Assembly: GCA_025055255.1 (NCBI GenBank)
Contig: JANWYI010000003.1
Coordinates: forward strand, 59,995-123,994
Source of the DNA: Anaerolineae bacterium
GTDB lineage: Bacteria > Chloroflexota > Anaerolineae > Aggregatilineales > UBA2796
DNA length: 64,000 bases
Direction of reading: 5' to 3'
The translations under genes were made by a program, and so were the position numbers. Shown in pieces: positions 1 to 64,000 of this stretch. Each line of letters starts with the position of its first letter. The first letter of the stretch is position 1. The notes under the pieces were generated by a model. The model was not told the origin of the DNA. It ran no database searches and saw nothing but the letters and a program-made list of their open reading frames with translations.

Positions 1-809
<809 letters not shown>

Positions 810-872
810 TCACCTGTGTGAATGTGTTCTTCAAATTTGCGCGGCGAGGATCGCCTCGCCATTTGCCTTGAA

Positions 873-1430
873 TTACTCCGCTACGCGCACCAACGCCGGA
901 CGGATGACGCGCTCGCCGTAGAGATAGCCTTTTTGCAGGACAGCGCTAACGTGCCCACTAGCGACGTCGCTGCTCGGCTCTTGACCGATGGCTTCATGGC
1001 GCGTCGGATCGAATGCCTGCCCGATTGGATTGATCTGCGTCAAGTTGGCGCTCTCCAGCAGGCTGATCAGTTTGCGATGGATCAGCACAAAGCCTTTGAG
1101 CGTCTCGTCTTCGGCTCGCTCAGCTGGCAGGCTATTCAGCGCGCGCTCAAAGTCATCTATGACGGGCAGCAAGCGCCGCAGCGTCTCAATCGTCGCGTTC
1201 TGAGCAATCTCCTCGCGCTCTTTTTCGGCGCGCTTACGATAGTTATCAAACTCAGCCAAGACGCGCTTCCAGCCGTTCAAGTATTCATCGGCTTTGCGGC
1301 GCGCCTCTTCAAGCTGCGCCTCTAGGGACACGCTCTCAGCGCTGACCGCCTCTGCCTGCGCTACCTCTTCTGCTTGCGCCTCAGCAATTGGCGGCGTCTC
1401 TGTCACATTTTGATCAGTCGTTTCACTCAT
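873..1430 (-). CDS. grpE: Nucleotide exchange factor GrpE
   Basis: MSETTDQNVTE... acidic N-terminus, then YLNGWKRVLAEFDNYRKRAEKEREE...LLPVIDDFERAL...; lies directly upstream of dnaK. Start chosen at internal Met (1430) rather than ORF start 1493. Confidence 0.93.
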   Translation of the reverse strand: MSETTDQNVTETPPIAEAQAEEVAQAEAVSAESVSLEAQLEEARRKADEYLNGWKRVLAEFDNYRKRAEKEREEIAQNATIETLRRLLPVIDDFERALNSLPAERAEDETLKGFVLIHRKLISLLESANLTQINPIGQAFDPTRHEAIGQEPSSDVASGHVSAVLQKGYLYGERVIRPALVRVAE

Positions 1431-1582
1431 GAGCGGCGATCTCTCTCCACTTCTGGGTATAGCGGTAGGCGCGCAAGATGGAGAGCGCGCCATAAGTTCA
1501 TACGCTCAAAACAATAGCGCTTTTGTAATAGAATTGCGTAAATAAAGGCATAGATTCTGAAAAGAATTTCTGCAGGGCAAGA

Positions 1583-1611
1583 AAAGTGGACAGCCTCAAG
1601 CTGTCCACTTG
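1583..1611 (-). terminator. Rho-independent-like terminator downstream of the RmlA-like gene
   Basis: Perfect 11-bp stem AAGTGGACAGC / GCTGTCCACTT with 5-nt loop; followed on the minus strand by TTTTCTT. Confidence 0.7.
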
Positions 1612-1634
1612 CCGAGAAAATACCTGTTGCTGTG

Positions 1635-2723
1635 CTAGAGCAAGCCGACCTTGCTGTGGTCGCCGAGCGTGAGCGATAGGACGCGCGGACGCGCTGCAGC
1701 GCGACTCAGCACCACATGACGTCCGATCAGACTATCTTGAATGCGCGCCTCGATGTCGCGGATCACTGTATGTTCCAATACGATGCTGTACTCGATCTCG
1801 CAGTTTTCTATGACGGCGTGATGGTAGATGCTGGTGAACGGACCGACGTAGCTGTTCACAATGCGCGTCTCTTCACCAATGATGCTCGGCCCACGCACGA
1901 CGCTGTTGATGATCTGCGCGCCGCGCTCAACCGTCACACGCTGATCCACTTGTGAGTGGCTATCTACCTCGCCAGCGACATACGGCTTCAGCTCCTCCAG
2001 CACAAGGCTGTTGGCGCGCAGCATGTCAATCGGCTTGCCCGTGTCAATCCACCAGCCGCGATGAATGTGCGGAAAGACGTTATAGCCGTTGTCAATCAGC
2101 CACTGAATGGCGTCTGTGATCTCCAGCTCGCCACGAAAAGACGGCTTGATGTGCTGAACTGCCTCGAAAATGTGCGAATCGAACATATAAATGCCGACAA
2201 GCGCCAAGTTGCTCGGCGCGACCTTATACATCGGATTGCGTCCTGGCTTTTCGATCAGCTGTTCCACGCGACCGTCTTCGCCCAGCTTGGCGATACCGTA
2301 ATGCTCAGGCTGCTCGACCGGCGTTAGCACAATCTGGCTATTCCAGTCAGCATGATTAGCAAAGTCAGCGATCAGCGGACTGATGCCGCCTTGAATCACG
2401 TTATCGCCCAGAAACATTACGAAGCGTTCGTTGCCGATGAAGTCGCGCGCAATGTGGACAGCGTGCGCTAAGCCGCGCGGCGCGTCTTGTGGAATGTACG
2501 TCACATGGACGCCAAAGCGCGAGCCATCGCCAACTGCCTCCTGAATCTCAGGCGCCGTGTCACCAACAACAATCCCGATATCCGTGATGCCTGCTTCGCG
2601 TATGGTCTCGATGACGCGAAACAAGACAGGTTTATTAGCCAGCGGCATCATTTGCTTGGCGCGCGTGTAGGTCAGCGGATATAAGCGCGTGCCTTTTCCG
2701 CCGCTTAGAATCAAGCCTTTCAT
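1635..2723 (-). CDS. Glucose-1-phosphate thymidylyltransferase (long form, RmlA-like, with left-handed beta-helix C-terminus)
   Basis: MKGLILSGGKGTRLYPLTYTRAKQMMPLANKPVLFRVIE nucleotidyltransferase signature; hexapeptide-like C-terminus. Confidence 0.92.
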   Translation of the reverse strand: MKGLILSGGKGTRLYPLTYTRAKQMMPLANKPVLFRVIETIREAGITDIGIVVGDTAPEIQEAVGDGSRFGVHVTYIPQDAPRGLAHAVHIARDFIGNERFVMFLGDNVIQGGISPLIADFANHADWNSQIVLTPVEQPEHYGIAKLGEDGRVEQLIEKPGRNPMYKVAPSNLALVGIYMFDSHIFEAVQHIKPSFRGELEITDAIQWLIDNGYNVFPHIHRGWWIDTGKPIDMLRANSLVLEELKPYVAGEVDSHSQVDQRVTVERGAQIINSVVRGPSIIGEETRIVNSYVGPFTSIYHHAVIENCEIEYSIVLEHTVIRDIEARIQDSLIGRHVVLSRAAARPRVLSLTLGDHSKVGLL

Positions 2724-2726
2724 GAG

Positions 2727-3386
2727 TTATACCCTTCCGTAAGTGCTGAGTGAAGAGTCGCGCGGCGCATTGGTCAGCGCGACGCCGATGATCCGCGCAT
2801 TGACGCGCGTGAGCGCTTCTTTGGCGCGTTGCGCATGGTCGCGGCGCGTGCTACCTGCCTGCAAGACCAGCAGCACGGCGTCTAACTTGGTTGCCAACAA
2901 TGGTGCATCGGCTGCAGCGAGCACAGGCGGCGCGTCGAAGATTACATAGTCAGCCTGTGCCTTGAGCGCTGCAATCAAGCTGTCCATGCGCTTGCTACCG
3001 AGCAGATCGGCAGGATTCGGCACAGGCGCGCCGCTAGTCAGCACGCGCAGACCGTCTACGACTGTGTTTTGAAGCGGTAAAGCGTCCGCCTGAAGATTTT
3101 CAAGGATCGCCGTTGTCAAGCCGCGCTCGTTAGGCAGTTTCCAGAGCGCGCTCTGCGAAGGACGGCGCAAGTCGGCGTCCACAAGGATGACGCGACTGCC
3201 GCCTTGTGCCATTGTGACGGCTAAGTTAGCTGCAGTAGCGCTCTTGCCTTCATCAGCGGCTGCAGAGGTGATCAGCAAAGTGTGGATCGGCTGATCGAGC
3301 GCGCTGAACTGGATGTTTGTGCGCAAGACGCGGAATGCCTCTGCAGCAGCAGCGCGTGGGTCTTTCAGCGTGATGAGATCAGTCAT
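2727..3386 (-). CDS. CpsD/CapB-family tyrosine-protein kinase (BY-kinase)
   Basis: AEAFRVLRTNIQFSALDQPIHTLLITSAAADEGKSATAANLAVTMAQGGSRVILVDADLRRPSQ: deviant Walker A and A' motifs. Confidence 0.9.
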   Translation of the reverse strand: MTDLITLKDPRAAAAEAFRVLRTNIQFSALDQPIHTLLITSAAADEGKSATAANLAVTMAQGGSRVILVDADLRRPSQSALWKLPNERGLTTAILENLQADALPLQNTVVDGLRVLTSGAPVPNPADLLGSKRMDSLIAALKAQADYVIFDAPPVLAAADAPLLATKLDAVLLVLQAGSTRRDHAQRAKEALTRVNARIIGVALTNAPRDSSLSTYGRV

Positions 3387-3401
3387 GAAGCAGCTCCACG
3401 A

Positions 3402-4055
3402 TTATTCAGCCGAAGGCAAGGCGCCAAGCACAGGCAAGTTCAGCGCGCGCTCGACATCTTCGCGGCGGCGCACGACGTTAGCGCTCAGATATTCCAGCAC
3501 GAAAACAGCGCCACCGCCGATCAGAATGCCTAACAAGGCGCCAGCGGCTACGTTGAAAGCCGTGTTCGGACGAAACAAGCTGATGGCAGGCTGATCGATC
3601 AGCTCAGCGTTGATGCGATCCTCAAGGCGAATCGGCGCATTAGACTGATTGCGCCATTGCACGAATTGCTCGCCATAGGTGCGCGCTACTCTGCCTGCGA
3701 TCTCCATGTCGGGCATGTCCACGTCAATGTTGATGAGCAAAGTGTCCAAGTTGGTGGAAACAGTGACCATGCTGCGCAGCTGCGCAGGCGTCATATCGAG
3801 GTTGAGCGCACGAATCACGTCATCAGCGCGTTCATCAGCGTCAAGGCGCGTCGCCCAGCTGCTCATCAGCTGCTTCAAGGTCTGCGCCAAGCCGAAATCA
3901 TTGCGGGCAGGTTGAATCAGGATTTTTTGCGTAGCGCGGTAGATCGGCGTCTGCAGGCGGCTGAATACGAAAGCGCTACCTGCTGTGATCGCCACAGCTA
4001 GGACAATCAGCCAACCGCGCCGCGCCAAAATGCGGACATAGTCAGAAAGTTGCAT
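3402..4055 (-). CDS. Wzz/chain-length-determinant family polysaccharide co-polymerase
   Basis: MQLSDYVRILARRGWLIVLAVAITAGSAFVFSRLQTPIYRATQKILI plus C-terminal TM; adjacent to BY-kinase. Confidence 0.88.
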   Translation of the reverse strand: MQLSDYVRILARRGWLIVLAVAITAGSAFVFSRLQTPIYRATQKILIQPARNDFGLAQTLKQLMSSWATRLDADERADDVIRALNLDMTPAQLRSMVTVSTNLDTLLINIDVDMPDMEIAGRVARTYGEQFVQWRNQSNAPIRLEDRINAELIDQPAISLFRPNTAFNVAAGALLGILIGGGAVFVLEYLSANVVRRREDVERALNLPVLGALPSAE

Positions 4056-4160
4056 CGCCTACCTCTCAAGATCGGCGCGATTATACCAAAGGCAGGGCGT
4101 CTTTCCAGTCAGAAGCAACTAGTCGCCATTCTCAGCAGCGCATTTCGGACAGCGACTCGC

Positions 4161-4166
4161 TATAAT
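4161..4166 (+). promoter_or_regulatory. Putative -10 box (TATAAT) for the 3-hydroxyacyl-CoA dehydrogenase gene
   Basis: TATAAT 36 nt before ATG at 4202; no convincing -35. Confidence 0.4.
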
Positions 4167-4201
4167 AGCCGCCAAAAGGCTTTTTGAGAGGATTTTCACA
4201 G

Positions 4202-5068
4202 ATGGCTGTCATCACAAAAGTTGAGCGCATTGCCGTGATCGGCGCCGGGACAATGGGCAGCGGCATTGCTCAGGTGAGCGCAACGAGCGGCTTTCACACT
4301 GCACTGATTGACGTCAGCGCTGAGGCGTTAGCGCGCGCTAAAGAGAGCATTCATCAGAGCGTTGAGAAGTTGTTTAGCAAGGGCAAGTTAGACAACACAG
4401 CACGTCACAACGCTCTGGAAGGTATCGTTAGCGGCACAGACCTCTCGCTTGCGGCTGAGGCAGATTTGATCATTGAGGCAGCGAGCGAGAACAAGCCACT
4501 CAAGCTCAAACTGTTCGCTGACCTAGACGCACTTGCCAAGCCGAGCGCCATAATCGCCTCAAACACCTCATCTATCTCAATCACGAGCCTTGCCGCAGCG
4601 ACCAAGCGTCCGAGCCAAGTTATTGGCATGCACTTCATGAATCCTGTGCCGATCATGCCGCTTGTCGAGCTAATTCGCGGCTTAGATACGAGCGCAGAGA
4701 CCGTCGCTACTGCTTTAGAGGTCTGCCGCGCCATGGGCAAGACAGTTTATGAGGCAAACGACTCGCCTGGCTTCATTTCGAATCGTATTCTGATGCCGAT
4801 GATCAATGAAGCAATTTTCTGCCTGATGGAAGGCGTCGGCACAGCGGAAGCAATTGACGGCGTGATGAAGCTGGGCATGAATCATCCGATGGGTCCGCTC
4901 ACTCTAGCTGACTTCATCGGTTTAGACGTCTGCCTCGCCATTCTAGAAGTGCTGCATAGCGAGCTGGGCGATGACAAGTATCGTCCGTGTCCGCTCTTGC
5001 GCAAGATGGTGGCTGCAGGTCACCTTGGGCGCAAGACAGGACGCGGTTTCTACACTTATACCAGCTGA
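4202..5068 (+). CDS. 3-hydroxybutyryl-CoA dehydrogenase family protein
   Basis: [31 protein letters not shown] Rossmann motif; [43 protein letters not shown]. Confidence 0.95.
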
Positions 5069-5083
5069 GGAAAGGGCAGGACA

Positions 5084-6052
5084 GTGCGCGGACTATACTT
5101 TGACGGCGCGCTCCAATTGCGCCACGATTTGCCAGAGCCGCAGCTGCGCGCTGATGAGGCGCTCATCGGACTGCGCTTAGCGGGTATCTGTCACACTGAC
5201 CTAGAGTTGACGCGCGGCTACATGGGCTTCACAGGCGTGCTGGGACACGAGTTTGTAGGCGAACTGTTGACAGATCATGGCAGTTTTGCAGCTGGCACGC
5301 GCGTAGTCGGCGAGATTAACGTTGCCTGCGGCGTCTGTGACTTTTGTGGCGCTGATGTGCCGAGCCAGTGTCGGAATCGCGTCACGCTAGGCATAGATCG
5401 CTATGATGGCGTCTTTGCCGAGCGCTTTCGGTTGCCTGTGCGCAACTTATATGCAGTGCCAGAGACAGTCAGCGACGAAGCGGCTGTATTTGTCGAGCCG
5501 TTAGCAGCAGCGCTGCAGATTCCTGCTCTTGCGCCGATCTCGCCTTCTGAGCGCGTGGTCGTTATCGGCGCAGGCAAGCTAGGTTTGCTTGTAGCTCAGG
5601 TATTGCGGCTGCTGGGCTGTGAGCTGATCGTGGTGGCGCGGCAAGTGCGTCCGATCAGCCTGCTGGAAAAGTGGCGCATATCCTATGTGGACGCGCGGCG
5701 CACAGATTGGCTAGATCGGATCGGACGTAAGAGCGCGCACGTTGTGGTGGATTGCACGGGCAACGCAGAAGGCTTTGCTCACGCGCTTGAGGTTGTCCGT
5801 CCGCGCGGCACGATTGTGCTGAAAAGCACTTATAGCAGCCTACCGAGCGCCAATTTGACGCGCGTCGTAGTAGATGAGGTCAAAGTGATAGGCAGTCGCT
5901 GCGGTCCGTTCGGCGCAGCGATTCGCCTGCTGGAAAATAAGCTGGTTGACGTTGATTCAATGATTGAGGCAGTCTATCCACTGGCAGATAGTCTTGCCGC
6001 TTTTGACCATGCCAGCAGCAGCGGCGTCCTGAAGGTGCTGCTGCATCCATGA
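5084..6052 (+). CDS. Zinc-dependent alcohol dehydrogenase (MDR family)
   Basis: GTG start; GICHTDLELTRGYMGFTGVLGHEFVGE and CGVCDFCGADVPSQCRNR zinc motifs; VVVIGAGKLGLL cofactor motif. Confidence 0.9.
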   Translation: MRGLYFDGALQLRHDLPEPQLRADEALIGLRLAGICHTDLELTRGYMGFTGVLGHEFVGELLTDHGSFAAGTRVVGEINVACGVCDFCGADVPSQCRNRVTLGIDRYDGVFAERFRLPVRNLYAVPETVSDEAAVFVEPLAAALQIPALAPISPSERVVVIGAGKLGLLVAQVLRLLGCELIVVARQVRPISLLEKWRISYVDARRTDWLDRIGRKSAHVVVDCTGNAEGFAHALEVVRPRGTIVLKSTYSSLPSANLTRVVVDEVKVIGSRCGPFGAAIRLLENKLVDVDSMIEAVYPLADSLAAFDHASSSGVLKVLLHP

Positions 6053-6082
6053 ATAATAAATAGACAAAAAAGGAATTAGACT

Positions 6083-7783
6083 ATGCTTTCTGACCTTGCC
6101 ATTGCACAGCGCGCCGCTCTGAAGCACATCCATGAGATCGCTGAGCAGATGGGCTTGGCGCCCGACGACCTCGACTTGTATGGCAGTCCTTACGTTGCCA
6201 AGTTGCGCCTTGAGGCGCTTGAGAAACTGAAAGATCGTCCTAATGGACGCTATGTTGACGTGACAGCGATCACGCCGACGCCACTCGGCGAAGGCAAGAC
6301 GACCACAGCCGTCGGCTTAGCGCAGGCGATGAAACACATTGGCAAACGCGCTATTGTCACGCTGCGGCAGCCGTCACAAGGTCCAACTTTCGGCATCAAA
6401 GGCGGCGCTGCTGGCGGCGGCTACGCGCAAGTTGTGCCAATGGAGACGTTCAACCTGCACTTGACGGGCGACATTCACGCTGTCAGCGCCGCAAATAATC
6501 TCTTGGCTGCTATGCTGGACAATAAGCTGCTGCGCGGGAATCCGTTGCGCATTGACGTGGACAGCATCACTTGGAAGCGCGTTGTGGACGTGAACGACCG
6601 CGCGCTGCGGCGCGTCATCGTCGGCTTAGGCGGCAAGCAGGAAGGTGGCGTGATCCGTGAGACAGGCTTTGACATCGCCGTTGCCAGCGAAGTCATGGCA
6701 ATTCTCGCTTTGACGACGTCGCTGCGCGACATGCGCGAGCGCCTCGGACGGATCGTGGTCGCTTTCACGGAAGATAAGCAGCCTGTCACAGCTGAGCAAA
6801 TCGGTGCGGCTGGCGCCATGGCTGTGCTGCTGAAAGAGGCAATTCGTCCAAACCTGCTGCAGACGCTTGAGAACACGCCAGCTATTGTCCATGCCGGACC
6901 GTTCGCCAACATTGCACATGGCAGCAGCAGCATCCTCGCTGACCAGTTCGCCATCAAGTGCGCCGATTACGTCATCACGGAAAGCGGCTTTGGCGCGGAT
7001 ATCGGCGCGGAGAAGTTTTTCAACATCAAATGCCGTTACAGCGGTCTCACGCCGAATGCGGCTGTGTTAGTGGTGACTGTGCGCGCGCTCAAAGCGCACA
7101 GCGGACGCTACCGCATTGTAGCAGGCAAACCATTGCCACCTGAGCTGCTAGAGCGTAACGTGGCAGATGTTGAGGCAGGCGCGGCAAACTTGATCAAGCA
7201 GCTTGAGAATGTGCGCTTACACGGCGTGACGCCTGTGGTGGCGATCAACGTCTTCGAGAGCGATCATCCTGATGAGCTTGAGGCAATTCGGCGCATCGCA
7301 ATCGAGAGCGGCGCGCTTGGCGCAGCGATGTGTCGCCATTTTACACAAGGCGGACGCGGCGCAATCGAACTGGCTGAGATGGTCGTGCATGCTGCCGAGA
7401 TGCCCAGTCAATTCCGCTTTCTCTACGAACTAGAGCAGCCGATCAAGGCGAAGATTGAGATCATTGCCAAGAAAATCTATGGCGCAGCGAATGTGAGCTA
7501 CGAGCCGCTCGCCGAGAGGCAAATTGCTATGTATGAGCGCGCAGGCTTGGGCAATTTGCCAATTTGCATGGCAAAGACGCACTTGAGCCTGAGCCACGAT
7601 CCGAACTTGCGCGGCGCGCCGCGCGGCTTCACTTTGCCAATCCGCGAAGTGCGCGCCAGCGTTGGCGCAGGCTTCATCTATCCAATCTGTGGCGAAATGC
7701 ACACCATGCCCGGCTTGCCAGAGCATCCTGCAGCTGAAAAAGTGGACATTGACGCCGACGGCAACGTTGTCGGTCTGTTCTGA
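6083..7783 (+). CDS. fhs: Formate--tetrahydrofolate ligase
   Basis: VTAITPTPLGEGKTTTAVGLAQAM, LRQPSQGPTFGIKGGAAGGGYAQVVPMETFNLHLTGDIHAV signatures. Confidence 0.97.
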   Translation: MLSDLAIAQRAALKHIHEIAEQMGLAPDDLDLYGSPYVAKLRLEALEKLKDRPNGRYVDVTAITPTPLGEGKTTTAVGLAQAMKHIGKRAIVTLRQPSQGPTFGIKGGAAGGGYAQVVPMETFNLHLTGDIHAVSAANNLLAAMLDNKLLRGNPLRIDVDSITWKRVVDVNDRALRRVIVGLGGKQEGGVIRETGFDIAVASEVMAILALTTSLRDMRERLGRIVVAFTEDKQPVTAEQIGAAGAMAVLLKEAIRPNLLQTLENTPAIVHAGPFANIAHGSSSILADQFAIKCADYVITESGFGADIGAEKFFNIKCRYSGLTPNAAVLVVTVRALKAHSGRYRIVAGKPLPPELLERNVADVEAGAANLIKQLENVRLHGVTPVVAINVFESDHPDELEAIRRIAIESGALGAAMCRHFTQGGRGAIELAEMVVHAAEMPSQFRFLYELEQPIKAKIEIIAKKIYGAANVSYEPLAERQIAMYERAGLGNLPICMAKTHLSLSHDPNLRGAPRGFTLPIREVRASVGAGFIYPICGEMHTMPGLPEHPAAEKVDIDADGNVVGLF

Positions 7784-7792
7784 ACATGCACA

Positions 7793-7825
7793 CGGCGCGC
7801 TCTACTCAGGGCGCGCCGATTTTTT
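7793..7825 (+). terminator. Rho-independent terminator after fhs
   Basis: CGGCGCGC - TCTACTCAGG - GCGCGCCG followed by ATTTTTT. Confidence 0.88.
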
Positions 7826-7920
7826 GCAGCGCTGCCTTGCGCAAGCTACAATTTGCGCAGGTTTTGTGAGAGCAGAGATTATTTTTCGTTAATCTTGTCT
7901 TAACATTGAAAGGAAGTGCC

Positions 7921-10491
7921 ATGCGACGGCATACGCTGTACCTTTTGTTTGGCGTCTTCTTGTTCATGGCAAGCTGTGCTCCTGCGCCTGAGCCGACGCC
8001 GACTCGCACCAGCACTGCAACCGCCACCAACACGCCCGACGCAACTGAACGCGCCATAGCCGCGCGCAATGCCACTCAAACTGTGATCGCGCAGCAGAAC
8101 GCAATTGCTACAAATATTGCTGCTACTCAGTTTGCCATCAATCCGCCAACTGCCACGCCGACTGATACTGAGACGCCTACAGCTACGCCGACCGACACGC
8201 CAACTAGCACGCCGACTTTCACACCTACGCATACTCCAACGCCCACCTTCACGCCGACCGCTACACCAAGCGCCACGCACACGCCAACTGCCACCAACAC
8301 GCCGACTGCTACGAACACAGCCACTGCCACGAACACAGCTACCGCGACCAACACAGCGACTGCCACGCCCACGCCTAACCTGCAAGCGACTGCTGAGGCA
8401 TTGGCTGGAGAAATTGCTCAGGCGACGCTTGGCGCTCAACCGACGGCTACGCCCATCGTAGTGACTGTCGTGGTGACCGCGCCGCCTGAAGGTACGCCGA
8501 TCATTGCGCCTGTTGTGCCGCCTGACCTGCCGCTCACGCTGACTGCAATCGCCAATTTCGAGCTGACGCGCCGCGCCTTTGAACAGACAGCTACTGCTGT
8601 GCGCGCTATCACGCTCACGCCGACTGCCACGCCAACGGCAACGCTCACAGCAACGGCGACAGATACTGCCACTGCCACGCGCACGCCTTCAGCAACGTCA
8701 ACGGCTACTGCCACCAACACAAGCACGGCAACAGCTACCAACACGGCTACACCAACGGCAACTCACACGCCTGATGCTACGCAGACCTTTGAGGCAGTTC
8801 TCAGCGCCTCACAGACTGCCCGCGCCGCTCAGCGTACGCTTGAGGCGATCATCGCTGCCACTGATCTCGCTCTCACACCTACGGCAACTTCCACAGCAAC
8901 GGCGACTGACACTGCCACGGCTACGGCAACCTTGACGCCGAGCGCCACACGCACGCCCACAGCGACCTTCACACCATCTCTCACGCCAACTTTCACGCCG
9001 ACTCGCACGCCGACTGCCACGCTGACAGCAACTTTCACGGCGACCGCAACAGATACTGCCACAGCCACGCTCACGCCTTCGGCGACCGCAACGGCGACCG
9101 CGACCAGCACCAACACGCCGACTGCCACACCTACAGCGACATTAACGGCGACGCATACGCCTAATGCTACGCAGACCTTTGAGGCAGTTCTCAGCGCCTC
9201 GCAGACTGCCCGCGCTGATCAGCGCACGCTTGAGGCGATCATCGCCGCCACTGATCTCGCTCTCACGCCTACGGCGACTTTCACGGCAACGGCAACAGCG
9301 ACCGCGACTGACACAGCGACTTTCACGCCAACAGCGACCTTCACAGCAACTGCCACGCGCACGCCCACAGCGACTTTCACTGCTAGTCCGACGCGCACGC
9401 CGACGTTAACTCGTACGCCGACTCTGACGCGCACGCCGACGCGCACGCGCACCATCACGCCGACGCGCACTGCCAGTCCGACGCGCACACCAACTGCCAC
9501 GCCAAATCTGACACAAACTCGCGCCGCTCAGCTTGAGCGGACTGCCACACAAGTCGCCTTTGACGCTGAGATCGCGCCGTTCTTCCGCGAGGCGCGCCTG
9601 ATTTTCGAAGAATCAGTCATCCGCTTGCCGCACAACGTCGGCGATGGCTTTATCAGCTCGCAGGAGCTGGTCTGCACGCCGAACTTCATCCTGAGCGCGC
9701 GTTTTTACACGCCGTATGATGACTTTGCATGGTCGCATGGCATCATTTTCCGTCGCACACGCGATCAGCAGTTCCGCTTGACGTTCAGTCAAGAAGGACA
9801 GTATGAGCTATCGCGCTTCTTCCGTCCGCAGCCTGATGCTCAGTTCACTTTTGAAGTCCTTGAGCGCAGCGCCATTCCCGGCGGCGTCAACCGTCGGCGC
9901 GACTCGTTCAACGACGTGCTGTTGGTTGCGCGCGGCGAGTTAGCGCTCTTCTATTTCAACAATCGCTTCATCGCTCAGCTGAATATCTCGCGCTTCCAAG
10001 AGGCAGGCTGCATCGAAGTTGCCACAGGTGTTTACGTCAACACTGAGCGTGACGGCTTCGCCACCTTTGTTGAGAACGTCAAGGTCTGGCGGCTGCCTTT
10101 CACGCCTGAGCTGACGCGCACCTTCGAGGCTGCTGTTGCCGCCACGCTGACTGCCCTGCCCTTCGAGCGACAGGTCGCTACAGCTGTAGCTGGCACGCTC
10201 ACACCATCTGCCACACACACGCCGACATCAACGCCGACACGCACGCCGACCGCGACTTTCACAGCCACGGCTACGCACACGCCGACCTTGACGCCGACAC
10301 GCACGCCGACTGCTACGTTTACGCCGACTCATACAGCGACCAACACGGCAACTTTCACGGCTACGCACACACCAACTTTGACGCCGACGCGCACGCCGTC
10401 TGCCACGTTCACAGCAACGGCGACCAACACAGTGACTTTCACAGCAACGGCTACGCACACGCCGACATCAACGCCGACTGCTACACCTTGA
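7921..10491 (+). CDS. Lipoprotein with long Thr/Pro/Ala-rich repeats and a central globular (jelly-roll/LamG-like?) domain
   Basis: [19 protein letters not shown] lipobox; long TATxTPTxT tracts; central block [42 protein letters not shown]...VWRLP. Confidence 0.85.
8768..8890 (+). repeat. Copy 1 of a near-identical coding module ([35 protein letters not shown])
   Basis: GCAGACCTTTGAGGCAGTTCTCAGCGCCTC at 8781 recurs at 9171, exactly 390 bp later. Confidence 0.85.
9158..9280 (+). repeat. Copy 2 of the module ([35 protein letters not shown])
   Basis: See copy 1; only a few mismatches over about 110 bp. Confidence 0.85.
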
Positions 10492-10496
10492 TCAGA

Positions 10497-10533
10497 AAAG
10501 GCAGAGATCGGCGCACTGCTGATCTCTGCCTTT
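10497..10533 (+). terminator. Strong terminator-like hairpin after the lipoprotein gene
   Basis: Perfect 13-bp inverted repeat AAAGGCAGAGATC / GATCTCTGCCTTT with 11-nt loop. Confidence 0.8.
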
Positions 10534-10544
10534 CACAACCGTGC

Positions 10545-10550
10545 TATAAT
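10545..10550 (+). promoter_or_regulatory. Putative -10 box (TATAAT) upstream of the O-antigen-ligase-like gene
   Basis: TATAAT just past the preceding terminator; about 200 nt before the CDS start. Confidence 0.4.
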
Positions 10551-10749
10551 CGGCGTCCGTCAAGCCTCTAAGCATGACAATCACTTCACGGAGCAACCTT
10601 AGTGGCGCTGACTCGACGTTGCTGCATGACCACAGCTCACTAAGCTCATGAAACTACGTCACAGGCTGACTGTCTTTCAACCAAGCCGCTCACGCGCGAG
10701 GTATCTGTCTTGCTAGGCATTGTGCCAAACGCTGCACATAGGTGATCAC

Positions 10750-13068
10750 ATGCGAGAACGCACCAACTTGTTGGCATGGGCGCTGCTGATGCTTTTGAGC
10801 CTTTATCTCGCCTTCGTCGGGATAGCGGCGCCGATAGAGGTGCGCTTCAAGAACGTCGCGTTAGCGCTCGGCGCCATTGCACTAGCGGCATGGGCAGTAG
10901 CGCGTTGGCGCGGCAAGTGGGGCTGGCACAGCACGCCGCTTGACGGTCTAGCGTTGCTATGGCTTGCCGTTATCACTGTCTCGACTCTGGCGAACTTTGA
11001 GACGTGGCGACGTAGCGCCATTGGCATGTGGTACATCGGCATGTACATAGCGGTTTGGCTCGTGCTGTGGGATTGCATGGCGAACCGTGCGCTCTCGCGC
11101 AGCGCGCTCGTGGACGCTTTGCTCATCAGTAGCCTTGTGACGCTTTTCCATGCTTTGCGTGAAATAGTCGAGTTTATCTCTGAGGCACTTCAAGCCCTTG
11201 CTGAAGGCTTGATGTTGCCTGCGCTGCCGCGTCCTGTTGCCAATCTTGGCAACGCCAACTTGCTGGCTGCTTACTTGATCTTGATCATCCCGCTCAGCGC
11301 CGCGCGCTGGCTGACCGTGCAGCGAGGCTGGCAACGCCTCGCTTTGAGCGCCCATTTCAGCCTAGCGCTGATTGTGCTGCTCTTGACGTACAGCCGCAGT
11401 CACTGGCTTGGCATTGCTGTGGCAGGCGCGCTCTTCGCCCTTCTGCTGCTCGCTCATGCTAAAGCGTTCAACTTGAGCGCGCCGCACAGAGCATGGCAGA
11501 GGCTCTCAGAGCGCGCTAAAGTGCTGATCGGCACACTCAGCCTAGCAGGTCTGGTAATAGTGAGCGCTTTAATTGCTTTCGGCGTGCGCTCACTCAGCGA
11601 TCCGAGCCGCACGCTCGACCTGCGCACTTACATTTACGATGTCGCTTGGCAAGTTTTTGAGGAGCAGCCGCTCACTGGCAACGGATTGTTCACCTTTGGC
11701 AGTCAGTTGGCACGTCTTAGCTCAGTGCCGCCGCGCCAAATCCACGCGCATGCGCACAGCGCCTTCTTCAATATCGCTGCTGAGCTAGGCGCGCTCGGAC
11801 TGTTTGCTTTTGCACTTAGCTTAATTGTCTTGTTGATGAGCCTGCGCAGACAGTGGCAAACGCTACAGGGCGAGCAACGCCTGCTGATGATTGGCGCCTC
11901 AGCAGCGTTAAGCGCCTCTTTCGTCAGTCACCTGACCGATTTCACCATTTTTACAGTCCTCATCGCGCTCATGACGCTCGTTAACGTCCTCGTGGCACTT
12001 TTTCCTGCGCAGCCTGCGCGCCTGAGCGCTTGGCGCGCGCGTTTGAACAGTGTCGGCGTACTCGCTCTCGTGTTAGCGCTCTACGTCAGCGGCATATGGA
12101 GCAACGTTGCAAATGGCGAGTATCTCGCCGCGCTGCAGACAGGCGTTGGCGAGGATGACTGGCAGGCGAGCCGCGTTCATTTTGAGCGCGCTATTGCCCT
12201 TGATCCACAGCTTTCGCTCTACTATTTCTACTATGGTCACGTCTTAGGCGTGGCAGCTGCTAGAGGCGAGATCGCGCCGCAGCCAGCTATTGAAGCCTAC
12301 CAGACATTCGTGCGCCAAGAGCCGAACTATGCGGCTGCATGGGCAAACTTAGCGGCGCTACACTGGCAGGCAGGCAACCAAGGCGCCGCGTTGAGCGCCA
12401 TGCAGCGCGCCGCAGAGATGGCGTCACAGTCTTGGCTGTTTCACTTTGCGCTCGGCACATACTATGAGCAGCTCAACGATCAAGAAGCGGCGCGCCGCGC
12501 CTTTGAGCGCGCCCTGACTGCGCAACCTTCCGCTGCGCTCTATCCTGCTTGGCAAGAGACGCCGCTGCGCCGCGAATTGGCTCAGTCAACCGAGATTCCG
12601 CCTTCCATTGACGCGGTCGCGCGTTTGCTGCGCAACAGAGACTTGCCTGCGGCTGAGTCGCTTTGGCGGCGCGTGCGCTGGACTGAGCGCGCTGCATTGC
12701 TCTTCCTGATTGACGCTGTGATTGCTCTTGAGCGCGGCGACATAGCCCAAGCTGAGCGCGCATGCCGCCAAGTTGAGCGTATCCCGCCTGATGATGCTGC
12801 GCGCGAGAGTTGGCATTGGCTGTGCCGTGCCTATCTAGCTCATCTGCACGGCGACGCTCAAGGCTATGCTGAGGCGCGCCGCGCGCTTGATAGCTACACA
12901 CAACATCCGTTCGATAGTCCCATGGACAAGCTGGTCTCGCCAATCGGCTACAGTCTTTTCTTGCGCATCGGCATTTCTCAGTATCTCTTGCCGCAGGTGT
13001 ACAATCCGCCTTTGCCGCCGAGCTTTTACGCGCTCTACGACCACTTAAAGGCGTTCACAGCAAGGTAA
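10750..13068 (+). CDS. O-antigen ligase (WaaL/Wzy-like) membrane protein with C-terminal TPR region
   Basis: Multiple TM segments, LLTYSRSHWLGI and GNGLFTFGSQ...HAHSAFFNIAAELGALGL motifs typical of Wzy_C/O-antigen ligases; TPR-like AAWANLAALHWQAGNQGAALSAMQRA. Confidence 0.85.
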   Translation: MRERTNLLAWALLMLLSLYLAFVGIAAPIEVRFKNVALALGAIALAAWAVARWRGKWGWHSTPLDGLALLWLAVITVSTLANFETWRRSAIGMWYIGMYIAVWLVLWDCMANRALSRSALVDALLISSLVTLFHALREIVEFISEALQALAEGLMLPALPRPVANLGNANLLAAYLILIIPLSAARWLTVQRGWQRLALSAHFSLALIVLLLTYSRSHWLGIAVAGALFALLLLAHAKAFNLSAPHRAWQRLSERAKVLIGTLSLAGLVIVSALIAFGVRSLSDPSRTLDLRTYIYDVAWQVFEEQPLTGNGLFTFGSQLARLSSVPPRQIHAHAHSAFFNIAAELGALGLFAFALSLIVLLMSLRRQWQTLQGEQRLLMIGASAALSASFVSHLTDFTIFTVLIALMTLVNVLVALFPAQPARLSAWRARLNSVGVLALVLALYVSGIWSNVANGEYLAALQTGVGEDDWQASRVHFERAIALDPQLSLYYFYYGHVLGVAAARGEIAPQPAIEAYQTFVRQEPNYAAAWANLAALHWQAGNQGAALSAMQRAAEMASQSWLFHFALGTYYEQLNDQEAARRAFERALTAQPSAALYPAWQETPLRRELAQSTEIPPSIDAVARLLRNRDLPAAESLWRRVRWTERAALLFLIDAVIALERGDIAQAERACRQVERIPPDDAARESWHWLCRAYLAHLHGDAQGYAEARRALDSYTQHPFDSPMDKLVSPIGYSLFLRIGISQYLLPQVYNPPLPPSFYALYDHLKAFTAR

Positions 13069-13074
13069 ATTGCC

Positions 13075-14568
13075 ATGCCACGCCGTCAACGTCAGCCGTT
13101 ACATCTGTTGCTCAGCCTGCTGATCATCGGCGCATGGCTGCGCGTCTACGGACTGAGCGTTCACAGCTTGTGGTTTGATGAGGTGTTCTCGCAGCGCGTA
13201 GTCAGCCTGTTCGATGCTTTGGCGTTGTTTCAAAACGGCGTAGCAGGCGATGTCCATCCGCCGCTGTATTTTGCGCTCTTATGGCTCTGGGTACAGCTGA
13301 CAGGCGAGAGCGTCGTGGCGCTGCGAATGCTCTCAGTCTTGATCGCACTCTTGGCGTTGCCTGCTTGCTATCACTTGGCGCGCTTGCTCTTCAATCGGCG
13401 CGCTGCACTCTTGGCTCTGATTTTGGCTACCTTTGCGCCTTACCAGGTCTACTACGCACAAGAGACGCGCCAATATGCGCTCAGCTTCACAGCACTGGCA
13501 TGGGCAGGCGTCGGCTTGGCGGCGATGTGGCGCGGCAAACGTTACGGCAGGCTGCTTTACGTTGTCGGCGCGACGATCAGCCTGTACACACACTACATCT
13601 GTGGCTTGACCATAGCAGCGCTGCACTTGTGGTTGCTTGGCTACTCACCAATGCGTGCCAAATGGCGGCAATGGCTCAGCGCAGATGTCCTGATTGCTCT
13701 GCTCTACTTGCCACAAGTCTTCACGTTTCTTAGTCAGACCAGTGCTGTCTTCGAAGGCTTCTGGATTCGTCCGCCTAGTCCTTTAGCGCCTGTTTTTTCA
13801 GTCGGCTTTTTGATCTTTGCCATCACTTTGCCTGAGGCGCTGATTCCGCTAGGCGTGGTGGCAGTCTGGCTGCTTCTGGCAGTCAATGCGCTAGACATGC
13901 GCCGTCTGAGACAAGCTGAGGTGCGCGCTGCGTGGCTTTTTTGCCTTGTCGCTGTGTTTGGCACGCTAATTAGCGCGTTGATCATCTCGATCCGTGCGCC
14001 AATCTACTCAGAGCGCTCGTTCGGCATGGTGGCGCCGTTTATCGTGGTGGCTTTGGCAGGCGGCGTCGCGTGTGCGCCGCACCGCTCGCCTGCGCGCTTG
14101 CTCTACGCCGCCCTGATCGTCACCTGCACAGGCGGCTTAGTCGCGCATTACACGCCACCAGACCTGCTGCGTCCGCCGTTTCGCCAAATCGCGGCTGACC
14201 TGCGCGCTTTACCTGACTCTGAGCGTGTTCCAATCCTCTACCTGCACGACGGCGCCTACCTGCCCATGACTTACTACGCACCTGATCTGATGGCGAATGC
14301 ACGGCTCGTCTTCACTGAGGCGCGCAGTTGGCTCTATCCGCGTACGTGGGAACTGTTGGGCATTCAGCGCTACAGTCGTGCTGAGATTGCTGCATGGTTA
14401 GCCAACTATCAAGGTACATTGCGTGTGGTGTATTACGGCGGCACGTTGCCCGAAGAAGAGGCAACGTTGCGCGCGCTCTTGGCGCGCTGTCCTGCTCAAC
14501 GCGAGCTGGACTATCTGCCATTCGTCATCCTCTACGAGGTGCATTGCGATGTTCGATCTGACAGCTAA
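13075..14568 (+). CDS. GT39/ArnT-like membrane glycosyltransferase
   Basis: LRVYGLSVHSLWFDEVFSQR...VAGDVHPPLYFALLWLWVQLTGESVVALRMLSVL: typical DE...HPP architecture of PMT/ArnT-like transferases. Confidence 0.85.
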   Translation: MPRRQRQPLHLLLSLLIIGAWLRVYGLSVHSLWFDEVFSQRVVSLFDALALFQNGVAGDVHPPLYFALLWLWVQLTGESVVALRMLSVLIALLALPACYHLARLLFNRRAALLALILATFAPYQVYYAQETRQYALSFTALAWAGVGLAAMWRGKRYGRLLYVVGATISLYTHYICGLTIAALHLWLLGYSPMRAKWRQWLSADVLIALLYLPQVFTFLSQTSAVFEGFWIRPPSPLAPVFSVGFLIFAITLPEALIPLGVVAVWLLLAVNALDMRRLRQAEVRAAWLFCLVAVFGTLISALIISIRAPIYSERSFGMVAPFIVVALAGGVACAPHRSPARLLYAALIVTCTGGLVAHYTPPDLLRPPFRQIAADLRALPDSERVPILYLHDGAYLPMTYYAPDLMANARLVFTEARSWLYPRTWELLGIQRYSRAEIAAWLANYQGTLRVVYYGGTLPEEEATLRALLARCPAQRELDYLPFVILYEVHCDVRSDS

Positions 14569-15361
14569 AGTGGCAGTGGTGACAGGCGGCACAGGCGCGC
14601 TCGGCGCTGCCTTTGTGCGCGGATTGGCTCAGGCAGGTGCGCACGTGGCAATTTTAGCGCGCCGCGCTGAGCCGTTGGCGGCATTGACCGCTGAACTACA
14701 AGCTGTTGGCAAGCAGGCGCTCGGCATCGCAGCCGACGTGCTTGATAAGGCACAATTGCACGCCGCAGCTGAGCAAATCATCGCGCATTTCGGTCGCGTG
14801 GACATCCTCGTGAATGCAGCTGGTGGCAATCAGCCACAAGCGACTGTGACGCCGAACGAGCGGACATTCTTCGACCTGCCTGCTGAGGCGTTGACGCACG
14901 TCTTGAACCTGAACTGGCTTGGCAGCGTGCTTGCAGCGCAAGTTTTCGGTCAGTACATGGCGGCGCAAGGCAGCGGCGCGATCATCAACATCTCATCTAT
15001 GGCGGCTTTCACGCCATTGACGCGCGTAGTTGCTTACGCCAGCGCTAAAGCTGCGCTCAATAACTTCACGCAATGGTTAGCCGTCTACATGGCACGTGAG
15101 CACAGTCCAAATATCCGTGTGAACGCGATTGCGCCGGGCTTTTTCTTGGGCGAGCAGAATCGCTTTCTGCTGATCGATCCTGAGAGCGGCGCATTGACTG
15201 AGCGTGGACAGCAAATCATCGCGCACACGCCAATGGCGCGCTTTGGCACGCCCGAAGACCTGATTGGCACGCTCATCTGGCTTGCCAGCGATGCTGCGCG
15301 CTTTGTAACAGGCGTCGTTGTGCCTGTAGACGGCGGCTTCAGCGCCTACAGCGGCGTTTAA
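14549..15361 (+). CDS. SDR-family oxidoreductase
   Basis: MFDLTAKVAVVTGGTGALGAAFVRGLAQAGAHVAILAR; YASAKAALNNFTQWLA; overlaps end of GT39 gene by 20 nt. Confidence 0.93.
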   Translation: MFDLTAKVAVVTGGTGALGAAFVRGLAQAGAHVAILARRAEPLAALTAELQAVGKQALGIAADVLDKAQLHAAAEQIIAHFGRVDILVNAAGGNQPQATVTPNERTFFDLPAEALTHVLNLNWLGSVLAAQVFGQYMAAQGSGAIINISSMAAFTPLTRVVAYASAKAALNNFTQWLAVYMAREHSPNIRVNAIAPGFFLGEQNRFLLIDPESGALTERGQQIIAHTPMARFGTPEDLIGTLIWLASDAARFVTGVVVPVDGGFSAYSGV

Positions 15362-16428
15362 GCCTCGTCCGTCTCTGTTACCTCACTCTGCGATTGCCAC
15401 CACCAGTAGAGCAAGCCGAGCAACGCCGCTAAGATCGCTAGTAGGACAATTGGCGCGATTGGACGACGCGCTGTCGGCACGAGTTGTGTCGGCTGCTCTA
15501 ACGAGTTGATGACGCGCTCTGCGGCTCCATCAAAAGCAGTATTCGTGTTCATAGCCTTCTCACCTTCTAACTGACTCTGTCCTTTATCAGTCAGTGCTGC
15601 TTTGAAGTCTGCTGCCAGCTGACTAGCCGTCTGATAGCGCCGCTCTGGGTCTTTCTCAATCGCTTTGTTGACGACTGCCTCAACAGCAGGCGGCAGGTCA
15701 GGGCGCAGCTGCAGCACTGAGCGCGGCACTGCCATCAGATGCGCCAAATGGACAAACATCACGCTATTGGTGTTGGTCAGCTCAAAGGGCAGTTCGCCTG
15801 TCAGCATCTCAAACAGGATTATGCCGAGCGCGTAGATGTCCGTACGCGCGTCAATTGGTCTGCCTTGCCATTCTTCGGGCGACATATAGTTTGGATTGCC
15901 GAAGAGCAGCCCTTGCCGCGAGCGCGCCTCAGCTTCGTCGGCATATTTGGTCACGCCGAGATCGCTCAGCGCTGCTCTGCCTTCGCGGTCGTAGAGGATG
16001 TTCTCTGGCTTCAGGTCGCGGTGAATGATGCCGCGTTCATGGGCAAAGTCCAAAGCAGCGGCGATATCTTCCAGTGTGCGTACGATGAGATCGAGCGGCT
16101 GCGGACCGGGATGCGCTTTCATGCGATCCATCAGGCTGCCGCCTTCGTAGAACTCCTCAACTAGGTAGAGCAAGTCGCCTTCGCGGTCATAGCCGAAAAC
16201 TTTGACCACGTTCGGATGATCGAGGTCGAGCGCTGCCTGTGCCTCTCGGTAGAAACGCGCTAGGGTCTCTTGGCTACTCGTCAAATTTGACTTTAACAGC
16301 TTCAAAACGCGATATTCGCCTGTCTCAGTTGAGCGCGCTAAGTAGGCGTGGACGTGCGCACCTTCGCCAAGCCACGCTAACAGCTTGTACTGCCCGATCT
16401 GTTGCCCTTCTAGCGTGTGTAGCTCCAT
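15358..16428 (-). CDS. Membrane-anchored Ser/Thr protein kinase (PknB-like)
   Basis: MELHTLEGQQIGQYKLLAWLGEGAHVHAYLA; GIIHRDLKPENILYDREGRAALSDLGVTKY; C-terminal TM IAPIVLLAILAALLGLLYWWW. Confidence 0.93.
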   Translation of the reverse strand: MELHTLEGQQIGQYKLLAWLGEGAHVHAYLARSTETGEYRVLKLLKSNLTSSQETLARFYREAQAALDLDHPNVVKVFGYDREGDLLYLVEEFYEGGSLMDRMKAHPGPQPLDLIVRTLEDIAAALDFAHERGIIHRDLKPENILYDREGRAALSDLGVTKYADEAEARSRQGLLFGNPNYMSPEEWQGRPIDARTDIYALGIILFEMLTGELPFELTNTNSVMFVHLAHLMAVPRSVLQLRPDLPPAVEAVVNKAIEKDPERRYQTASQLAADFKAALTDKGQSQLEGEKAMNTNTAFDGAAERVINSLEQPTQLVPTARRPIAPIVLLAILAALLGLLYWWWQSQSEVTETDEA

Positions 16429-16478
16429 TTTGCCGTTCCTGTTGCGCTGCACACCTTGAGTATAGCGCACTTTGTGCC

Positions 16479-17771
16479 TCAGCGCTTGCCGAAGCGCGCT
16501 CGCGCATACTCTTGAATGGCGAAATAGACAGGTCGCGGCGTGAAGTCAGGCTCAACCATGCGGAAGTAGTACCAACTTTGGTCACTTTCGCTCGTATCAG
16601 GACGTTTGAAAAACCAGTATGCGATCACGCCGACCCAGCGCCACTCTGTGCGCGCGCGCTCATAAGCGTCCACAGCGTACTGCGCTGCTTGTGCATCGGT
16701 TACTTGCCCATAGGTCAGCCGATCACGGATGTTTGGATCGTCAGGCACAGGATTCCACGCCATTTCGCCGATCCAAATCGGTTTCGTAGCATCGCCATGT
16801 GCCACCATCATGTCGCGCAGCCAGACCACATGCGCAAAGTTGATGGTTGTGATGCGCAGGCGCCGATCTGTTGGACCGGAGAACAAGCCGTAGCCTTGCG
16901 CGCCCAGCACGTCAAAGCAGTCTTTAGCGCCAGCGGCATACATACGCTCTAGGAAGACAAAGCTGTTTAGGTTGTAGCCGCTCAGGTCAATGGTCGGCGC
17001 CAGCGCGCCACTGATGACCACAATCTGCGGATCAACAGCTTTCAAGGCGCGATAAGTCCGACAAAGCAGCTCAGTGTAGCGCTCAGGCTCAACAGGCTGG
17101 TTGCCCCACTCAAAGGCGAGATTTGGCTCATTCCAGACTTGGAAATATCGCACGCGCCCTTTGTAGCGCTGCGCCACAGCGACTGCATAGTTCACAAAGT
17201 CTTGGAAATCAGCAGGCGGCGCAAAAGTGCCTCGCAAACCTTCAGGCTGACTCCATGCAGGCGGCGTGCCGAGCCGCGCCCAGATTTGCACGCCGTACTT
17301 TTCTGCCAAGTCCACAATGTGATCGTACTTCGCCCATGCATCAATTGGATCAGGCGCGCCGTCGCCGTTGAGATCGTTGCGGTCATCAATGAAGTCGCCA
17401 CGTCCGCGTATCTCGATGTCCTGCCATGTGAACTTTTGGCGAATCCAGCCGATGCCTGCCTCAGCGATCATCTGCATTTGCCGCTCACGCTTGGCAGGCT
17501 CTGGCTCTAGCTCCAAGAAGCTGTTGACGCCGAGCGGATTTGCAACTGTGTAGCGGACAGGCACGTCGTCGGCTGTCTGCGGCATTCGGCGTGAGAGGTT
17601 GCCGAGATAGTCCAGAAAGGCGTAAAGTTGAGCGAACGGCGCTTGCTCACCTGTGACGCTGTACAAGTAGCGCCACAAGGCGCCTTGCGCCGTCAAGTCA
17701 GCAAGCAGGGCTGCGCTAAGCGCGACGAATGCCACGAGCGCGCCGATTAGCGCACGCCGAATGCCTGTCAT
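16479..17771 (-). CDS. Glycoside hydrolase superfamily (TIM barrel, GH39/GH5-like) membrane-anchored protein
   Basis: N-terminal TM, RYFQVWNEPNLAFEWGNQPVEPERYTELL and IWIGEMAWNP. Confidence 0.8.
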   Translation of the reverse strand: MTGIRRALIGALVAFVALSAALLADLTAQGALWRYLYSVTGEQAPFAQLYAFLDYLGNLSRRMPQTADDVPVRYTVANPLGVNSFLELEPEPAKRERQMQMIAEAGIGWIRQKFTWQDIEIRGRGDFIDDRNDLNGDGAPDPIDAWAKYDHIVDLAEKYGVQIWARLGTPPAWSQPEGLRGTFAPPADFQDFVNYAVAVAQRYKGRVRYFQVWNEPNLAFEWGNQPVEPERYTELLCRTYRALKAVDPQIVVISGALAPTIDLSGYNLNSFVFLERMYAAGAKDCFDVLGAQGYGLFSGPTDRRLRITTINFAHVVWLRDMMVAHGDATKPIWIGEMAWNPVPDDPNIRDRLTYGQVTDAQAAQYAVDAYERARTEWRWVGVIAYWFFKRPDTSESDQSWYYFRMVEPDFTPRPVYFAIQEYARARFGKR

Positions 17772-18565
17772 CGCGCGCGCACGCGCCGTCCGAGCGCCTC
17801 TAGAGCAATGTTGGGACGGTTAGTGATGATAGCGTCCACGCCGAGATCGCGCAGTTGACGAATGCGCTGCGGATCGTCCACTGTCCAGACATGAACGCGG
17901 TACTTAGCAGCTTTTGCCCACGCCATGAAGCGCTCGTCCACTAAGCTATGGTGCGGATGGCGTGCCTCGTGCGGGCAGCCAAACATGAGCCAACCGTAGC
18001 GCAGGTAGATTGGCTCGTCAGGCGCGTAGAGATAGCCAATGGGGATGTGTGGCGCAATGGCGCGGAAGCGGCGCAAGGCAAGCGGATTGAAGGACGAGAC
18101 AATCACGCGGTTTGCGGCATTGTGACGGCGAATGACGTTCAGCACAGCCAGTTCCAAGCCGTCTGAGCGCCAAGAGATGGTCTTCAGTTCAACATTGACG
18201 ATCAGCTCTCTGCCGAGCGCTTCAAAAGCCTCGTCCAATGTTGGCACGCGCTCATCGCGGAACTGGAAGTCGTAGTGACTGCCGGCGTCTAGCGCCTTGA
18301 TTGCGCGCAGGTCGTGATCCTTAACAAAGCCTGTGCCATTCGTCGTCTTGTCAAGCGTGAAGTCATGAATGACAATTGGCACGCCGTCGCGCGTGAGCAT
18401 AGTATCTAGCTCTACGCCGTCGGCGCCTTGCTGGCGCGCTAGTGTGAACGCGGCAATGGTGTTCTCAGGCGCGTCATAGCTGGCGCCACGATGTCCTAAA
18501 ACAAGCGGCACTTCCGAATAAAAACGCTCAACTGAGTCCCGTGCCATCAACGCCCAGTACCTCAT
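17768..18565 (-). CDS. Glycerophosphodiester phosphodiesterase
   Basis: LGHRGASYDAPENTIAAFTLARQQGADGVELDTMLTRDGVPIVIHDFTLDKTTNGTG. Overlaps next gene start by ATGA. Confidence 0.95.
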   Translation of the reverse strand: MRYWALMARDSVERFYSEVPLVLGHRGASYDAPENTIAAFTLARQQGADGVELDTMLTRDGVPIVIHDFTLDKTTNGTGFVKDHDLRAIKALDAGSHYDFQFRDERVPTLDEAFEALGRELIVNVELKTISWRSDGLELAVLNVIRRHNAANRVIVSSFNPLALRRFRAIAPHIPIGYLYAPDEPIYLRYGWLMFGCPHEARHPHHSLVDERFMAWAKAAKYRVHVWTVDDPQRIRQLRDLGVDAIITNRPNIALEALGRRVRAR

Positions 18566-18577
18566 CTACTAAACAAT

Positions 18578-19252
18578 TTACGGGATGACCAGCACTTGCC
18601 CGACGAAAATTTGGTTGAGATTTAGAATATTGTTGGCGCGTGCAATGTCGTAGACGTTGCGATGAAAGCGCGCTGCGATCAAGAAAAGCGTGTCGCCGGG
18701 CTGCACGATATAGGTGCGTCCGCGCCGCACATGAGTGCGCCGCGCTGGCACAATCGTGGTGCGCGTGCGTGGGATGTTCAAGACTTGTCCGACGAAAATC
18801 AAATTCGGGTTGCGGATGCCGTTCGCGCTCAGAATTGCAGCGACCGTTGTGCCAAAGCGCGCCGCAATTTCCGCTAATGTATCGCCACTTCGGACTGTGT
18901 AGGCAGTGAAGGTCGTCACAGTAGTGACCGTTGTGCCGGGCGGGAAAATAGGTTGTGTAAAGACAGGCTGACTGATCGGCAAAGCAGGTACAGCGGGACG
19001 CGGTGTAGTAATTGGTGCAGGCAAGATCAGCACTTGTCCGACGAAAAGGCGATGGATGTCGTAAAAGCCGTTAATAGTGGCAAGCTCGCTAACGCTGACG
19101 CCAAAACGCGCCGCAATGCTGAAGAGCGTATCGCCGGGCTGCACCACATAGGTTCTCCTGCCACTCTGCGCCTGCACAGACTGGATTGGCAGGGCAGTTA
19201 AGGCAAGCGCGCACACTAGTACGTAGGTAAACAAGCGATAGACAGGGTGCAT
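18578..19252 (-). CDS. Secreted protein with three LysM domains
   Basis: Signal peptide; three copies of [17 protein letters not shown]-type LysM repeat. Confidence 0.93.
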
Positions 19253-19290
19253 AGTTGAGTCTCCCGCCACGCTGAAACAACCTGCTGCTT

Positions 19291-19296
19291 ATTATA
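19291..19296 (-). promoter_or_regulatory. Putative -10 box for the LysM gene
   Basis: Reverse-strand TATAAT 39 nt upstream of the start at 19252. Confidence 0.4.
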
Positions 19297-19649
19297 ACAG
19301 CTATTGCCTGATGCACCATATCCTGCAACAGTGCGCCGATTATAACATGACGTGGGCGAGGAACGCCCGAAGACATGCAAGCGCCTTCGGCATGGCGGCT
19401 GAGCGCACGCAGATTGACAAGCTGAGCTACATCAAGACCTTCCAATGCACACACAGCACTCGGTCATGGCGACGTGACGCACGTCTCATCTGCACTGGCA
19501 GCGGATTCATCTCAGCAGAGCTATTAACTGCTGCGCGCGTCTACACGACCTCTGCTTTGTGTACGCGCTCAGGCTCTGCTATCATAGCTCTAGCCATTCC
19601 TCAGGTACTCTCTCATGCTATGCAGGTAGCCTGATAGAAGGAACACAGC

Positions 19650-20312
19650 ATGTCAAAAATTTCTGCCTTCATTTTCGACCTTGACGGCGTCATTACAGAT
19701 ACTGCTGAGTATCACTACCTAGCTTGGAAACGCCTTGCCGACGAAGAAGGCTTGCCGTTCAGCCGTGAAGATAATGAGGCGCTGCGCGGCGTCTCACGGC
19801 GTGAGAGTTTGGTCCGCTTGCTGAAAGGTAAAGTCCTGCCTGAGCCGCAGATGGAAGCCTACATGGCGCGCAAAAATGAGTATTACCGTGCTTTCTTAGC
19901 GCAAATTACGCCTGCTAACTTGCTGGAAGGCGTGGCGGACTTCCTCGCTCAGGCGCGTGCGCACGGCATCAAGCTCGGACTCGGCTCTGCCAGTAAGAAT
20001 GCGCGCGACGTGCTGAAAGGTCTGGGCATCACTGACCAATTTGACGCCATTGGTGACGGCTACTCAGTCAGCCGCACCAAGCCAGCACCTGATCTGTTCG
20101 TCTGGGTAGCTGGCAGGCTGAATGTGCCGCCTGCTGAGTGCGTCGTCTTTGAAGACGCTGAGGCAGGCGTTGCCGCTGCGCGTGAGTGTGGCATGTATAC
20201 TGTTGGCATCGGCGATCCTGCCCGTGTTGGCGCTGCTGACATTGTCCTGCCCAACTTAGCGGGCGTGCAAGTGAGCGATCTGCTCGGCAAGCTAGCCAAC
20301 ATAACGCATTGA
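19650..20312 (+). CDS. pgmB: Beta-phosphoglucomutase (HAD superfamily)
   Basis: FIFDLDGVITDTAEYHYLAWKRLADEEGLPFSREDNEALRGVSRRESL; LGSASKNAR; VVFEDAEAGVAAA; next to GH65 phosphorylase. Confidence 0.95.
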   Translation: MSKISAFIFDLDGVITDTAEYHYLAWKRLADEEGLPFSREDNEALRGVSRRESLVRLLKGKVLPEPQMEAYMARKNEYYRAFLAQITPANLLEGVADFLAQARAHGIKLGLGSASKNARDVLKGLGITDQFDAIGDGYSVSRTKPAPDLFVWVAGRLNVPPAECVVFEDAEAGVAAARECGMYTVGIGDPARVGAADIVLPNLAGVQVSDLLGKLANITH

Positions 20313-20337
20313 CAGCAGCGCGCTCTCTGGCTATGAT
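20309..20337 (+). promoter_or_regulatory. Sigma70-type promoter for the LacI-like regulator
   Basis: TTGACA (20309-20314), 17-nt spacer, TATGAT (20332-20337). Confidence 0.75.
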
Positions 20338-20346
20338 GAACGCAGG

Positions 20347-20358
20347 TGAAACGTTTCA
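20347..20358 (+). promoter_or_regulatory. LacI-family operator
   Basis: Perfect 12-bp palindrome TGAAACGTTTCA near the expected +1, 12 nt before the start codon. Confidence 0.8.
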
Positions 20359-20370
20359 ATAGGAGAGGAG

Positions 20371-21537
20371 ATGGCAACGCTGAAACAGGTTGCTGCGCTT
20401 GCTAATGTGCCATTGCTGACTGCCTATCACGCGCTGAGCGGCTCGGAATCTGTGCCGCAAGCACAGCGTGAGAGCGTTCGCAAGGCAGCTGAGCAGCTCG
20501 GCTACACACTCAACATCACCATCAAGGACGTAGCAGCGCTTGCTAATGTTTCGATTGCAACGGTCTCCTATGTACTGAACGATAGCGCACCTGTCAGCGC
20601 GGCGACGCGCAGCCGTGTGCTAGAGGCAGTGGCTGTGCTGAATTACCGTCCGAACATCAACGGGCGTATTTTGCAAGCCAACAAGACGCGGCTAGTTGGC
20701 TACGGCTGGCACAACATCAAGCGCGGACATGCAGCGCCTTTCCTAGACCGTTTCACTTACTGGATGGCGCAGGCAGTTGAGTCATACGGCTACCACGTGC
20801 TGACCTTCGCACACAGTGAAGAGTCGCCGACTGAGGCGTATCAAGAGCTGATCCAGACCAATCGTGTAGACGGCTTCATCCTAGCGCACACTAATCACAA
20901 CGATCCGCGCATTCGCTACCTGATAGATGCGCGCGTGCCGTTCGCCGCTTTCGGACGTGCTAACGATAGCTGGGACTTTCCGTATGTGGATGTAGATGGA
21001 CGGCGTGGCATTGCGCTAGTGACCGAACATCTGATCAGCTTGGGACACAAGCAGATTGCGCTGATTGGCTGGCCCGAAGGCTCATTGAGTGGCGACGCGC
21101 GCGTGCAAGGCTACTTCGATGCTTTAGCAGCTGCGGCTATCACGCCACACCCTGACTGGCTCAGGCGGACAGAGAACAGCGCCACAGCTGCAGCGGCTGT
21201 GGCAGCTGAGCTGCTTGATTTGCCTGCGTCACTGCGTCCAACAGCTATCGTTTGCGTCAGCGACCTGATGGCGATTGGTGTCATCAATTATCTCAATCGT
21301 TGTGGCGTACAAGTTGGCTATGACATTGCGGTTAGCGGCTTTGACGACGATCCGATGTGCGAACTAACGCATCCGCCGCTGACCACGCTCCGTCAGCCTG
21401 TAGAAGACCTTGCCACACAAGCGGTAGCCTTACTCATGGCAGAGCTGGAGCGTATGCCGTCGCCGCAGCGCCAAATTTTAGTGGCACCGCAGCTGATCGT
21501 GCGCGCCAGCACTGATCCTCAGCGTCAGTTCCCTTGA
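20371..21537 (+). CDS. LacI-family transcriptional regulator with two tandem N-terminal HTH domains
   Basis: MATLKQVAALANVPLLTAYHALSG... then ITIKDVAALANVSIATVSYVLNDSAPVSAATRSRVLEAVAVLNYRPN; periplasmic-binding-like effector domain follows. Confidence 0.93.
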   Translation: MATLKQVAALANVPLLTAYHALSGSESVPQAQRESVRKAAEQLGYTLNITIKDVAALANVSIATVSYVLNDSAPVSAATRSRVLEAVAVLNYRPNINGRILQANKTRLVGYGWHNIKRGHAAPFLDRFTYWMAQAVESYGYHVLTFAHSEESPTEAYQELIQTNRVDGFILAHTNHNDPRIRYLIDARVPFAAFGRANDSWDFPYVDVDGRRGIALVTEHLISLGHKQIALIGWPEGSLSGDARVQGYFDALAAAAITPHPDWLRRTENSATAAAAVAAELLDLPASLRPTAIVCVSDLMAIGVINYLNRCGVQVGYDIAVSGFDDDPMCELTHPPLTTLRQPVEDLATQAVALLMAELERMPSPQRQILVAPQLIVRASTDPQRQFP

Positions 21538-21576
21538 TCTTTCTCTCTGACACACGAAGAGGTTCGACTTTGACCT

Positions 21577-23745
21577 ATGATCTCTCCTGTTGATCAGCGC
21601 ACATGGCTAGTGAGCGAATCACCCTTTAATCCGTTCAAACTGCACCATACAGAGACTATTTTCACTGTTGGCAACGGCTTCATGGGCGTGCGCGGCACTT
21701 TTGAGGAAGGCTACAGCGGCGACCTCGCCACTACGCTCGTTCACGGCATTTTCAACCACGCCGAAGGCGACCTCGTGCCGGACATTGTGAATTTGCCTAA
21801 TCCATTGCCTGTGCAAGTCACGGTAGATGGTGAACTGTTTCACATGACAGCAGGTAGAGTGCTAGGCTTTCGGCGCACACTCGACCTGAAGCGCGCTCTG
21901 CTGACTCGTGAAGTCCTGTGGCGCACCTCACAAGGTGCTATTGTCAAGCTGACCTTTGAGCGCTTTGCCAGCTTGACTGAGGAGCATCTCCTAGTGCAGC
22001 GTGTGCGCGTGCGCGCCTTGCTTGGCTCACCACAGATTGAAATGCGCTCGTCTGTGGACGCCAAGGTGACTAATCTCGGCGTTCAGCATCTGACCGACCT
22101 ACACACGAGTATTCACGACTCCGAAATTTTGGTCACAGCGCGCACGAACCAGAGCAATTACGGCATTGCAGTCTGTGCTGCACATGACTTAAGCATCGCC
22201 TCGCCTGTCCAGAGTGACGCCGAGCGCGTGTTCTACACATTCACTTTGCCGCAAGAGAACGAAGTCAGCTTGACCAAGATCAGCGCGATCTACACGACGC
22301 GGCAAGGCGATCAGCCGTCACACATGGCACAAGAGACAGCGCGTGCCGCGCTCAAAAAAGGCTATGAGACGCTATTCGCAGCACACTGCGCCGCTTGGGA
22401 GCAGTATTGGCATACTTCTGATGTACTGATTGAAGGCGACGAACTGGCACAGCGCGCTATCCGCTTCACTACCTACCACGTCTTGATCGCAGCGCCGCGC
22501 CATGATGAGCGTGTCAGCATCGGCGCGAAGACGCTCTCTGGTCTCGGCTACAAGGGTCACGTTTTTTGGGACACAGAGCTGTTCATGTTGCCTATGCTGA
22601 CCGTGACTCAGCCGAAGCTGGCGCGCAACTTGCTGATGTACCGCTACCATAATTTGCAGGGCGCACGCAACAAAGCGCGTGCCAACGGCTACGAAGGCGC
22701 GATGTTCCCTTGGGAAAGCACGGACACAGGCGAGGAGACCACGCCGCAATGGTCGCATCCGCAGCCTGATGGCACGCGCATCCGCATCTGGACAGGTGAC
22801 AATGAACAGCACATCAGCACTGACATTGCCTACGCTGTCTTGCAGTATTGGCGCTGGACAGGCGATGATGAGTTCTTCGTGAGGTACGGCGCCGAGATCG
22901 TGCTGGACACAGCTGTGTTCTGGGGTAGCCGCGCTGAGTACAACGCTGAACAAGATCGCTATGAGCTGCGGATGCAAATTGGACCTGACGAATACCACGA
23001 GAACGTCAATAACAGCGCCTTTACGAACAGCATGGTGCGCTGGCATTTGCAGCAGGCGCTCGTTGTGCGCAACTGGCTGCTGACACACCACCGAGAGGCA
23101 GGTGAGGCGCTTTTGACACGACTGGGCATTACAGAGGCGCGCTGTGCTAAGTGGTCAGAGATTGCCCAGAAGATGTATGTGCCGCGCGATCCTGAGACGG
23201 GCGTGCTGGAGCAGTTTGACGGCTTTTTCAACCTAGAGCGGCTCGATCTGACACATTGGCAGCCGCGTGTCGCCAACATGGACTGGATTCTCGGTCATGA
23301 GCGAACGCAGCGCACAATGGTCATCAAGCAGGCAGATATTGTCATGCTCATGGCGCTGCTAGGCGACCAATTCGGCTCGACTGAGGAACAGCAGGCAAAC
23401 TGGGACTTTTACTATCCGCTTGTAGACCACGGTTCGTCGCTCAGTCCGTCTATCCATGCATGGGTCGCCGCACGGCTCGGCTTGCTTGAGGACGCTTACA
23501 AGCTGTTCATGTACGCTGCAAACATTGACCTTGAAGACCTGAAAGGCAACGTGCGTGACGGCATCCATGCCGCAGCCTGTGGCGGAGTGTGGCAAGCAGT
23601 CGCCTTCGGCTTCGTCGGCTTAGGTTTAGATGAGCGCGGCGAGCTACAGGTCAAGCCGAATTTGCCGCCACATTGGCGCAGTGTGACGCTGCGCGCCTAT
23701 CATCGCGGTCAAATACGGACGATCCGCCTGACGGCTGAAAACTAG
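21577..23745 (+). CDS. GH65 disaccharide phosphorylase (maltose/kojibiose/trehalose phosphorylase-like)
   Basis: [65 protein letters not shown]. Confidence 0.94.
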
Positions 23746-23854
23746 GCGTCTGTCTGACGCTTTGCCGTGCTCTATTCTCAAAGCCTGCCAAACAACGTTA
23801 CTATACTATAGTGCTATAGCGTGTGAGAGGCATGGCTTGGGAATGGGTGTAGCA

Positions 23855-26284
23855 ATGTCAGATAGGCAACCGCTCACTTACCTGAAAAACGGGCAGATGC
23901 TCGGCAAGTATCGGATTGAAGGCTTGATCGGGCGCGGCAACATGGCAGAAGTCTATCGAGCCTTCAATCCTGATCTGGCTCAGTATGTGGCGATCAAAGT
24001 CATTCATCCATCGCGCCTTCAAGAGGCTGAGACGGTAGCGCGCTTTCGGCAAGAAGCGCGCGTTGTGGCAACGCTCAACCATCCTAACATCTTGCGCGTC
24101 TTCGACTTTGACGAGCAAGACGGCTTATCTTACATAGTGATGGAGCTAATTGAAGGCGAGACGCTCGCCAAGCGCCTTGCTGACTCGCCTAACGGTTTGC
24201 CATTGTCTGAAGTACGCCACTGGTTTAGCCAGCTGTGCGCTGCTTTGGACTACGCGCATGAGCATGGTGTGATTCACCGCGACGTCAAACCTTCCAACGT
24301 CATGGTCACGCATGGCGAGCGGCTAATTCTGACTGACTTTGGCTTGGCGCGCCTTGCCGACTCTGAAAAATTGACGGCGACGGGCTATACGATTGGCTCA
24401 CCAGCCTATATGTCACCAGAGCAGATTGAAGGTGCGGCGAACCTAACGCATCTGGCTGATATTTACGCGCTTGGCTGTGTCTTGTTTGAGCTGATCACAG
24501 GAAAAACACCTTTCAGCGGCAGCTCAGCCGCTAGCATCATCTTCAAGCATCTCAGCGAGCCGCCGCCAGCGCCGAGCGCGCTTGTGCAAGGCTTGCCTGC
24601 GGGCATAGATAACGTTGTACTGCTCGCTCTGAGCAAGGATCCTGCAGCGCGCTTTGCCACTGCCCGCGAAATGGCAGAAGCCTTTGAAGCAGCCCTAGAA
24701 GGGCGACTTGACCCGAAAATAACCTTGCAGTTGCCTCAGCCTCTTAGTTCAACCAGTGTCCAAGCACCTGCGCCTGCCTTGAACTCGTCAACAGTCCACA
24801 TACCAGTCACTGAGCGCCTGCCCAGCAACGTGCAACGCTTTTCTTTCTTTGCAGTTGCCATAATTGCTGTGCTTGGATTACTAGCAGGGCTTGGCTTGGT
24901 GGCTTTTCTGAGCCAGCCTGCTGAACCGACGCCGCCTGAAGGCATGGTCTATGTACGTGGCGGGACATTTCTGATGGGCTTAGCTACAGGCGACACACAC
25001 GAACGTCCGCCGCACAGCGTGACCGTGCTGCCTTTCTTCATAGATCGCACAGAGGTGACCAATCGTGCTTACTATGACTTCATTCGGCGCACAGGCTTTG
25101 AGGCGCCGGCAGCGTGGAGCAAGCCAAACGTTGATCCGCGCTGGGAAGTAGTGGCTACTGAAGGCTATGTCATTGGTGACGTGAACGAACGCTTCAGCTA
25201 TGACGGCAAAAAAGTTTTCCCTTTGGAGGAAGCGCGTGCTGAGGTTAACCTCGATCCAATTGCGAATACGGGCAGCGTAATTGTCACGTTGAAAGGCAGG
25301 CTGCAGAGCGAGGCTAATCGCGTCTTAGAAGGCGACATCCGAATTGTGCACGAAGTGTTCATCGGCACAGCGGCTTTCCACGAAGGCGGCGTGGGCGAGC
25401 ACGTCCACATGCACGGCGATAGCGGTCAGGAGTCGCCGATTTTTCCAGCAGTCGTCGGTGACGTCAACACTTGGGGCAGGTCAGACGTATATGTGAATGG
25501 CGAGCTCGTCTACAGTGGACTTGGCACGCACATGATGGTGATGCCTGCAGTACGTGATGAGCAACATCGCGTTTTACGCGCTAACGGCACGTGCTGCTAT
25601 TCGCCGCGCCGTCCAGCTGATGGACTGGTTGACGCCTCACGGCGCGAGCTGAGCCTAATCCTTGTGCGCGATAGCAGCAGTGAGTATGGCGGGAGCACTG
25701 CGCGTGGTGCGCAGCCTGAGTCGCCTGTCTGGATAGACCTGTACTTTCGTCAGGTGCAGTTTCTGCGCCGTCCGCCTACGCCTAGCATTCCACCCGGCGC
25801 CGATAATCAGCCTGTCACAGGTGTCTCATGGGCAGAGGCAGTCGCCTATTGCCGCTCTATCGGCAAACGTCTGCCTACAGAGGCAGAGTGGGAATTTGCA
25901 GCGCGCGGCACAGACGGCAGGCTCTATCCATGGGGCGACACAACCGAAGAAATCCCTGCTAACGTGAATTCTGGAGTGTTGCGAGACGTAGGCAGTTACC
26001 CTGAAGGCGCTAGTCCGTTCGGCGTGCTGGACATGGCAGGCAACGCTTGGGAATGGGTAGCTGATTGGTATGCCGCTGACTACTACTCGCGCAGCACGGG
26101 CGAGAATCCGAAAGGACCTTCAAGCGGCAAGCAGCGCGTCTTGCGCGGCGGCGGCGCCGAGCCGCGCGATCCACTCGGCTTCCTTGAATATCGCGCCACT
26201 CATCGCTTGCCCGCTGATCCAAACGCACGCGAGCGCTTCTTCGGCTTCCGTTGCGCGAAGGATGCTCGTGAGGTCGTCCGCTGA
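23855..26284 (+). CDS. Ser/Thr protein kinase fused through a TM segment to a SUMF1/formylglycine-generating-enzyme-like domain
   Basis: [37 protein letters not shown] near [64 protein letters not shown] and [34 protein letters not shown]. Confidence 0.93.
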
Positions 26285-27804
26285 TGCGGCGCGCTTTGCA
26301 GCGAGCTGCCTATGGTACTGCTTTGCTCTGTCTAGCTGCTCTAGTCGCGCTCAGCGGCAACAGCTCAAAGCATCGCTCTGAGCCGAGCGCGCCGTTGCCA
26401 ACTTACGACGCAAGCGCTTTCCGCGATGCAGACTCAGCCGTAGCTGCCGCTTTTGCCATTCCTGATGACCTACGCCTGCTCGCGCCAACTGATCTGTGCG
26501 GCAACTTGCACGCGGCATGGAATCGTGACTGGCAACGCGTCATCGGCGCACTGACTCTGCTGCTTAACCAAGCGGCGCGCTGCGAAGGCGCTGAGTCGCC
26601 GCGCTTGCTGCTCTACCCTGCCTACTATAACTATGGCGTCGCGCTTGAGCGGCGCGGCGACTTGCCTGCTGCGCTGGAAGCCTATCGGCGCGCGCTGATC
26701 GTTCAGCCGCACGGCATAGAGGCAGCACAAGCATTGCGCCGACACAACGCGCCTGTGCCGCTGCAGGCTGAAACTTGCACGGCTGAGGAAATTGCCGCAG
26801 CGCAACTGCCTGAATATGTGCCGCAAGGCAAAGGTGACTTCGTGCGCCTTGAGTCAGGACGTTTTGTGGCTGATGGTGCGCCGTTTGTCGTGCGCGGCGT
26901 GAATTACTATCCTGCACGCGCGCCGTGGCGCCGCTTTTTGACCGAGTCTGACCTCAAAATTGTCGCCCGTGAGCTGGATTTGTTGGCTGCGGCAGGCGTG
27001 AACACGATTCGTATCTTCGCATGGCATGCTGCGCTCTTCCAGTGTATTGGCAACGGCATCGTACCACGTCCTGAAGGCTTTGCACGGCTTGACGGCACGA
27101 TACGCCTCGCCGCAGAGCGCAATATGCGCGTCCTGTTGACGCTAAACGACCTGCCTGACCTGCTCGTGCGTCCGCTTTACACAGACTCTGAGATCGCTGA
27201 TGCACAGAGTCTGTTCATTGTCACGCGCTACCGCACTGAGCCTGCCATTCTCGCCTTCGATCTGCGCAACGAAGGCGATATTGACTATGTGCGCGGCTAT
27301 GCGCGCGCCTCAGACGTCATCGCTTGGCTGAATCAGCTAGCGCCACGTATTCGCGCTGCTGCGCCGAATCACCTGATCACAGCTGGCTGGAACGAAGGCT
27401 CGCTGGCGACCGAACGCGCCGTAGATTTCCTCAGCTTTCATCATTGGCGCTCAGCCGAGAATCTCCGCGCGCGCATTCACGCGCTGCGTGCAGTCAGCCG
27501 CAAGCCAATCCTGCTGCAAGAGCTAGGCTATTCTGCGCGCGCCACTAATCCATCTGCTTTGGCAGAGCAAGCGCGCAAGCTCGAAGCTGCTCTTCAGGTT
27601 GCTGAAGATGCTGACCTGCTGGGCTGGCTGCTCTGGACAGCCTTCGACTTCCCTACTGACGCCACGTGCGTGCCACCTGCCTGCCCAAGCGCCGATAGCG
27701 CTGAGCATCACTTCGGTTTGTGGACGGCAAACTACGTGCCTAAGCCTGCTGTACAAGTCTTAGAGCGCTTGGCGCGCCGTCAGCCTAGCCCGAGCAAGCG
27801 CTGA
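26284..27804 (+). CDS. TPR-containing GH5-like (cellulase superfamily) secreted protein
   Basis: TGATG overlap with preceding gene; ESGRFVADGAPFVVRGVNYYPAR, FDLRNEGDIDY, PILLQELGYSAR. Confidence 0.82.
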   Translation: MRRALQRAAYGTALLCLAALVALSGNSSKHRSEPSAPLPTYDASAFRDADSAVAAAFAIPDDLRLLAPTDLCGNLHAAWNRDWQRVIGALTLLLNQAARCEGAESPRLLLYPAYYNYGVALERRGDLPAALEAYRRALIVQPHGIEAAQALRRHNAPVPLQAETCTAEEIAAAQLPEYVPQGKGDFVRLESGRFVADGAPFVVRGVNYYPARAPWRRFLTESDLKIVARELDLLAAAGVNTIRIFAWHAALFQCIGNGIVPRPEGFARLDGTIRLAAERNMRVLLTLNDLPDLLVRPLYTDSEIADAQSLFIVTRYRTEPAILAFDLRNEGDIDYVRGYARASDVIAWLNQLAPRIRAAAPNHLITAGWNEGSLATERAVDFLSFHHWRSAENLRARIHALRAVSRKPILLQELGYSARATNPSALAEQARKLEAALQVAEDADLLGWLLWTAFDFPTDATCVPPACPSADSAEHHFGLWTANYVPKPAVQVLERLARRQPSPSKR

Positions 27805-28199
27805 AGCAAACGCAGGACGCCGCCAGTCGGCGTCGGCGTCTCAGCGCTATTAGCAGGTCTACCCAGCAAAGTGAGCGCTTGACTCAACTCGCGCGCATCG
27901 AGCCAGACGCCGTTGCAAGTTAGACAGCGGTCAATTTTCAGGTGCGCGTAGTTCGGGAACTCAACTTGCTGTAATGGCGTGTGATCGCGCGGACACAGAC
28001 GGCTGCTCTCGCTTATCAGGCGCTCAATAGGCGTGCCTTCGCGCAAGATCGCGTCCACTTCCTCAGCAGGTCGCTTAGCGAGCAGCGCCAACTCGCCGCT
28101 ATCTAGCCAGTGACCGCCACTGCGCGGACAATGGTCAATGTGCACGCCCTCGATCATCATGCCGACCATCTCAACATCAGGATAAACAGGTGAACGCAT
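27780..28199 (-). CDS. Zf-TFIIB-type zinc-binding protein
   Basis: IDHCPRSGGHWLDSGELALLAK and LCPRDHTPLQQVEF...IDRCLTCNGVWLDARELSQ: two CxxCxG.W.D..EL motifs (the first CPRSGG variant). Confidence 0.82.
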   Translation of the reverse strand: MRSPVYPDVEMVGMMIEGVHIDHCPRSGGHWLDSGELALLAKRPAEEVDAILREGTPIERLISESSRLCPRDHTPLQQVEFPNYAHLKIDRCLTCNGVWLDARELSQALTLLGRPANSAETPTPTGGVLRLLQRLLGLG

Positions 28200-28376
28200 G
28201 TGCTCTCCCTTTCGTCCCTGCAAGCTAATTGTGACGATCTCTGCTTGTGTTAGGCAAGCGCACTTCCTTAACGATCTACACTGATTGTGAGAGAACTATT
28301 ATAAGTGCCACTTGCCTTGTCGCCCTAAACTGACTACTCTTCTTGGAGTCAGTTGAAATTTTGGAGAAAATGCACC

Positions 28377-28805
28377 ATGTCCACTATCACTTTAATTGAT
28401 AATCAATATGTCACGCTCTGGTTTCATGAGGACACAGGCATTGTACATCATGTCTATCGGCGCGGCATCGGCGGTGACTATCTGAAGCAGGCGCTCATGC
28501 GTGGCGCAGACTACTTGGTCGAACGCAAAGCCTTCAAGTGGCTCTCGGACAACCGCGATATTGACGGCGTGACTGATGAAGAGGCACAGTGGATTGATAC
28601 GGTCTGGCTGCCGCGCGCAATGGCTGCCGGCTGGAGATACTGGGCGCTCGTCGTGCCTGAGTCAGTCATGGGACGCATGAACATGATTCAGTTCATCGAA
28701 TCGTTCGCCAGTCGCGGCGTGATGGTGCGCGTTTTTACTGATCCTAACAAGGCAATGGAGTGGCTGATCAACGCTGACAAGCAGACGCAAACTCAGAGCG
28801 CTTAA
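28377..28805 (+). CDS. STAS/SpoIIAA-like protein
   Basis: MSTITLIDNQYVTLWFHEDTGIVHHVYRRGIGGDYLKQALMRGADYLVE...WALVVPESVMGRMNM. Confidence 0.6.
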   Translation: MSTITLIDNQYVTLWFHEDTGIVHHVYRRGIGGDYLKQALMRGADYLVERKAFKWLSDNRDIDGVTDEEAQWIDTVWLPRAMAAGWRYWALVVPESVMGRMNMIQFIESFASRGVMVRVFTDPNKAMEWLINADKQTQTQSA

Positions 28806-28807
28806 AC

Positions 28808-28837
28808 GTATTGCCCAGTGGACGAACTGGGCGATAC
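28808..28837. terminator. Bidirectional hairpin between convergent genes
   Basis: GTATTGCCCAGT / ACTGGGCGATAC with 6-nt loop, one G-U wobble. Confidence 0.6.
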
Positions 28838-28844
28838 CTTACGC

Positions 28845-30086
28845 TCAGCGACCGAAGGTGAACGGCGTCGCCGTGCCGATCAGGAAGAACAGCACAATCG
28901 TGGCATAGCCAAGCAGCTTACGCTTAGTGTCCAATGGCGTGATGTCATCGCCGGGCGGCGGATGACGCAAGCCTGTCAGGAAGGCGAGCAGCGCGAAGAA
29001 GAGCAGGCTTGGGAAGATCGTCAGCCCCAGAAAGATCATTCCAACAAAGGTGATGACGGCAATTGTCCAAGACGCCTCGCCAAAAAGCGTGTACATCACG
29101 TGACCGCCGTCTAGCTGACCGATAGGCAGTAAGTTCAACACGGTCAGCAACATGCCAAACCATGCTGCGAAGGCAATCGGTTGACGCGCCACGAAGACAG
29201 CGAGTGACGAGATGTTGCGTCCGCCATAGGTCTGCAGCAGGTCTGGACGCAAAACATCGCCCAAGCCTTGCAATAGAATTGGCATGCCGATGCGTTCGTT
29301 ACCGACGCCTTGTAAGAGCAGGATGTTCACGCCGCTTGGCGGCAAGAACAAGCCGATGATGTAAGCGATCAGCGCCACGACAAAGCCTGCTAACGGTCCG
29401 CTGATGCCGACATCAAAGAGCGCCTTGCGATTGTTGAGCGGACTCTTGATGAAGATTACAGCGCCTAGCGTGCCGAGCAGGAAAAAAGGAAAAGGGATGA
29501 AATACGGCAGCGTCACGTCCACTTTGTGACGGCGTGCCGCGAAATAGTGTCCCATCTCATGCACGCCTAAAATCAGCAAGAGCGTGAGCGCGAATGGAGC
29601 GCCTGCTTGGATGACGTTGCCGATGCTGCTCAAGTCGCCACGCTGCAATGCGCGCATGTTGAGCGTTGTGCCTTGAAACTGCGCGCCGCTGAGCGTCGCT
29701 GTGATGATGGTCAGCAGCAGGAGCAACACATGCAGCCAGCGCGGAGAGTTGATCTGGCGCGGCTGAATGACGCCTTCCACCAGAATCACCATGTCTATTT
29801 TGTCTTTGCGGCGCAGCAATGGCGTGTAGCCGAGTGCTTTGTAGCGCTTCAGCAAGATCGGATAAGTTGGCTCGGAATCAGCCAACAGTTTGCCTTGAAA
29901 GACAATTGCATGCGCCATGCTGCCGTTCGGCGTCGGATGCTCTTGATAGTCAACGCTGTAGATGAAAAAGACATCCTCAAGGGCAGCTATCAGGCGCTGG
30001 AGCGTGTCTTCAGCGGTCTGCACTGCTGAAAGTCTTGGGCGCGCAGCGAACAGGTCAGCCTCGCCCATCAGTTCGGGTAATGCCAT
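28845..30086 (-). CDS. Site-2-protease-type M50 family metallopeptidase
   Basis: LGVHEMGHYFAARRHKVDVTLPYFIPFPFF and LNLLPIGQLDGGHVMYTLFG: HExxH and LDG motifs. Confidence 0.93.
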   Translation of the reverse strand: MALPELMGEADLFAARPRLSAVQTAEDTLQRLIAALEDVFFIYSVDYQEHPTPNGSMAHAIVFQGKLLADSEPTYPILLKRYKALGYTPLLRRKDKIDMVILVEGVIQPRQINSPRWLHVLLLLLTIITATLSGAQFQGTTLNMRALQRGDLSSIGNVIQAGAPFALTLLLILGVHEMGHYFAARRHKVDVTLPYFIPFPFFLLGTLGAVIFIKSPLNNRKALFDVGISGPLAGFVVALIAYIIGLFLPPSGVNILLLQGVGNERIGMPILLQGLGDVLRPDLLQTYGGRNISSLAVFVARQPIAFAAWFGMLLTVLNLLPIGQLDGGHVMYTLFGEASWTIAVITFVGMIFLGLTIFPSLLFFALLAFLTGLRHPPPGDDITPLDTKRKLLGYATIVLFFLIGTATPFTFGR

Positions 30087-30167
30087 ATTAACTTCACACC
30101 ATTGCTACTAAACTTCGTCGCCTGAGCTGAGCAGTTTGCGGTTTGCCTTGTCCTGCGTCCTAACGCC

Positions 30168-30605
30168 TCACTGTGCGCCTTCTGACTGTTGACGCAGCGC
30201 CTCAAACTCGCGGCGCAGCGCCTCTGGTGCTGGCAATGGGCGCATCGTTGTGAAATCTACAAAGACGCCGTGCTGAACCGCTGTGGTCGTTACCTCACCA
30301 TTCCGCGTGAACTCAGCCGCGACTGTAAAGCGTGCGCGTCCTAGCTCAGCAAGCCACAAGTGCCCGATCACAGGATCAAACATGCGCAGCGGACGCTTAT
30401 ACTCAATATGTGTGGCGACCAGCACAGGTCCTTGATTGCGTTCAACCATTGGCTGCAGCGGCATGAAGCGCTCTAACCACATCAGACGCATATCTTCCAG
30501 CCAGCGCAAGTAGACAATGTTGCTGACAATGCCTGCGAAGTCAATGTCATAAGTGCGGATGACAATCGGCATGCTGATCTCAAAGGCGCGTGGCGCTGTG
30601 GACAT
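30168..30605 (-). CDS. Acyl-CoA thioesterase (4HBT hotdog family)
   Basis: IRTYDIDFAGIVSNIVYLRWLEDMRLMW: typical 4HBT N-terminus. Confidence 0.85.
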   Translation of the reverse strand: MSTAPRAFEISMPIVIRTYDIDFAGIVSNIVYLRWLEDMRLMWLERFMPLQPMVERNQGPVLVATHIEYKRPLRMFDPVIGHLWLAELGRARFTVAAEFTRNGEVTTTAVQHGVFVDFTTMRPLPAPEALRREFEALRQQSEGAQ

Positions 30606-30640
30606 GCGGATGACTTCTCCTGTTTTTCAAACGGTTGCGT

Positions 30641-33600
30641 TCAATCTGCAAGCGGCAAACTGACAATCATGGTCGTGCCGACGCCGAGTTGACTGCGCGC
30701 CTCAATGCTGCCGCCATGTGACTGCACAATCTCTCGCGCAATGGTCAGTCCTAGACCAGTGCCGCGCTGTGTGCCGAGATTGGCGCGGAAAAACGGCTCA
30801 AAAATGCGCTTGAGCGACTCTGAGTCTATGCCGATGCCGTTGTCTTCCACCTCAACAACCGCGCTCGACTCGTCCTGCCGCAAGCTGACGCGCACGTTGC
30901 CGCCTGTCTCGGTATAGTTTAGCGCATTGACCAACAAATTGGTGAAGACTTGCGTCAAACGCTCAGCATCAGCTAAGACAAACACGCCATCTGGAGGCAG
31001 ACTGCTTGTCAGCTGTACTCGCTTATGTTCGAAGTGCGGAAGCTGCACGTGGATGACATTTTCTAGCAGCTCAGCCAAGCACAGGCGCTCACGGCGCAAC
31101 ACGATCATGCCGCGCTCAAAGCGCGTCACGTCTAGTAGGTCTTCCACGAGCATTTGCATTCGGCGCGTCACCTGCTCTAGCACGCTCATGTGCGTTTCAG
31201 CCGCCTCAGGTTGACGGCGCAACAAGTAAAGCCGCATCTTCAAGTTTGTGAGCGGCGTGCGCAGCTCATGCGCAGCATTGGCGATGAAGCGATCTTTCTG
31301 CTCTTGTAGCGCTTTTTCCTTGCTGATATCGCGCACTAGGACGACCGTGCCGACTAGCTTGCCACGTGCGCCTAGTATCCTACTGGCAGCTACGTAAGCG
31401 TCAAACGAGCTGCCATCTCTGCGCCGATAGCGGAATTCACCATGCCAAGAGCCATCGCGCTCCAAGATTTGCCCAAGTTCCTCCAGAGATGGTGCACCTT
31501 CAGGCACAGGGAAGTTGGCTGCGATGTCGAGCAACGCTTGACCGACAAACTCCGTCTCACTATAACCGAAGATGCGATGAAAGGAAGGATTGACATAGGT
31601 AGCACGCCATGTATCGCGCAGCTCAAAGAAGATCACACCTTCTTCCATTGAGTCCAGAATAGTGCGCAGCCGTGCGCGCTCAATCTCAAGCTCAGCGGTG
31701 CGCTGACGCACATGGCGCTCAAGGTCTTTGGCGTTGCGCTGAATGGTCTCATAAAGATTGGCGTTTTGAATAGCAATGGCGGCGTAGCCTGCTAACGCTT
31801 TGAGACGTTCAGCGTGCTCCAGCGTGAAATAGTTGGGCGTCGCGCTATCGAAGTTCATGACGCCGATAACATGACCTTCCAGCTCAATCGGCAAGCCCAG
31901 ATATGATTTAACCCATTCTGTGCCTTCAATCGGTATCCATGACGGCTCAACGGCTGTGTCAGGGATAAGACTACAGTTAGACGCTTGTTTCAAGCGCACC
32001 CAGTGCGCCTGCAAGTCCAAGCGCGCGACGATCTCTTGCCAACGTCTGGGCGTCAAGTCCGCAGAGCGTCCGCGCGCTACGCTTGCTACAACACTGTTAT
32101 GGCTGAGAAGGACTACTGAGCTGCCATCGCTCGGCACCAGACGCTCAGCGTATTCAAGGATCGTCTCGAGCACGCGCTCTAGCTGCAGTGAGCTGGTCAG
32201 CTTGAGCGATGCTTCGGCGAGCGTGCGCAAAAGCATGGCTTGGCGCTGCTCAGCCTCTTGAGCGCGTTGACGCTCAGTCACGTCAATGATCATGCCGATG
32301 CCGCCAACGACCACGCCCGCTTCATCGCGCAGCGGCATCAGGCGAATCTCTAGAGTAGCCTCTTCACTCGGTTTGAAAACGAAGCGGCGCGTCTCACCTT
32401 GCAGCACAGCTCGCAGATGTTCGCCGATGTAGATATCGCCAAACGCGCTCTGACTGACTAATTCACGTAAGCGTGGAAAGTGCCTATCCAGAAGCGCGCC
32501 TTCTAAGAAATCTATTACGCCGTTCGTGTCAAAAGTGAACAAAATAAGCGGCGCGCTGTTGATCACAAAGCGCAAGCGTGCCTCGCTTTGACGCAACGCA
32601 CGGTTGATCTCAGCGCGGCGCAGCGCACTGGCAAAGACATCAGCGGCAATTGAGAGCAGAGCAGCATCTTCGTACTGCCAAGGGCGCGTTTGGCTGATGG
32701 CTACGAAGGTTAAAGAGCCGCGTAGCTCTCCGCGATAGCGCATGGCAATTGCCATCAAGGTGCGCACACCGCGTGCTATCATAAAAGGACGCTCAGGTTG
32801 TTCAACTGGCAGTTGTTCAGTATCTGGGATGAGCAGAATATCCTGCTCTTGAAAGATTCTCGTGTAAAAGCGGTACGGCACTTCAGGGTCAATGCTTGGG
32901 TAACGCCCGACAACATGGCTGGCTTCCCAGATGTGCGTGATAGCACACTCTGAAGGCGTTCGACTTAGGTCTGTTAGCAAGACGCGCTCAGCGCCAATAA
33001 AATCGCCCAAAAGTGCCAGCGCCTCACTAATGCGCGCGTCCACTTCAGCTGTTGGCAGGCTGACAAACTGTGCTGAGATGGTCGCTAGCAGGCTTTCAAG
33101 GGCGAAGCGATAGTGCAGACGGCGCTCGGCAAGGCTGCGCTCGGTCACGTCGCGGAGCGTAGCGAGGTAGGCAGGGCGACCTTCCCACTCAGTCATCACA
33201 AGGCGCATTTCTGCCACACATTCGCGCCCATCAGCTCTGAACAGGTCAACTTCTGCTATGTGACCGAGCGCAAGTGGAAAGTCAAAGGGCATGCCGACTA
33301 AGTCATCGCGTCCGAAGAGCGCTGCAGCTGCAGGATTGGCAAAGCGGATGACGCCGTCTTGATCGATCACTAACATACCGTCTGCATTGCGGTTGATCAG
33401 GCTATCAAGCAGGCGGCTGCGGTCTGAGAAAGCCTGTAGGTTGCGCTCAAGGTCGTGGCGCTGTCGGCGTTGACGAGTGAGAAACTGCACCAGTTGGCGC
33501 AGCATGTACGGCTCAGTTTGCGTGTAATCGAAGACTAGGACGTGAGAATTCTCAATAAGTTGCTCTGCTGTAGTGCGCTCTTCCGCATTGACCAAGAGGA

Positions 33601-33841
33601 TGATCGGCACATCAGGCAAATGGTCTTGAAAGTGACCTGTGAGCTTTTTACAACAGTGCTGTAGTGCGCCATATTTCAGCAGGATCACATCGTAGGCGAG
33701 GATGTAAAGACTAGGTGCCTCTTCATCGGCTTGGACGAGGTACGTTAGCGGCTCAGGCAGCGCAGCAGCTTGTAGGACGGCGTGGATCGTAGCCAGATCA
33801 TCGCTTGGAGTAGCCACAAGGAGCAGTTTGTAGGCGTCCAC
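30641..33841 (-). CDS. Multi-PAS/GAF sensor histidine kinase with N-terminal receiver-like domain lacking phospho-Asp
   Basis: YDVILLKYGAL in place of a typical DxxLLD.; several PAS and GAF blocks; FIANAAHELRTPLTNLKM (HisKA), DNGIGIDSESLKRIFEPFFR and GTGLGLTIAREIV. Confidence 0.92.
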   Translation of the reverse strand: MDAYKLLLVATPSDDLATIHAVLQAAALPEPLTYLVQADEEAPSLYILAYDVILLKYGALQHCCKKLTGHFQDHLPDVPIILLVNAEERTTAEQLIENSHVLVFDYTQTEPYMLRQLVQFLTRQRRQRHDLERNLQAFSDRSRLLDSLINRNADGMLVIDQDGVIRFANPAAAALFGRDDLVGMPFDFPLALGHIAEVDLFRADGRECVAEMRLVMTEWEGRPAYLATLRDVTERSLAERRLHYRFALESLLATISAQFVSLPTAEVDARISEALALLGDFIGAERVLLTDLSRTPSECAITHIWEASHVVGRYPSIDPEVPYRFYTRIFQEQDILLIPDTEQLPVEQPERPFMIARGVRTLMAIAMRYRGELRGSLTFVAISQTRPWQYEDAALLSIAADVFASALRRAEINRALRQSEARLRFVINSAPLILFTFDTNGVIDFLEGALLDRHFPRLRELVSQSAFGDIYIGEHLRAVLQGETRRFVFKPSEEATLEIRLMPLRDEAGVVVGGIGMIIDVTERQRAQEAEQRQAMLLRTLAEASLKLTSSLQLERVLETILEYAERLVPSDGSSVVLLSHNSVVASVARGRSADLTPRRWQEIVARLDLQAHWVRLKQASNCSLIPDTAVEPSWIPIEGTEWVKSYLGLPIELEGHVIGVMNFDSATPNYFTLEHAERLKALAGYAAIAIQNANLYETIQRNAKDLERHVRQRTAELEIERARLRTILDSMEEGVIFFELRDTWRATYVNPSFHRIFGYSETEFVGQALLDIAANFPVPEGAPSLEELGQILERDGSWHGEFRYRRRDGSSFDAYVAASRILGARGKLVGTVVLVRDISKEKALQEQKDRFIANAAHELRTPLTNLKMRLYLLRRQPEAAETHMSVLEQVTRRMQMLVEDLLDVTRFERGMIVLRRERLCLAELLENVIHVQLPHFEHKRVQLTSSLPPDGVFVLADAERLTQVFTNLLVNALNYTETGGNVRVSLRQDESSAVVEVEDNGIGIDSESLKRIFEPFFRANLGTQRGTGLGLTIAREIVQSHGGSIEARSQLGVGTTMIVSLPLAD

Positions 33842-34254
33842 AGTGCAACATCCTTTGCAGCGCTGTGCGCAGCTGATATTTTTACGTCATCTACTTTGGG
33901 CAAAGCTGCCCAGCATCCAGTTCAATGCACTATTCGGTCACTTGCGTAAGACAGTGTAAGCAAAGCTCTATAAGTATTTTTGTGCGAGCCGCCAAAGGCT
34001 CATAACAGTTAGGTATAACTCTGACATAAAACGCTGTACTGCTCTTAACAATGAAAGCTTCAAGAAAGCAACAAAAGCCAAAAGCTCTTTACGAAGCGCA
34101 CATTGTATTTTTCTCCTGCGCCTAGAACTGCTCACGCTGATGTCACAGTACAGTGTGCGTTAGCAAGAACACTGAGCCTGTGAGCATCTAGCAGCCAAAA
34201 GAGTCGATTCGGCGATTCGTTCTTGCCCAAGTTTATTATGCACTCAACATTTAT

Positions 34255-34551
34255 TCAAGCCTCGTTTTCTTCAGCATGCTTCGAAGGCGATGTGAGATCG
34301 AGGGCTTCTAGGACACGCTCAGCGTCTGAAAGATCGCCAACGAGTCTGCGGCGCGGCAAAGGCGACTCGCGCACAAGCGTCGGCGTAGCGAGGATTTGTT
34401 CCTCTTCCGCCAAGTGCGGATGCTCCAGAATATCTATGACTGTAATTTCGTAGTTGCCTGCCAAGTGCTGATTGCAAAGGTTGTATAGATTGTAGATGGC
34501 GCGCTCCGTCCGCGCCGTTTGCCCTGCAACATATAGCTTCAGTACGTACAT
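34255..34551 (-). CDS. kaiB: KaiB-like protein
   Basis: MYVLKLYVAGQTARTERAIYNLYNLCNQHLAGNYEITVIDILEHPHLAEEEQILATPTLVRESPLPRRRLVGDLSDAERVLEALDL matches KaiB hallmark pattern. Start moved to internal Met. Confidence 0.92.
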   Translation of the reverse strand: MYVLKLYVAGQTARTERAIYNLYNLCNQHLAGNYEITVIDILEHPHLAEEEQILATPTLVRESPLPRRRLVGDLSDAERVLEALDLTSPSKHAEENEA

Positions 34552-34892
34552 AGGCTTTTCTTTCACGAGGCAACGCGATAACTTTCTATGAAGACTAAAC
34601 GCTCTAAAGCTCTTCGGCATGCTACTGCTGCAATAGGCAGTAAAATCAATATGACAATGGATATATGCAATGCGTTGAATTATGACATTAATATACAGTC
34701 TGTACAGTGTCTGCTGACAAGTAGGGCTATTTGCGCTGAAGGCAGTCATACAAGGTGGTACGTTGAGGGGTAACCGTGCGAATGACCACGTATTGGAGTC
34801 GGGCTTGTCGGCACTTTGGGTAAGGTTCTGCTAAGGTGCCTGGCTCTTTTTAGTGATTATCGCACGGTTTCTGCGGAACTAGCTGCTAAAAT

Positions 34893-36629
34893 TTAGTAAA
34901 GATCGCTCAATTCCTCAATGGTTCGCTCAATCAACGCGACTGCCTCGCGCAAAGTTGCCGCGTCGAAGGCAAAGCGCGCGCCTGCCGTCTGATAGAGCTG
35001 CGGCAATGGTGCCGCGCCGCCAAGCGCTAGTGCCTTGCGGTAGCGCGCCACAGCAGCTCCCTGATCGCTCAGCGCGCCGCGCCAGACCTGTGCTGCGCCG
35101 AGCTGCGCCAAACCGTACTCCACATAGTAGAACGGATAGTGGAAAATGTGCAGCTTGCGATGCCAGCCCGTCTTTTTGAACTCATCCAGACCTGACCAAT
35201 CTACGCCCTGAATGAAGCGATCCCAGAGCGCCGACCACTGCGCGTCGCAGGCGGCAGGGTCTTTCGCAGTCTCAACGTTTGTGTAGACCCAGTGCTGGAA
35301 AGCGTCCACCACTGCCATATACGCCCAGAAGGTGATCATGTTTCGCAGATGCTCAAGGCGTGCGCGCGCGGCGTCGGCTGCGCTGTAGTAGCCGCCACGC
35401 TCAGCTTCTAGATACGGCGCAGCGAGCAGCTCCATGCTCATTGAGGCGACTTCAGCGAACTCAGTCGGCGCCTCGCGCTGCTGCATATACGGTAGCGGCG
35501 CGCTCTCGAAGGCGTGGAAGGCGTGACCTGCCTCGTGCAGCAGCGTCTGCACATCGTCATGCAAGCCGACCGCGTTCATGAAGATGAACGGTCGCTTGGC
35601 GACTGGAAACGTCCTGCAGTAGCCGCCAGGCGCCTTGTTCGGACGATTCGCCAAGTCAAGTAGTCCTTCACGGCGCATGATCGCAAAGTACTCGCCAAGC
35701 GTCGGATCAACGTTGCGGAAGATTGTCTCAGCGCGCGATTCAAGCTCGTCAATAGACTGATACGGTCTCAAAGCAGGGCGCGGCTGTGGATCAACGCTCA
35801 GCTGCATGGGATGCGTCGGATCAATGTTCATGTCCCATGGACGTAGCGTCTCTACGCCGAGCGTACAACGCTGTTGTTCGAGCAAGCGCACCATTGCTGG
35901 CACCACGACTTCCTCAATTGCTCTGTGAAAGCTCAGGCAGTCGTGCGGCGTGTAGTCAAAACGTCCCAATGCCTTCCAGCAATAGTCAAGGTAATTGCTG
36001 AAGCCTGCGTTCGCGGCAATCTGTTGACGGAGGTCTAGAAATTTGACCCAGAGCGCGTTGAGCGCCTCACGGTCTGCTAGGTAGCGCTCATGAGCGAGCC
36101 GCCACGCCTGTTCGCGCACAGCGCGGTCAGGATTTTGCGCCACCACCTGTAGCTGCGCTAGTGGCATTTCCTTGCCGTCCCAAGTCACGCTCTGCGCGCC
36201 GATAATCTTGTCGTATTCAGTAGCGAGCTTCCGCTCCTCGACAAAAAGCGGCAGATTCGCCTCGCGGAAAAGCTCCAGCTCTGCACGCATATGGCGCAGC
36301 GGCACCTCAAAGCCTTCGGGCTGTAAGCCGCTCTCGACCAGTTTGCGCTGCAGAATGTTGTTCGCCATCTGCAATGGCGGCAACATGCTCTCGACATAGC
36401 TCAGGTAGCGCTGCTGCGCTTCAGCGTCGGCTGTGTTCTGTGAGGCGGCAACGGCAAGGCGCGCAAAGACTTCCATGACCAAGTCGCCTAACTGTGTCCA
36501 GCCTTTCAGCCAGGTGCTGACGTTCTCAGCGGTCAACGTCATCTCGTTCAGCACCTGAAAATACGGCTGATAGCGTTCCATGCGCCAGTCCATTGCGTCT
36601 AGCGCGCTAGTTGGCAAGTTCTCAAACAT
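34893..36629 (-). CDS. M3-family oligoendopeptidase
   Basis: QTLLHEAGHAFHAFESA (HExGH); KTGWHRKLHIFHYPFYYVEYGLAQLGA. Confidence 0.95.
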   Translation of the reverse strand: MFENLPTSALDAMDWRMERYQPYFQVLNEMTLTAENVSTWLKGWTQLGDLVMEVFARLAVAASQNTADAEAQQRYLSYVESMLPPLQMANNILQRKLVESGLQPEGFEVPLRHMRAELELFREANLPLFVEERKLATEYDKIIGAQSVTWDGKEMPLAQLQVVAQNPDRAVREQAWRLAHERYLADREALNALWVKFLDLRQQIAANAGFSNYLDYCWKALGRFDYTPHDCLSFHRAIEEVVVPAMVRLLEQQRCTLGVETLRPWDMNIDPTHPMQLSVDPQPRPALRPYQSIDELESRAETIFRNVDPTLGEYFAIMRREGLLDLANRPNKAPGGYCRTFPVAKRPFIFMNAVGLHDDVQTLLHEAGHAFHAFESAPLPYMQQREAPTEFAEVASMSMELLAAPYLEAERGGYYSAADAARARLEHLRNMITFWAYMAVVDAFQHWVYTNVETAKDPAACDAQWSALWDRFIQGVDWSGLDEFKKTGWHRKLHIFHYPFYYVEYGLAQLGAAQVWRGALSDQGAAVARYRKALALGGAAPLPQLYQTAGARFAFDAATLREAVALIERTIEELSDLY

Positions 36630-36727
36630 TTTTTACTCCTTGTGCATAAGTTCGTAGACGGTATTGTGGCACACATCGCTAGAATTGAATAGGCTTTTAA
36701 GCTGAAGGTCAGAAGAAGAATGGCAGT

Positions 36728-38149
36728 ATGCGGCATTGGCTGATCGGACTGCTCATCAGCACTTGTGCGCTCTTGCCAAGCGTTGCGCTCTCAGCGCAGA
36801 GGCGCTTGCACTACGGCGAGTCAATTGACGGCGCGCTGAGCGCAGGGCAGCCTGAGGCGCGCTACTTGTTCAGCGGACGCGAAGGCGACGCTGTGCTGAT
36901 CACAGCTGACTCGACCAGTCCTGAGGCGCTTGATCCATTGGTCATGCTGCTAGACGCTGACCAACGCCAAGTTTTCGCACTGGATGACAACAGCGGCGGC
37001 GCTGTGAACGCACGGCTGCGGCACATTTTGCCGCGCAACGGCGATTACCTCATCAAAGTCATCGCGTCGCCGAGCAGTCAGCGCACAGCGGGCGCGTTCC
37101 GCTTGACTTTGCACCTGCTCAATCCAACGCCGACGCCTTCGCTGCTGAGCAACTCGCCGCGCCTTGCGCCACTTGACGCGGGCGCGTCGCTGCGCGCTGA
37201 GCTAAGCGATCAAGCGCCATTTCGCCTGTATGCCGTCTACGCTGTCGCTGCGCAGCCGTTGAGCATCACCTTGAGCCTAGAGAACGCTCTGCCTGTTGGC
37301 ATGTATCTCTACAGCCATGACTTTGAGCGGCGTCTTGTTACAGCTGAGCTGACCGATCAGCTCAGTTTTGTGCCAAACGCTGACGGTTGGTGCTGGCTGG
37401 TCGTCTCGCGCTTGACCAGCTCTGGCAGTGTCGCTTACACGCTCAAGCGCGCCGCTGAGCCGCAGAGTCAGCCGCGCAGAGCAGAAGGCGTGAGCCTCGT
37501 GGCAGGTCTGGCACAGCGCGGCGCGCTCAGTCCGCGCTTTGCAACGCTCTACCACTTCGAGGCGCAGCGCGGCAGCCGTGCTGACCTAGTCTTACAAGCT
37601 CAGACGGCGTTGCCTGCCTTGATTGTGCTGGCAGATGAGCGCTTTGAGCAAGTGGCAGTTGGCGAAGGTGCGCTGCGCGCTGTTGAACTAGAGCGCAGCG
37701 GTAGGTACTACGTCATCGTGGCGCGCTACGGCGGCGTGAACGACACGCTCAGCGGCGAATACACGCTCACGCTCAGCGGCACTTTGACACCACTTGTTAC
37801 GCCGAGTCCATTGCCGTTGACCATCTCGACAATCAACTCTGGCGAGGTGCTGCGCGGCGTCCTAGACGATCAACGTTACATCGCTTATTACACCTTTACA
37901 GGCAGACGTGGTGAATCTGCTCAAATCACCCTGAACGTTGAGAGCGGCACATTGCAGCCTGCGCTCTACCTGTACGTCTATCAAGGTGATCAACCACGCC
38001 TGCTCGCTAGTGCTGCAGAGCTGCGCAGCGCACAAATTCAGCTCACTTTGCCTGAGTCGGCTACTTATCTGATAGTCGTAACGCGCTATGGTGCTGCACA
38101 CGGTATAACGCAGGGAAGATATGCTGTACAGCTTATTCTTGCAGAGTAG
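36728..38149 (+). CDS. Secreted protein with several pre-peptidase C-terminal (PPC)-like domains
   Basis: Signal peptide; repeats such as EARYLFSGREGDAVLITADS...LDPLVMLLDADQR and IAYYTFTGRRGESAQITLNVESG. Confidence 0.75.
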   Translation: MRHWLIGLLISTCALLPSVALSAQRRLHYGESIDGALSAGQPEARYLFSGREGDAVLITADSTSPEALDPLVMLLDADQRQVFALDDNSGGAVNARLRHILPRNGDYLIKVIASPSSQRTAGAFRLTLHLLNPTPTPSLLSNSPRLAPLDAGASLRAELSDQAPFRLYAVYAVAAQPLSITLSLENALPVGMYLYSHDFERRLVTAELTDQLSFVPNADGWCWLVVSRLTSSGSVAYTLKRAAEPQSQPRRAEGVSLVAGLAQRGALSPRFATLYHFEAQRGSRADLVLQAQTALPALIVLADERFEQVAVGEGALRAVELERSGRYYVIVARYGGVNDTLSGEYTLTLSGTLTPLVTPSPLPLTISTINSGEVLRGVLDDQRYIAYYTFTGRRGESAQITLNVESGTLQPALYLYVYQGDQPRLLASAAELRSAQIQLTLPESATYLIVVTRYGAAHGITQGRYAVQLILAE

Positions 38150-38209
38150 TAAAATTTTTGCTCAACTTCTAGGGCAAAAGGTTTGATTCGCCTTACAAAG
38201 CGCTTTTGA

Positions 38210-38215
38210 TATAAT
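38210..38215 (+). promoter_or_regulatory. Extended -10 (TGATATAAT) for tgt
   Basis: TGaTATAAT, 34 nt before ATG at 38249. Confidence 0.5.
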
Positions 38216-38248
38216 TTGCGCTTGTGCATGGGACAATCAAGGAAGCGC

Positions 38249-39391
38249 ATGTTCAAGTTTGAGCTGCAGGCACAGAGCGGTCAGGCACGCGCAGGCGTTC
38301 TCTACACGCCGCATGGCGCGATTCCGACGCCAGTTTTCGCGCCTGTTGGCACACAAGCGACCGTCAAGGCAATGCAGCCGCGCGAGCTTTACGAGTTAGG
38401 CGCAACCTTGATCCTCGCTAACACATACCACTTGTACTTGCGTCCCAGTGACGGCTTGATCGCACGTCTAGGCGGCTTGCATCGCTTCATGGCGTGGGAA
38501 CGTCCGATTTTGACTGACTCAGGCGGCTTCCAAGTCTTCAGCCTAGACGCACTGCGGCGCATTGATGATGACGGCGTCACATTCCGCAGCCATCTAGACG
38601 GTTCGATTCACCGCTTCACGCCTGAGAAGTCCATTCAAATACAGCACAATCTTGGCGCAGATATCATCATGTGCTTTGACGATTGCCCAAAGCCGCACAA
38701 TCGTGATGAAGTGCGCGCCGCTTGTGATCGGACGCACGCTTGGGCAGTGCGCTGCCTTGAGGAACACACACGCAGCGGCGATCCTGCGCGTCAAGCGCTC
38801 TTCGGCATTGTACAAGGCGGAATCTTCCCTGACTTGCGCGCTGAATCTGTCCGCTTTTTGACCGATCTCGACTTTGTCGGCTACGCCATTGGTGGCTTAG
38901 CAGTTGGCGAGAGCAAGGCAGAGATGTTGGCGACGCTTGACTGCACTGTGCCGCTCTTGCCAGCGGATCGTCCACGCTACCTGATGGGCGTAGGCAGTCC
39001 TGAGGACTTGGTCAATGGTGTGGCGCGCGGCGTGGACATCTTCGACTGTGTGCTGCCGACGCGCATGGCGCGGCATGGCGCTGCGCTCACGCGGCACGGA
39101 CGGCTGAACATGCGTAACCTTGAACACGCCGAAGATAGCGCGCCGATAGAGGCAAGCTGCACTTGCTACACTTGCGCGCACTTTTCACGCGCCTATCTGC
39201 GGCACTTGGTCAAGAGCAACGAGCTGCTCGGTCATCAACTGCTCACCTTACATAACCTCCACTTACTCCTGACTTTGATGCGAGAGATGCGTGCTGCTAT
39301 CTTGGCAGGCACGTTTGAAATCTACGCGGCAAACTTCTTGGCAACTTACCGCACAACTAACAAGGAGGCACCCGCGCCAACGAGTCTATGA
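38249..39391 (+). CDS. tgt: tRNA-guanine transglycosylase
   Basis: ILANTYHLYLRPSDGLIARLGGLHRFMAWERPILTDSGGFQVFSL; DDCPKPH; CTCYTCAHFSRAYLRHL zinc site. Confidence 0.97.
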   Translation: MFKFELQAQSGQARAGVLYTPHGAIPTPVFAPVGTQATVKAMQPRELYELGATLILANTYHLYLRPSDGLIARLGGLHRFMAWERPILTDSGGFQVFSLDALRRIDDDGVTFRSHLDGSIHRFTPEKSIQIQHNLGADIIMCFDDCPKPHNRDEVRAACDRTHAWAVRCLEEHTRSGDPARQALFGIVQGGIFPDLRAESVRFLTDLDFVGYAIGGLAVGESKAEMLATLDCTVPLLPADRPRYLMGVGSPEDLVNGVARGVDIFDCVLPTRMARHGAALTRHGRLNMRNLEHAEDSAPIEASCTCYTCAHFSRAYLRHLVKSNELLGHQLLTLHNLHLLLTLMREMRAAILAGTFEIYAANFLATYRTTNKEAPAPTSL

Positions 39392-39513
39392 TGGCGCACG
39401 CATCTCCAGCAGCTGACATTTTGTCGGCTACGCGCTAGGACTGCTTTGAGTTCGTGGCTTAAAGCTAGTCAAAGGCGCGTTATGCCTATTCGGAAAGGAT
39501 TGGGCAGCTTGAG

Positions 39514-40404
39514 TTGGCGTTCAGTTCACAGCACAGCTGCACAAGGGACGTGAGCGTGTTCTTGGCAACCTCTTGGCGATCAGCGCGGCGTACCTTGGTT
39601 GCACTCTCATTGGCACTTGCAGGCTGCCGTGCCAGCTTGCCTGCTGCCAGCCCAACACCGCAGACCGTTTCACTGCGCTTGCTAGTGGATGGCGCCAGCA
39701 CACCTTTGCTGCGCGATCTCGCCAATCACTTCCATGCCGACAACGCACTTATCACATGGGACATCCTCACGCTTGAGCCGCGCTTTGCCTTAGCTGAGCT
39801 GGCGCGCAGCGAGGTGCCGTTTGCCGTCCTGAGCTATTTGCCTGATCCGCGCCTTGTGGCAGAGAACGGCAGCCTGTGGGCAACGCCTATCGGTCAGCTC
39901 GGCATTGCTTTTGTGGTGCATCCCAGCAACCTGATCAGCAACTTGACACCTTCGCAGGCGCGCGCACTGTTGCGCGGTCAAGTGCGCAATTGGGCAGAGC
40001 TAGGCGGCGCGGATCGTCCTGTGCAAGTGGTAGCGCGTCCAGCGGAGAGCAGCGAAAGCGGCATCGTACAGGCGCTTTTGCTAGGCAATCAACCGATCAC
40101 GCGCACAGCGCGCTTAGCGCCGACCAGTCAAAGCGTACTCGACCTTGTGCGTGCTGATCCAAATAGCATCGGCTACGTCGCCACAGGTTACATCAGCGAA
40201 GGCGTGCGCTTGGTCGCCTTTGACGGCGTTTTGCCGACGCCTGAGGCGCTTACAGCAGGCAGCTATGCCTTACGCTCGCCTATCCTAGTTGTTGGCAAGG
40301 CTGAGCCTGCCAATGATCTCTATCGCGCCTTCTTCGCATGGATTCAAAGTCCGGCAGGGCAGCAGCTCGTGCGGCGCTCTCATGGCGCCTTGCCGACTCA
40401 GTAG
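39514..40404 (+). CDS. PstS-like substrate-binding lipoprotein
   Basis: Hydrophobic segment followed by LALAGCRAS; SNLTPSQARALLRGQVRNWAELGGADRPVQVVARPAESSESGIVQALLL, LDLVRADPNSIGYVATGYIS as in phosphate-binding-like proteins. Start uncertain. Confidence 0.75.
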   Translation: MAFSSQHSCTRDVSVFLATSWRSARRTLVALSLALAGCRASLPAASPTPQTVSLRLLVDGASTPLLRDLANHFHADNALITWDILTLEPRFALAELARSEVPFAVLSYLPDPRLVAENGSLWATPIGQLGIAFVVHPSNLISNLTPSQARALLRGQVRNWAELGGADRPVQVVARPAESSESGIVQALLLGNQPITRTARLAPTSQSVLDLVRADPNSIGYVATGYISEGVRLVAFDGVLPTPEALTAGSYALRSPILVVGKAEPANDLYRAFFAWIQSPAGQQLVRRSHGALPTQ

Positions 40405-40434
40405 CTCATCCCTCAATGCGCTACTCAAATACGC

Positions 40435-40440
40435 TATAAT
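40435..40440 (+). promoter_or_regulatory. Putative -10 box (TATAAT) for the amino-acid ABC operon
   Basis: TATAAT 41 nt before ATG at 40481. Confidence 0.4.
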
Positions 40441-40480
40441 TTGCAGCCAGCTTTTCGCAGCACTGTGTCAAAGATTGATT

Positions 40481-42046
40481 ATGTCCTCACATCTTTCACA
40501 ACGTGAAATTTCCAACATATCTGTTTTAGAACGTCTTGCTCTGAGCCTTGCGCGCTTGCCATGGTGGGCGATCATCATCGTAGCAGGCTTAGTCATAGTC
40601 TTCTATTCGTTCTTCACCAGTCCGCTCTATCGTCGCGCCCTAGTTTTCGTAACTGATGATCCGCGCCTGACAACCACACGCTTCGCTAACGTCACTTACG
40701 ACGTACGGGCAGAAGGTGGCACAGTTCGGCGTGTGGAAGGCATCTTTGTTGGGCAGACTGGAGATGTGATCAATGTTGAAACTCGACGTCAAGTGACTAT
40801 CCGTGTGCCGCGCTCAGACATCGCCACGCTGAGCTGTGTGCCGCCTGCTGAGCGCGACGAATGTCCTGCTGGTGCAGCTATCACACTTTTGCGCGCTCAA
40901 ATCAGCGGCGCACTGATCTTCGAAGACTTGGGACGTTTCCGCCTTGTGACCGATGACGGCGAGCGTCAAGAAATCCGCAAGTTCGACGTCCAGATTGAAG
41001 CTGTGCAGCGCATCCCTGAGAACTGTCTGCCCAGTCCCGAAGGACGTTGCCGCGTTGTACTGCCTTTGAAGCCTGAGCAAGCGGCGAACACGCTCAGCGG
41101 CATAGTGCTGGAGTCAGACTCAGCAGGCTTCCTGATCGAGCTCTCGCCCGGCGAAATTGTGCAAGTTCGTCAGAGCGATATTGTGACCGTAGTGCGCTAC
41201 GCGCCTGCTGAGTGCGCCCTAAACAATCTTGCAGGCTGCGACTCTGGCATTTTCTTGACGTTGTTCGTGGCAGTAGTCGCCTTTGCCTTTGCAGTTGTTA
41301 TCGGCTTGATCGCAGGCTTGATGCGCATCTCAGATAATCCAATTCTCTTTAACGTCGCTACAGTGTACGTTGAGGTGTTGCGCGGCGTGCCGCTCTTGGT
41401 GACGTTGCTGTTCGTCAACTTTGCGCTTTACACATGGCTGCGCGATGAATTTCCGCGCCTTGCGCCGACGCTGCAGCTGATCGTCGTCGTCCTAGCCGCG
41501 CTCATTGCGTTAACACAAGGCTGGAGCAAGCGCGCGTTGCTCAAAACAGAGCCAGAGACGTTCTGGCAACCGATCATCGCTGCTGCAGTCATGGGAACGG
41601 CGCTCGTTGCTGCAATCGGTCTGTTCGCAGCAAACAGCGACTTGCCGCCGCTCAGTCGCGGCATTCTCGGTTTGGCAATTTGCTACGGCGCCTACCTTGC
41701 TGAGCTGTTCCGCGCCGGCATCCAGAGCATTGGACGCGGTCAGATGGAAGCGGCGCGCAGCTTGGGCATGAGCTACCTTCAGGCAATGCGCTACATCATC
41801 TTGCCACAAGCATTTCGCGTTGTGTTGCCACCACTGGGCAACGAATTCATCGCTATGCTCAAAGATACGGCATTGCTGACTGTGATCGCTTTGCCAGAGA
41901 TGACTCAACGCGCGCGTATCTTTGCCGCTGATACGTTTCGAGTTTTTGAGCCGTACATCACCATTGGCGCGCTCTACCTGTGCATGACGCTGCTGCTCTC
42001 TGTTCTAGTGCGCGCCGCTGAACGCCGTCTGGCACTGCCACGCTGA
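40481..42046 (+). CDS. Polar amino-acid ABC transporter permease with large extracytoplasmic N-terminal insertion
   Basis: TVYVEVLRGVPLLVTLLFVNFALYTWL; ICYGAYLAELFRAGIQSIGRGQMEAARSLGMSYLQAMRYIILPQAFRVVLPPLGNEFIAMLKDTALL (HAAP permease); extra region about aa 51-260. Confidence 0.93.
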   Translation: MSSHLSQREISNISVLERLALSLARLPWWAIIIVAGLVIVFYSFFTSPLYRRALVFVTDDPRLTTTRFANVTYDVRAEGGTVRRVEGIFVGQTGDVINVETRRQVTIRVPRSDIATLSCVPPAERDECPAGAAITLLRAQISGALIFEDLGRFRLVTDDGERQEIRKFDVQIEAVQRIPENCLPSPEGRCRVVLPLKPEQAANTLSGIVLESDSAGFLIELSPGEIVQVRQSDIVTVVRYAPAECALNNLAGCDSGIFLTLFVAVVAFAFAVVIGLIAGLMRISDNPILFNVATVYVEVLRGVPLLVTLLFVNFALYTWLRDEFPRLAPTLQLIVVVLAALIALTQGWSKRALLKTEPETFWQPIIAAAVMGTALVAAIGLFAANSDLPPLSRGILGLAICYGAYLAELFRAGIQSIGRGQMEAARSLGMSYLQAMRYIILPQAFRVVLPPLGNEFIAMLKDTALLTVIALPEMTQRARIFAADTFRVFEPYITIGALYLCMTLLLSVLVRAAERRLALPR

Positions 42047-42056
42047 GGATTTCACA

Positions 42057-42809
42057 ATGGCTGAGACACCAATTATCTCTATCCAGCGAATTAACAAGTA
42101 CTTTCGCACGCCGCGCGGCGTCGTCCACGCCTTGCGCGACGTAAGCCTTGAAGTCTACCCACGCGAGGTCATCACCATCATCGGACCGAGCGGATCGGGC
42201 AAGTCCACCTTGTTGCGCTGCATCAATCGCCTCGAAAACTTTGACAGCGGCTCAATTGTCGTAGACGGCATTGCGCTGGACTCAGCGGCGAACATCAACA
42301 AGGTGCGTGCCGAAGTCGGCATGGTCTTCCAGAGCTTCAACTTGTTCCCGAACTATACAGCGTTGGAGAACATCTGCCTTGCGCAGCGCGTGGTGCGCAA
42401 GCGCAGCCGCAAAGAAGCGGTCGAAATTGCCCGTGAGCTGCTGGCAAAGGTCGGCATTCCAGAGAAAGCCGATGCCTATCCCAGTCAGCTCAGCGGCGGT
42501 CAGCAGCAGCGCGTGGCGATTGCGCGCGCGCTCGCCATGCAGCCGAAGATCATGCTCTTCGATGAGCCGACTAGTGCGCTCGATCCAGAGATGATCAAGG
42601 AAGTGCTGGACGTAATGCTCGACCTTGCCCGTGAAGGCATGACGATGCTGGTCGTGAGCCATGAGATGGGCTTTGCGCGCGCAGCGGCGACGCGCGCCAT
42701 TTTCATGGATCAAGGCGAGATCGTTGAGCAAGGCGATCCCGACACGCTCTTCACAGCGCCGCGCACAGAGCGCATGAGGACTTTCTTGAGCAAGATCATC
42801 AAACACTAG
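42057..42809 (+). CDS. Amino-acid ABC transporter ATP-binding protein
   Basis: GPSGSGKSTLLRCINRLE, LSGGQQQRVAIARALAMQPKIMLFDEPTSALDPEM. Confidence 0.97.
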   Translation: MAETPIISIQRINKYFRTPRGVVHALRDVSLEVYPREVITIIGPSGSGKSTLLRCINRLENFDSGSIVVDGIALDSAANINKVRAEVGMVFQSFNLFPNYTALENICLAQRVVRKRSRKEAVEIARELLAKVGIPEKADAYPSQLSGGQQQRVAIARALAMQPKIMLFDEPTSALDPEMIKEVLDVMLDLAREGMTMLVVSHEMGFARAAATRAIFMDQGEIVEQGDPDTLFTAPRTERMRTFLSKIIKH

Positions 42810-42839
42810 GACAAAGGTCAGCTCAGCGCGCAGGTGCGC

Positions 42840-44285
42840 TCAGGTTTTGCGCTTGATCAGCGGAATTCGGATGCTCGGTCGCGTGTCGCGCATGGATTCA
42901 GGCACACTGCCAGTGTCCATGCGCGGCAATTGCACTGTGAAAGTGGAGCCTTTGCCTAGTTCGCTCTCTGCCCAGATGCGCCCATGATGTGCCTCGACAA
43001 TCCACTTGGCAATCGAAAGTCCTAGTCCTGCGCCGCCGATCTTGCGCTCACGCGCTTTGTCCACGCGGTAAAAGCGGTCAAAGATGTACGGCAGGTCTTC
43101 TTTAGGAATGCCGATGCCTGTATCTGTGACGCGGATGAAGGCATAGCTGCCTTCGGTTGTCAGACTGAGCGTTACCTCGCCGCCATCGGGCGTGTATTTG
43201 ATGGCGTTCGTCACAAGGTTTAACAAGACCTGCTTGAGCCGATCTGCATCGCCTTTGACGCGCACTGCCTCAGGCGGCTCAAGGCGCACTTTGACCGTCT
43301 CAGTCAGCACTTTGGCTTGCTTGTAGACCTCGATCACAAGCGTGTCAAGGTCAACTTCCTTTTCCTCTAGCGGTAGGCTGCCGCTATCCGCTTGTGCCAA
43401 CAGCAGCAAATCGCCTACGAGGCGCGTCATGCGCTTCAGCTCGCTTTCTATCGCCTCAAGCGACGCAGCGTTTATGCCGAAGCGCTTTATCAGATCGAGG
43501 TTGCCTTGCAAGGTGGTCAACGGCGTGCGCAGCTCATGCGAGACGTCGGCGACGAAACGGCGCTGCGTCTTAAATGAGCGCTCTAAGCGCTCAAGCGTCG
43601 TATTGAAGGTCATGATGAGCTGTCCCAGCTCGTCTGCTGGACCTTCGTACGGAATGCGTCGGCTCAGGTCGTTCGCGTCTGTGATCTGCTTGGCAGTCTG
43701 GTTGATCATCTCAAGCGGCTGCAGCACCTGCCCTGCCACAACCGAGCCGATCATGAAAGAGAGCAGCAGCGCTGCCAAGCCGACGCCAAGCATAACGCGC
43801 AATAGGCGGTCTGTGGCAGCCTCAAGCGTTGTCAAGGGCGAGAGAATTTGCACAGTGCCGAGATAACGGTTATCAGCCGTGTAGATTGGCAACGTTGAGA
43901 CTAACGCGTGCGTCCTTTCAGCGGGCAAATAGATGTTGCGCGTGACCTCGACACGGCTGCTGCGATTTTCAGCGTCGAACGGCACGCTGTACTCAAGGTT
44001 CTCTGTGTTGAAAATCAGCGTGCCGTCATGCCGCCAGACCTGCACAGCGAAGGCGAAGTGAGGCATACGGGCGAGTCGCTTACGAATGGCAGGCTGCGAC
44101 TCAGCGTCGGTCAGCTCGTTGAGGCGGATGACATCAATCACTTGCTGCGCCACGAAGCGCATGCTCTCCTGTAGCTGTGTGTGCCACGCCCAGTTAAGCA
44201 AGCTGAACAGTGAGAGCCCGAAAATTACGATCACTACTGCCAGCAGCGCTGAGTAGATGAGCGTCAAGCGCGTGCGAATAGTCAT
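42840..44285 (-). CDS. Transmembrane sensor histidine kinase (HAMP-HisKA-HATPase)
   Basis: Two TM segments; FVADVSHELRTPLTTLQGNLDLI; DTGIGIPKEDLPYIFDRFYRVDKAR; GLGLSIAKWIVEAHHG. Confidence 0.95.
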   Translation of the reverse strand: MTIRTRLTLIYSALLAVVIVIFGLSLFSLLNWAWHTQLQESMRFVAQQVIDVIRLNELTDAESQPAIRKRLARMPHFAFAVQVWRHDGTLIFNTENLEYSVPFDAENRSSRVEVTRNIYLPAERTHALVSTLPIYTADNRYLGTVQILSPLTTLEAATDRLLRVMLGVGLAALLLSFMIGSVVAGQVLQPLEMINQTAKQITDANDLSRRIPYEGPADELGQLIMTFNTTLERLERSFKTQRRFVADVSHELRTPLTTLQGNLDLIKRFGINAASLEAIESELKRMTRLVGDLLLLAQADSGSLPLEEKEVDLDTLVIEVYKQAKVLTETVKVRLEPPEAVRVKGDADRLKQVLLNLVTNAIKYTPDGGEVTLSLTTEGSYAFIRVTDTGIGIPKEDLPYIFDRFYRVDKARERKIGGAGLGLSIAKWIVEAHHGRIWAESELGKGSTFTVQLPRMDTGSVPESMRDTRPSIRIPLIKRKT

Positions 44286-44376
44286 AAGGAAGGCTAAGCT
44301 CAACGTCCGTGAGTATCCTCCCTGATTCTAGTGCGCCGCGCACAGCGCTACCATGAGAAGTGCCTAAGCCGAGGCA

Positions 44377-45054
44377 CTACTCTTCACGCAACACATAGCC
44401 GACGCCACGCACTGTGTGCAGCAAGCGCGGCTCGCCTTCTGCCTCAGTCTTTTGGCGCAAGTAGCGCACATAGACCTCGATGATGTTGCTCTCGCCGCCA
44501 AAGTCGTAGTTCCAGACTCGGTCGAAGATCGTCTCACGAGTCAGCACTTGGCGCGGATGGCGCATGAACAGCTCCAGCAGCTCATATTCTTTGGCAGTCA
44601 AGTCAATTGCGCGACCGTTGCGCATAGCGCGATGCGTGCCAGTGTCCAGCTCTAGGTCGGCAAAGCGCAGGATTTCAGGCTTAGAGCTGACCGTTGAACG
44701 CCTGAAGAGCGCCCGAATGCGCGCCAACAGCTCATCAAACGAGAAAGGCTTGATCAGGTAATCATCGGCGCCGGCGTTCAAGCCTGCCACGCGATCCTGC
44801 ACCTCATCCTTCGCCGTCAACATCAGGATCGGCACGTTTGAAGCGTTGCGCAGGCGCTTGCAGACCTCAATGCCGTCAATGCCGGGCAACATCCAGTCTA
44901 GGATGACCAAGTCAGGCGGATTGTCGCGCGCAATTGCCAAGCCCGTGCGTCCATCATGCGCGACGTCCACACGGAAGCCTTCGAAGATCAAGCCGCGCTC
45001 GATAAATTGCGCAATGCGCTGCTCATCTTCAATGACCAGAATACGCTCTGCCAT
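44377..45054 (-). CDS. OmpR-family response regulator
   Basis: [23 protein letters not shown]...[13 protein letters not shown]...MLTAKDE; winged-helix [31 protein letters not shown]. Confidence 0.96.
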
Positions 45055-45058
45055 TCCT

Positions 45059-47131
45059 TCACCTCATCCATTCAAATTGGTCTAGGACGCGCACGTTGCG
45101 CAAGGCTACAGCACGTCCGTTCGTTGTGTCTAGTATGATCAGTTGATCAATTCTATCAGTTCTGCCGCGCACTTGCCCTATCGCAAAGCGCGCCGTCGGC
45201 GAAAACTGCGCTCTGGGCAGTGCAAAAGGCGGGCTTTCCACGCGCACTCGCTCTGGATCGCCTGTGGTGCTGACGCGCTGCACTGCTGCAGCCACTGACC
45301 AACCGACATGCCGCCAAAAGACGACTGGCTGCTCTGCAAGGCGAGCTGCTGCGCCAATTGGCTGCACGTTCAGAATCGGATACGCTGAACGCGCCAACAA
45401 AGTTTCAGCCTGACCGTCAAAGGCGCTCAGCAGCCATTGATCGCCTTCGCGCTTGACGAAAAGCAGCGCATTCAGGCTCCAAGTCGCTAATTCAGCGCGA
45501 AAGTTCAGCAGGCGCCAGCCGCCTTCTGCCATCGGTGCAACCGCAAATTCGTAGCTGCCGTCATTTAGCTTGGCGCGCAGCAACAGAGAGCGTCCGTTGG
45601 CGCTGAAGCGCACGAAGTCATATGTCCGCTCTGTAGTGCTAGTGGCAATGGTCAATGGCTGCGGCAAGAGCGCGCCGTTGCTCGGCAGCTCAAGGACATA
45701 CGCGCCGTCTGTGTCCACAAAGGCGATCAGGCGTCCATCAGCGCTCCAATCGAGGCTGGCGAGCGTCGTGCTGCGCAGAGTCGTCAACAAGCGCGACTCT
45801 GGCACGTTCGGCAAGCTAGGCAGCGCAGGAGTCGGCGTGCTGCGCCTAGGCAATGGCGTCGGCGTGGCAGCGGCACGCTCAGCGGCGCTCAGAGCAGGCA
45901 GAATGGCTATGTTCTGTCCGCTAATGACCGCCATTTGCCGCTGATCAGGGCTGAGCGCAAAGGCGCGGACGCCTTCGGGCAAGCGTGAGAGCTGCTCAGC
46001 GGCGCGCTCGCCATCACTAAACAGGCGCCACACTTGTGGCACTTCATCATCTTGGACACGATAGGGCGCGTCGCTTGCTTGATAGGCAAGGAAGTACAAG
46101 TCAGCGTCAAGGGCAAGATTCGAGACGCGCTGATAGACTGGCACTGCCCAAGCTATGCTCTGGACGCGCTGCAGCGGCAAGGCGTCTTCGACACCTGACT
46201 CTGGCAGGACGACAATCGGCGTGCCGCTTGTGATGTAGGTCAGACGGCTTCCGTTGCCGAGCCACGTCATCGCTATGTCCACGCGCCGTTCGGCGAACGG
46301 CGCTGCTGTGCCGTCGCCGCTGATGCTGACCAAAATGCCTTCAGGCGTGTTGCCGACGCGCTGCATGGCGCGCACTGTGCCGTCATAGGCACTAGTCAGG
46401 CGCGTGAAGACGTTCTCAGGCTTGCGCCATGCCTCAGCCAGAAATGCGCGCTCAGCTGTCTCGATCACATTTAAGCGCAGCAAGCCGCCGCTGATCGGCG
46501 CGAGGATCAGGCTGTTATCGTCTAGCCAAGCGGCGTCGCTCGGCTCGTCAAAGCTGCCGAGTCGCGCTAAGCCGCGCCGTATGCCTTCCTCTGTTGTCAC
46601 TCTGAAGACTGTCCAGCCGCCTAGATGATCCTGCGCCGCCAATCGACTGCCAAACGGCGAAAAGCGCAAGTTCACGTATTGGCGCGCCGTGTCGGAGACG
46701 CGCAACGGCGCGCCGCTCGGCGTCGGCAAGGCGATTTGCAAGCCATCAGCGGTTAGATAGGCGAGCGTCACGCCATCAGGCGACCAAGCGAGGCTGTGCG
46801 CATCGCGTGGCAAGAGCGCAGGCAGGAAAGCATTCTCAGCGATCACAATCGGACGCGGATCGTCCAATGCAGCGATCAAGACGCGACCGTCTTCCGTGCG
46901 ATAAACGAATGCATCAGCAGCAGGTGAGAGCGCAAAGGCGACGACGCGATCATCGCGCGGCGTCAAAAAGCGCGGCGCCGCTGTGCGCACGTCATAGCAG
47001 ACAACGCGCGCAGCGCTCAAGGCGCAGATCGGCGCGGGCAAGATGTAGCGCTCAGCGGTCTGAGCGTGTGCTGTGGCGCTGAGCGCTGTGCTGAGAAAGA
47101 CGGAGAGCGCGAAAATCAGGCGGCGCGTCAT
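45059..47131 (-). CDS. Secreted TolB/WD40-like beta-propeller protein
   Basis: Signal peptide [24 protein letters not shown]; repeated [15 protein letters not shown] / [15 protein letters not shown] / [13 protein letters not shown] blades. Confidence 0.8.
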
Positions 47132-48504
47132 TTAGTCTGCGGCGTCGGCTTACTAGGAACAAGTGGTTTTAGACTATTGATGAGCTTATCTACCTTCTGT
47201 TTAATTTTTTCAGCGCCAAGAACTTGCTTGCGATGCCCTAGATGTGCTAAGTCGTTGCGCAGATCGCGTAGTTCACTCCAAGCGTTGCTTAGAGCAGCTG
47301 TAGCACCTAAGCGTACTTCAAGAGTGGGAATGCCGATAACAGTTCGGAAGGCTTCAGGTAGCGCGTTGAGCTTTTGAGCTAGTTCAGCGACTAACTTGGA
47401 GATGTCGCTAATCTCATCACTTGCTTTGGAGGCGCTATTAAGCTGCCGTGAGACCTCCTCGCGCAGATCGTCATCCTCAAAGATTTCTTTGGTACTCTTG
47501 CCGCGATATTCGGGCGCTCGGCTCATCACATAAGAGATGACCCACTCGCGCAGTAATAAGCCTGCATGGATATAAAATTCGTTCTTATGATACCACTCAA
47601 TCAGCCTAAATTCTGCAGCTAGTCGCTCATTTATGTCTTGCTCGTCTTGGAGCTGGAAATCCTCCATCTGTTTCAAGACCTTGTCAATCTGACTGACAAA
47701 CGGCTTCTCCCAGCGCTCAGCTGAAGGACGCACTTCGTCGGCAAGACGGCGTATTTCAGCCACTGGCTCGTCAATATCGCGCAAACGACCTAGTTCAATA
47801 GCATCCATCAGTAGGCGCATATTTTTAGCGAGCGGCGCGAGCGGCAAGCGCGCTTTACCTGTCACAGCACCTGCTTTGTAAAGTGCTGCTTGACGCGCTT
47901 GGAGCAAGTCTGCCATTTGCCGTAAGTTGCCGCTGCGCTTAAAAGCATCAACCGCATTTGCCCACTCAAAGAGCGTGAGCATCGGCGTCAGATCAACCAC
48001 TTGAGCAACCTTATCTTTGTCTATAAAAGCGCCATAGTAGACATTGGCGAGATCGAACTCGCCTGAGACCTCAAAGTAAGCACAGGCTAAGAGCATCACT
48101 TGTGGCAATGAGCGGAATCCATGAGTGATATCAAGTGTGACAGTTGCCTCTTGCGGCACGTGCTCACCAATTTTGTCAAAGATTGCCCATAGCTCAGCCT
48201 CATCTTGCCCATCTGGGATATCTACTTCAGTGATGCTAATGCCGCGCTCTTCGAGCAGCCCTTTCAGTCCTTGTTCTTCAGCGTTACCCTGCCAGTTCGG
48301 ATGATCTTTAGCGCCTGCAGTGAGCAGCACCACTGCCTGTTCAACAGGCTTACCTTTTTCTTTCAAAAAATCACAGAGCAGAGCTGAGAAAAACTTGCCC
48401 TCGCGCGGCTGCTCTGAGTCAAACTGGTACTTGGTAGAGAAATAAGACACCTTCTCCTTAGAAGGCGCGGCGCCTATCGTTGTCACAAGGACATGCCTAC
48501 TCAC
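47128..48504 (-). CDS. CARF-HEPN protein, Csx2/TM1812 family (predicted cyclic-oligoadenylate-regulated ribonuclease)
   Basis: GTG start; VLVTTIGAA..., QAVVLLTAGAKDHPNWQG, IPDGQDEAELWAIFDKI, TVTLDITHGFRSLPQVMLL (CARF family signature); C-terminal LRDLRNDLAHLGH contains HEPN Rx4H. Confidence 0.88.
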   Translation of the reverse strand: MSRHVLVTTIGAAPSKEKVSYFSTKYQFDSEQPREGKFFSALLCDFLKEKGKPVEQAVVLLTAGAKDHPNWQGNAEEQGLKGLLEERGISITEVDIPDGQDEAELWAIFDKIGEHVPQEATVTLDITHGFRSLPQVMLLACAYFEVSGEFDLANVYYGAFIDKDKVAQVVDLTPMLTLFEWANAVDAFKRSGNLRQMADLLQARQAALYKAGAVTGKARLPLAPLAKNMRLLMDAIELGRLRDIDEPVAEIRRLADEVRPSAERWEKPFVSQIDKVLKQMEDFQLQDEQDINERLAAEFRLIEWYHKNEFYIHAGLLLREWVISYVMSRAPEYRGKSTKEIFEDDDLREEVSRQLNSASKASDEISDISKLVAELAQKLNALPEAFRTVIGIPTLEVRLGATAALSNAWSELRDLRNDLAHLGHRKQVLGAEKIKQKVDKLINSLKPLVPSKPTPQTK

Positions 48505-48535
48505 TTGGTTGCGCTCCCTTCGCGTACTTTGTGCG

Positions 48536-48545
48536 AACAGCTGTT
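48536..48545 (+). promoter_or_regulatory. Candidate operator between divergent CARF-HEPN and ATPase genes
   Basis: 10-bp perfect palindrome AACAGCTGTT in the 82-bp divergent spacer. Confidence 0.3.
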
Positions 48546-48573
48546 ATCTTACCGCATTTCTGTAGCCCTGCGG

Positions 48574-48579
48574 TATACT
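48574..48579 (+). promoter_or_regulatory. Putative -10 box (TATACT) for the ATPase gene; implies leaderless or near-leaderless mRNA
   Basis: TATACT ends 7 nt before ATG at 48587. Confidence 0.5.
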
Positions 48580-48586
48580 GTTCAGT

Positions 48587-50377
48587 ATGAATCTGTCAGC
48601 CAATCCCTATGCGCCTGAGCAGCCGTGCAGCGACCCTGAACGTTTCTTCGGGCGCGCCGAGACCTTCGCCTTCCTGCGTCAAGCGCTGCACAGCGAGCAA
48701 ACACCGATCCTGATCGGCGGACGCGGCATGGGCAAGACCTCTGTGTTGCTGCAATTGCCGTTTCAGCTTGAGGCGCGCTATCTGACCGCATACCTTGACC
48801 TTGCTGAGCTGCGTCACACATACAGCCTGAGCGCGTTCGCCGTTGCGCTAATCCAGACGGCGCGCCAAGCGCTACGAACAGCAGAGCCGTCGCTCTACCT
48901 GCCCGACGTGCCTGAGACACAAGATGCGGCTGAGCTGTGGCGCTGGTTCGCTAAAACGCACTTGACGCCGATCTTCGATGTCATGCGCCGCTTTCAGCGC
49001 CTGATCTACTGCTTTGACAATGCACAGCATCTGCTGGACGCTGTGCAGCGCGGCGACTTGCCGTCTGACCTGATCGACTCGCTAGGCGCGCTGTGCCGTG
49101 AGGAAAAGCGTATCGGTATTGTCTTCACTTTTGACGCCGCTGCTGAGCCGCGCCTCGCTAGTTATGCGCTGCTTGCTGAGCCGCTCAATCAGCATCGTTT
49201 GCCGCCATTGAGCGACGCTGAGGCTCGGCAGCTGATCACGCAACCTTGCGCCTCTTTTTACGCGCTCTCTGATGACGTTGTAGGCGCGCTGCAGGCTTAC
49301 AGTGGCGGACAGCCATATCTCTTGCAATGGCTGTGCGCCTTGCTGTGGGAAAGAGCTGCAGCGCGCAACTTCGCCGCGCCTGATCGCAACGACGTGAGCG
49401 CGATCTTGCCGCGTGCGCTGCAGGTCTGCAGCGCGCTGTTCGATTCGCTCTGGCAGAATGCCACACCAAGCGAACAAGCCGCTCTGATAGCGCTGACACA
49501 AGCGCGGCGCGGCGCGCCTGCAACGCTAGAAGAGCTGCACACATGGCTGATTCATGAGAGCGAGGACGCGCCGCATATGGTGACGCTCGCAGCGGCGCTG
49601 CGCAGCTTGGAGTATCGCGGCGCCGTGCGCAGCGCGCCCGAGTCGGCTTATGCGCTCAGCAGCGGCTTGCTCTATCTGTGGCTGCAAGCTAAGGCTGAGC
49701 TGCCAAGCGCGCCTCTCAACGTTGAGCACACTTCAGTGCGCCGCGCTGCGCTGCCAATCGCGCTTATCGCCATTGCCTCAGCAAGCATTGCCTTGCTAGT
49801 TGCTGCGTTGACCAGTCATCTATCCTCTGGCGCCGCAACCTTGCAGCCGACACACACACTAGCGCTGAATCTGGAAGGCACGCAGCGCGCGCTATCGCTC
49901 ACACAGACCTTCCAAGCCTTGCCAACCAATACGCCAACTGCCACGTTGACTTTCACGGCGTCGCCGACGCGCACGTCCACTGTCACAGCTACAGCATCGC
50001 CGACGCGCACGTTCACTGTCACAGCTACAGCGTCGCCGACGCGTACGTTCACTGCCACGCCGACTTTCACAGCGTCGCCGACGCGCACGTTCACTGCCAC
50101 GCCAACTTTCACAGCGTCGCCAACACGCACGTTTACCGTCACATCAACTTTCACAGCGTCGCCGACGCGCGCGTTCACTGCCACAGCCGCAGCAACTCTG
50201 ACCGCTACTGACACGCTCACTCCGAGCTTGACAGCTACTTTCACAGCGACGCCGAGTCAAACGTTTATGCCGACTGCGACCATCACGCCAAGTTCGACGC
50301 AAACGCATACCGCCACAGCGACGCCAACGCGCGCTGTCATGCCAAGCGCAACATCTACGGCTTTGCCGCCATTTTGA
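48587..50377 (+). CDS. AAA/STAND-like ATPase with one TM helix and extracytoplasmic Thr/Pro-rich stalk
   Basis: NPYAPEQPCSDPERFFGRAETFAFL...PILIGGRGMGKTSVLLQLPF (Walker A); RLIYCFDNAQHLL (atypical Walker B); TM IALIAIASASIALLVAAL; TATxTxSPTRTFT tail. Confidence 0.85.
   Translation: MNLSANPYAPEQPCSDPERFFGRAETFAFLRQALHSEQTPILIGGRGMGKTSVLLQLPFQLEARYLTAYLDLAELRHTYSLSAFAVALIQTARQALRTAEPSLYLPDVPETQDAAELWRWFAKTHLTPIFDVMRRFQRLIYCFDNAQHLLDAVQRGDLPSDLIDSLGALCREEKRIGIVFTFDAAAEPRLASYALLAEPLNQHRLPPLSDAEARQLITQPCASFYALSDDVVGALQAYSGGQPYLLQWLCALLWERAAARNFAAPDRNDVSAILPRALQVCSALFDSLWQNATPSEQAALIALTQARRGAPATLEELHTWLIHESEDAPHMVTLAAALRSLEYRGAVRSAPESAYALSSGLLYLWLQAKAELPSAPLNVEHTSVRRAALPIALIAIASASIALLVAALTSHLSSGAATLQPTHTLALNLEGTQRALSLTQTFQALPTNTPTATLTFTASPTRTSTVTATASPTRTFTVTATASPTRTFTATPTFTASPTRTFTATPTFTASPTRTFTVTSTFTASPTRAFTATAAATLTATDTLTPSLTATFTATPSQTFMPTATITPSSTQTHTATATPTRAVMPSATSTALPPF
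49958..50195 (+). repeat. Tandem 36/42-bp coding repeats (ASPTRTFTATPTFT units)
   Basis: Six consecutive units starting with ASPTR; DNA core GCGTCGCCGACGCGCACGTTCACTG. Confidence 0.88.
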
Positions 50378-50411
50378 GCCGCTACCGTTTGGCACATTTT
50401 TCAAAGGCGGC

Positions 50412-50417
50412 TATAAT
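50412..50417 (+). promoter_or_regulatory. Putative -10 box (TATAAT) for the NERD-like gene
   Basis: TATAAT 54 nt before ATG at 50471. Confidence 0.4.
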
Positions 50418-50470
50418 CGGCGCTTGCTTTGGCAGGCTGTGGCACAAGCACGCTATGTAGGAAAAGTGCT

Positions 50471-51175
50471 ATGCAGAGCTTAAATCCAGTGCGTAACATT
50501 GTGCGGCGCGGGCGCGATCTCATGATCATCGGCGCATTGGTGCTGCTAGTTGGGCTGCTAATCGGTAGCATCGGTCTGTTGACCGTTTTGTTGTTCTCTA
50601 GCCCGACTTTCGGCTTAGGTGCAATGGGCATTGGCGTGCTGACCGTGCTGACAGGCTTGGCAGTCATGGGACGCGGACTCTCGCTGCGCACTGAGAATGA
50701 GCCTGCCAAAGCCGTGGCACAGGCGCTGAGCCATGCGCTCAGCTCAGAATATACGTTTATCCGCAATGTTAGTCGGCGCGGCTTGGGCTACATTGACGCG
50801 GTCTTGGTCGGACCGCCTGGCGCGCTCGTTTTCCGCATTCACGATCAGCACGGCGTCTTCGAGAATGAAGGCGCCGATTGGCTCGTGCGGCGCGCTGATG
50901 GCGTTTTTCACCTTTCACGCCTGAATTTGACGCGCGAGTGTGTGGCGGATGTCTACGCGCTGCGCAAGTACCTTGCTAAGCGCGGCTTAGCGCATGTGCC
51001 CGTCTACGCAATTGTTGTGTTTACGCATCCTTCTGCCAGCATCACGGCGCGCCAGCCTGTTGTGCCAATTGCAGACCTGCGTTCGCTCCTAGATGTGATG
51101 CGCGCTGACTACATGCGCCAGACACGCATTGACCCAAAAACCGTCCAAGCCACTGTGAAGGCAATTTACGAGTAG
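50471..51175 (+). CDS. Membrane protein with NERD-like domain
   Basis: Two TM helices; AQALSHALSSEYTFIRNVSRRGLGYIDAVLVGPPGALVFRIHDQHGVF resembles the NERD N-terminal pattern. Confidence 0.6.
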   Translation: MQSLNPVRNIVRRGRDLMIIGALVLLVGLLIGSIGLLTVLLFSSPTFGLGAMGIGVLTVLTGLAVMGRGLSLRTENEPAKAVAQALSHALSSEYTFIRNVSRRGLGYIDAVLVGPPGALVFRIHDQHGVFENEGADWLVRRADGVFHLSRLNLTRECVADVYALRKYLAKRGLAHVPVYAIVVFTHPSASITARQPVVPIADLRSLLDVMRADYMRQTRIDPKTVQATVKAIYE

Positions 51176-51187
51176 GAGCATCTTGGT

Positions 51188-53761
51188 ATGATCAAGCCTG
51201 TTGTCACTGTCTCCATAGTGCCAAACTTACCAAGCAGCTTAGAGCGCTTGCTTGAGCTCGCCTATAACCTGCGTTGGTCATGGAACTTGGAGACTCTGGC
51301 GCTCTTTCGGCGCCTAGACCGCGACTTGTGGGAAAAGTGCGGTCACAATCCTGTTTTAATGCTCGGCATGATCGATCAGCGGCAGCTGAATGCAGCAGCC
51401 AGTGATGAAGCGTTCATGGCGCACTATGATCGCGTTTGTCAGGACTATGACCGCTACATGAGCCAGACCAGCTCAACATGGTACGCCAAGCGCTATCCAG
51501 AGGCGCCGCGCACGCCAATGGTCGCCTATTTTTCAATGGAATTCGGCTTGACTGAGTGCCTGCGCAACTACAGCGGCGGCTTGGGCGTCCTCTCAGGCGA
51601 TCACCTCAAAAGTGCCTCTGATCTCGGCTTGCCGTTGATCGGAGTCGGCTTGCTCTACCAAGAAGGCTACTTTGCGCAATATCTAAACAACGACGGCTAC
51701 CAGCAAGAGGCGTATCCGATCAACGACTACGCCAATCAGCCTGTGCGCCGCGTGCTGGACGCTAACGGTCGCCCTGTGCTCGTCAAAGTGCCGTTGCCCG
51801 GTCGTCTGCTCTACGCACAGGCATGGATCGTCAAAGTTGGGCGCGTCTCGCTGTACTTGCTAGACACCAATATTCCAGAGAACACGCTGCCCGAAGACCG
51901 CGACTTAACGGATCGGCTCTATGGCGGCGACCGAAGACAGCGCATTCGCCAAGAGATTTTGATGGGCATTGGCGGCATTCAGCTGCTGCGCATCCTCAAC
52001 CTAAATCCGACGGTCTATCACATGAACGAAGGTCACAGCGCCTTCATGGGCTTGGAGCGCATTCGTCTGCTGATGGAAGCGCATCCTGAACTGACCTTTG
52101 ACCAAGCGCGCGAGATTTGCGCAGCCAGCAACGTCTTCACAACGCACACGCCTGTGCCAGCAGGCTTAGAGCGCTTTGGCTTCGATCTGATTGACGAGCA
52201 CTTCGGCTACCTCTGGCCGCAGCTGAAGCTGACTCGTGAGCAATTCCACGATTTAGGGCGCGAGAACATGGGCAACTACGACCTGTTCAGCATGCCCGTG
52301 CTCGCCGTCAGACTCTCAAACTATGCTAATGCCGTCTCCAAGCTGCACGGCAAGGTCAGCCGTAAGCTGTTCAGCTGGATGTATCCGAACGTGCCGCAGG
52401 ATGACGTGCCAGTCGGTCATGTGACCAATGGCATTCACGTTGAGACGTGGGTCAGCCAAGAGATGGCGGCGCTCTACGACCGCTACCTTGATCCAATGTG
52501 GCGCGAAGACCCGACGGATCCAAACATTTGGTGGGACGTGGACAAAATCCCTGACGCTGAGCTGTGGCGCACGCACGAGCGCCGTCGTGAGCAGCTAGTC
52601 GCCTTTTGTCGTGAGCGCTTGCGCAAGCAGTATGAGGCGCTTGGTCTGCCTGCTGCTGAAATTCAACTGGCAGAGGAAGTGCTCAGTCCAGACGCGCTGA
52701 CCATTGGCTTCGCGCGCCGCTTTGCTACATACAAGCGCGCCACGCTGATCCTGCGCGACAAGGCGCGCCTCGCACGCATTTTGAACAACCCTGATCGCCC
52801 TGTCCAGCTGATCTTTGCAGGTAAGGCACATCCGCACGACGCGCCCGGTAAAGAGCTGATCCGCGAGATCGTGAATACTGCGCGGATGCCTGAGTTTCGC
52901 CATAGCATCGTCTTTCTCGAGAACTACGACATGGCGATCACACGCATGATGCTGCAAGGCTGTGACGTCTGGCTGAACAATCCGCGCCGCCCTGAAGAGG
53001 CGAGCGGCACAAGCGGCATGAAGGCGATCTATAACGGGTGCTTGAACTTCAGCACGTTAGACGGCTGGTGGGACGAAGCCTACGATCCGCATGTCGGCTG
53101 GGAGATCGGGCGCGGCGAGGAATATCCGCCTGAGCAATGGGCACACCAAGACTACCTTGAGGCGCAAGCGCTCTACAGCGTGCTAGAAAACGATATCGTG
53201 CCGACGTTCTACACGCGCTCGCGCGACGGTCTACCGCGCGAGTGGATCGCGCGCATGAAGAACAGCATCCGCAAGCTGGCGCCGTTTTTCAACACGCATC
53301 GCATGGTCGCTGAGTACACTGAACGTTACTACATGCCTGCTTATGAGAGCTATCAGCGCTTGACCAAGCCGAATCTCTCGCGCGGCGTCGCACTTGCTCA
53401 GTGGAAACAAAAGGTCTACAGCCAGTGGAACAACGTGCAAGTGCTGAAGGTGACGACTTCAGCCGATGAGCTCAAAGTTGGCAGTGAGCAGGAAATCACA
53501 GCAGTCGTGCAGCTGGGCAGCTTGACGCCTGATGACGTGATCGTGCAGGTCTACTATGGCGACCTCGATACGCACGGCAACATCATCATTGGCAACGCGG
53601 TCAATATGCAGCCTGCTGAGGCAAACGGCGGCGGCACTTATACATTCAAGGCGCGGCTTGTCTATCACACAACAGGCAATCAGGGACTGTCTGTACGAGT
53701 CTTGCCTAACCATGAAGATTTGCCGACGCCTTTCCTGCGCGGCTTGATTCGCTGGGCGTAG
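51188..53761 (+). CDS. glgP: Alpha-glucan (glycogen) phosphorylase
   Basis: VAYFSMEFGLTECLRNYSGGLGVLSGDHLKSASDLGLPLIGVGLLYQEGYF; FTTHTPVPAGLERF; RRPEEASGTSGMKAIYNGCLNFSTLDGWWDE. Confidence 0.96.
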   Translation: MIKPVVTVSIVPNLPSSLERLLELAYNLRWSWNLETLALFRRLDRDLWEKCGHNPVLMLGMIDQRQLNAAASDEAFMAHYDRVCQDYDRYMSQTSSTWYAKRYPEAPRTPMVAYFSMEFGLTECLRNYSGGLGVLSGDHLKSASDLGLPLIGVGLLYQEGYFAQYLNNDGYQQEAYPINDYANQPVRRVLDANGRPVLVKVPLPGRLLYAQAWIVKVGRVSLYLLDTNIPENTLPEDRDLTDRLYGGDRRQRIRQEILMGIGGIQLLRILNLNPTVYHMNEGHSAFMGLERIRLLMEAHPELTFDQAREICAASNVFTTHTPVPAGLERFGFDLIDEHFGYLWPQLKLTREQFHDLGRENMGNYDLFSMPVLAVRLSNYANAVSKLHGKVSRKLFSWMYPNVPQDDVPVGHVTNGIHVETWVSQEMAALYDRYLDPMWREDPTDPNIWWDVDKIPDAELWRTHERRREQLVAFCRERLRKQYEALGLPAAEIQLAEEVLSPDALTIGFARRFATYKRATLILRDKARLARILNNPDRPVQLIFAGKAHPHDAPGKELIREIVNTARMPEFRHSIVFLENYDMAITRMMLQGCDVWLNNPRRPEEASGTSGMKAIYNGCLNFSTLDGWWDEAYDPHVGWEIGRGEEYPPEQWAHQDYLEAQALYSVLENDIVPTFYTRSRDGLPREWIARMKNSIRKLAPFFNTHRMVAEYTERYYMPAYESYQRLTKPNLSRGVALAQWKQKVYSQWNNVQVLKVTTSADELKVGSEQEITAVVQLGSLTPDDVIVQVYYGDLDTHGNIIIGNAVNMQPAEANGGGTYTFKARLVYHTTGNQGLSVRVLPNHEDLPTPFLRGLIRWA

Positions 53762-53804
53762 TGCTAGATATCCGCGCTGAAAGAGCAGATAAAACGTCTG
53801 AGCA

Positions 53805-54698
53805 ATGGAGAGTCTGATGAAAAGTTGGCGACACAAGTTGCTTATCGGCTGCTTATCAGTGCTGCTGCTCAGCTTGGCGCTGCCGATGCAGCTCAATCCG
53901 TATGCTGACGGCGTAGTGCTCGTCGGCGCGGGCGACATTGCCTCATGCGACTCAGAGGGCGACGATCTGACCGCCAATCTACTCGATAACATTGAAGGAA
54001 TTGTCTTCACAGCCGGGGACACTGTCCAAGCCGACGGCGTAGCCGCAACGTGGGAAAAGTGCTACGATCCGACTTGGGGCAGGCACAAAGCGCGCACACG
54101 CCCTGCGCTAGGCAATCACGAGTATCAACGCGCGCCGAATGCCGACCCGTACTTTGACTACTTCGGTGAAGAGGCTGCCGGTCCGCGTGGCTCAGGCTAC
54201 TATAGCTACTATGCAGGCTCGTGGCTCGTGATCGTACTGAACAGCGTCCTGCCTGCGCACGCTGGCACGCCGCAGTACGAGTGGGCAAAAGCGACTCTTG
54301 CCGCCAATCCGACGGCGTGCGCACTGGCAATTTGGCATCATCCTGTTTACAGCTCTGGACTGTACGGCGTCACGCGGCGCATGAATTCGGTTTGGCGCAT
54401 GATGATGGACTTTGGCGTAGACGTGGTCATCAGCGGCGACGCTCATCACTATGAGCGCTTCATGCCGATGAATGCTGATGGTCGGATTGACCGCGAGCGC
54501 GGCATTCGGCAGTTCGTAGTTGGCACAGGCGGCGGCTATTTGACGCCGCTGCGCGCTCAGCCTTTTCCAGCTACCGAATACCGCCAAAATCGGTTCTGGG
54601 GCGTTTTGAAGATGGTTTTGGGCAGTGGTGGCTATAGCTGGGAGTTCATCAACATTCGCGGCGAGGTGATGGACTCTGGTAGCGCGCCGTGCCGCTGA
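53805..54698 (+). CDS. Secreted calcineurin-like metallophosphoesterase
   Basis: VLVGAGDIASCDSEGDD, TAGDTVQADG, ALGNHEYQRAP, WHHPVYSSG, VISGDAHHYERF. Confidence 0.92.
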   Translation: MESLMKSWRHKLLIGCLSVLLLSLALPMQLNPYADGVVLVGAGDIASCDSEGDDLTANLLDNIEGIVFTAGDTVQADGVAATWEKCYDPTWGRHKARTRPALGNHEYQRAPNADPYFDYFGEEAAGPRGSGYYSYYAGSWLVIVLNSVLPAHAGTPQYEWAKATLAANPTACALAIWHHPVYSSGLYGVTRRMNSVWRMMMDFGVDVVISGDAHHYERFMPMNADGRIDRERGIRQFVVGTGGGYLTPLRAQPFPATEYRQNRFWGVLKMVLGSGGYSWEFINIRGEVMDSGSAPCR

Positions 54699-54803
54699 GC
54701 CTCGACATAGCAAGCGCCAAGAGCAAGGCGCAGCTTGGCGTCTGTGCTAGAGCGTGCCATAATAAGCAGCGTAGGTTCGCTGCTGTACAAGGATTGAGAA
54801 ACT

Positions 54804-55256
54804 GTGTCTGCTGCATTTGCTGCGCTTGTAGCAGCGCTGAGTGTTATCTTCACGCTTGCCGTCAGCACGACGCGCACTCCGCCGATTGAGACGTATCTGA
54901 ATGTTCTGGTCGAGTTTGTGCGCGGCAACTCGTTGCGCCAACTGGGCGCTGATGAAGCGCTGAGCCTGCTTTTTTACGTCAGCACGCTGTACCTGATCGT
55001 TTTCTCGGTCACGTGGTGGCTGTTCCGCCTGATCGCCATTTTCCTGATCGCTTTCGGCTTGCCTAATGAAGAAGCGCTGCGGCTGAACCGTGAGGTGCGG
55101 CGCAACCGAGGCGTGCACATTGACCTTGCACGTCGGCAAGCGCGCCTGACCGCTGCATATCTGCTGCGCGCGCAAGAACTGGCTGCAGCGCGTCAAGAGC
55201 GCGCTAGTCGCCGCGCTGAGAGTGGCGAGCCGACTTTGGAAGACTTCAACTTGTAA
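54804..55256 (+). CDS. Small membrane protein of unknown function
   Basis: GTG start; two hydrophobic segments; charged C-terminal helix RQARLTAAYLLRAQELAAARQERASRRAE. Confidence 0.6.
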   Translation: MSAAFAALVAALSVIFTLAVSTTRTPPIETYLNVLVEFVRGNSLRQLGADEALSLLFYVSTLYLIVFSVTWWLFRLIAIFLIAFGLPNEEALRLNREVRRNRGVHIDLARRQARLTAAYLLRAQELAAARQERASRRAESGEPTLEDFNL

Positions 55257-55270
55257 CCTTTGGAGCCTAC

Positions 55271-55918
55271 ATGGATTTCCGCAGTTTCGATCCAAATGCT
55301 TTAGAGCCGCGCCAACTGACGCTGCTCTTTCAAAGCCTAATTGTGCCGCGACCTGTAGCGTGGGTCTCGACTTTGAGCGCTAGTGGCATCCCAAACCTTG
55401 CCGCTTTCAGCTATTTCAACGCCGGTAGCACTAATCCGCCATTGGTCATGTTCTCAGTTGGCGTGCATCGTGACGGACGCGCTAAGGATACGCTGAACAA
55501 CCTACGCGAAGTGCCAGAGTTCGTCTTGCACATTGCTAACACGCCGCTGATCGCCCAAGTCGAGATCACTGGCACGGAATATGCGCCTGAGGTGAACGAA
55601 TTCGTTGAGGCGCGCGTGACGCCCTTGCCTGCTGATCTGGTGCGTCCGTCGCGCGTGGCAGAGGCGCCTGCTGCTATGGAATGCCGCGTCCTAGAGCTGC
55701 ATCCCATGCCGATTGGTAAGAACACGCTCGTCATCGGGCAAGTGCTGCGCTTCCATGTGCGCGCTGACCTGCTGACCGAGTCGCTCTGGATTAACACATT
55801 GATGCTCGATCCGATCTCGCGCCTTGCTCGCAAAGATTACGGCAAGCTCGGCGCCATGAGCGACGGTCAAGAGCTGGCAGAGGCGTTCCGACGCGCTATT
55901 GCGCCTGACTTTGACTAG
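55271..55918 (+). CDS. Flavin reductase-like (FMN-binding split barrel) protein
   Basis: LTLLFQSLIVPRPVAWVSTLSASGIPNLAAFSYFNAGSTNPPLVMFSVG, DTLNNLREVPEFVLHI. Confidence 0.92.
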   Translation: MDFRSFDPNALEPRQLTLLFQSLIVPRPVAWVSTLSASGIPNLAAFSYFNAGSTNPPLVMFSVGVHRDGRAKDTLNNLREVPEFVLHIANTPLIAQVEITGTEYAPEVNEFVEARVTPLPADLVRPSRVAEAPAAMECRVLELHPMPIGKNTLVIGQVLRFHVRADLLTESLWINTLMLDPISRLARKDYGKLGAMSDGQELAEAFRRAIAPDFD

Positions 55919-55931
55919 CGAGTTGCTGTTG

Positions 55932-56690
55932 ATGACTGAGCAACGCTGGGATCAGCTGTGCCTGCAGCGCGAGTCGGCACAAGAGATCGCTGAGCAGGTG
56001 CGCGCGACGCTCCTGAGGCACGGCTATGCGCCCTACGATCCGTTTCATGGCGGCAGCGGCACGCCGCCGCGTCTCAAGCAATTTGTGCGGCTCTTCATCT
56101 TGCCGCCACAAGACAGCTGGACGCGGATCATCGGCGCACAAGATGCAGACGTTCTGCCTGACCTGCTGCGAACGCTCAGTGCCGATGCGCTGCTGATCCA
56201 TGCTTGGTTCACAGCGCAAAACGGCGCATTGGACGCTTATAAAAACGGCGAAGCCGACTCAGCGCTCCTAGCGCCTTACCTGAGCGGCGCAACGCAATAT
56301 GTCACAGCGCCACAGAGCGCAACGTTGCCGTCTGATGTGGCAAAGCTGGCTCAAACGCACGGCGTCAATCCACAGCAGGCTGAAAAGCTGATCGGACGCT
56401 TGGCAAGAGGCATTTTCGGCGACCAGACGGCGCGTGTGCAGCGGGACGCTGCGCAGCTGTTCAAATCGGCGTGGGAAAGCGCAGGCGGACAGCAGCTTCT
56501 AGCGCAGATCGCGCGTCTGAGCCTGCCTTTCGATCTGCGCACGCCTGACTTCGAGACGTTGCGCGAGGCGTATCAAGCGGCGCGTCTCCTAGCACGCCGT
56601 CCGAACGCTACGCTGCTCGATTCTGAGCGCGCGGCGCTGCGCGCTGTGCCATATGCCGCTGCTCTCATCCCAGTTTACGTCGGCAAATGA
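55932..56690 (+). CDS. Hypothetical protein
   Basis: Long ORF with typical local codon usage (start at internal Met); no recognised domain. Confidence 0.65.
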   Translation: MTEQRWDQLCLQRESAQEIAEQVRATLLRHGYAPYDPFHGGSGTPPRLKQFVRLFILPPQDSWTRIIGAQDADVLPDLLRTLSADALLIHAWFTAQNGALDAYKNGEADSALLAPYLSGATQYVTAPQSATLPSDVAKLAQTHGVNPQQAEKLIGRLARGIFGDQTARVQRDAAQLFKSAWESAGGQQLLAQIARLSLPFDLRTPDFETLREAYQAARLLARRPNATLLDSERAALRAVPYAAALIPVYVGK

Positions 56691-56701
56691 CAGGATATGT
56701 C

Positions 56702-57082
56702 ATGCAAAAACTGGTCTTGATTGTTTTGTTAGCTTGCGGACTGGTTGCCTGCAGTGGTGAGAGCGATTCGCCTGCTGCAGCAGTCGAGCGCTATTTGCGC
56801 ACGCGCATCACAGGCGACGCCGCAAAGCTGGTCAGCTTAGCGTGCCGCGCACGTGAGGCAGAGGCGCGCACAGAAGCAGCGTCCTTTGCGCCAATGAATG
56901 CCGAGATCAAGGCGCTCAGTTGCCGCGCAGACGACGAAGAGGGACAGTACACGGTTGTGGCATGTCAGGGCGAGATGGTGACCAACTATCAGGGCGAGAC
57001 GCGCACGTGGGACCTAGGCGCGCGACGATTCCGCACTGTGCAGGAAGACGGACGCTGGAAGGTCTGCGGCTACGCGCGCTGA
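56702..57082 (+). CDS. Small lipoprotein
   Basis: MQKLVLIVLLACGLVACSGESDSPAAAVERYL lipobox; NTF2-like-length domain. Confidence 0.75.
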   Translation: MQKLVLIVLLACGLVACSGESDSPAAAVERYLRTRITGDAAKLVSLACRAREAEARTEAASFAPMNAEIKALSCRADDEEGQYTVVACQGEMVTNYQGETRTWDLGARRFRTVQEDGRWKVCGYAR

Positions 57083-57171
57083 GAGTTACCGTTTCAGCAG
57101 AGTTCGGGTATACTTTACGATAGCGAGCTGAATGAGTTGGTCACTTCTGAAAACGTGCAACGGACGTAACC

Positions 57172-57864
57172 ATGAGCCAGCAGCCTGAAGGAATCGCTAA
57201 GCTCACTTGGAATGATCCTGCTACAGGCGAAACTCACGAGTATGTGCTGGTAGAAGGCGCCAGCGCCAGCATCGGTCGCTCGCCTGACAATAACATCTGC
57301 ATCCCTGAGCGGCACGTCAGCCGCGGACACGCTGTGATCAACTTCCGCGACGGCGTCTTCACCATCACTGATTTAGGCAGCGCGAATGGCACTTTCGTCA
57401 ATGACCGCAAGATTACTGGCACCTACGTGCTGACACACGGCGATGTCATCCGTCTTTATGTGCCTGTGCTGCACTTCTCTGCCATTGTGACCGAAGAGGA
57501 GCTGGATCGCGCCTACAAGACCAGCACTGCCATCTTCCCTGCCAAGGGACTAGGTCGTCCGCGCCTGCTGGTTACGCACGGACCGCAAGAAGGCACGGAG
57601 TTCATCCTGACCGAAGATACCATGACCGTCGGGCGCGTCACAGCCGATGCCACGTGGGAAATCACGCTGAACGACCGCGCCGTATCGCGTCCGCATTGCC
57701 GTCTGCGCTTGCACAACGGCGTCTGGACACTGCTCGACCTCGCCAGTGCTAATGGCACGTTGCTCAACGGTCAGCCTGTTGGTGCCACGCCTGTGCCGCT
57801 CCGTGATGGCGACGTGATCACAGCAGGCGAGACGACCATGCTCTTCCGCTTAGCCAAAACTTAG
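57172..57864 (+). CDS. Tandem FHA-domain protein
   Basis: SIGRSPDNNICIPERHVSRGHAVINFRDGVFTITDLGSANGTFVN and TVGRVTADATWEITLNDRAVSRPHCRLRLHNGVWTLLDLASANGTLLNG. Confidence 0.95.
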   Translation: MSQQPEGIAKLTWNDPATGETHEYVLVEGASASIGRSPDNNICIPERHVSRGHAVINFRDGVFTITDLGSANGTFVNDRKITGTYVLTHGDVIRLYVPVLHFSAIVTEEELDRAYKTSTAIFPAKGLGRPRLLVTHGPQEGTEFILTEDTMTVGRVTADATWEITLNDRAVSRPHCRLRLHNGVWTLLDLASANGTLLNGQPVGATPVPLRDGDVITAGETTMLFRLAKT

Positions 57865-59432
57865 GCATTTGATGGTGCGTTGCGCGGCGTGTACTGAGTG
57901 CGCAGCTCGCGCTTCAGCACTTTGCCTGCGGCGTTGCGCGGCAAGCTCTCAGCGAAGACGACGTACTTCGGCACTTTGAACTTAGCAAGCCGCTCCGTGC
58001 AATGCGCGATGATCTGCTCCGCGCTCAGACTTTCCCCTTGTCGCAGCACCACAATTGCCATGCCCGTCTCGCCCCAGCGCTCATCTGGCACGCCGATCAC
58101 GCCGACCTCTGCCACTTGCGGCAGCTGGTAGATCACTTGCTCTACCTCAGCAGGGTAGACGTTTTCGCCGCCACTGATGTACATATCTTTGTAGCGGTCT
58201 ACGATGTAAATGCAGCCTTCCTCGTCCACCATGCCGGCGTCGCCGCTGTGCAGCCAGCGATTGCCGTACTCATCCACGCTGAAGCTCTCAGCGTTTGCCT
58301 CAGGACGATTCCAGTAGCCCGGCGTGATGTTCGGTCCGCTGATGATCACCTCACCGACCTTGCCCACAGGCACGTCGCGCAGCTGCTCATCCACGACGCG
58401 CACGCGCGTATGCAGCAGCGGCTTGCCAACGCTCGTCGGCTTGCTGAGCGCGCGCCGCTTGTCAATTAAAAACACAGTCGGACTCGTCTCGGTCATGCCA
58501 AAGCCGAGCTGGATGATGATGCCGCGCTTGGCGTACGTCTCCAGCACTGAGACAGGCATCGGCGCGCCGCCGCAGCCCCAAGACTTAATGCGGCTCAGAT
58601 CAGCGCGCTCAAAGTCAGGATGCTGGCTCATGAACTGGTAGATAGACGGCACGCCGAAGAAATGTGTGACGCCCAGCTCAGGATCGCTCAGCGTCTTGAG
58701 CGTTAAACCTGGGTCGAACTGGCGTGCGATGATGCTGCAGCCACCTAGATGCAGCAGCGGATTGACGTACAAGTTCAAGCCGCCGATGTGAAAAGTCGGC
58801 AAGACGCAGTAGAACAGGCTCTCGTAGCTCAAGCCTGTCGGCGTGGTGATGTTGATAGCGTTCCAGAGCATCATACCGTGCGTGATCAGCACGCCTTTGG
58901 GATGTCCAGTGGTGCCGGCTGTGTACATGATGACCACAGGCACATCGTGCGTGGTCTGTGGTGGCATGTGCGCGTGCTTATCAGTGCTGCGCAGCGCGTC
59001 ATCGTAGCTCAAATTGCTGTCCGCAGGCGGCGCGCCGAAGTCAATGCGCAGGAAGTGCCGCAGCGGCGTGGCGGCAAGGGCAGGGATACGCGCGGCGAAC
59101 TCAGCGTCATAAATTAAGCCAACAGGCGCGGCGTCATTCAAAATGAAGACGAGCTCAGGGTCTGCCAAGCGCCAATTGAGCGGCAAGAGCATGGCGCCGA
59201 GCTTCCAACATGCCCAGAGCGCCTCAAAGTACTCGGTTGAGTTTTTGGCGAGAATGGCGACGCGATCTGAAGGCTGGACGCGCCATTCATCGCGCAGGAA
59301 GGCAGCAAGGCGTGCAGCGCGGTCGTTAAACTGGGCATAAGTGAATTGGCGCGCCGTTGCTTGGTCAATCAAGGCAACTTTCTCAGGCGTGCGGTCAGCG
59401 TGAAAGGCGATCCAATCGCTTGCGAGAATCAT
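57861..59432 (-). CDS. Acyl-CoA synthetase / AMP-dependent ligase
   Basis: VIMYTAGTTGHPKGVLITHG; YWNRPEANAESF; WLHSGDAGMVDEEGCIYIVDRYKDMYISGGENVYPAEVE. Confidence 0.96.
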   Translation of the reverse strand: MILASDWIAFHADRTPEKVALIDQATARQFTYAQFNDRAARLAAFLRDEWRVQPSDRVAILAKNSTEYFEALWACWKLGAMLLPLNWRLADPELVFILNDAAPVGLIYDAEFAARIPALAATPLRHFLRIDFGAPPADSNLSYDDALRSTDKHAHMPPQTTHDVPVVIMYTAGTTGHPKGVLITHGMMLWNAINITTPTGLSYESLFYCVLPTFHIGGLNLYVNPLLHLGGCSIIARQFDPGLTLKTLSDPELGVTHFFGVPSIYQFMSQHPDFERADLSRIKSWGCGGAPMPVSVLETYAKRGIIIQLGFGMTETSPTVFLIDKRRALSKPTSVGKPLLHTRVRVVDEQLRDVPVGKVGEVIISGPNITPGYWNRPEANAESFSVDEYGNRWLHSGDAGMVDEEGCIYIVDRYKDMYISGGENVYPAEVEQVIYQLPQVAEVGVIGVPDERWGETGMAIVVLRQGESLSAEQIIAHCTERLAKFKVPKYVVFAESLPRNAAGKVLKRELRTQYTPRNAPSNA

Positions 59433-59614
59433 GGCGAAAACCTTATCAAAACAAATCTCTTCTCAGTGCTTCAGTATAGCCGATTTGCGCCAATTGAGGA
59501 CTGTCAAAACAGTTTGTCTTCTGCACAATTCCGTAACAGCGCGGAAACTGCCTTTGTGCTATCATTCTCGGTAATCCCTAACCTACCGCTCACTTGTGAA
59601 GGAGTAAAGCCTGC

Positions 59615-60652
59615 GTGACCAGCTCAACTGCGCCAAGCCTTGCTGCTGAAGGCGCCGCGACTCGCCAAGTGACCGTGCGCCTTGATGACCGCGTGCGGCT
59701 GCTCTCAGCCGTCTTGGCAGCTACGAACTATCCTGATAAATCGCAGGAGCGCCGTAGGCACGGCACACACGCGCACGCGCGCGCCACGCGCAAATGGCTG
59801 ATTGACTTCATGAGCCATCCAGCTGTCCATGCGGCACAAGTGTTGCTCGATCAGGGCATGCCGCTTAACGCGCTGTTCAGCTATGCGCTGCGCCTGAGTT
59901 TCCCTGCGCTAGAGGCGGACTTGCCGCAGCCGCGCTGGATTCCGCCGCGCTGGAATGAATATTTGCGGCACTTCTACGAACAGACGCGCCTTGCCGAATG
60001 GTGGGAAAGCGAGTCGCCGCATTGGCAGACCGCTGTGCGCCATTTGCGCGAGACATTTGCCAGTGTAGACCTGCACGCCTTCCTAGAGCCGTTCGTCGGA
60101 CGTCTGGTCGAGACGCTCGTCTTCATGCCGAATATCTGCTATCCAACTGACCAGACACTCGGCTTGCAGATCGGCGGCGAGTTGGTGGTGATCATGCCAC
60201 CGCCAATCGCTTGGGGCGATAGCGCGCCGTGGCCGTACAAAGACGACCCTGCGCTCGCCTATCGCAGCGCTTTGGCAGAGTACGGCGCCATGCTGATGGA
60301 TGCTTATCTACAGCAGCATGCTGACCTTGTCGCCACGCTCAGTGAGCGTCCTTTGCCGATCATCGAAGAGCAGTATGCCGCCAAATACCCGTCGTGGCAC
60401 AGGCAGTTCATCGGCGTGTTCGTTGCCAGCATCACAGCGCTCTTTTTGGAAGATAAGGTCAGCACGCTTGAGGCGCGCAGTTTTACCCAGTACATGCAAA
60501 AAGTTGAGCAGCTAACAGGCTTGCCAACAGCTGTGAGCGTCATGCGGCGCTACTTGGAAGACTACCGCAGCGGACGCTACACCAGCTTTGCTGAGTTCAT
60601 GCCGAAGTTGCCGAATTTGCTCAAAGTCGGCAAGACGATCTCAGCGTTATGA
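59615..60652 (+). CDS. Hypothetical protein, probably conserved (no family recognised)
   Basis: 345-aa ORF, GTG start, coupled to murC by a 4-nt ATGA overlap. Confidence 0.75.
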   Translation: MTSSTAPSLAAEGAATRQVTVRLDDRVRLLSAVLAATNYPDKSQERRRHGTHAHARATRKWLIDFMSHPAVHAAQVLLDQGMPLNALFSYALRLSFPALEADLPQPRWIPPRWNEYLRHFYEQTRLAEWWESESPHWQTAVRHLRETFASVDLHAFLEPFVGRLVETLVFMPNICYPTDQTLGLQIGGELVVIMPPPIAWGDSAPWPYKDDPALAYRSALAEYGAMLMDAYLQQHADLVATLSERPLPIIEEQYAAKYPSWHRQFIGVFVASITALFLEDKVSTLEARSFTQYMQKVEQLTGLPTAVSVMRRYLEDYRSGRYTSFAEFMPKLPNLLKVGKTISAL

Positions 60653-62061
60653 GCGCGCCTGAGCTGAATGCAGCTGTCTTTCAGCGCGGCGCGCACGTCC
60701 ATATCATTGGCATTGGCGGCGCAGGCATGAGCGCCATTGCGCGCGTGTTGCTCGGACGCGGCGTCCGCGTCAGCGGCTCGGATCGCGCGTTGAACGCTCA
60801 GACAGCGGCTCTGATGGCGCTTGGCGCGCGCATTTACGAAGGTCACGCAGCAAGTCACCTAGAGTCACCGCACGTTGTGCTGATTTCGTCAGCGATCTCG
60901 CCTGAAAATCCTGAGGTTGAGGCGGCGCGCGCCGCAGGCATTCCTGTTTTGCGTCGCCGCGAGGCGTTGCCGTTGCTCCTAGAAGGCACATATCAGATTG
61001 CGGTCGCTGGCACGCACGGCAAAACGACCACTACAGCGCTGATCGCGCATATTCTGCGCGAGTCAGGGCGCGATCCGTCCTACATTGTCGGCGGCACGCT
61101 GCTCAACAGCGGTGACAACGCGCGGCACGGCTCAGGCGACGCTTTCGTCATCGAGGCTGACGAATATGACTATATGTTCTTAGGTCTGACGCCGACCATT
61201 GCCGTGCTGACCAACATCGAGCACGATCATCCCGACATGTTCCCGACTTTTGCCGACATGCAGGAAGCCTTTCGGCAATTCATCGCGCGCATTCCTGAGT
61301 ATGACGGCGTCCTGATCGCCTGTGCCGACGATCCGCACGCACACGCGCTCGCCAAAGCGCGGCGCAGCAGCGGTCAGCCGACGTTGACTTACAGCCTCTA
61401 CATGGCTGAAGCAGATTGGCGCGGAGCGTTTGCAGACGGTCAGCTTTTGATTGAAGGCGTCCAGAATGGACAGACCGTGCGTGCAGCGGCGCATTTGCCG
61501 CTCTACGGCGCACACAACGCACAGAACAGCCTTGCAGCCACAGCGGCGGCGTGCGTCTACGGCGTGCCGTTATCACAAGCAGCCGCTGCGCTGAGCAGCT
61601 TTCGCGGCACAGCGCGCCGCTTTGAGGTCATGGGCACAGCGCGCGGCGTGACCGTGGTCAACGACTATGCCCATCATCCAACAGCCATTCGCGCTACCTT
61701 GCAAGCCGTGCGCGCGCGCTTTCCACAGGCAAAGGTCTGGGCAGTTTGGCAGCCGCACACCTATAGCCGCACGCGCCTGCTGCTGGACGATTTCCTCAAT
61801 GCCTTCACGGACGCCGATCACGTGCTGATCACGGATATCTACGGCGCGCGCGAACTGCCACAGCCTGACGATCCAACGGCTGAGCAGCTCGCCGCGCTCA
61901 TGCGCGCGCGGACAGGCAAGTCAGCGCTGCACAGCGGCAATCTGGCACAGACCGCAGCGCATTTAGCGCAATCTGTATCTGAGGACAGTGTTGTGATCCT
62001 GTTCAGCGCAGGCGACGCGCCGCGCATCGGCGAGGAATTGCTCAAACAGCTGAGTCAGTAG
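60649..62061 (+). CDS. murC: UDP-N-acetylmuramate--L-alanine ligase
   Basis: HIIGIGGAGMSAIARVLLGRGVRVSGSD; VAGTHGKTTTTALIAHIL; VIEADEYDYMFL; VVNDYAHHPTAIRATLQAVR. Confidence 0.97.
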   Translation: MSAPELNAAVFQRGAHVHIIGIGGAGMSAIARVLLGRGVRVSGSDRALNAQTAALMALGARIYEGHAASHLESPHVVLISSAISPENPEVEAARAAGIPVLRRREALPLLLEGTYQIAVAGTHGKTTTTALIAHILRESGRDPSYIVGGTLLNSGDNARHGSGDAFVIEADEYDYMFLGLTPTIAVLTNIEHDHPDMFPTFADMQEAFRQFIARIPEYDGVLIACADDPHAHALAKARRSSGQPTLTYSLYMAEADWRGAFADGQLLIEGVQNGQTVRAAAHLPLYGAHNAQNSLAATAAACVYGVPLSQAAAALSSFRGTARRFEVMGTARGVTVVNDYAHHPTAIRATLQAVRARFPQAKVWAVWQPHTYSRTRLLLDDFLNAFTDADHVLITDIYGARELPQPDDPTAEQLAALMRARTGKSALHSGNLAQTAAHLAQSVSEDSVVILFSAGDAPRIGEELLKQLSQ

Positions 62062-62115
62062 CGCGCTGCGCCGCTGATTTGGTATGATCGTCGCCTTAAA
62101 ACAGGATTGACTGCC

Positions 62116-63108
62116 ATGACCTTTGCCGCGAATACGATCAACGTTCAATCGAGCCGCTTGCCGTTTGAGGCGCAGTATGACGGACGCTTCAAAGGCAAGC
62201 ACATTCTCTCGGTCTCACAGTTCGACGTTCACGATCTCGCCTACATCTTCGACGTCGCCGAGGAATTCCGCATGTTGGTGCGGCGTATCGGCGTGATGGA
62301 CTTGCTCAAAGGCTACATCCTCGCCAATTTGTTCTATGAGCCGTCTACGCGCACGTCATCATCGTTCATCGCTGCCATGCAGCGACTTGGCGGCACAGTT
62401 ATCCCGATCAACGAAGTGCGCTACTCTAGCGTCGCTAAGGGCGAATCGTTGCCCGACACTGTGCGCACGCTCGAATGCTATGCCGACGTGATCGTGCTGC
62501 GCCATCCTGAGGTCGGCTCTGCGGCGTTAGCGGCGCAATATGCGCGCAAGCCGATCATTAACGCTGGAGACGGCATCGGCGAGCATCCAACTCAGGCGCT
62601 CCTAGACCTGTTCACTATTTTGCAAGAGCGCGGACGCATTGACGGCTTGACCGTGACCATGCTCGGCGACCTGAAATATGGACGCACAGTCCATTCGCTG
62701 GCAAAACTGCTCTCGCTCTTCAAAGTGCGCCTGATCTACGTCTCGCCGCAGGCGCTAGCCATGCCTGAAGAGCTGGTCAATGCGCTGAATGCGCGCGGCG
62801 TGCGCCAAGAGAGCTACACTGAGCTGGAAGACGTGCTGGCAGAGACCGACGTGCTGTACGTGACGCGCATTCAGCAAGAGCGCTTTGCCGATCCGCACGA
62901 GTATGAGCGCCTGAAGGATAGCTACGTCATCACGCCTGAGACCTTGCGCGCCGCCAAGCCTGATCTCACGCTGATGCATCCCTTGCCGCGCCTGAACGAG
63001 ATCAGCATTGAAGTGGATCGTGATCCGCGCGCCGCTTACTTCCGCCAGATGGAATATGGTCTGTACATCCGTATGGCACTTCTAGCGCTTGTGCTGGGCA
63101 AGGCGTGA
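62116..63108 (+). CDS. pyrB: Aspartate carbamoyltransferase catalytic subunit
   Basis: [75 protein letters not shown]. Confidence 0.97.
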
Positions 63109-63110
63109 GC

Positions 63111-64000
63111 ATGATAGCATTTTTCCCGCGCCTTGAGTCGCGCGCTAGAGCGATTGACTCGCTCCTGTGTGTCGGACTCGATCCACATCCTGAGCTGTTG
63201 CCTGAGCAGACAGCCCAAGCAGCGCAGACCTTTTGTTTGCGCCTGATCGAGGCGACGCACAACATGGCTTGCGCTTTCAAACCGAACATCGCCTTTTTTG
63301 AGGCGCTCGGCGCCGAAGGCTACGCCGCGCTGCGCAACGTGATCGCCTACATCCACGAGCGCCACTCTGACATTCCCGTGATCCTCGACGCCAAGCGCGC
63401 CGACATCACCAGCACAGCTGAGGCATACGCCAGAGCCGCGTTTGATTACCTACAGGCGGACGCGATCACGCTCAATCCATACATGGGCTACTCAGTCTTG
63501 GCGCCCTTCCTGAGTTACACAGGCAAGGGCGTTTTTGTGCTGTGCCGCAGCACCAATCCTGATGCGCGCGATGTGCAAGAGCTAGTGACTGACACTTTTC
63601 AGCCGCTCTGGGAAGTCATTGCCTCACAAGTTAAGGCGCTGAACGAGCCTGAGCGAGTCGGCTTGGTGGTCAGCGCGCTAAACAGCGATGATCTGGCATA
63701 CCTGCGGCAACGCGATCCGCGCACTTGGCTGCTGGTGCCCGGAGTCGGCGCGCAAGGCGGCGACCTAGAGGCGTGTGTGCGCAGCGGGGTGCGCTCAGAC
63801 GGACTGGGTGTCCTGATCAACGCTTCGCGCAGCTTGGCGCGCGCCGCTGATCCGCGCGCTGAGGCATTGCGCCTGCGCGACGCCATCAACACGGCACGTG
63901 CGCTGAGCGCGCCGATATCGGTCACGCCGCGCGACCTGATGCGTCGGCGCGTGGCGCTCGCCCTGCGCGACTCAGGCTGTGTGCGCTTCGGCAAGTTCAA
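63111..64000 (+). CDS. pyrF: Orotidine-5'-phosphate decarboxylase, apparently fused to orotate phosphoribosyltransferase (truncated by window end)
   Basis: Own translation: MIAFFPRLESRARAIDSLLCVGLDPHPELL...VILDAKRADITSTAEAYARAAFDYLQADAITLNPYMG...VPGVGAQGG... then VTPRDLMRRRVALALRDSGCVRFGKF without stop; last part looks like an OPRT N-terminus. Confidence 0.93.
   Translation, partial: MIAFFPRLESRARAIDSLLCVGLDPHPELLPEQTAQAAQTFCLRLIEATHNMACAFKPNIAFFEALGAEGYAALRNVIAYIHERHSDIPVILDAKRADITSTAEAYARAAFDYLQADAITLNPYMGYSVLAPFLSYTGKGVFVLCRSTNPDARDVQELVTDTFQPLWEVIASQVKALNEPERVGLVVSALNSDDLAYLRQRDPRTWLLVPGVGAQGGDLEACVRSGVRSDGLGVLINASRSLARAADPRAEALRLRDAINTARALSAPISVTPRDLMRRRVALALRDSGCVRFGKF

Follow-up and report, generated by a model that had tools for sequence, protein, structure and literature searches.

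A csx1 gene at the head of a propeller and two-component operon in a Chloroflexota genus, apart from the type III-B CRISPR locus of the same genome

Hoikkala et al. (2024, PMC11229360) define the Csx1 family as cA4-responsive and report 133 cyclase-positive type III loci that lack an effector, proposing that such loci activate effectors from other places in the genome. Csx15 belongs to a family that binds cA4, either as a sponge or as a ring nuclease (PMC13148439). Effectors that lie outside type III loci are a debated point, for which the genus described here is a natural test. On the side of envelope signaling, MtrAB-LpqB is an actinobacterial three-component system studied in PMC10714768. 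The literature that we searched, with most subscription journals outside its scope, held no description of a Csx1 in a two-component operon. Here, we describe such an arrangement in a stretch of 64,000 nucleotides (the window), which comprises bases 59995 to 123994 of contig C164, at the end of this 124-kb contig, from a 3.6-Mb, 230-contig Chloroflexota MAG (G000).

Gene layout and identity of the window Csx1

Four genes on the minus strand make up the locus. The first, csx1 (positions 47128 to 48504), has a GTG start and encodes a CARF-HEPN protein of 458 amino acids. It is followed by the gene for a beta-propeller-like, secreted protein (45059 to 47131; 690 amino acids) with an apparent N-terminal signal peptide and PD40 matches over the gathering cutoff, by an OmpR/PhoB-type response regulator (44377 to 45054; 225 amino acids) with Response_reg and Trans_reg_C domains, and by a HAMP-HisKA-HATPase_c histidine kinase (42840 to 44303). 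The preliminary description had reported these genes from the sequence, and they exist as it placed them, with an ATGA overlap of the csx1 stop and the propeller ATG (47128 to 47131, minus strand) and 4 nucleotides between the propeller stop and the regulator start; its 91-nucleotide gap between regulator and kinase is reproduced if the kinase starts at an alternative ATG at 44285. Divergent from csx1, an nSTAND/AAA ATPase gene on the plus strand (48587 to 50377; PF20703, 8.8e-10) marks the conserved site. This gene and another in the window (7906 to 10491) end in long Thr/Pro-rich tails derived from ACGCC-type repeats. Most of the weak hits in the homology search are matches to tails of this kind, so these are common in these genomes.

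The window itself is free of CRISPR components, as had been noted before. PADLOC identified no cas gene among ten other window proteins (one generic protein kinase match), the only repeats found were coding low-complexity repeats rather than an array, and Cas10 had no match on the window contig, the sole Cas10 match of the genome being on another contig. None of the RNA families sought in the window was found.

Profile, motif, and fold evidence agree that the window protein is a bona fide Csx1, as the CARF-HEPN assignment had proposed. TIGR02221 matches with an N-terminal CARF domain (96.3 bits, cutoff 76.25; 2.5e-27), TIGR02549, which carries the DxTHG motif, matches at 28.4 bits (cutoff 21), and the PADLOC model PDLC01032 for Csx1/Csm6 CARF-HEPN proteins covers residues 3 to 449 (4e-84). 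Across 30 aligned relatives, D125, T127, and R131 of the CARF motif DITHGFR (residues 125 to 131; positions 48112 to 48132, minus strand) are invariant and H128 is nearly so; R416, N417, and H421 of the HEPN R-x4-H motif RNDLAH (residues 416 to 421; 47242 to 47259, minus strand) are invariant as well. An AlphaFold2 model gives a confident CARF-HEPN fold (pLDDT 88.7), for which the top Foldseek match is the cA4-bound structure of Marinitoga Csx1-Crn2 (8y6z; E 7e-18), with Sulfolobus islandicus Csx1 and Thermus thermophilus Csm6 among the further best PDB matches. By these features, we infer an RNase activity that is activated by cyclic oligoadenylate. The likely messenger is cA4, because the family is cA4-responsive (PMC11229360), the nearest structure is cA4 bound, and Csx15 occurs in these loci.

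Csx1 relatives were searched in 84,980 species genomes, which gave 355 stretches, from which the best 80 loci were kept; two of these belong to the same genus (G002 and G004), and all counts use the other 78. Among these best loci, type III effector genes occur near csx1 in 62 of 78 and cas10 in 51, rising to 68 when csx15, other CARF genes, or arrays are also counted. For the loci of at least 19 kb, which have full flanks, the figure for type III genes is 27 of 30. The general statement that Csx2/TM1812-type proteins are usually type III effectors is thus borne out by the 62 of 78 among the best 80 of 355. No type III genes adjoin the window csx1; such a neighborhood is usual among its relatives and not defining for them. 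Phylogenetically, the window Csx1 and those of G002 and G004 form a 100/100 clade on a long stem, and this clade groups (96/93) with other Chloroflexota Csx1 proteins, two of which adjoin csx15 and arrays. Because of the long branch, the ligand or activity of the window clade could have changed.

A type III-B system elsewhere in the genome

On contig C180 of the same genome, one operon encodes a CARF-HTH protein, Cmr1, Cas10, Cmr3, Cmr4, Cmr5, and Cmr6. The Cas10 has a GGDD motif and no recognizable HD domain, and by this motif it is probably an active cyclase. Two CRISPR arrays with a 37-nucleotide repeat (GTTGCAACCGTGAACGACCCGTTGAGGGTATTGAAAC) lie 5 to 12 kb downstream of the cmr operon, so that the genome carries the parts of a type III system that produces cyclic oligoadenylate (cmr1, cas10 with GGDD, cmr3 to cmr6, and arrays). 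The window csx1 had been described as an orphan; the complete-looking III-B operon and arrays found by searching the whole genome for Cas10, Cmr proteins, and arrays overturn this, and a CARF protein in a genome without CRISPR is ruled out. Whether C180 is a binning contaminant was considered and judged unlikely, given its composition (tetranucleotide correlation of 0.971 with the window contig) and synteny, its non-CRISPR flanking genes being syntenic in G001 and G003 at 81 to 94% identity. At the heads of the arrays, stretches of 283 and 112 nucleotides are repeated at 92 to 94% (locus L009 of C180, 11137 to 11523 and 18673 to 19057), which suggests duplicated leaders. The C-terminal part of cmr6 on C180 contains a run of N (L009, about 6280 to 6390), and cmr6 is therefore not readable through at that point.

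Contig C180 begins mid-gene, its first 34 codons being a HEPN tail with RNEIAHAG, and a profile search found the matching Csx1 N terminus immediately after csx15, where contig C207 ends. It is plausible that the III-B locus runs from C207 into C180, with csx15 and a second csx1 that is split by the contig gap, since csx15 and a CARF7 gene precede the CARF-HTH gene and cmr1 to cmr6 in G002 and G004 too. The CARF7-type effector of those two species was not found in the window genome. The idea that the window Csx1 is the sole nuclease effector of the III-B system was dropped after the HEPN tail and the Csx1 start had been found; as the III-B locus appears to own a local Csx1, it can be explained without the window copy. 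In G004, a second type III module with a short Cas10 and RAMP genes, III-A/D-like (L076, C19, 553 to 8327), lies directly behind the III-B operon, and the CARF-HTH tail is duplicated where the two meet (8327 to 8536).

Conserved position and shared loss of csx1 within the genus

Three species (G000, G002, and G004) have csx1 together with Cas10 and two (G001 and G003) have neither, a co-occurrence that rests on the five species of the genus and for which one loss common to G001 and G003 is compatible with the tree. Wherever csx1 is present in the genus, it lies between the nSTAND and propeller genes, whereas the nSTAND gene stands directly beside the propeller gene in G001 and in a genome of another genus (G008). 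The order csx1-propeller-regulator-kinase is kept in all three csx1-bearing species, confirming at the genus level the conservation that had been proposed as a check; recurrence in the two other species makes the linkage more than chance. The csx1 and propeller genes show start/stop overlaps in two of the three species, and the junction reads TGATG where csx1 ends in G002, as it does in a relic in G001, compared with ATGA in the window. G004 also encodes a second Csx1, about 30% identical, across the nSTAND gene and on its strand (L012, C24, 7686 to 8957). The two csx1 genes are about 2 kb apart, and the second is remote from the cas loci of that genome.

Relics of both losses remain in a single genome, G001. 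The csx1 relic aligns through the -10 element, the start codon, and eight codons (MSEQAKPH), after which homology to G002 and to G004 stops at an identical base; a TGATG junction then ends the short reading frame. At the site where G002 has its III-B operon, between LytR-CpsA-Psr-like (LCP) and GlcD-like genes, G001 retains about 210 bp consisting of the 3' end of the CARF-HTH gene and the 5' end of cmr1, followed by sequence beyond cmr6; in G003, the LCP and GlcD-like genes are adjacent with nothing between. Since G004, the sister to the other four species (support 99.6/100), carries csx1 in this position too, the gene goes back to the ancestor of the genus. The placement of G004 is all that the genus tree resolves; a sister arrangement of G001 and G003 is not rejected (AU P value of up to 0.46), so the losses in these two species represent one or two events. 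The opposite polarity, in which csx1 was inserted behind a preexisting eight-codon start in several lineages, is unlikely because the gene would have had to insert at one and the same base more than once.

These relics also bear on the view that the window csx1 no longer has a function and is decaying, left over from a type III locus that once stood here. Its distance from cas genes, its long branch, and its loss in species without III-B would fit decay, but at about 50% identity among the three species, all Csx1 sequences retain full-length open frames and invariant CARF and HEPN residues. The G001 relic exemplifies what decay looks like here, unlike the intact genes, and we regard a functionless remnant as very improbable.

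The operon predates the csx1 at its head. All five genus genomes have propeller, regulator, and kinase together, and other genera and families of the order have them with no csx1, the kinase lying elsewhere in some; kinase orthologues lie downstream of the regulator in G001 to G004, G007, G008, G034, and G060. Propeller orthologues share 68 to 76% identity within the genus and 31 to 41% in other genera of the family. The regulator is 93 to 94% identical within the genus and 79 to 90% across other genera of the order, and this conservation over the genus-to-order range marks a housekeeping system. AlphaFold2 from three sequences did not resolve the fold of the propeller protein (pLDDT 37), so the propeller label comes from the PD40 profile hits.

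The preliminary description had suggested that the nuclease is wired to envelope sensing, as an output or partner controlled by the propeller protein and two-component system instead of CRISPR signaling. What speaks for such wiring is the gene order kept in three species despite Csx1 identity of about 50%, with overlaps in two. However, the propeller-regulator-kinase genes are present without csx1 in G001, G003, and all other genera and families examined, csx1 is absent exactly where Cas10 is absent, and no domain joins the CARF protein to the two-component system. Among the best 80 of 355 relative loci, Csx1 is type III linked elsewhere and never propeller linked (a propeller gene is near csx1 in 0 of the 78 outside the genus). 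With no positive evidence found for it, control by envelope sensing instead of CRISPR signaling is very improbable.

Upstream of csx1, a -10 element TAAGAT is predicted on the minus strand (48546 to 48551), 41 nucleotides before the GTG as read from the sequence; this region of the window (TGCGGTAAGAT) aligns with TGTGGTAAAAT in the csx1-less G001, GTGGTATAAT in G002, and GTGGTAGAAT in G004. A consensus promoter scan upstream of csx1 gave nothing useful and left the -10 element unreported, so the prediction draws on the comparative alignment only. As the csx1 promoter region lies directly before the propeller gene in G001, a single promoter probably serves the whole csx1-propeller-regulator-kinase unit. 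Together with the gene order, this shared region supports the operon-like arrangement that had been proposed.

That csx1 stays at the head of a two-component operon despite about 50% divergence leaves room for a functional reason. Csx1 could be a III-B effector whose position was selected because the envelope two-component system autoregulates the shared promoter, such that surface stress, for instance phage attack, would raise Csx1 and ready the cyclic oligoadenylate response in advance. The same upstream region before csx1 in G000, G002, and G004 and before the propeller gene in G001 would fit this, as would the position conserved in all csx1-bearing genus genomes, but the conservation is accounted for just as well by one insertion in an ancestor and vertical inheritance from then on, and no regulator binding site was identified. 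We consider selected coregulation unlikely, if clearly less so than envelope control of Csx1 without CRISPR. The stronger form, in which a CRISPR RNase activated by cyclic oligoadenylate was kept for the lifetime of the genus under the promoter of an envelope two-component system and surface stress prearms the type III response, is somewhat more doubtful again; if true, it would hardwire CRISPR signaling to envelope surveillance.

A probable effector encoded in trans, compared with known systems

The species without the CRISPR complex have also lost csx1, which makes the window gene most likely a remote arm of CRISPR and not an envelope-sensing device. Because csx1 is kept only with the Cas10 complex and the sensor operon does fine without csx1, a III-B RNase in trans is the simplest explanation. 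We therefore hold it to be quite likely, judging from gene content and comparison of genomes, that the window Csx1 is a III-B RNase activated by cyclic oligoadenylate, encoded in trans, and expressed from the promoter of a housekeeping operon. The Cmr complex with Cas10 would detect phage RNA, and the GGDD cyclase would then make cyclic oligoadenylate, most likely cA4. This would bind the CARF dimer of Csx1 and switch on HEPN R416-x4-H421, and the activated HEPN domain would cut RNA nonspecifically. A single insertion ahead of the radiation of the genus would have put the gene behind the promoter and in front of the first gene of the older propeller-regulator-kinase operon, with which it would be coexpressed; we infer cotranscription with this operon and a location owed to housekeeping expression. 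More generally, CARF genes in seemingly unrelated operons call for a check of the whole genome before they are called CRISPR independent.

The operon resembles MtrAB-LpqB in combining an OmpR-type regulator, a HAMP kinase, and an extracytoplasmic accessory protein and in being conserved across a whole higher taxon. It differs in its order (propeller-regulator-kinase), in scores below the cutoffs for MtrA against the regulator (230 bits, cutoff 300) and MtrB against the kinase (220 bits, cutoff 450), and in the lack of an LpqB-type family among the Pfam and NCBIfam matches of the propeller protein, which are limited to PD40 and generic propeller families. Csx1 itself belongs to a known kind, and what is unusual is where it lies in the genome. 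It is like known Csx1 proteins in its CARF DxTHGxR and HEPN R-x4-H motifs, its full-length profile match, and its Marinitoga and S. islandicus fold; it is unlike them in its length (458 amino acids versus about 400 to 430), with an extra helical insertion in the HEPN region, in lying on a contig apart from the cmr operon, and in heading a housekeeping two-component operon. The case agrees with the in-trans effector hypothesis (PMC11229360) in that the genome has a cyclase-positive type III locus by which a distant effector could be activated. It departs from that hypothesis in that the III-B locus seemingly has its own Csx1 while the window effector lies outside any type III locus, and it adds shared loss, an unlinked csx1 kept and lost with the Cas10 complex, as genetic evidence tying the window csx1 to III-B.
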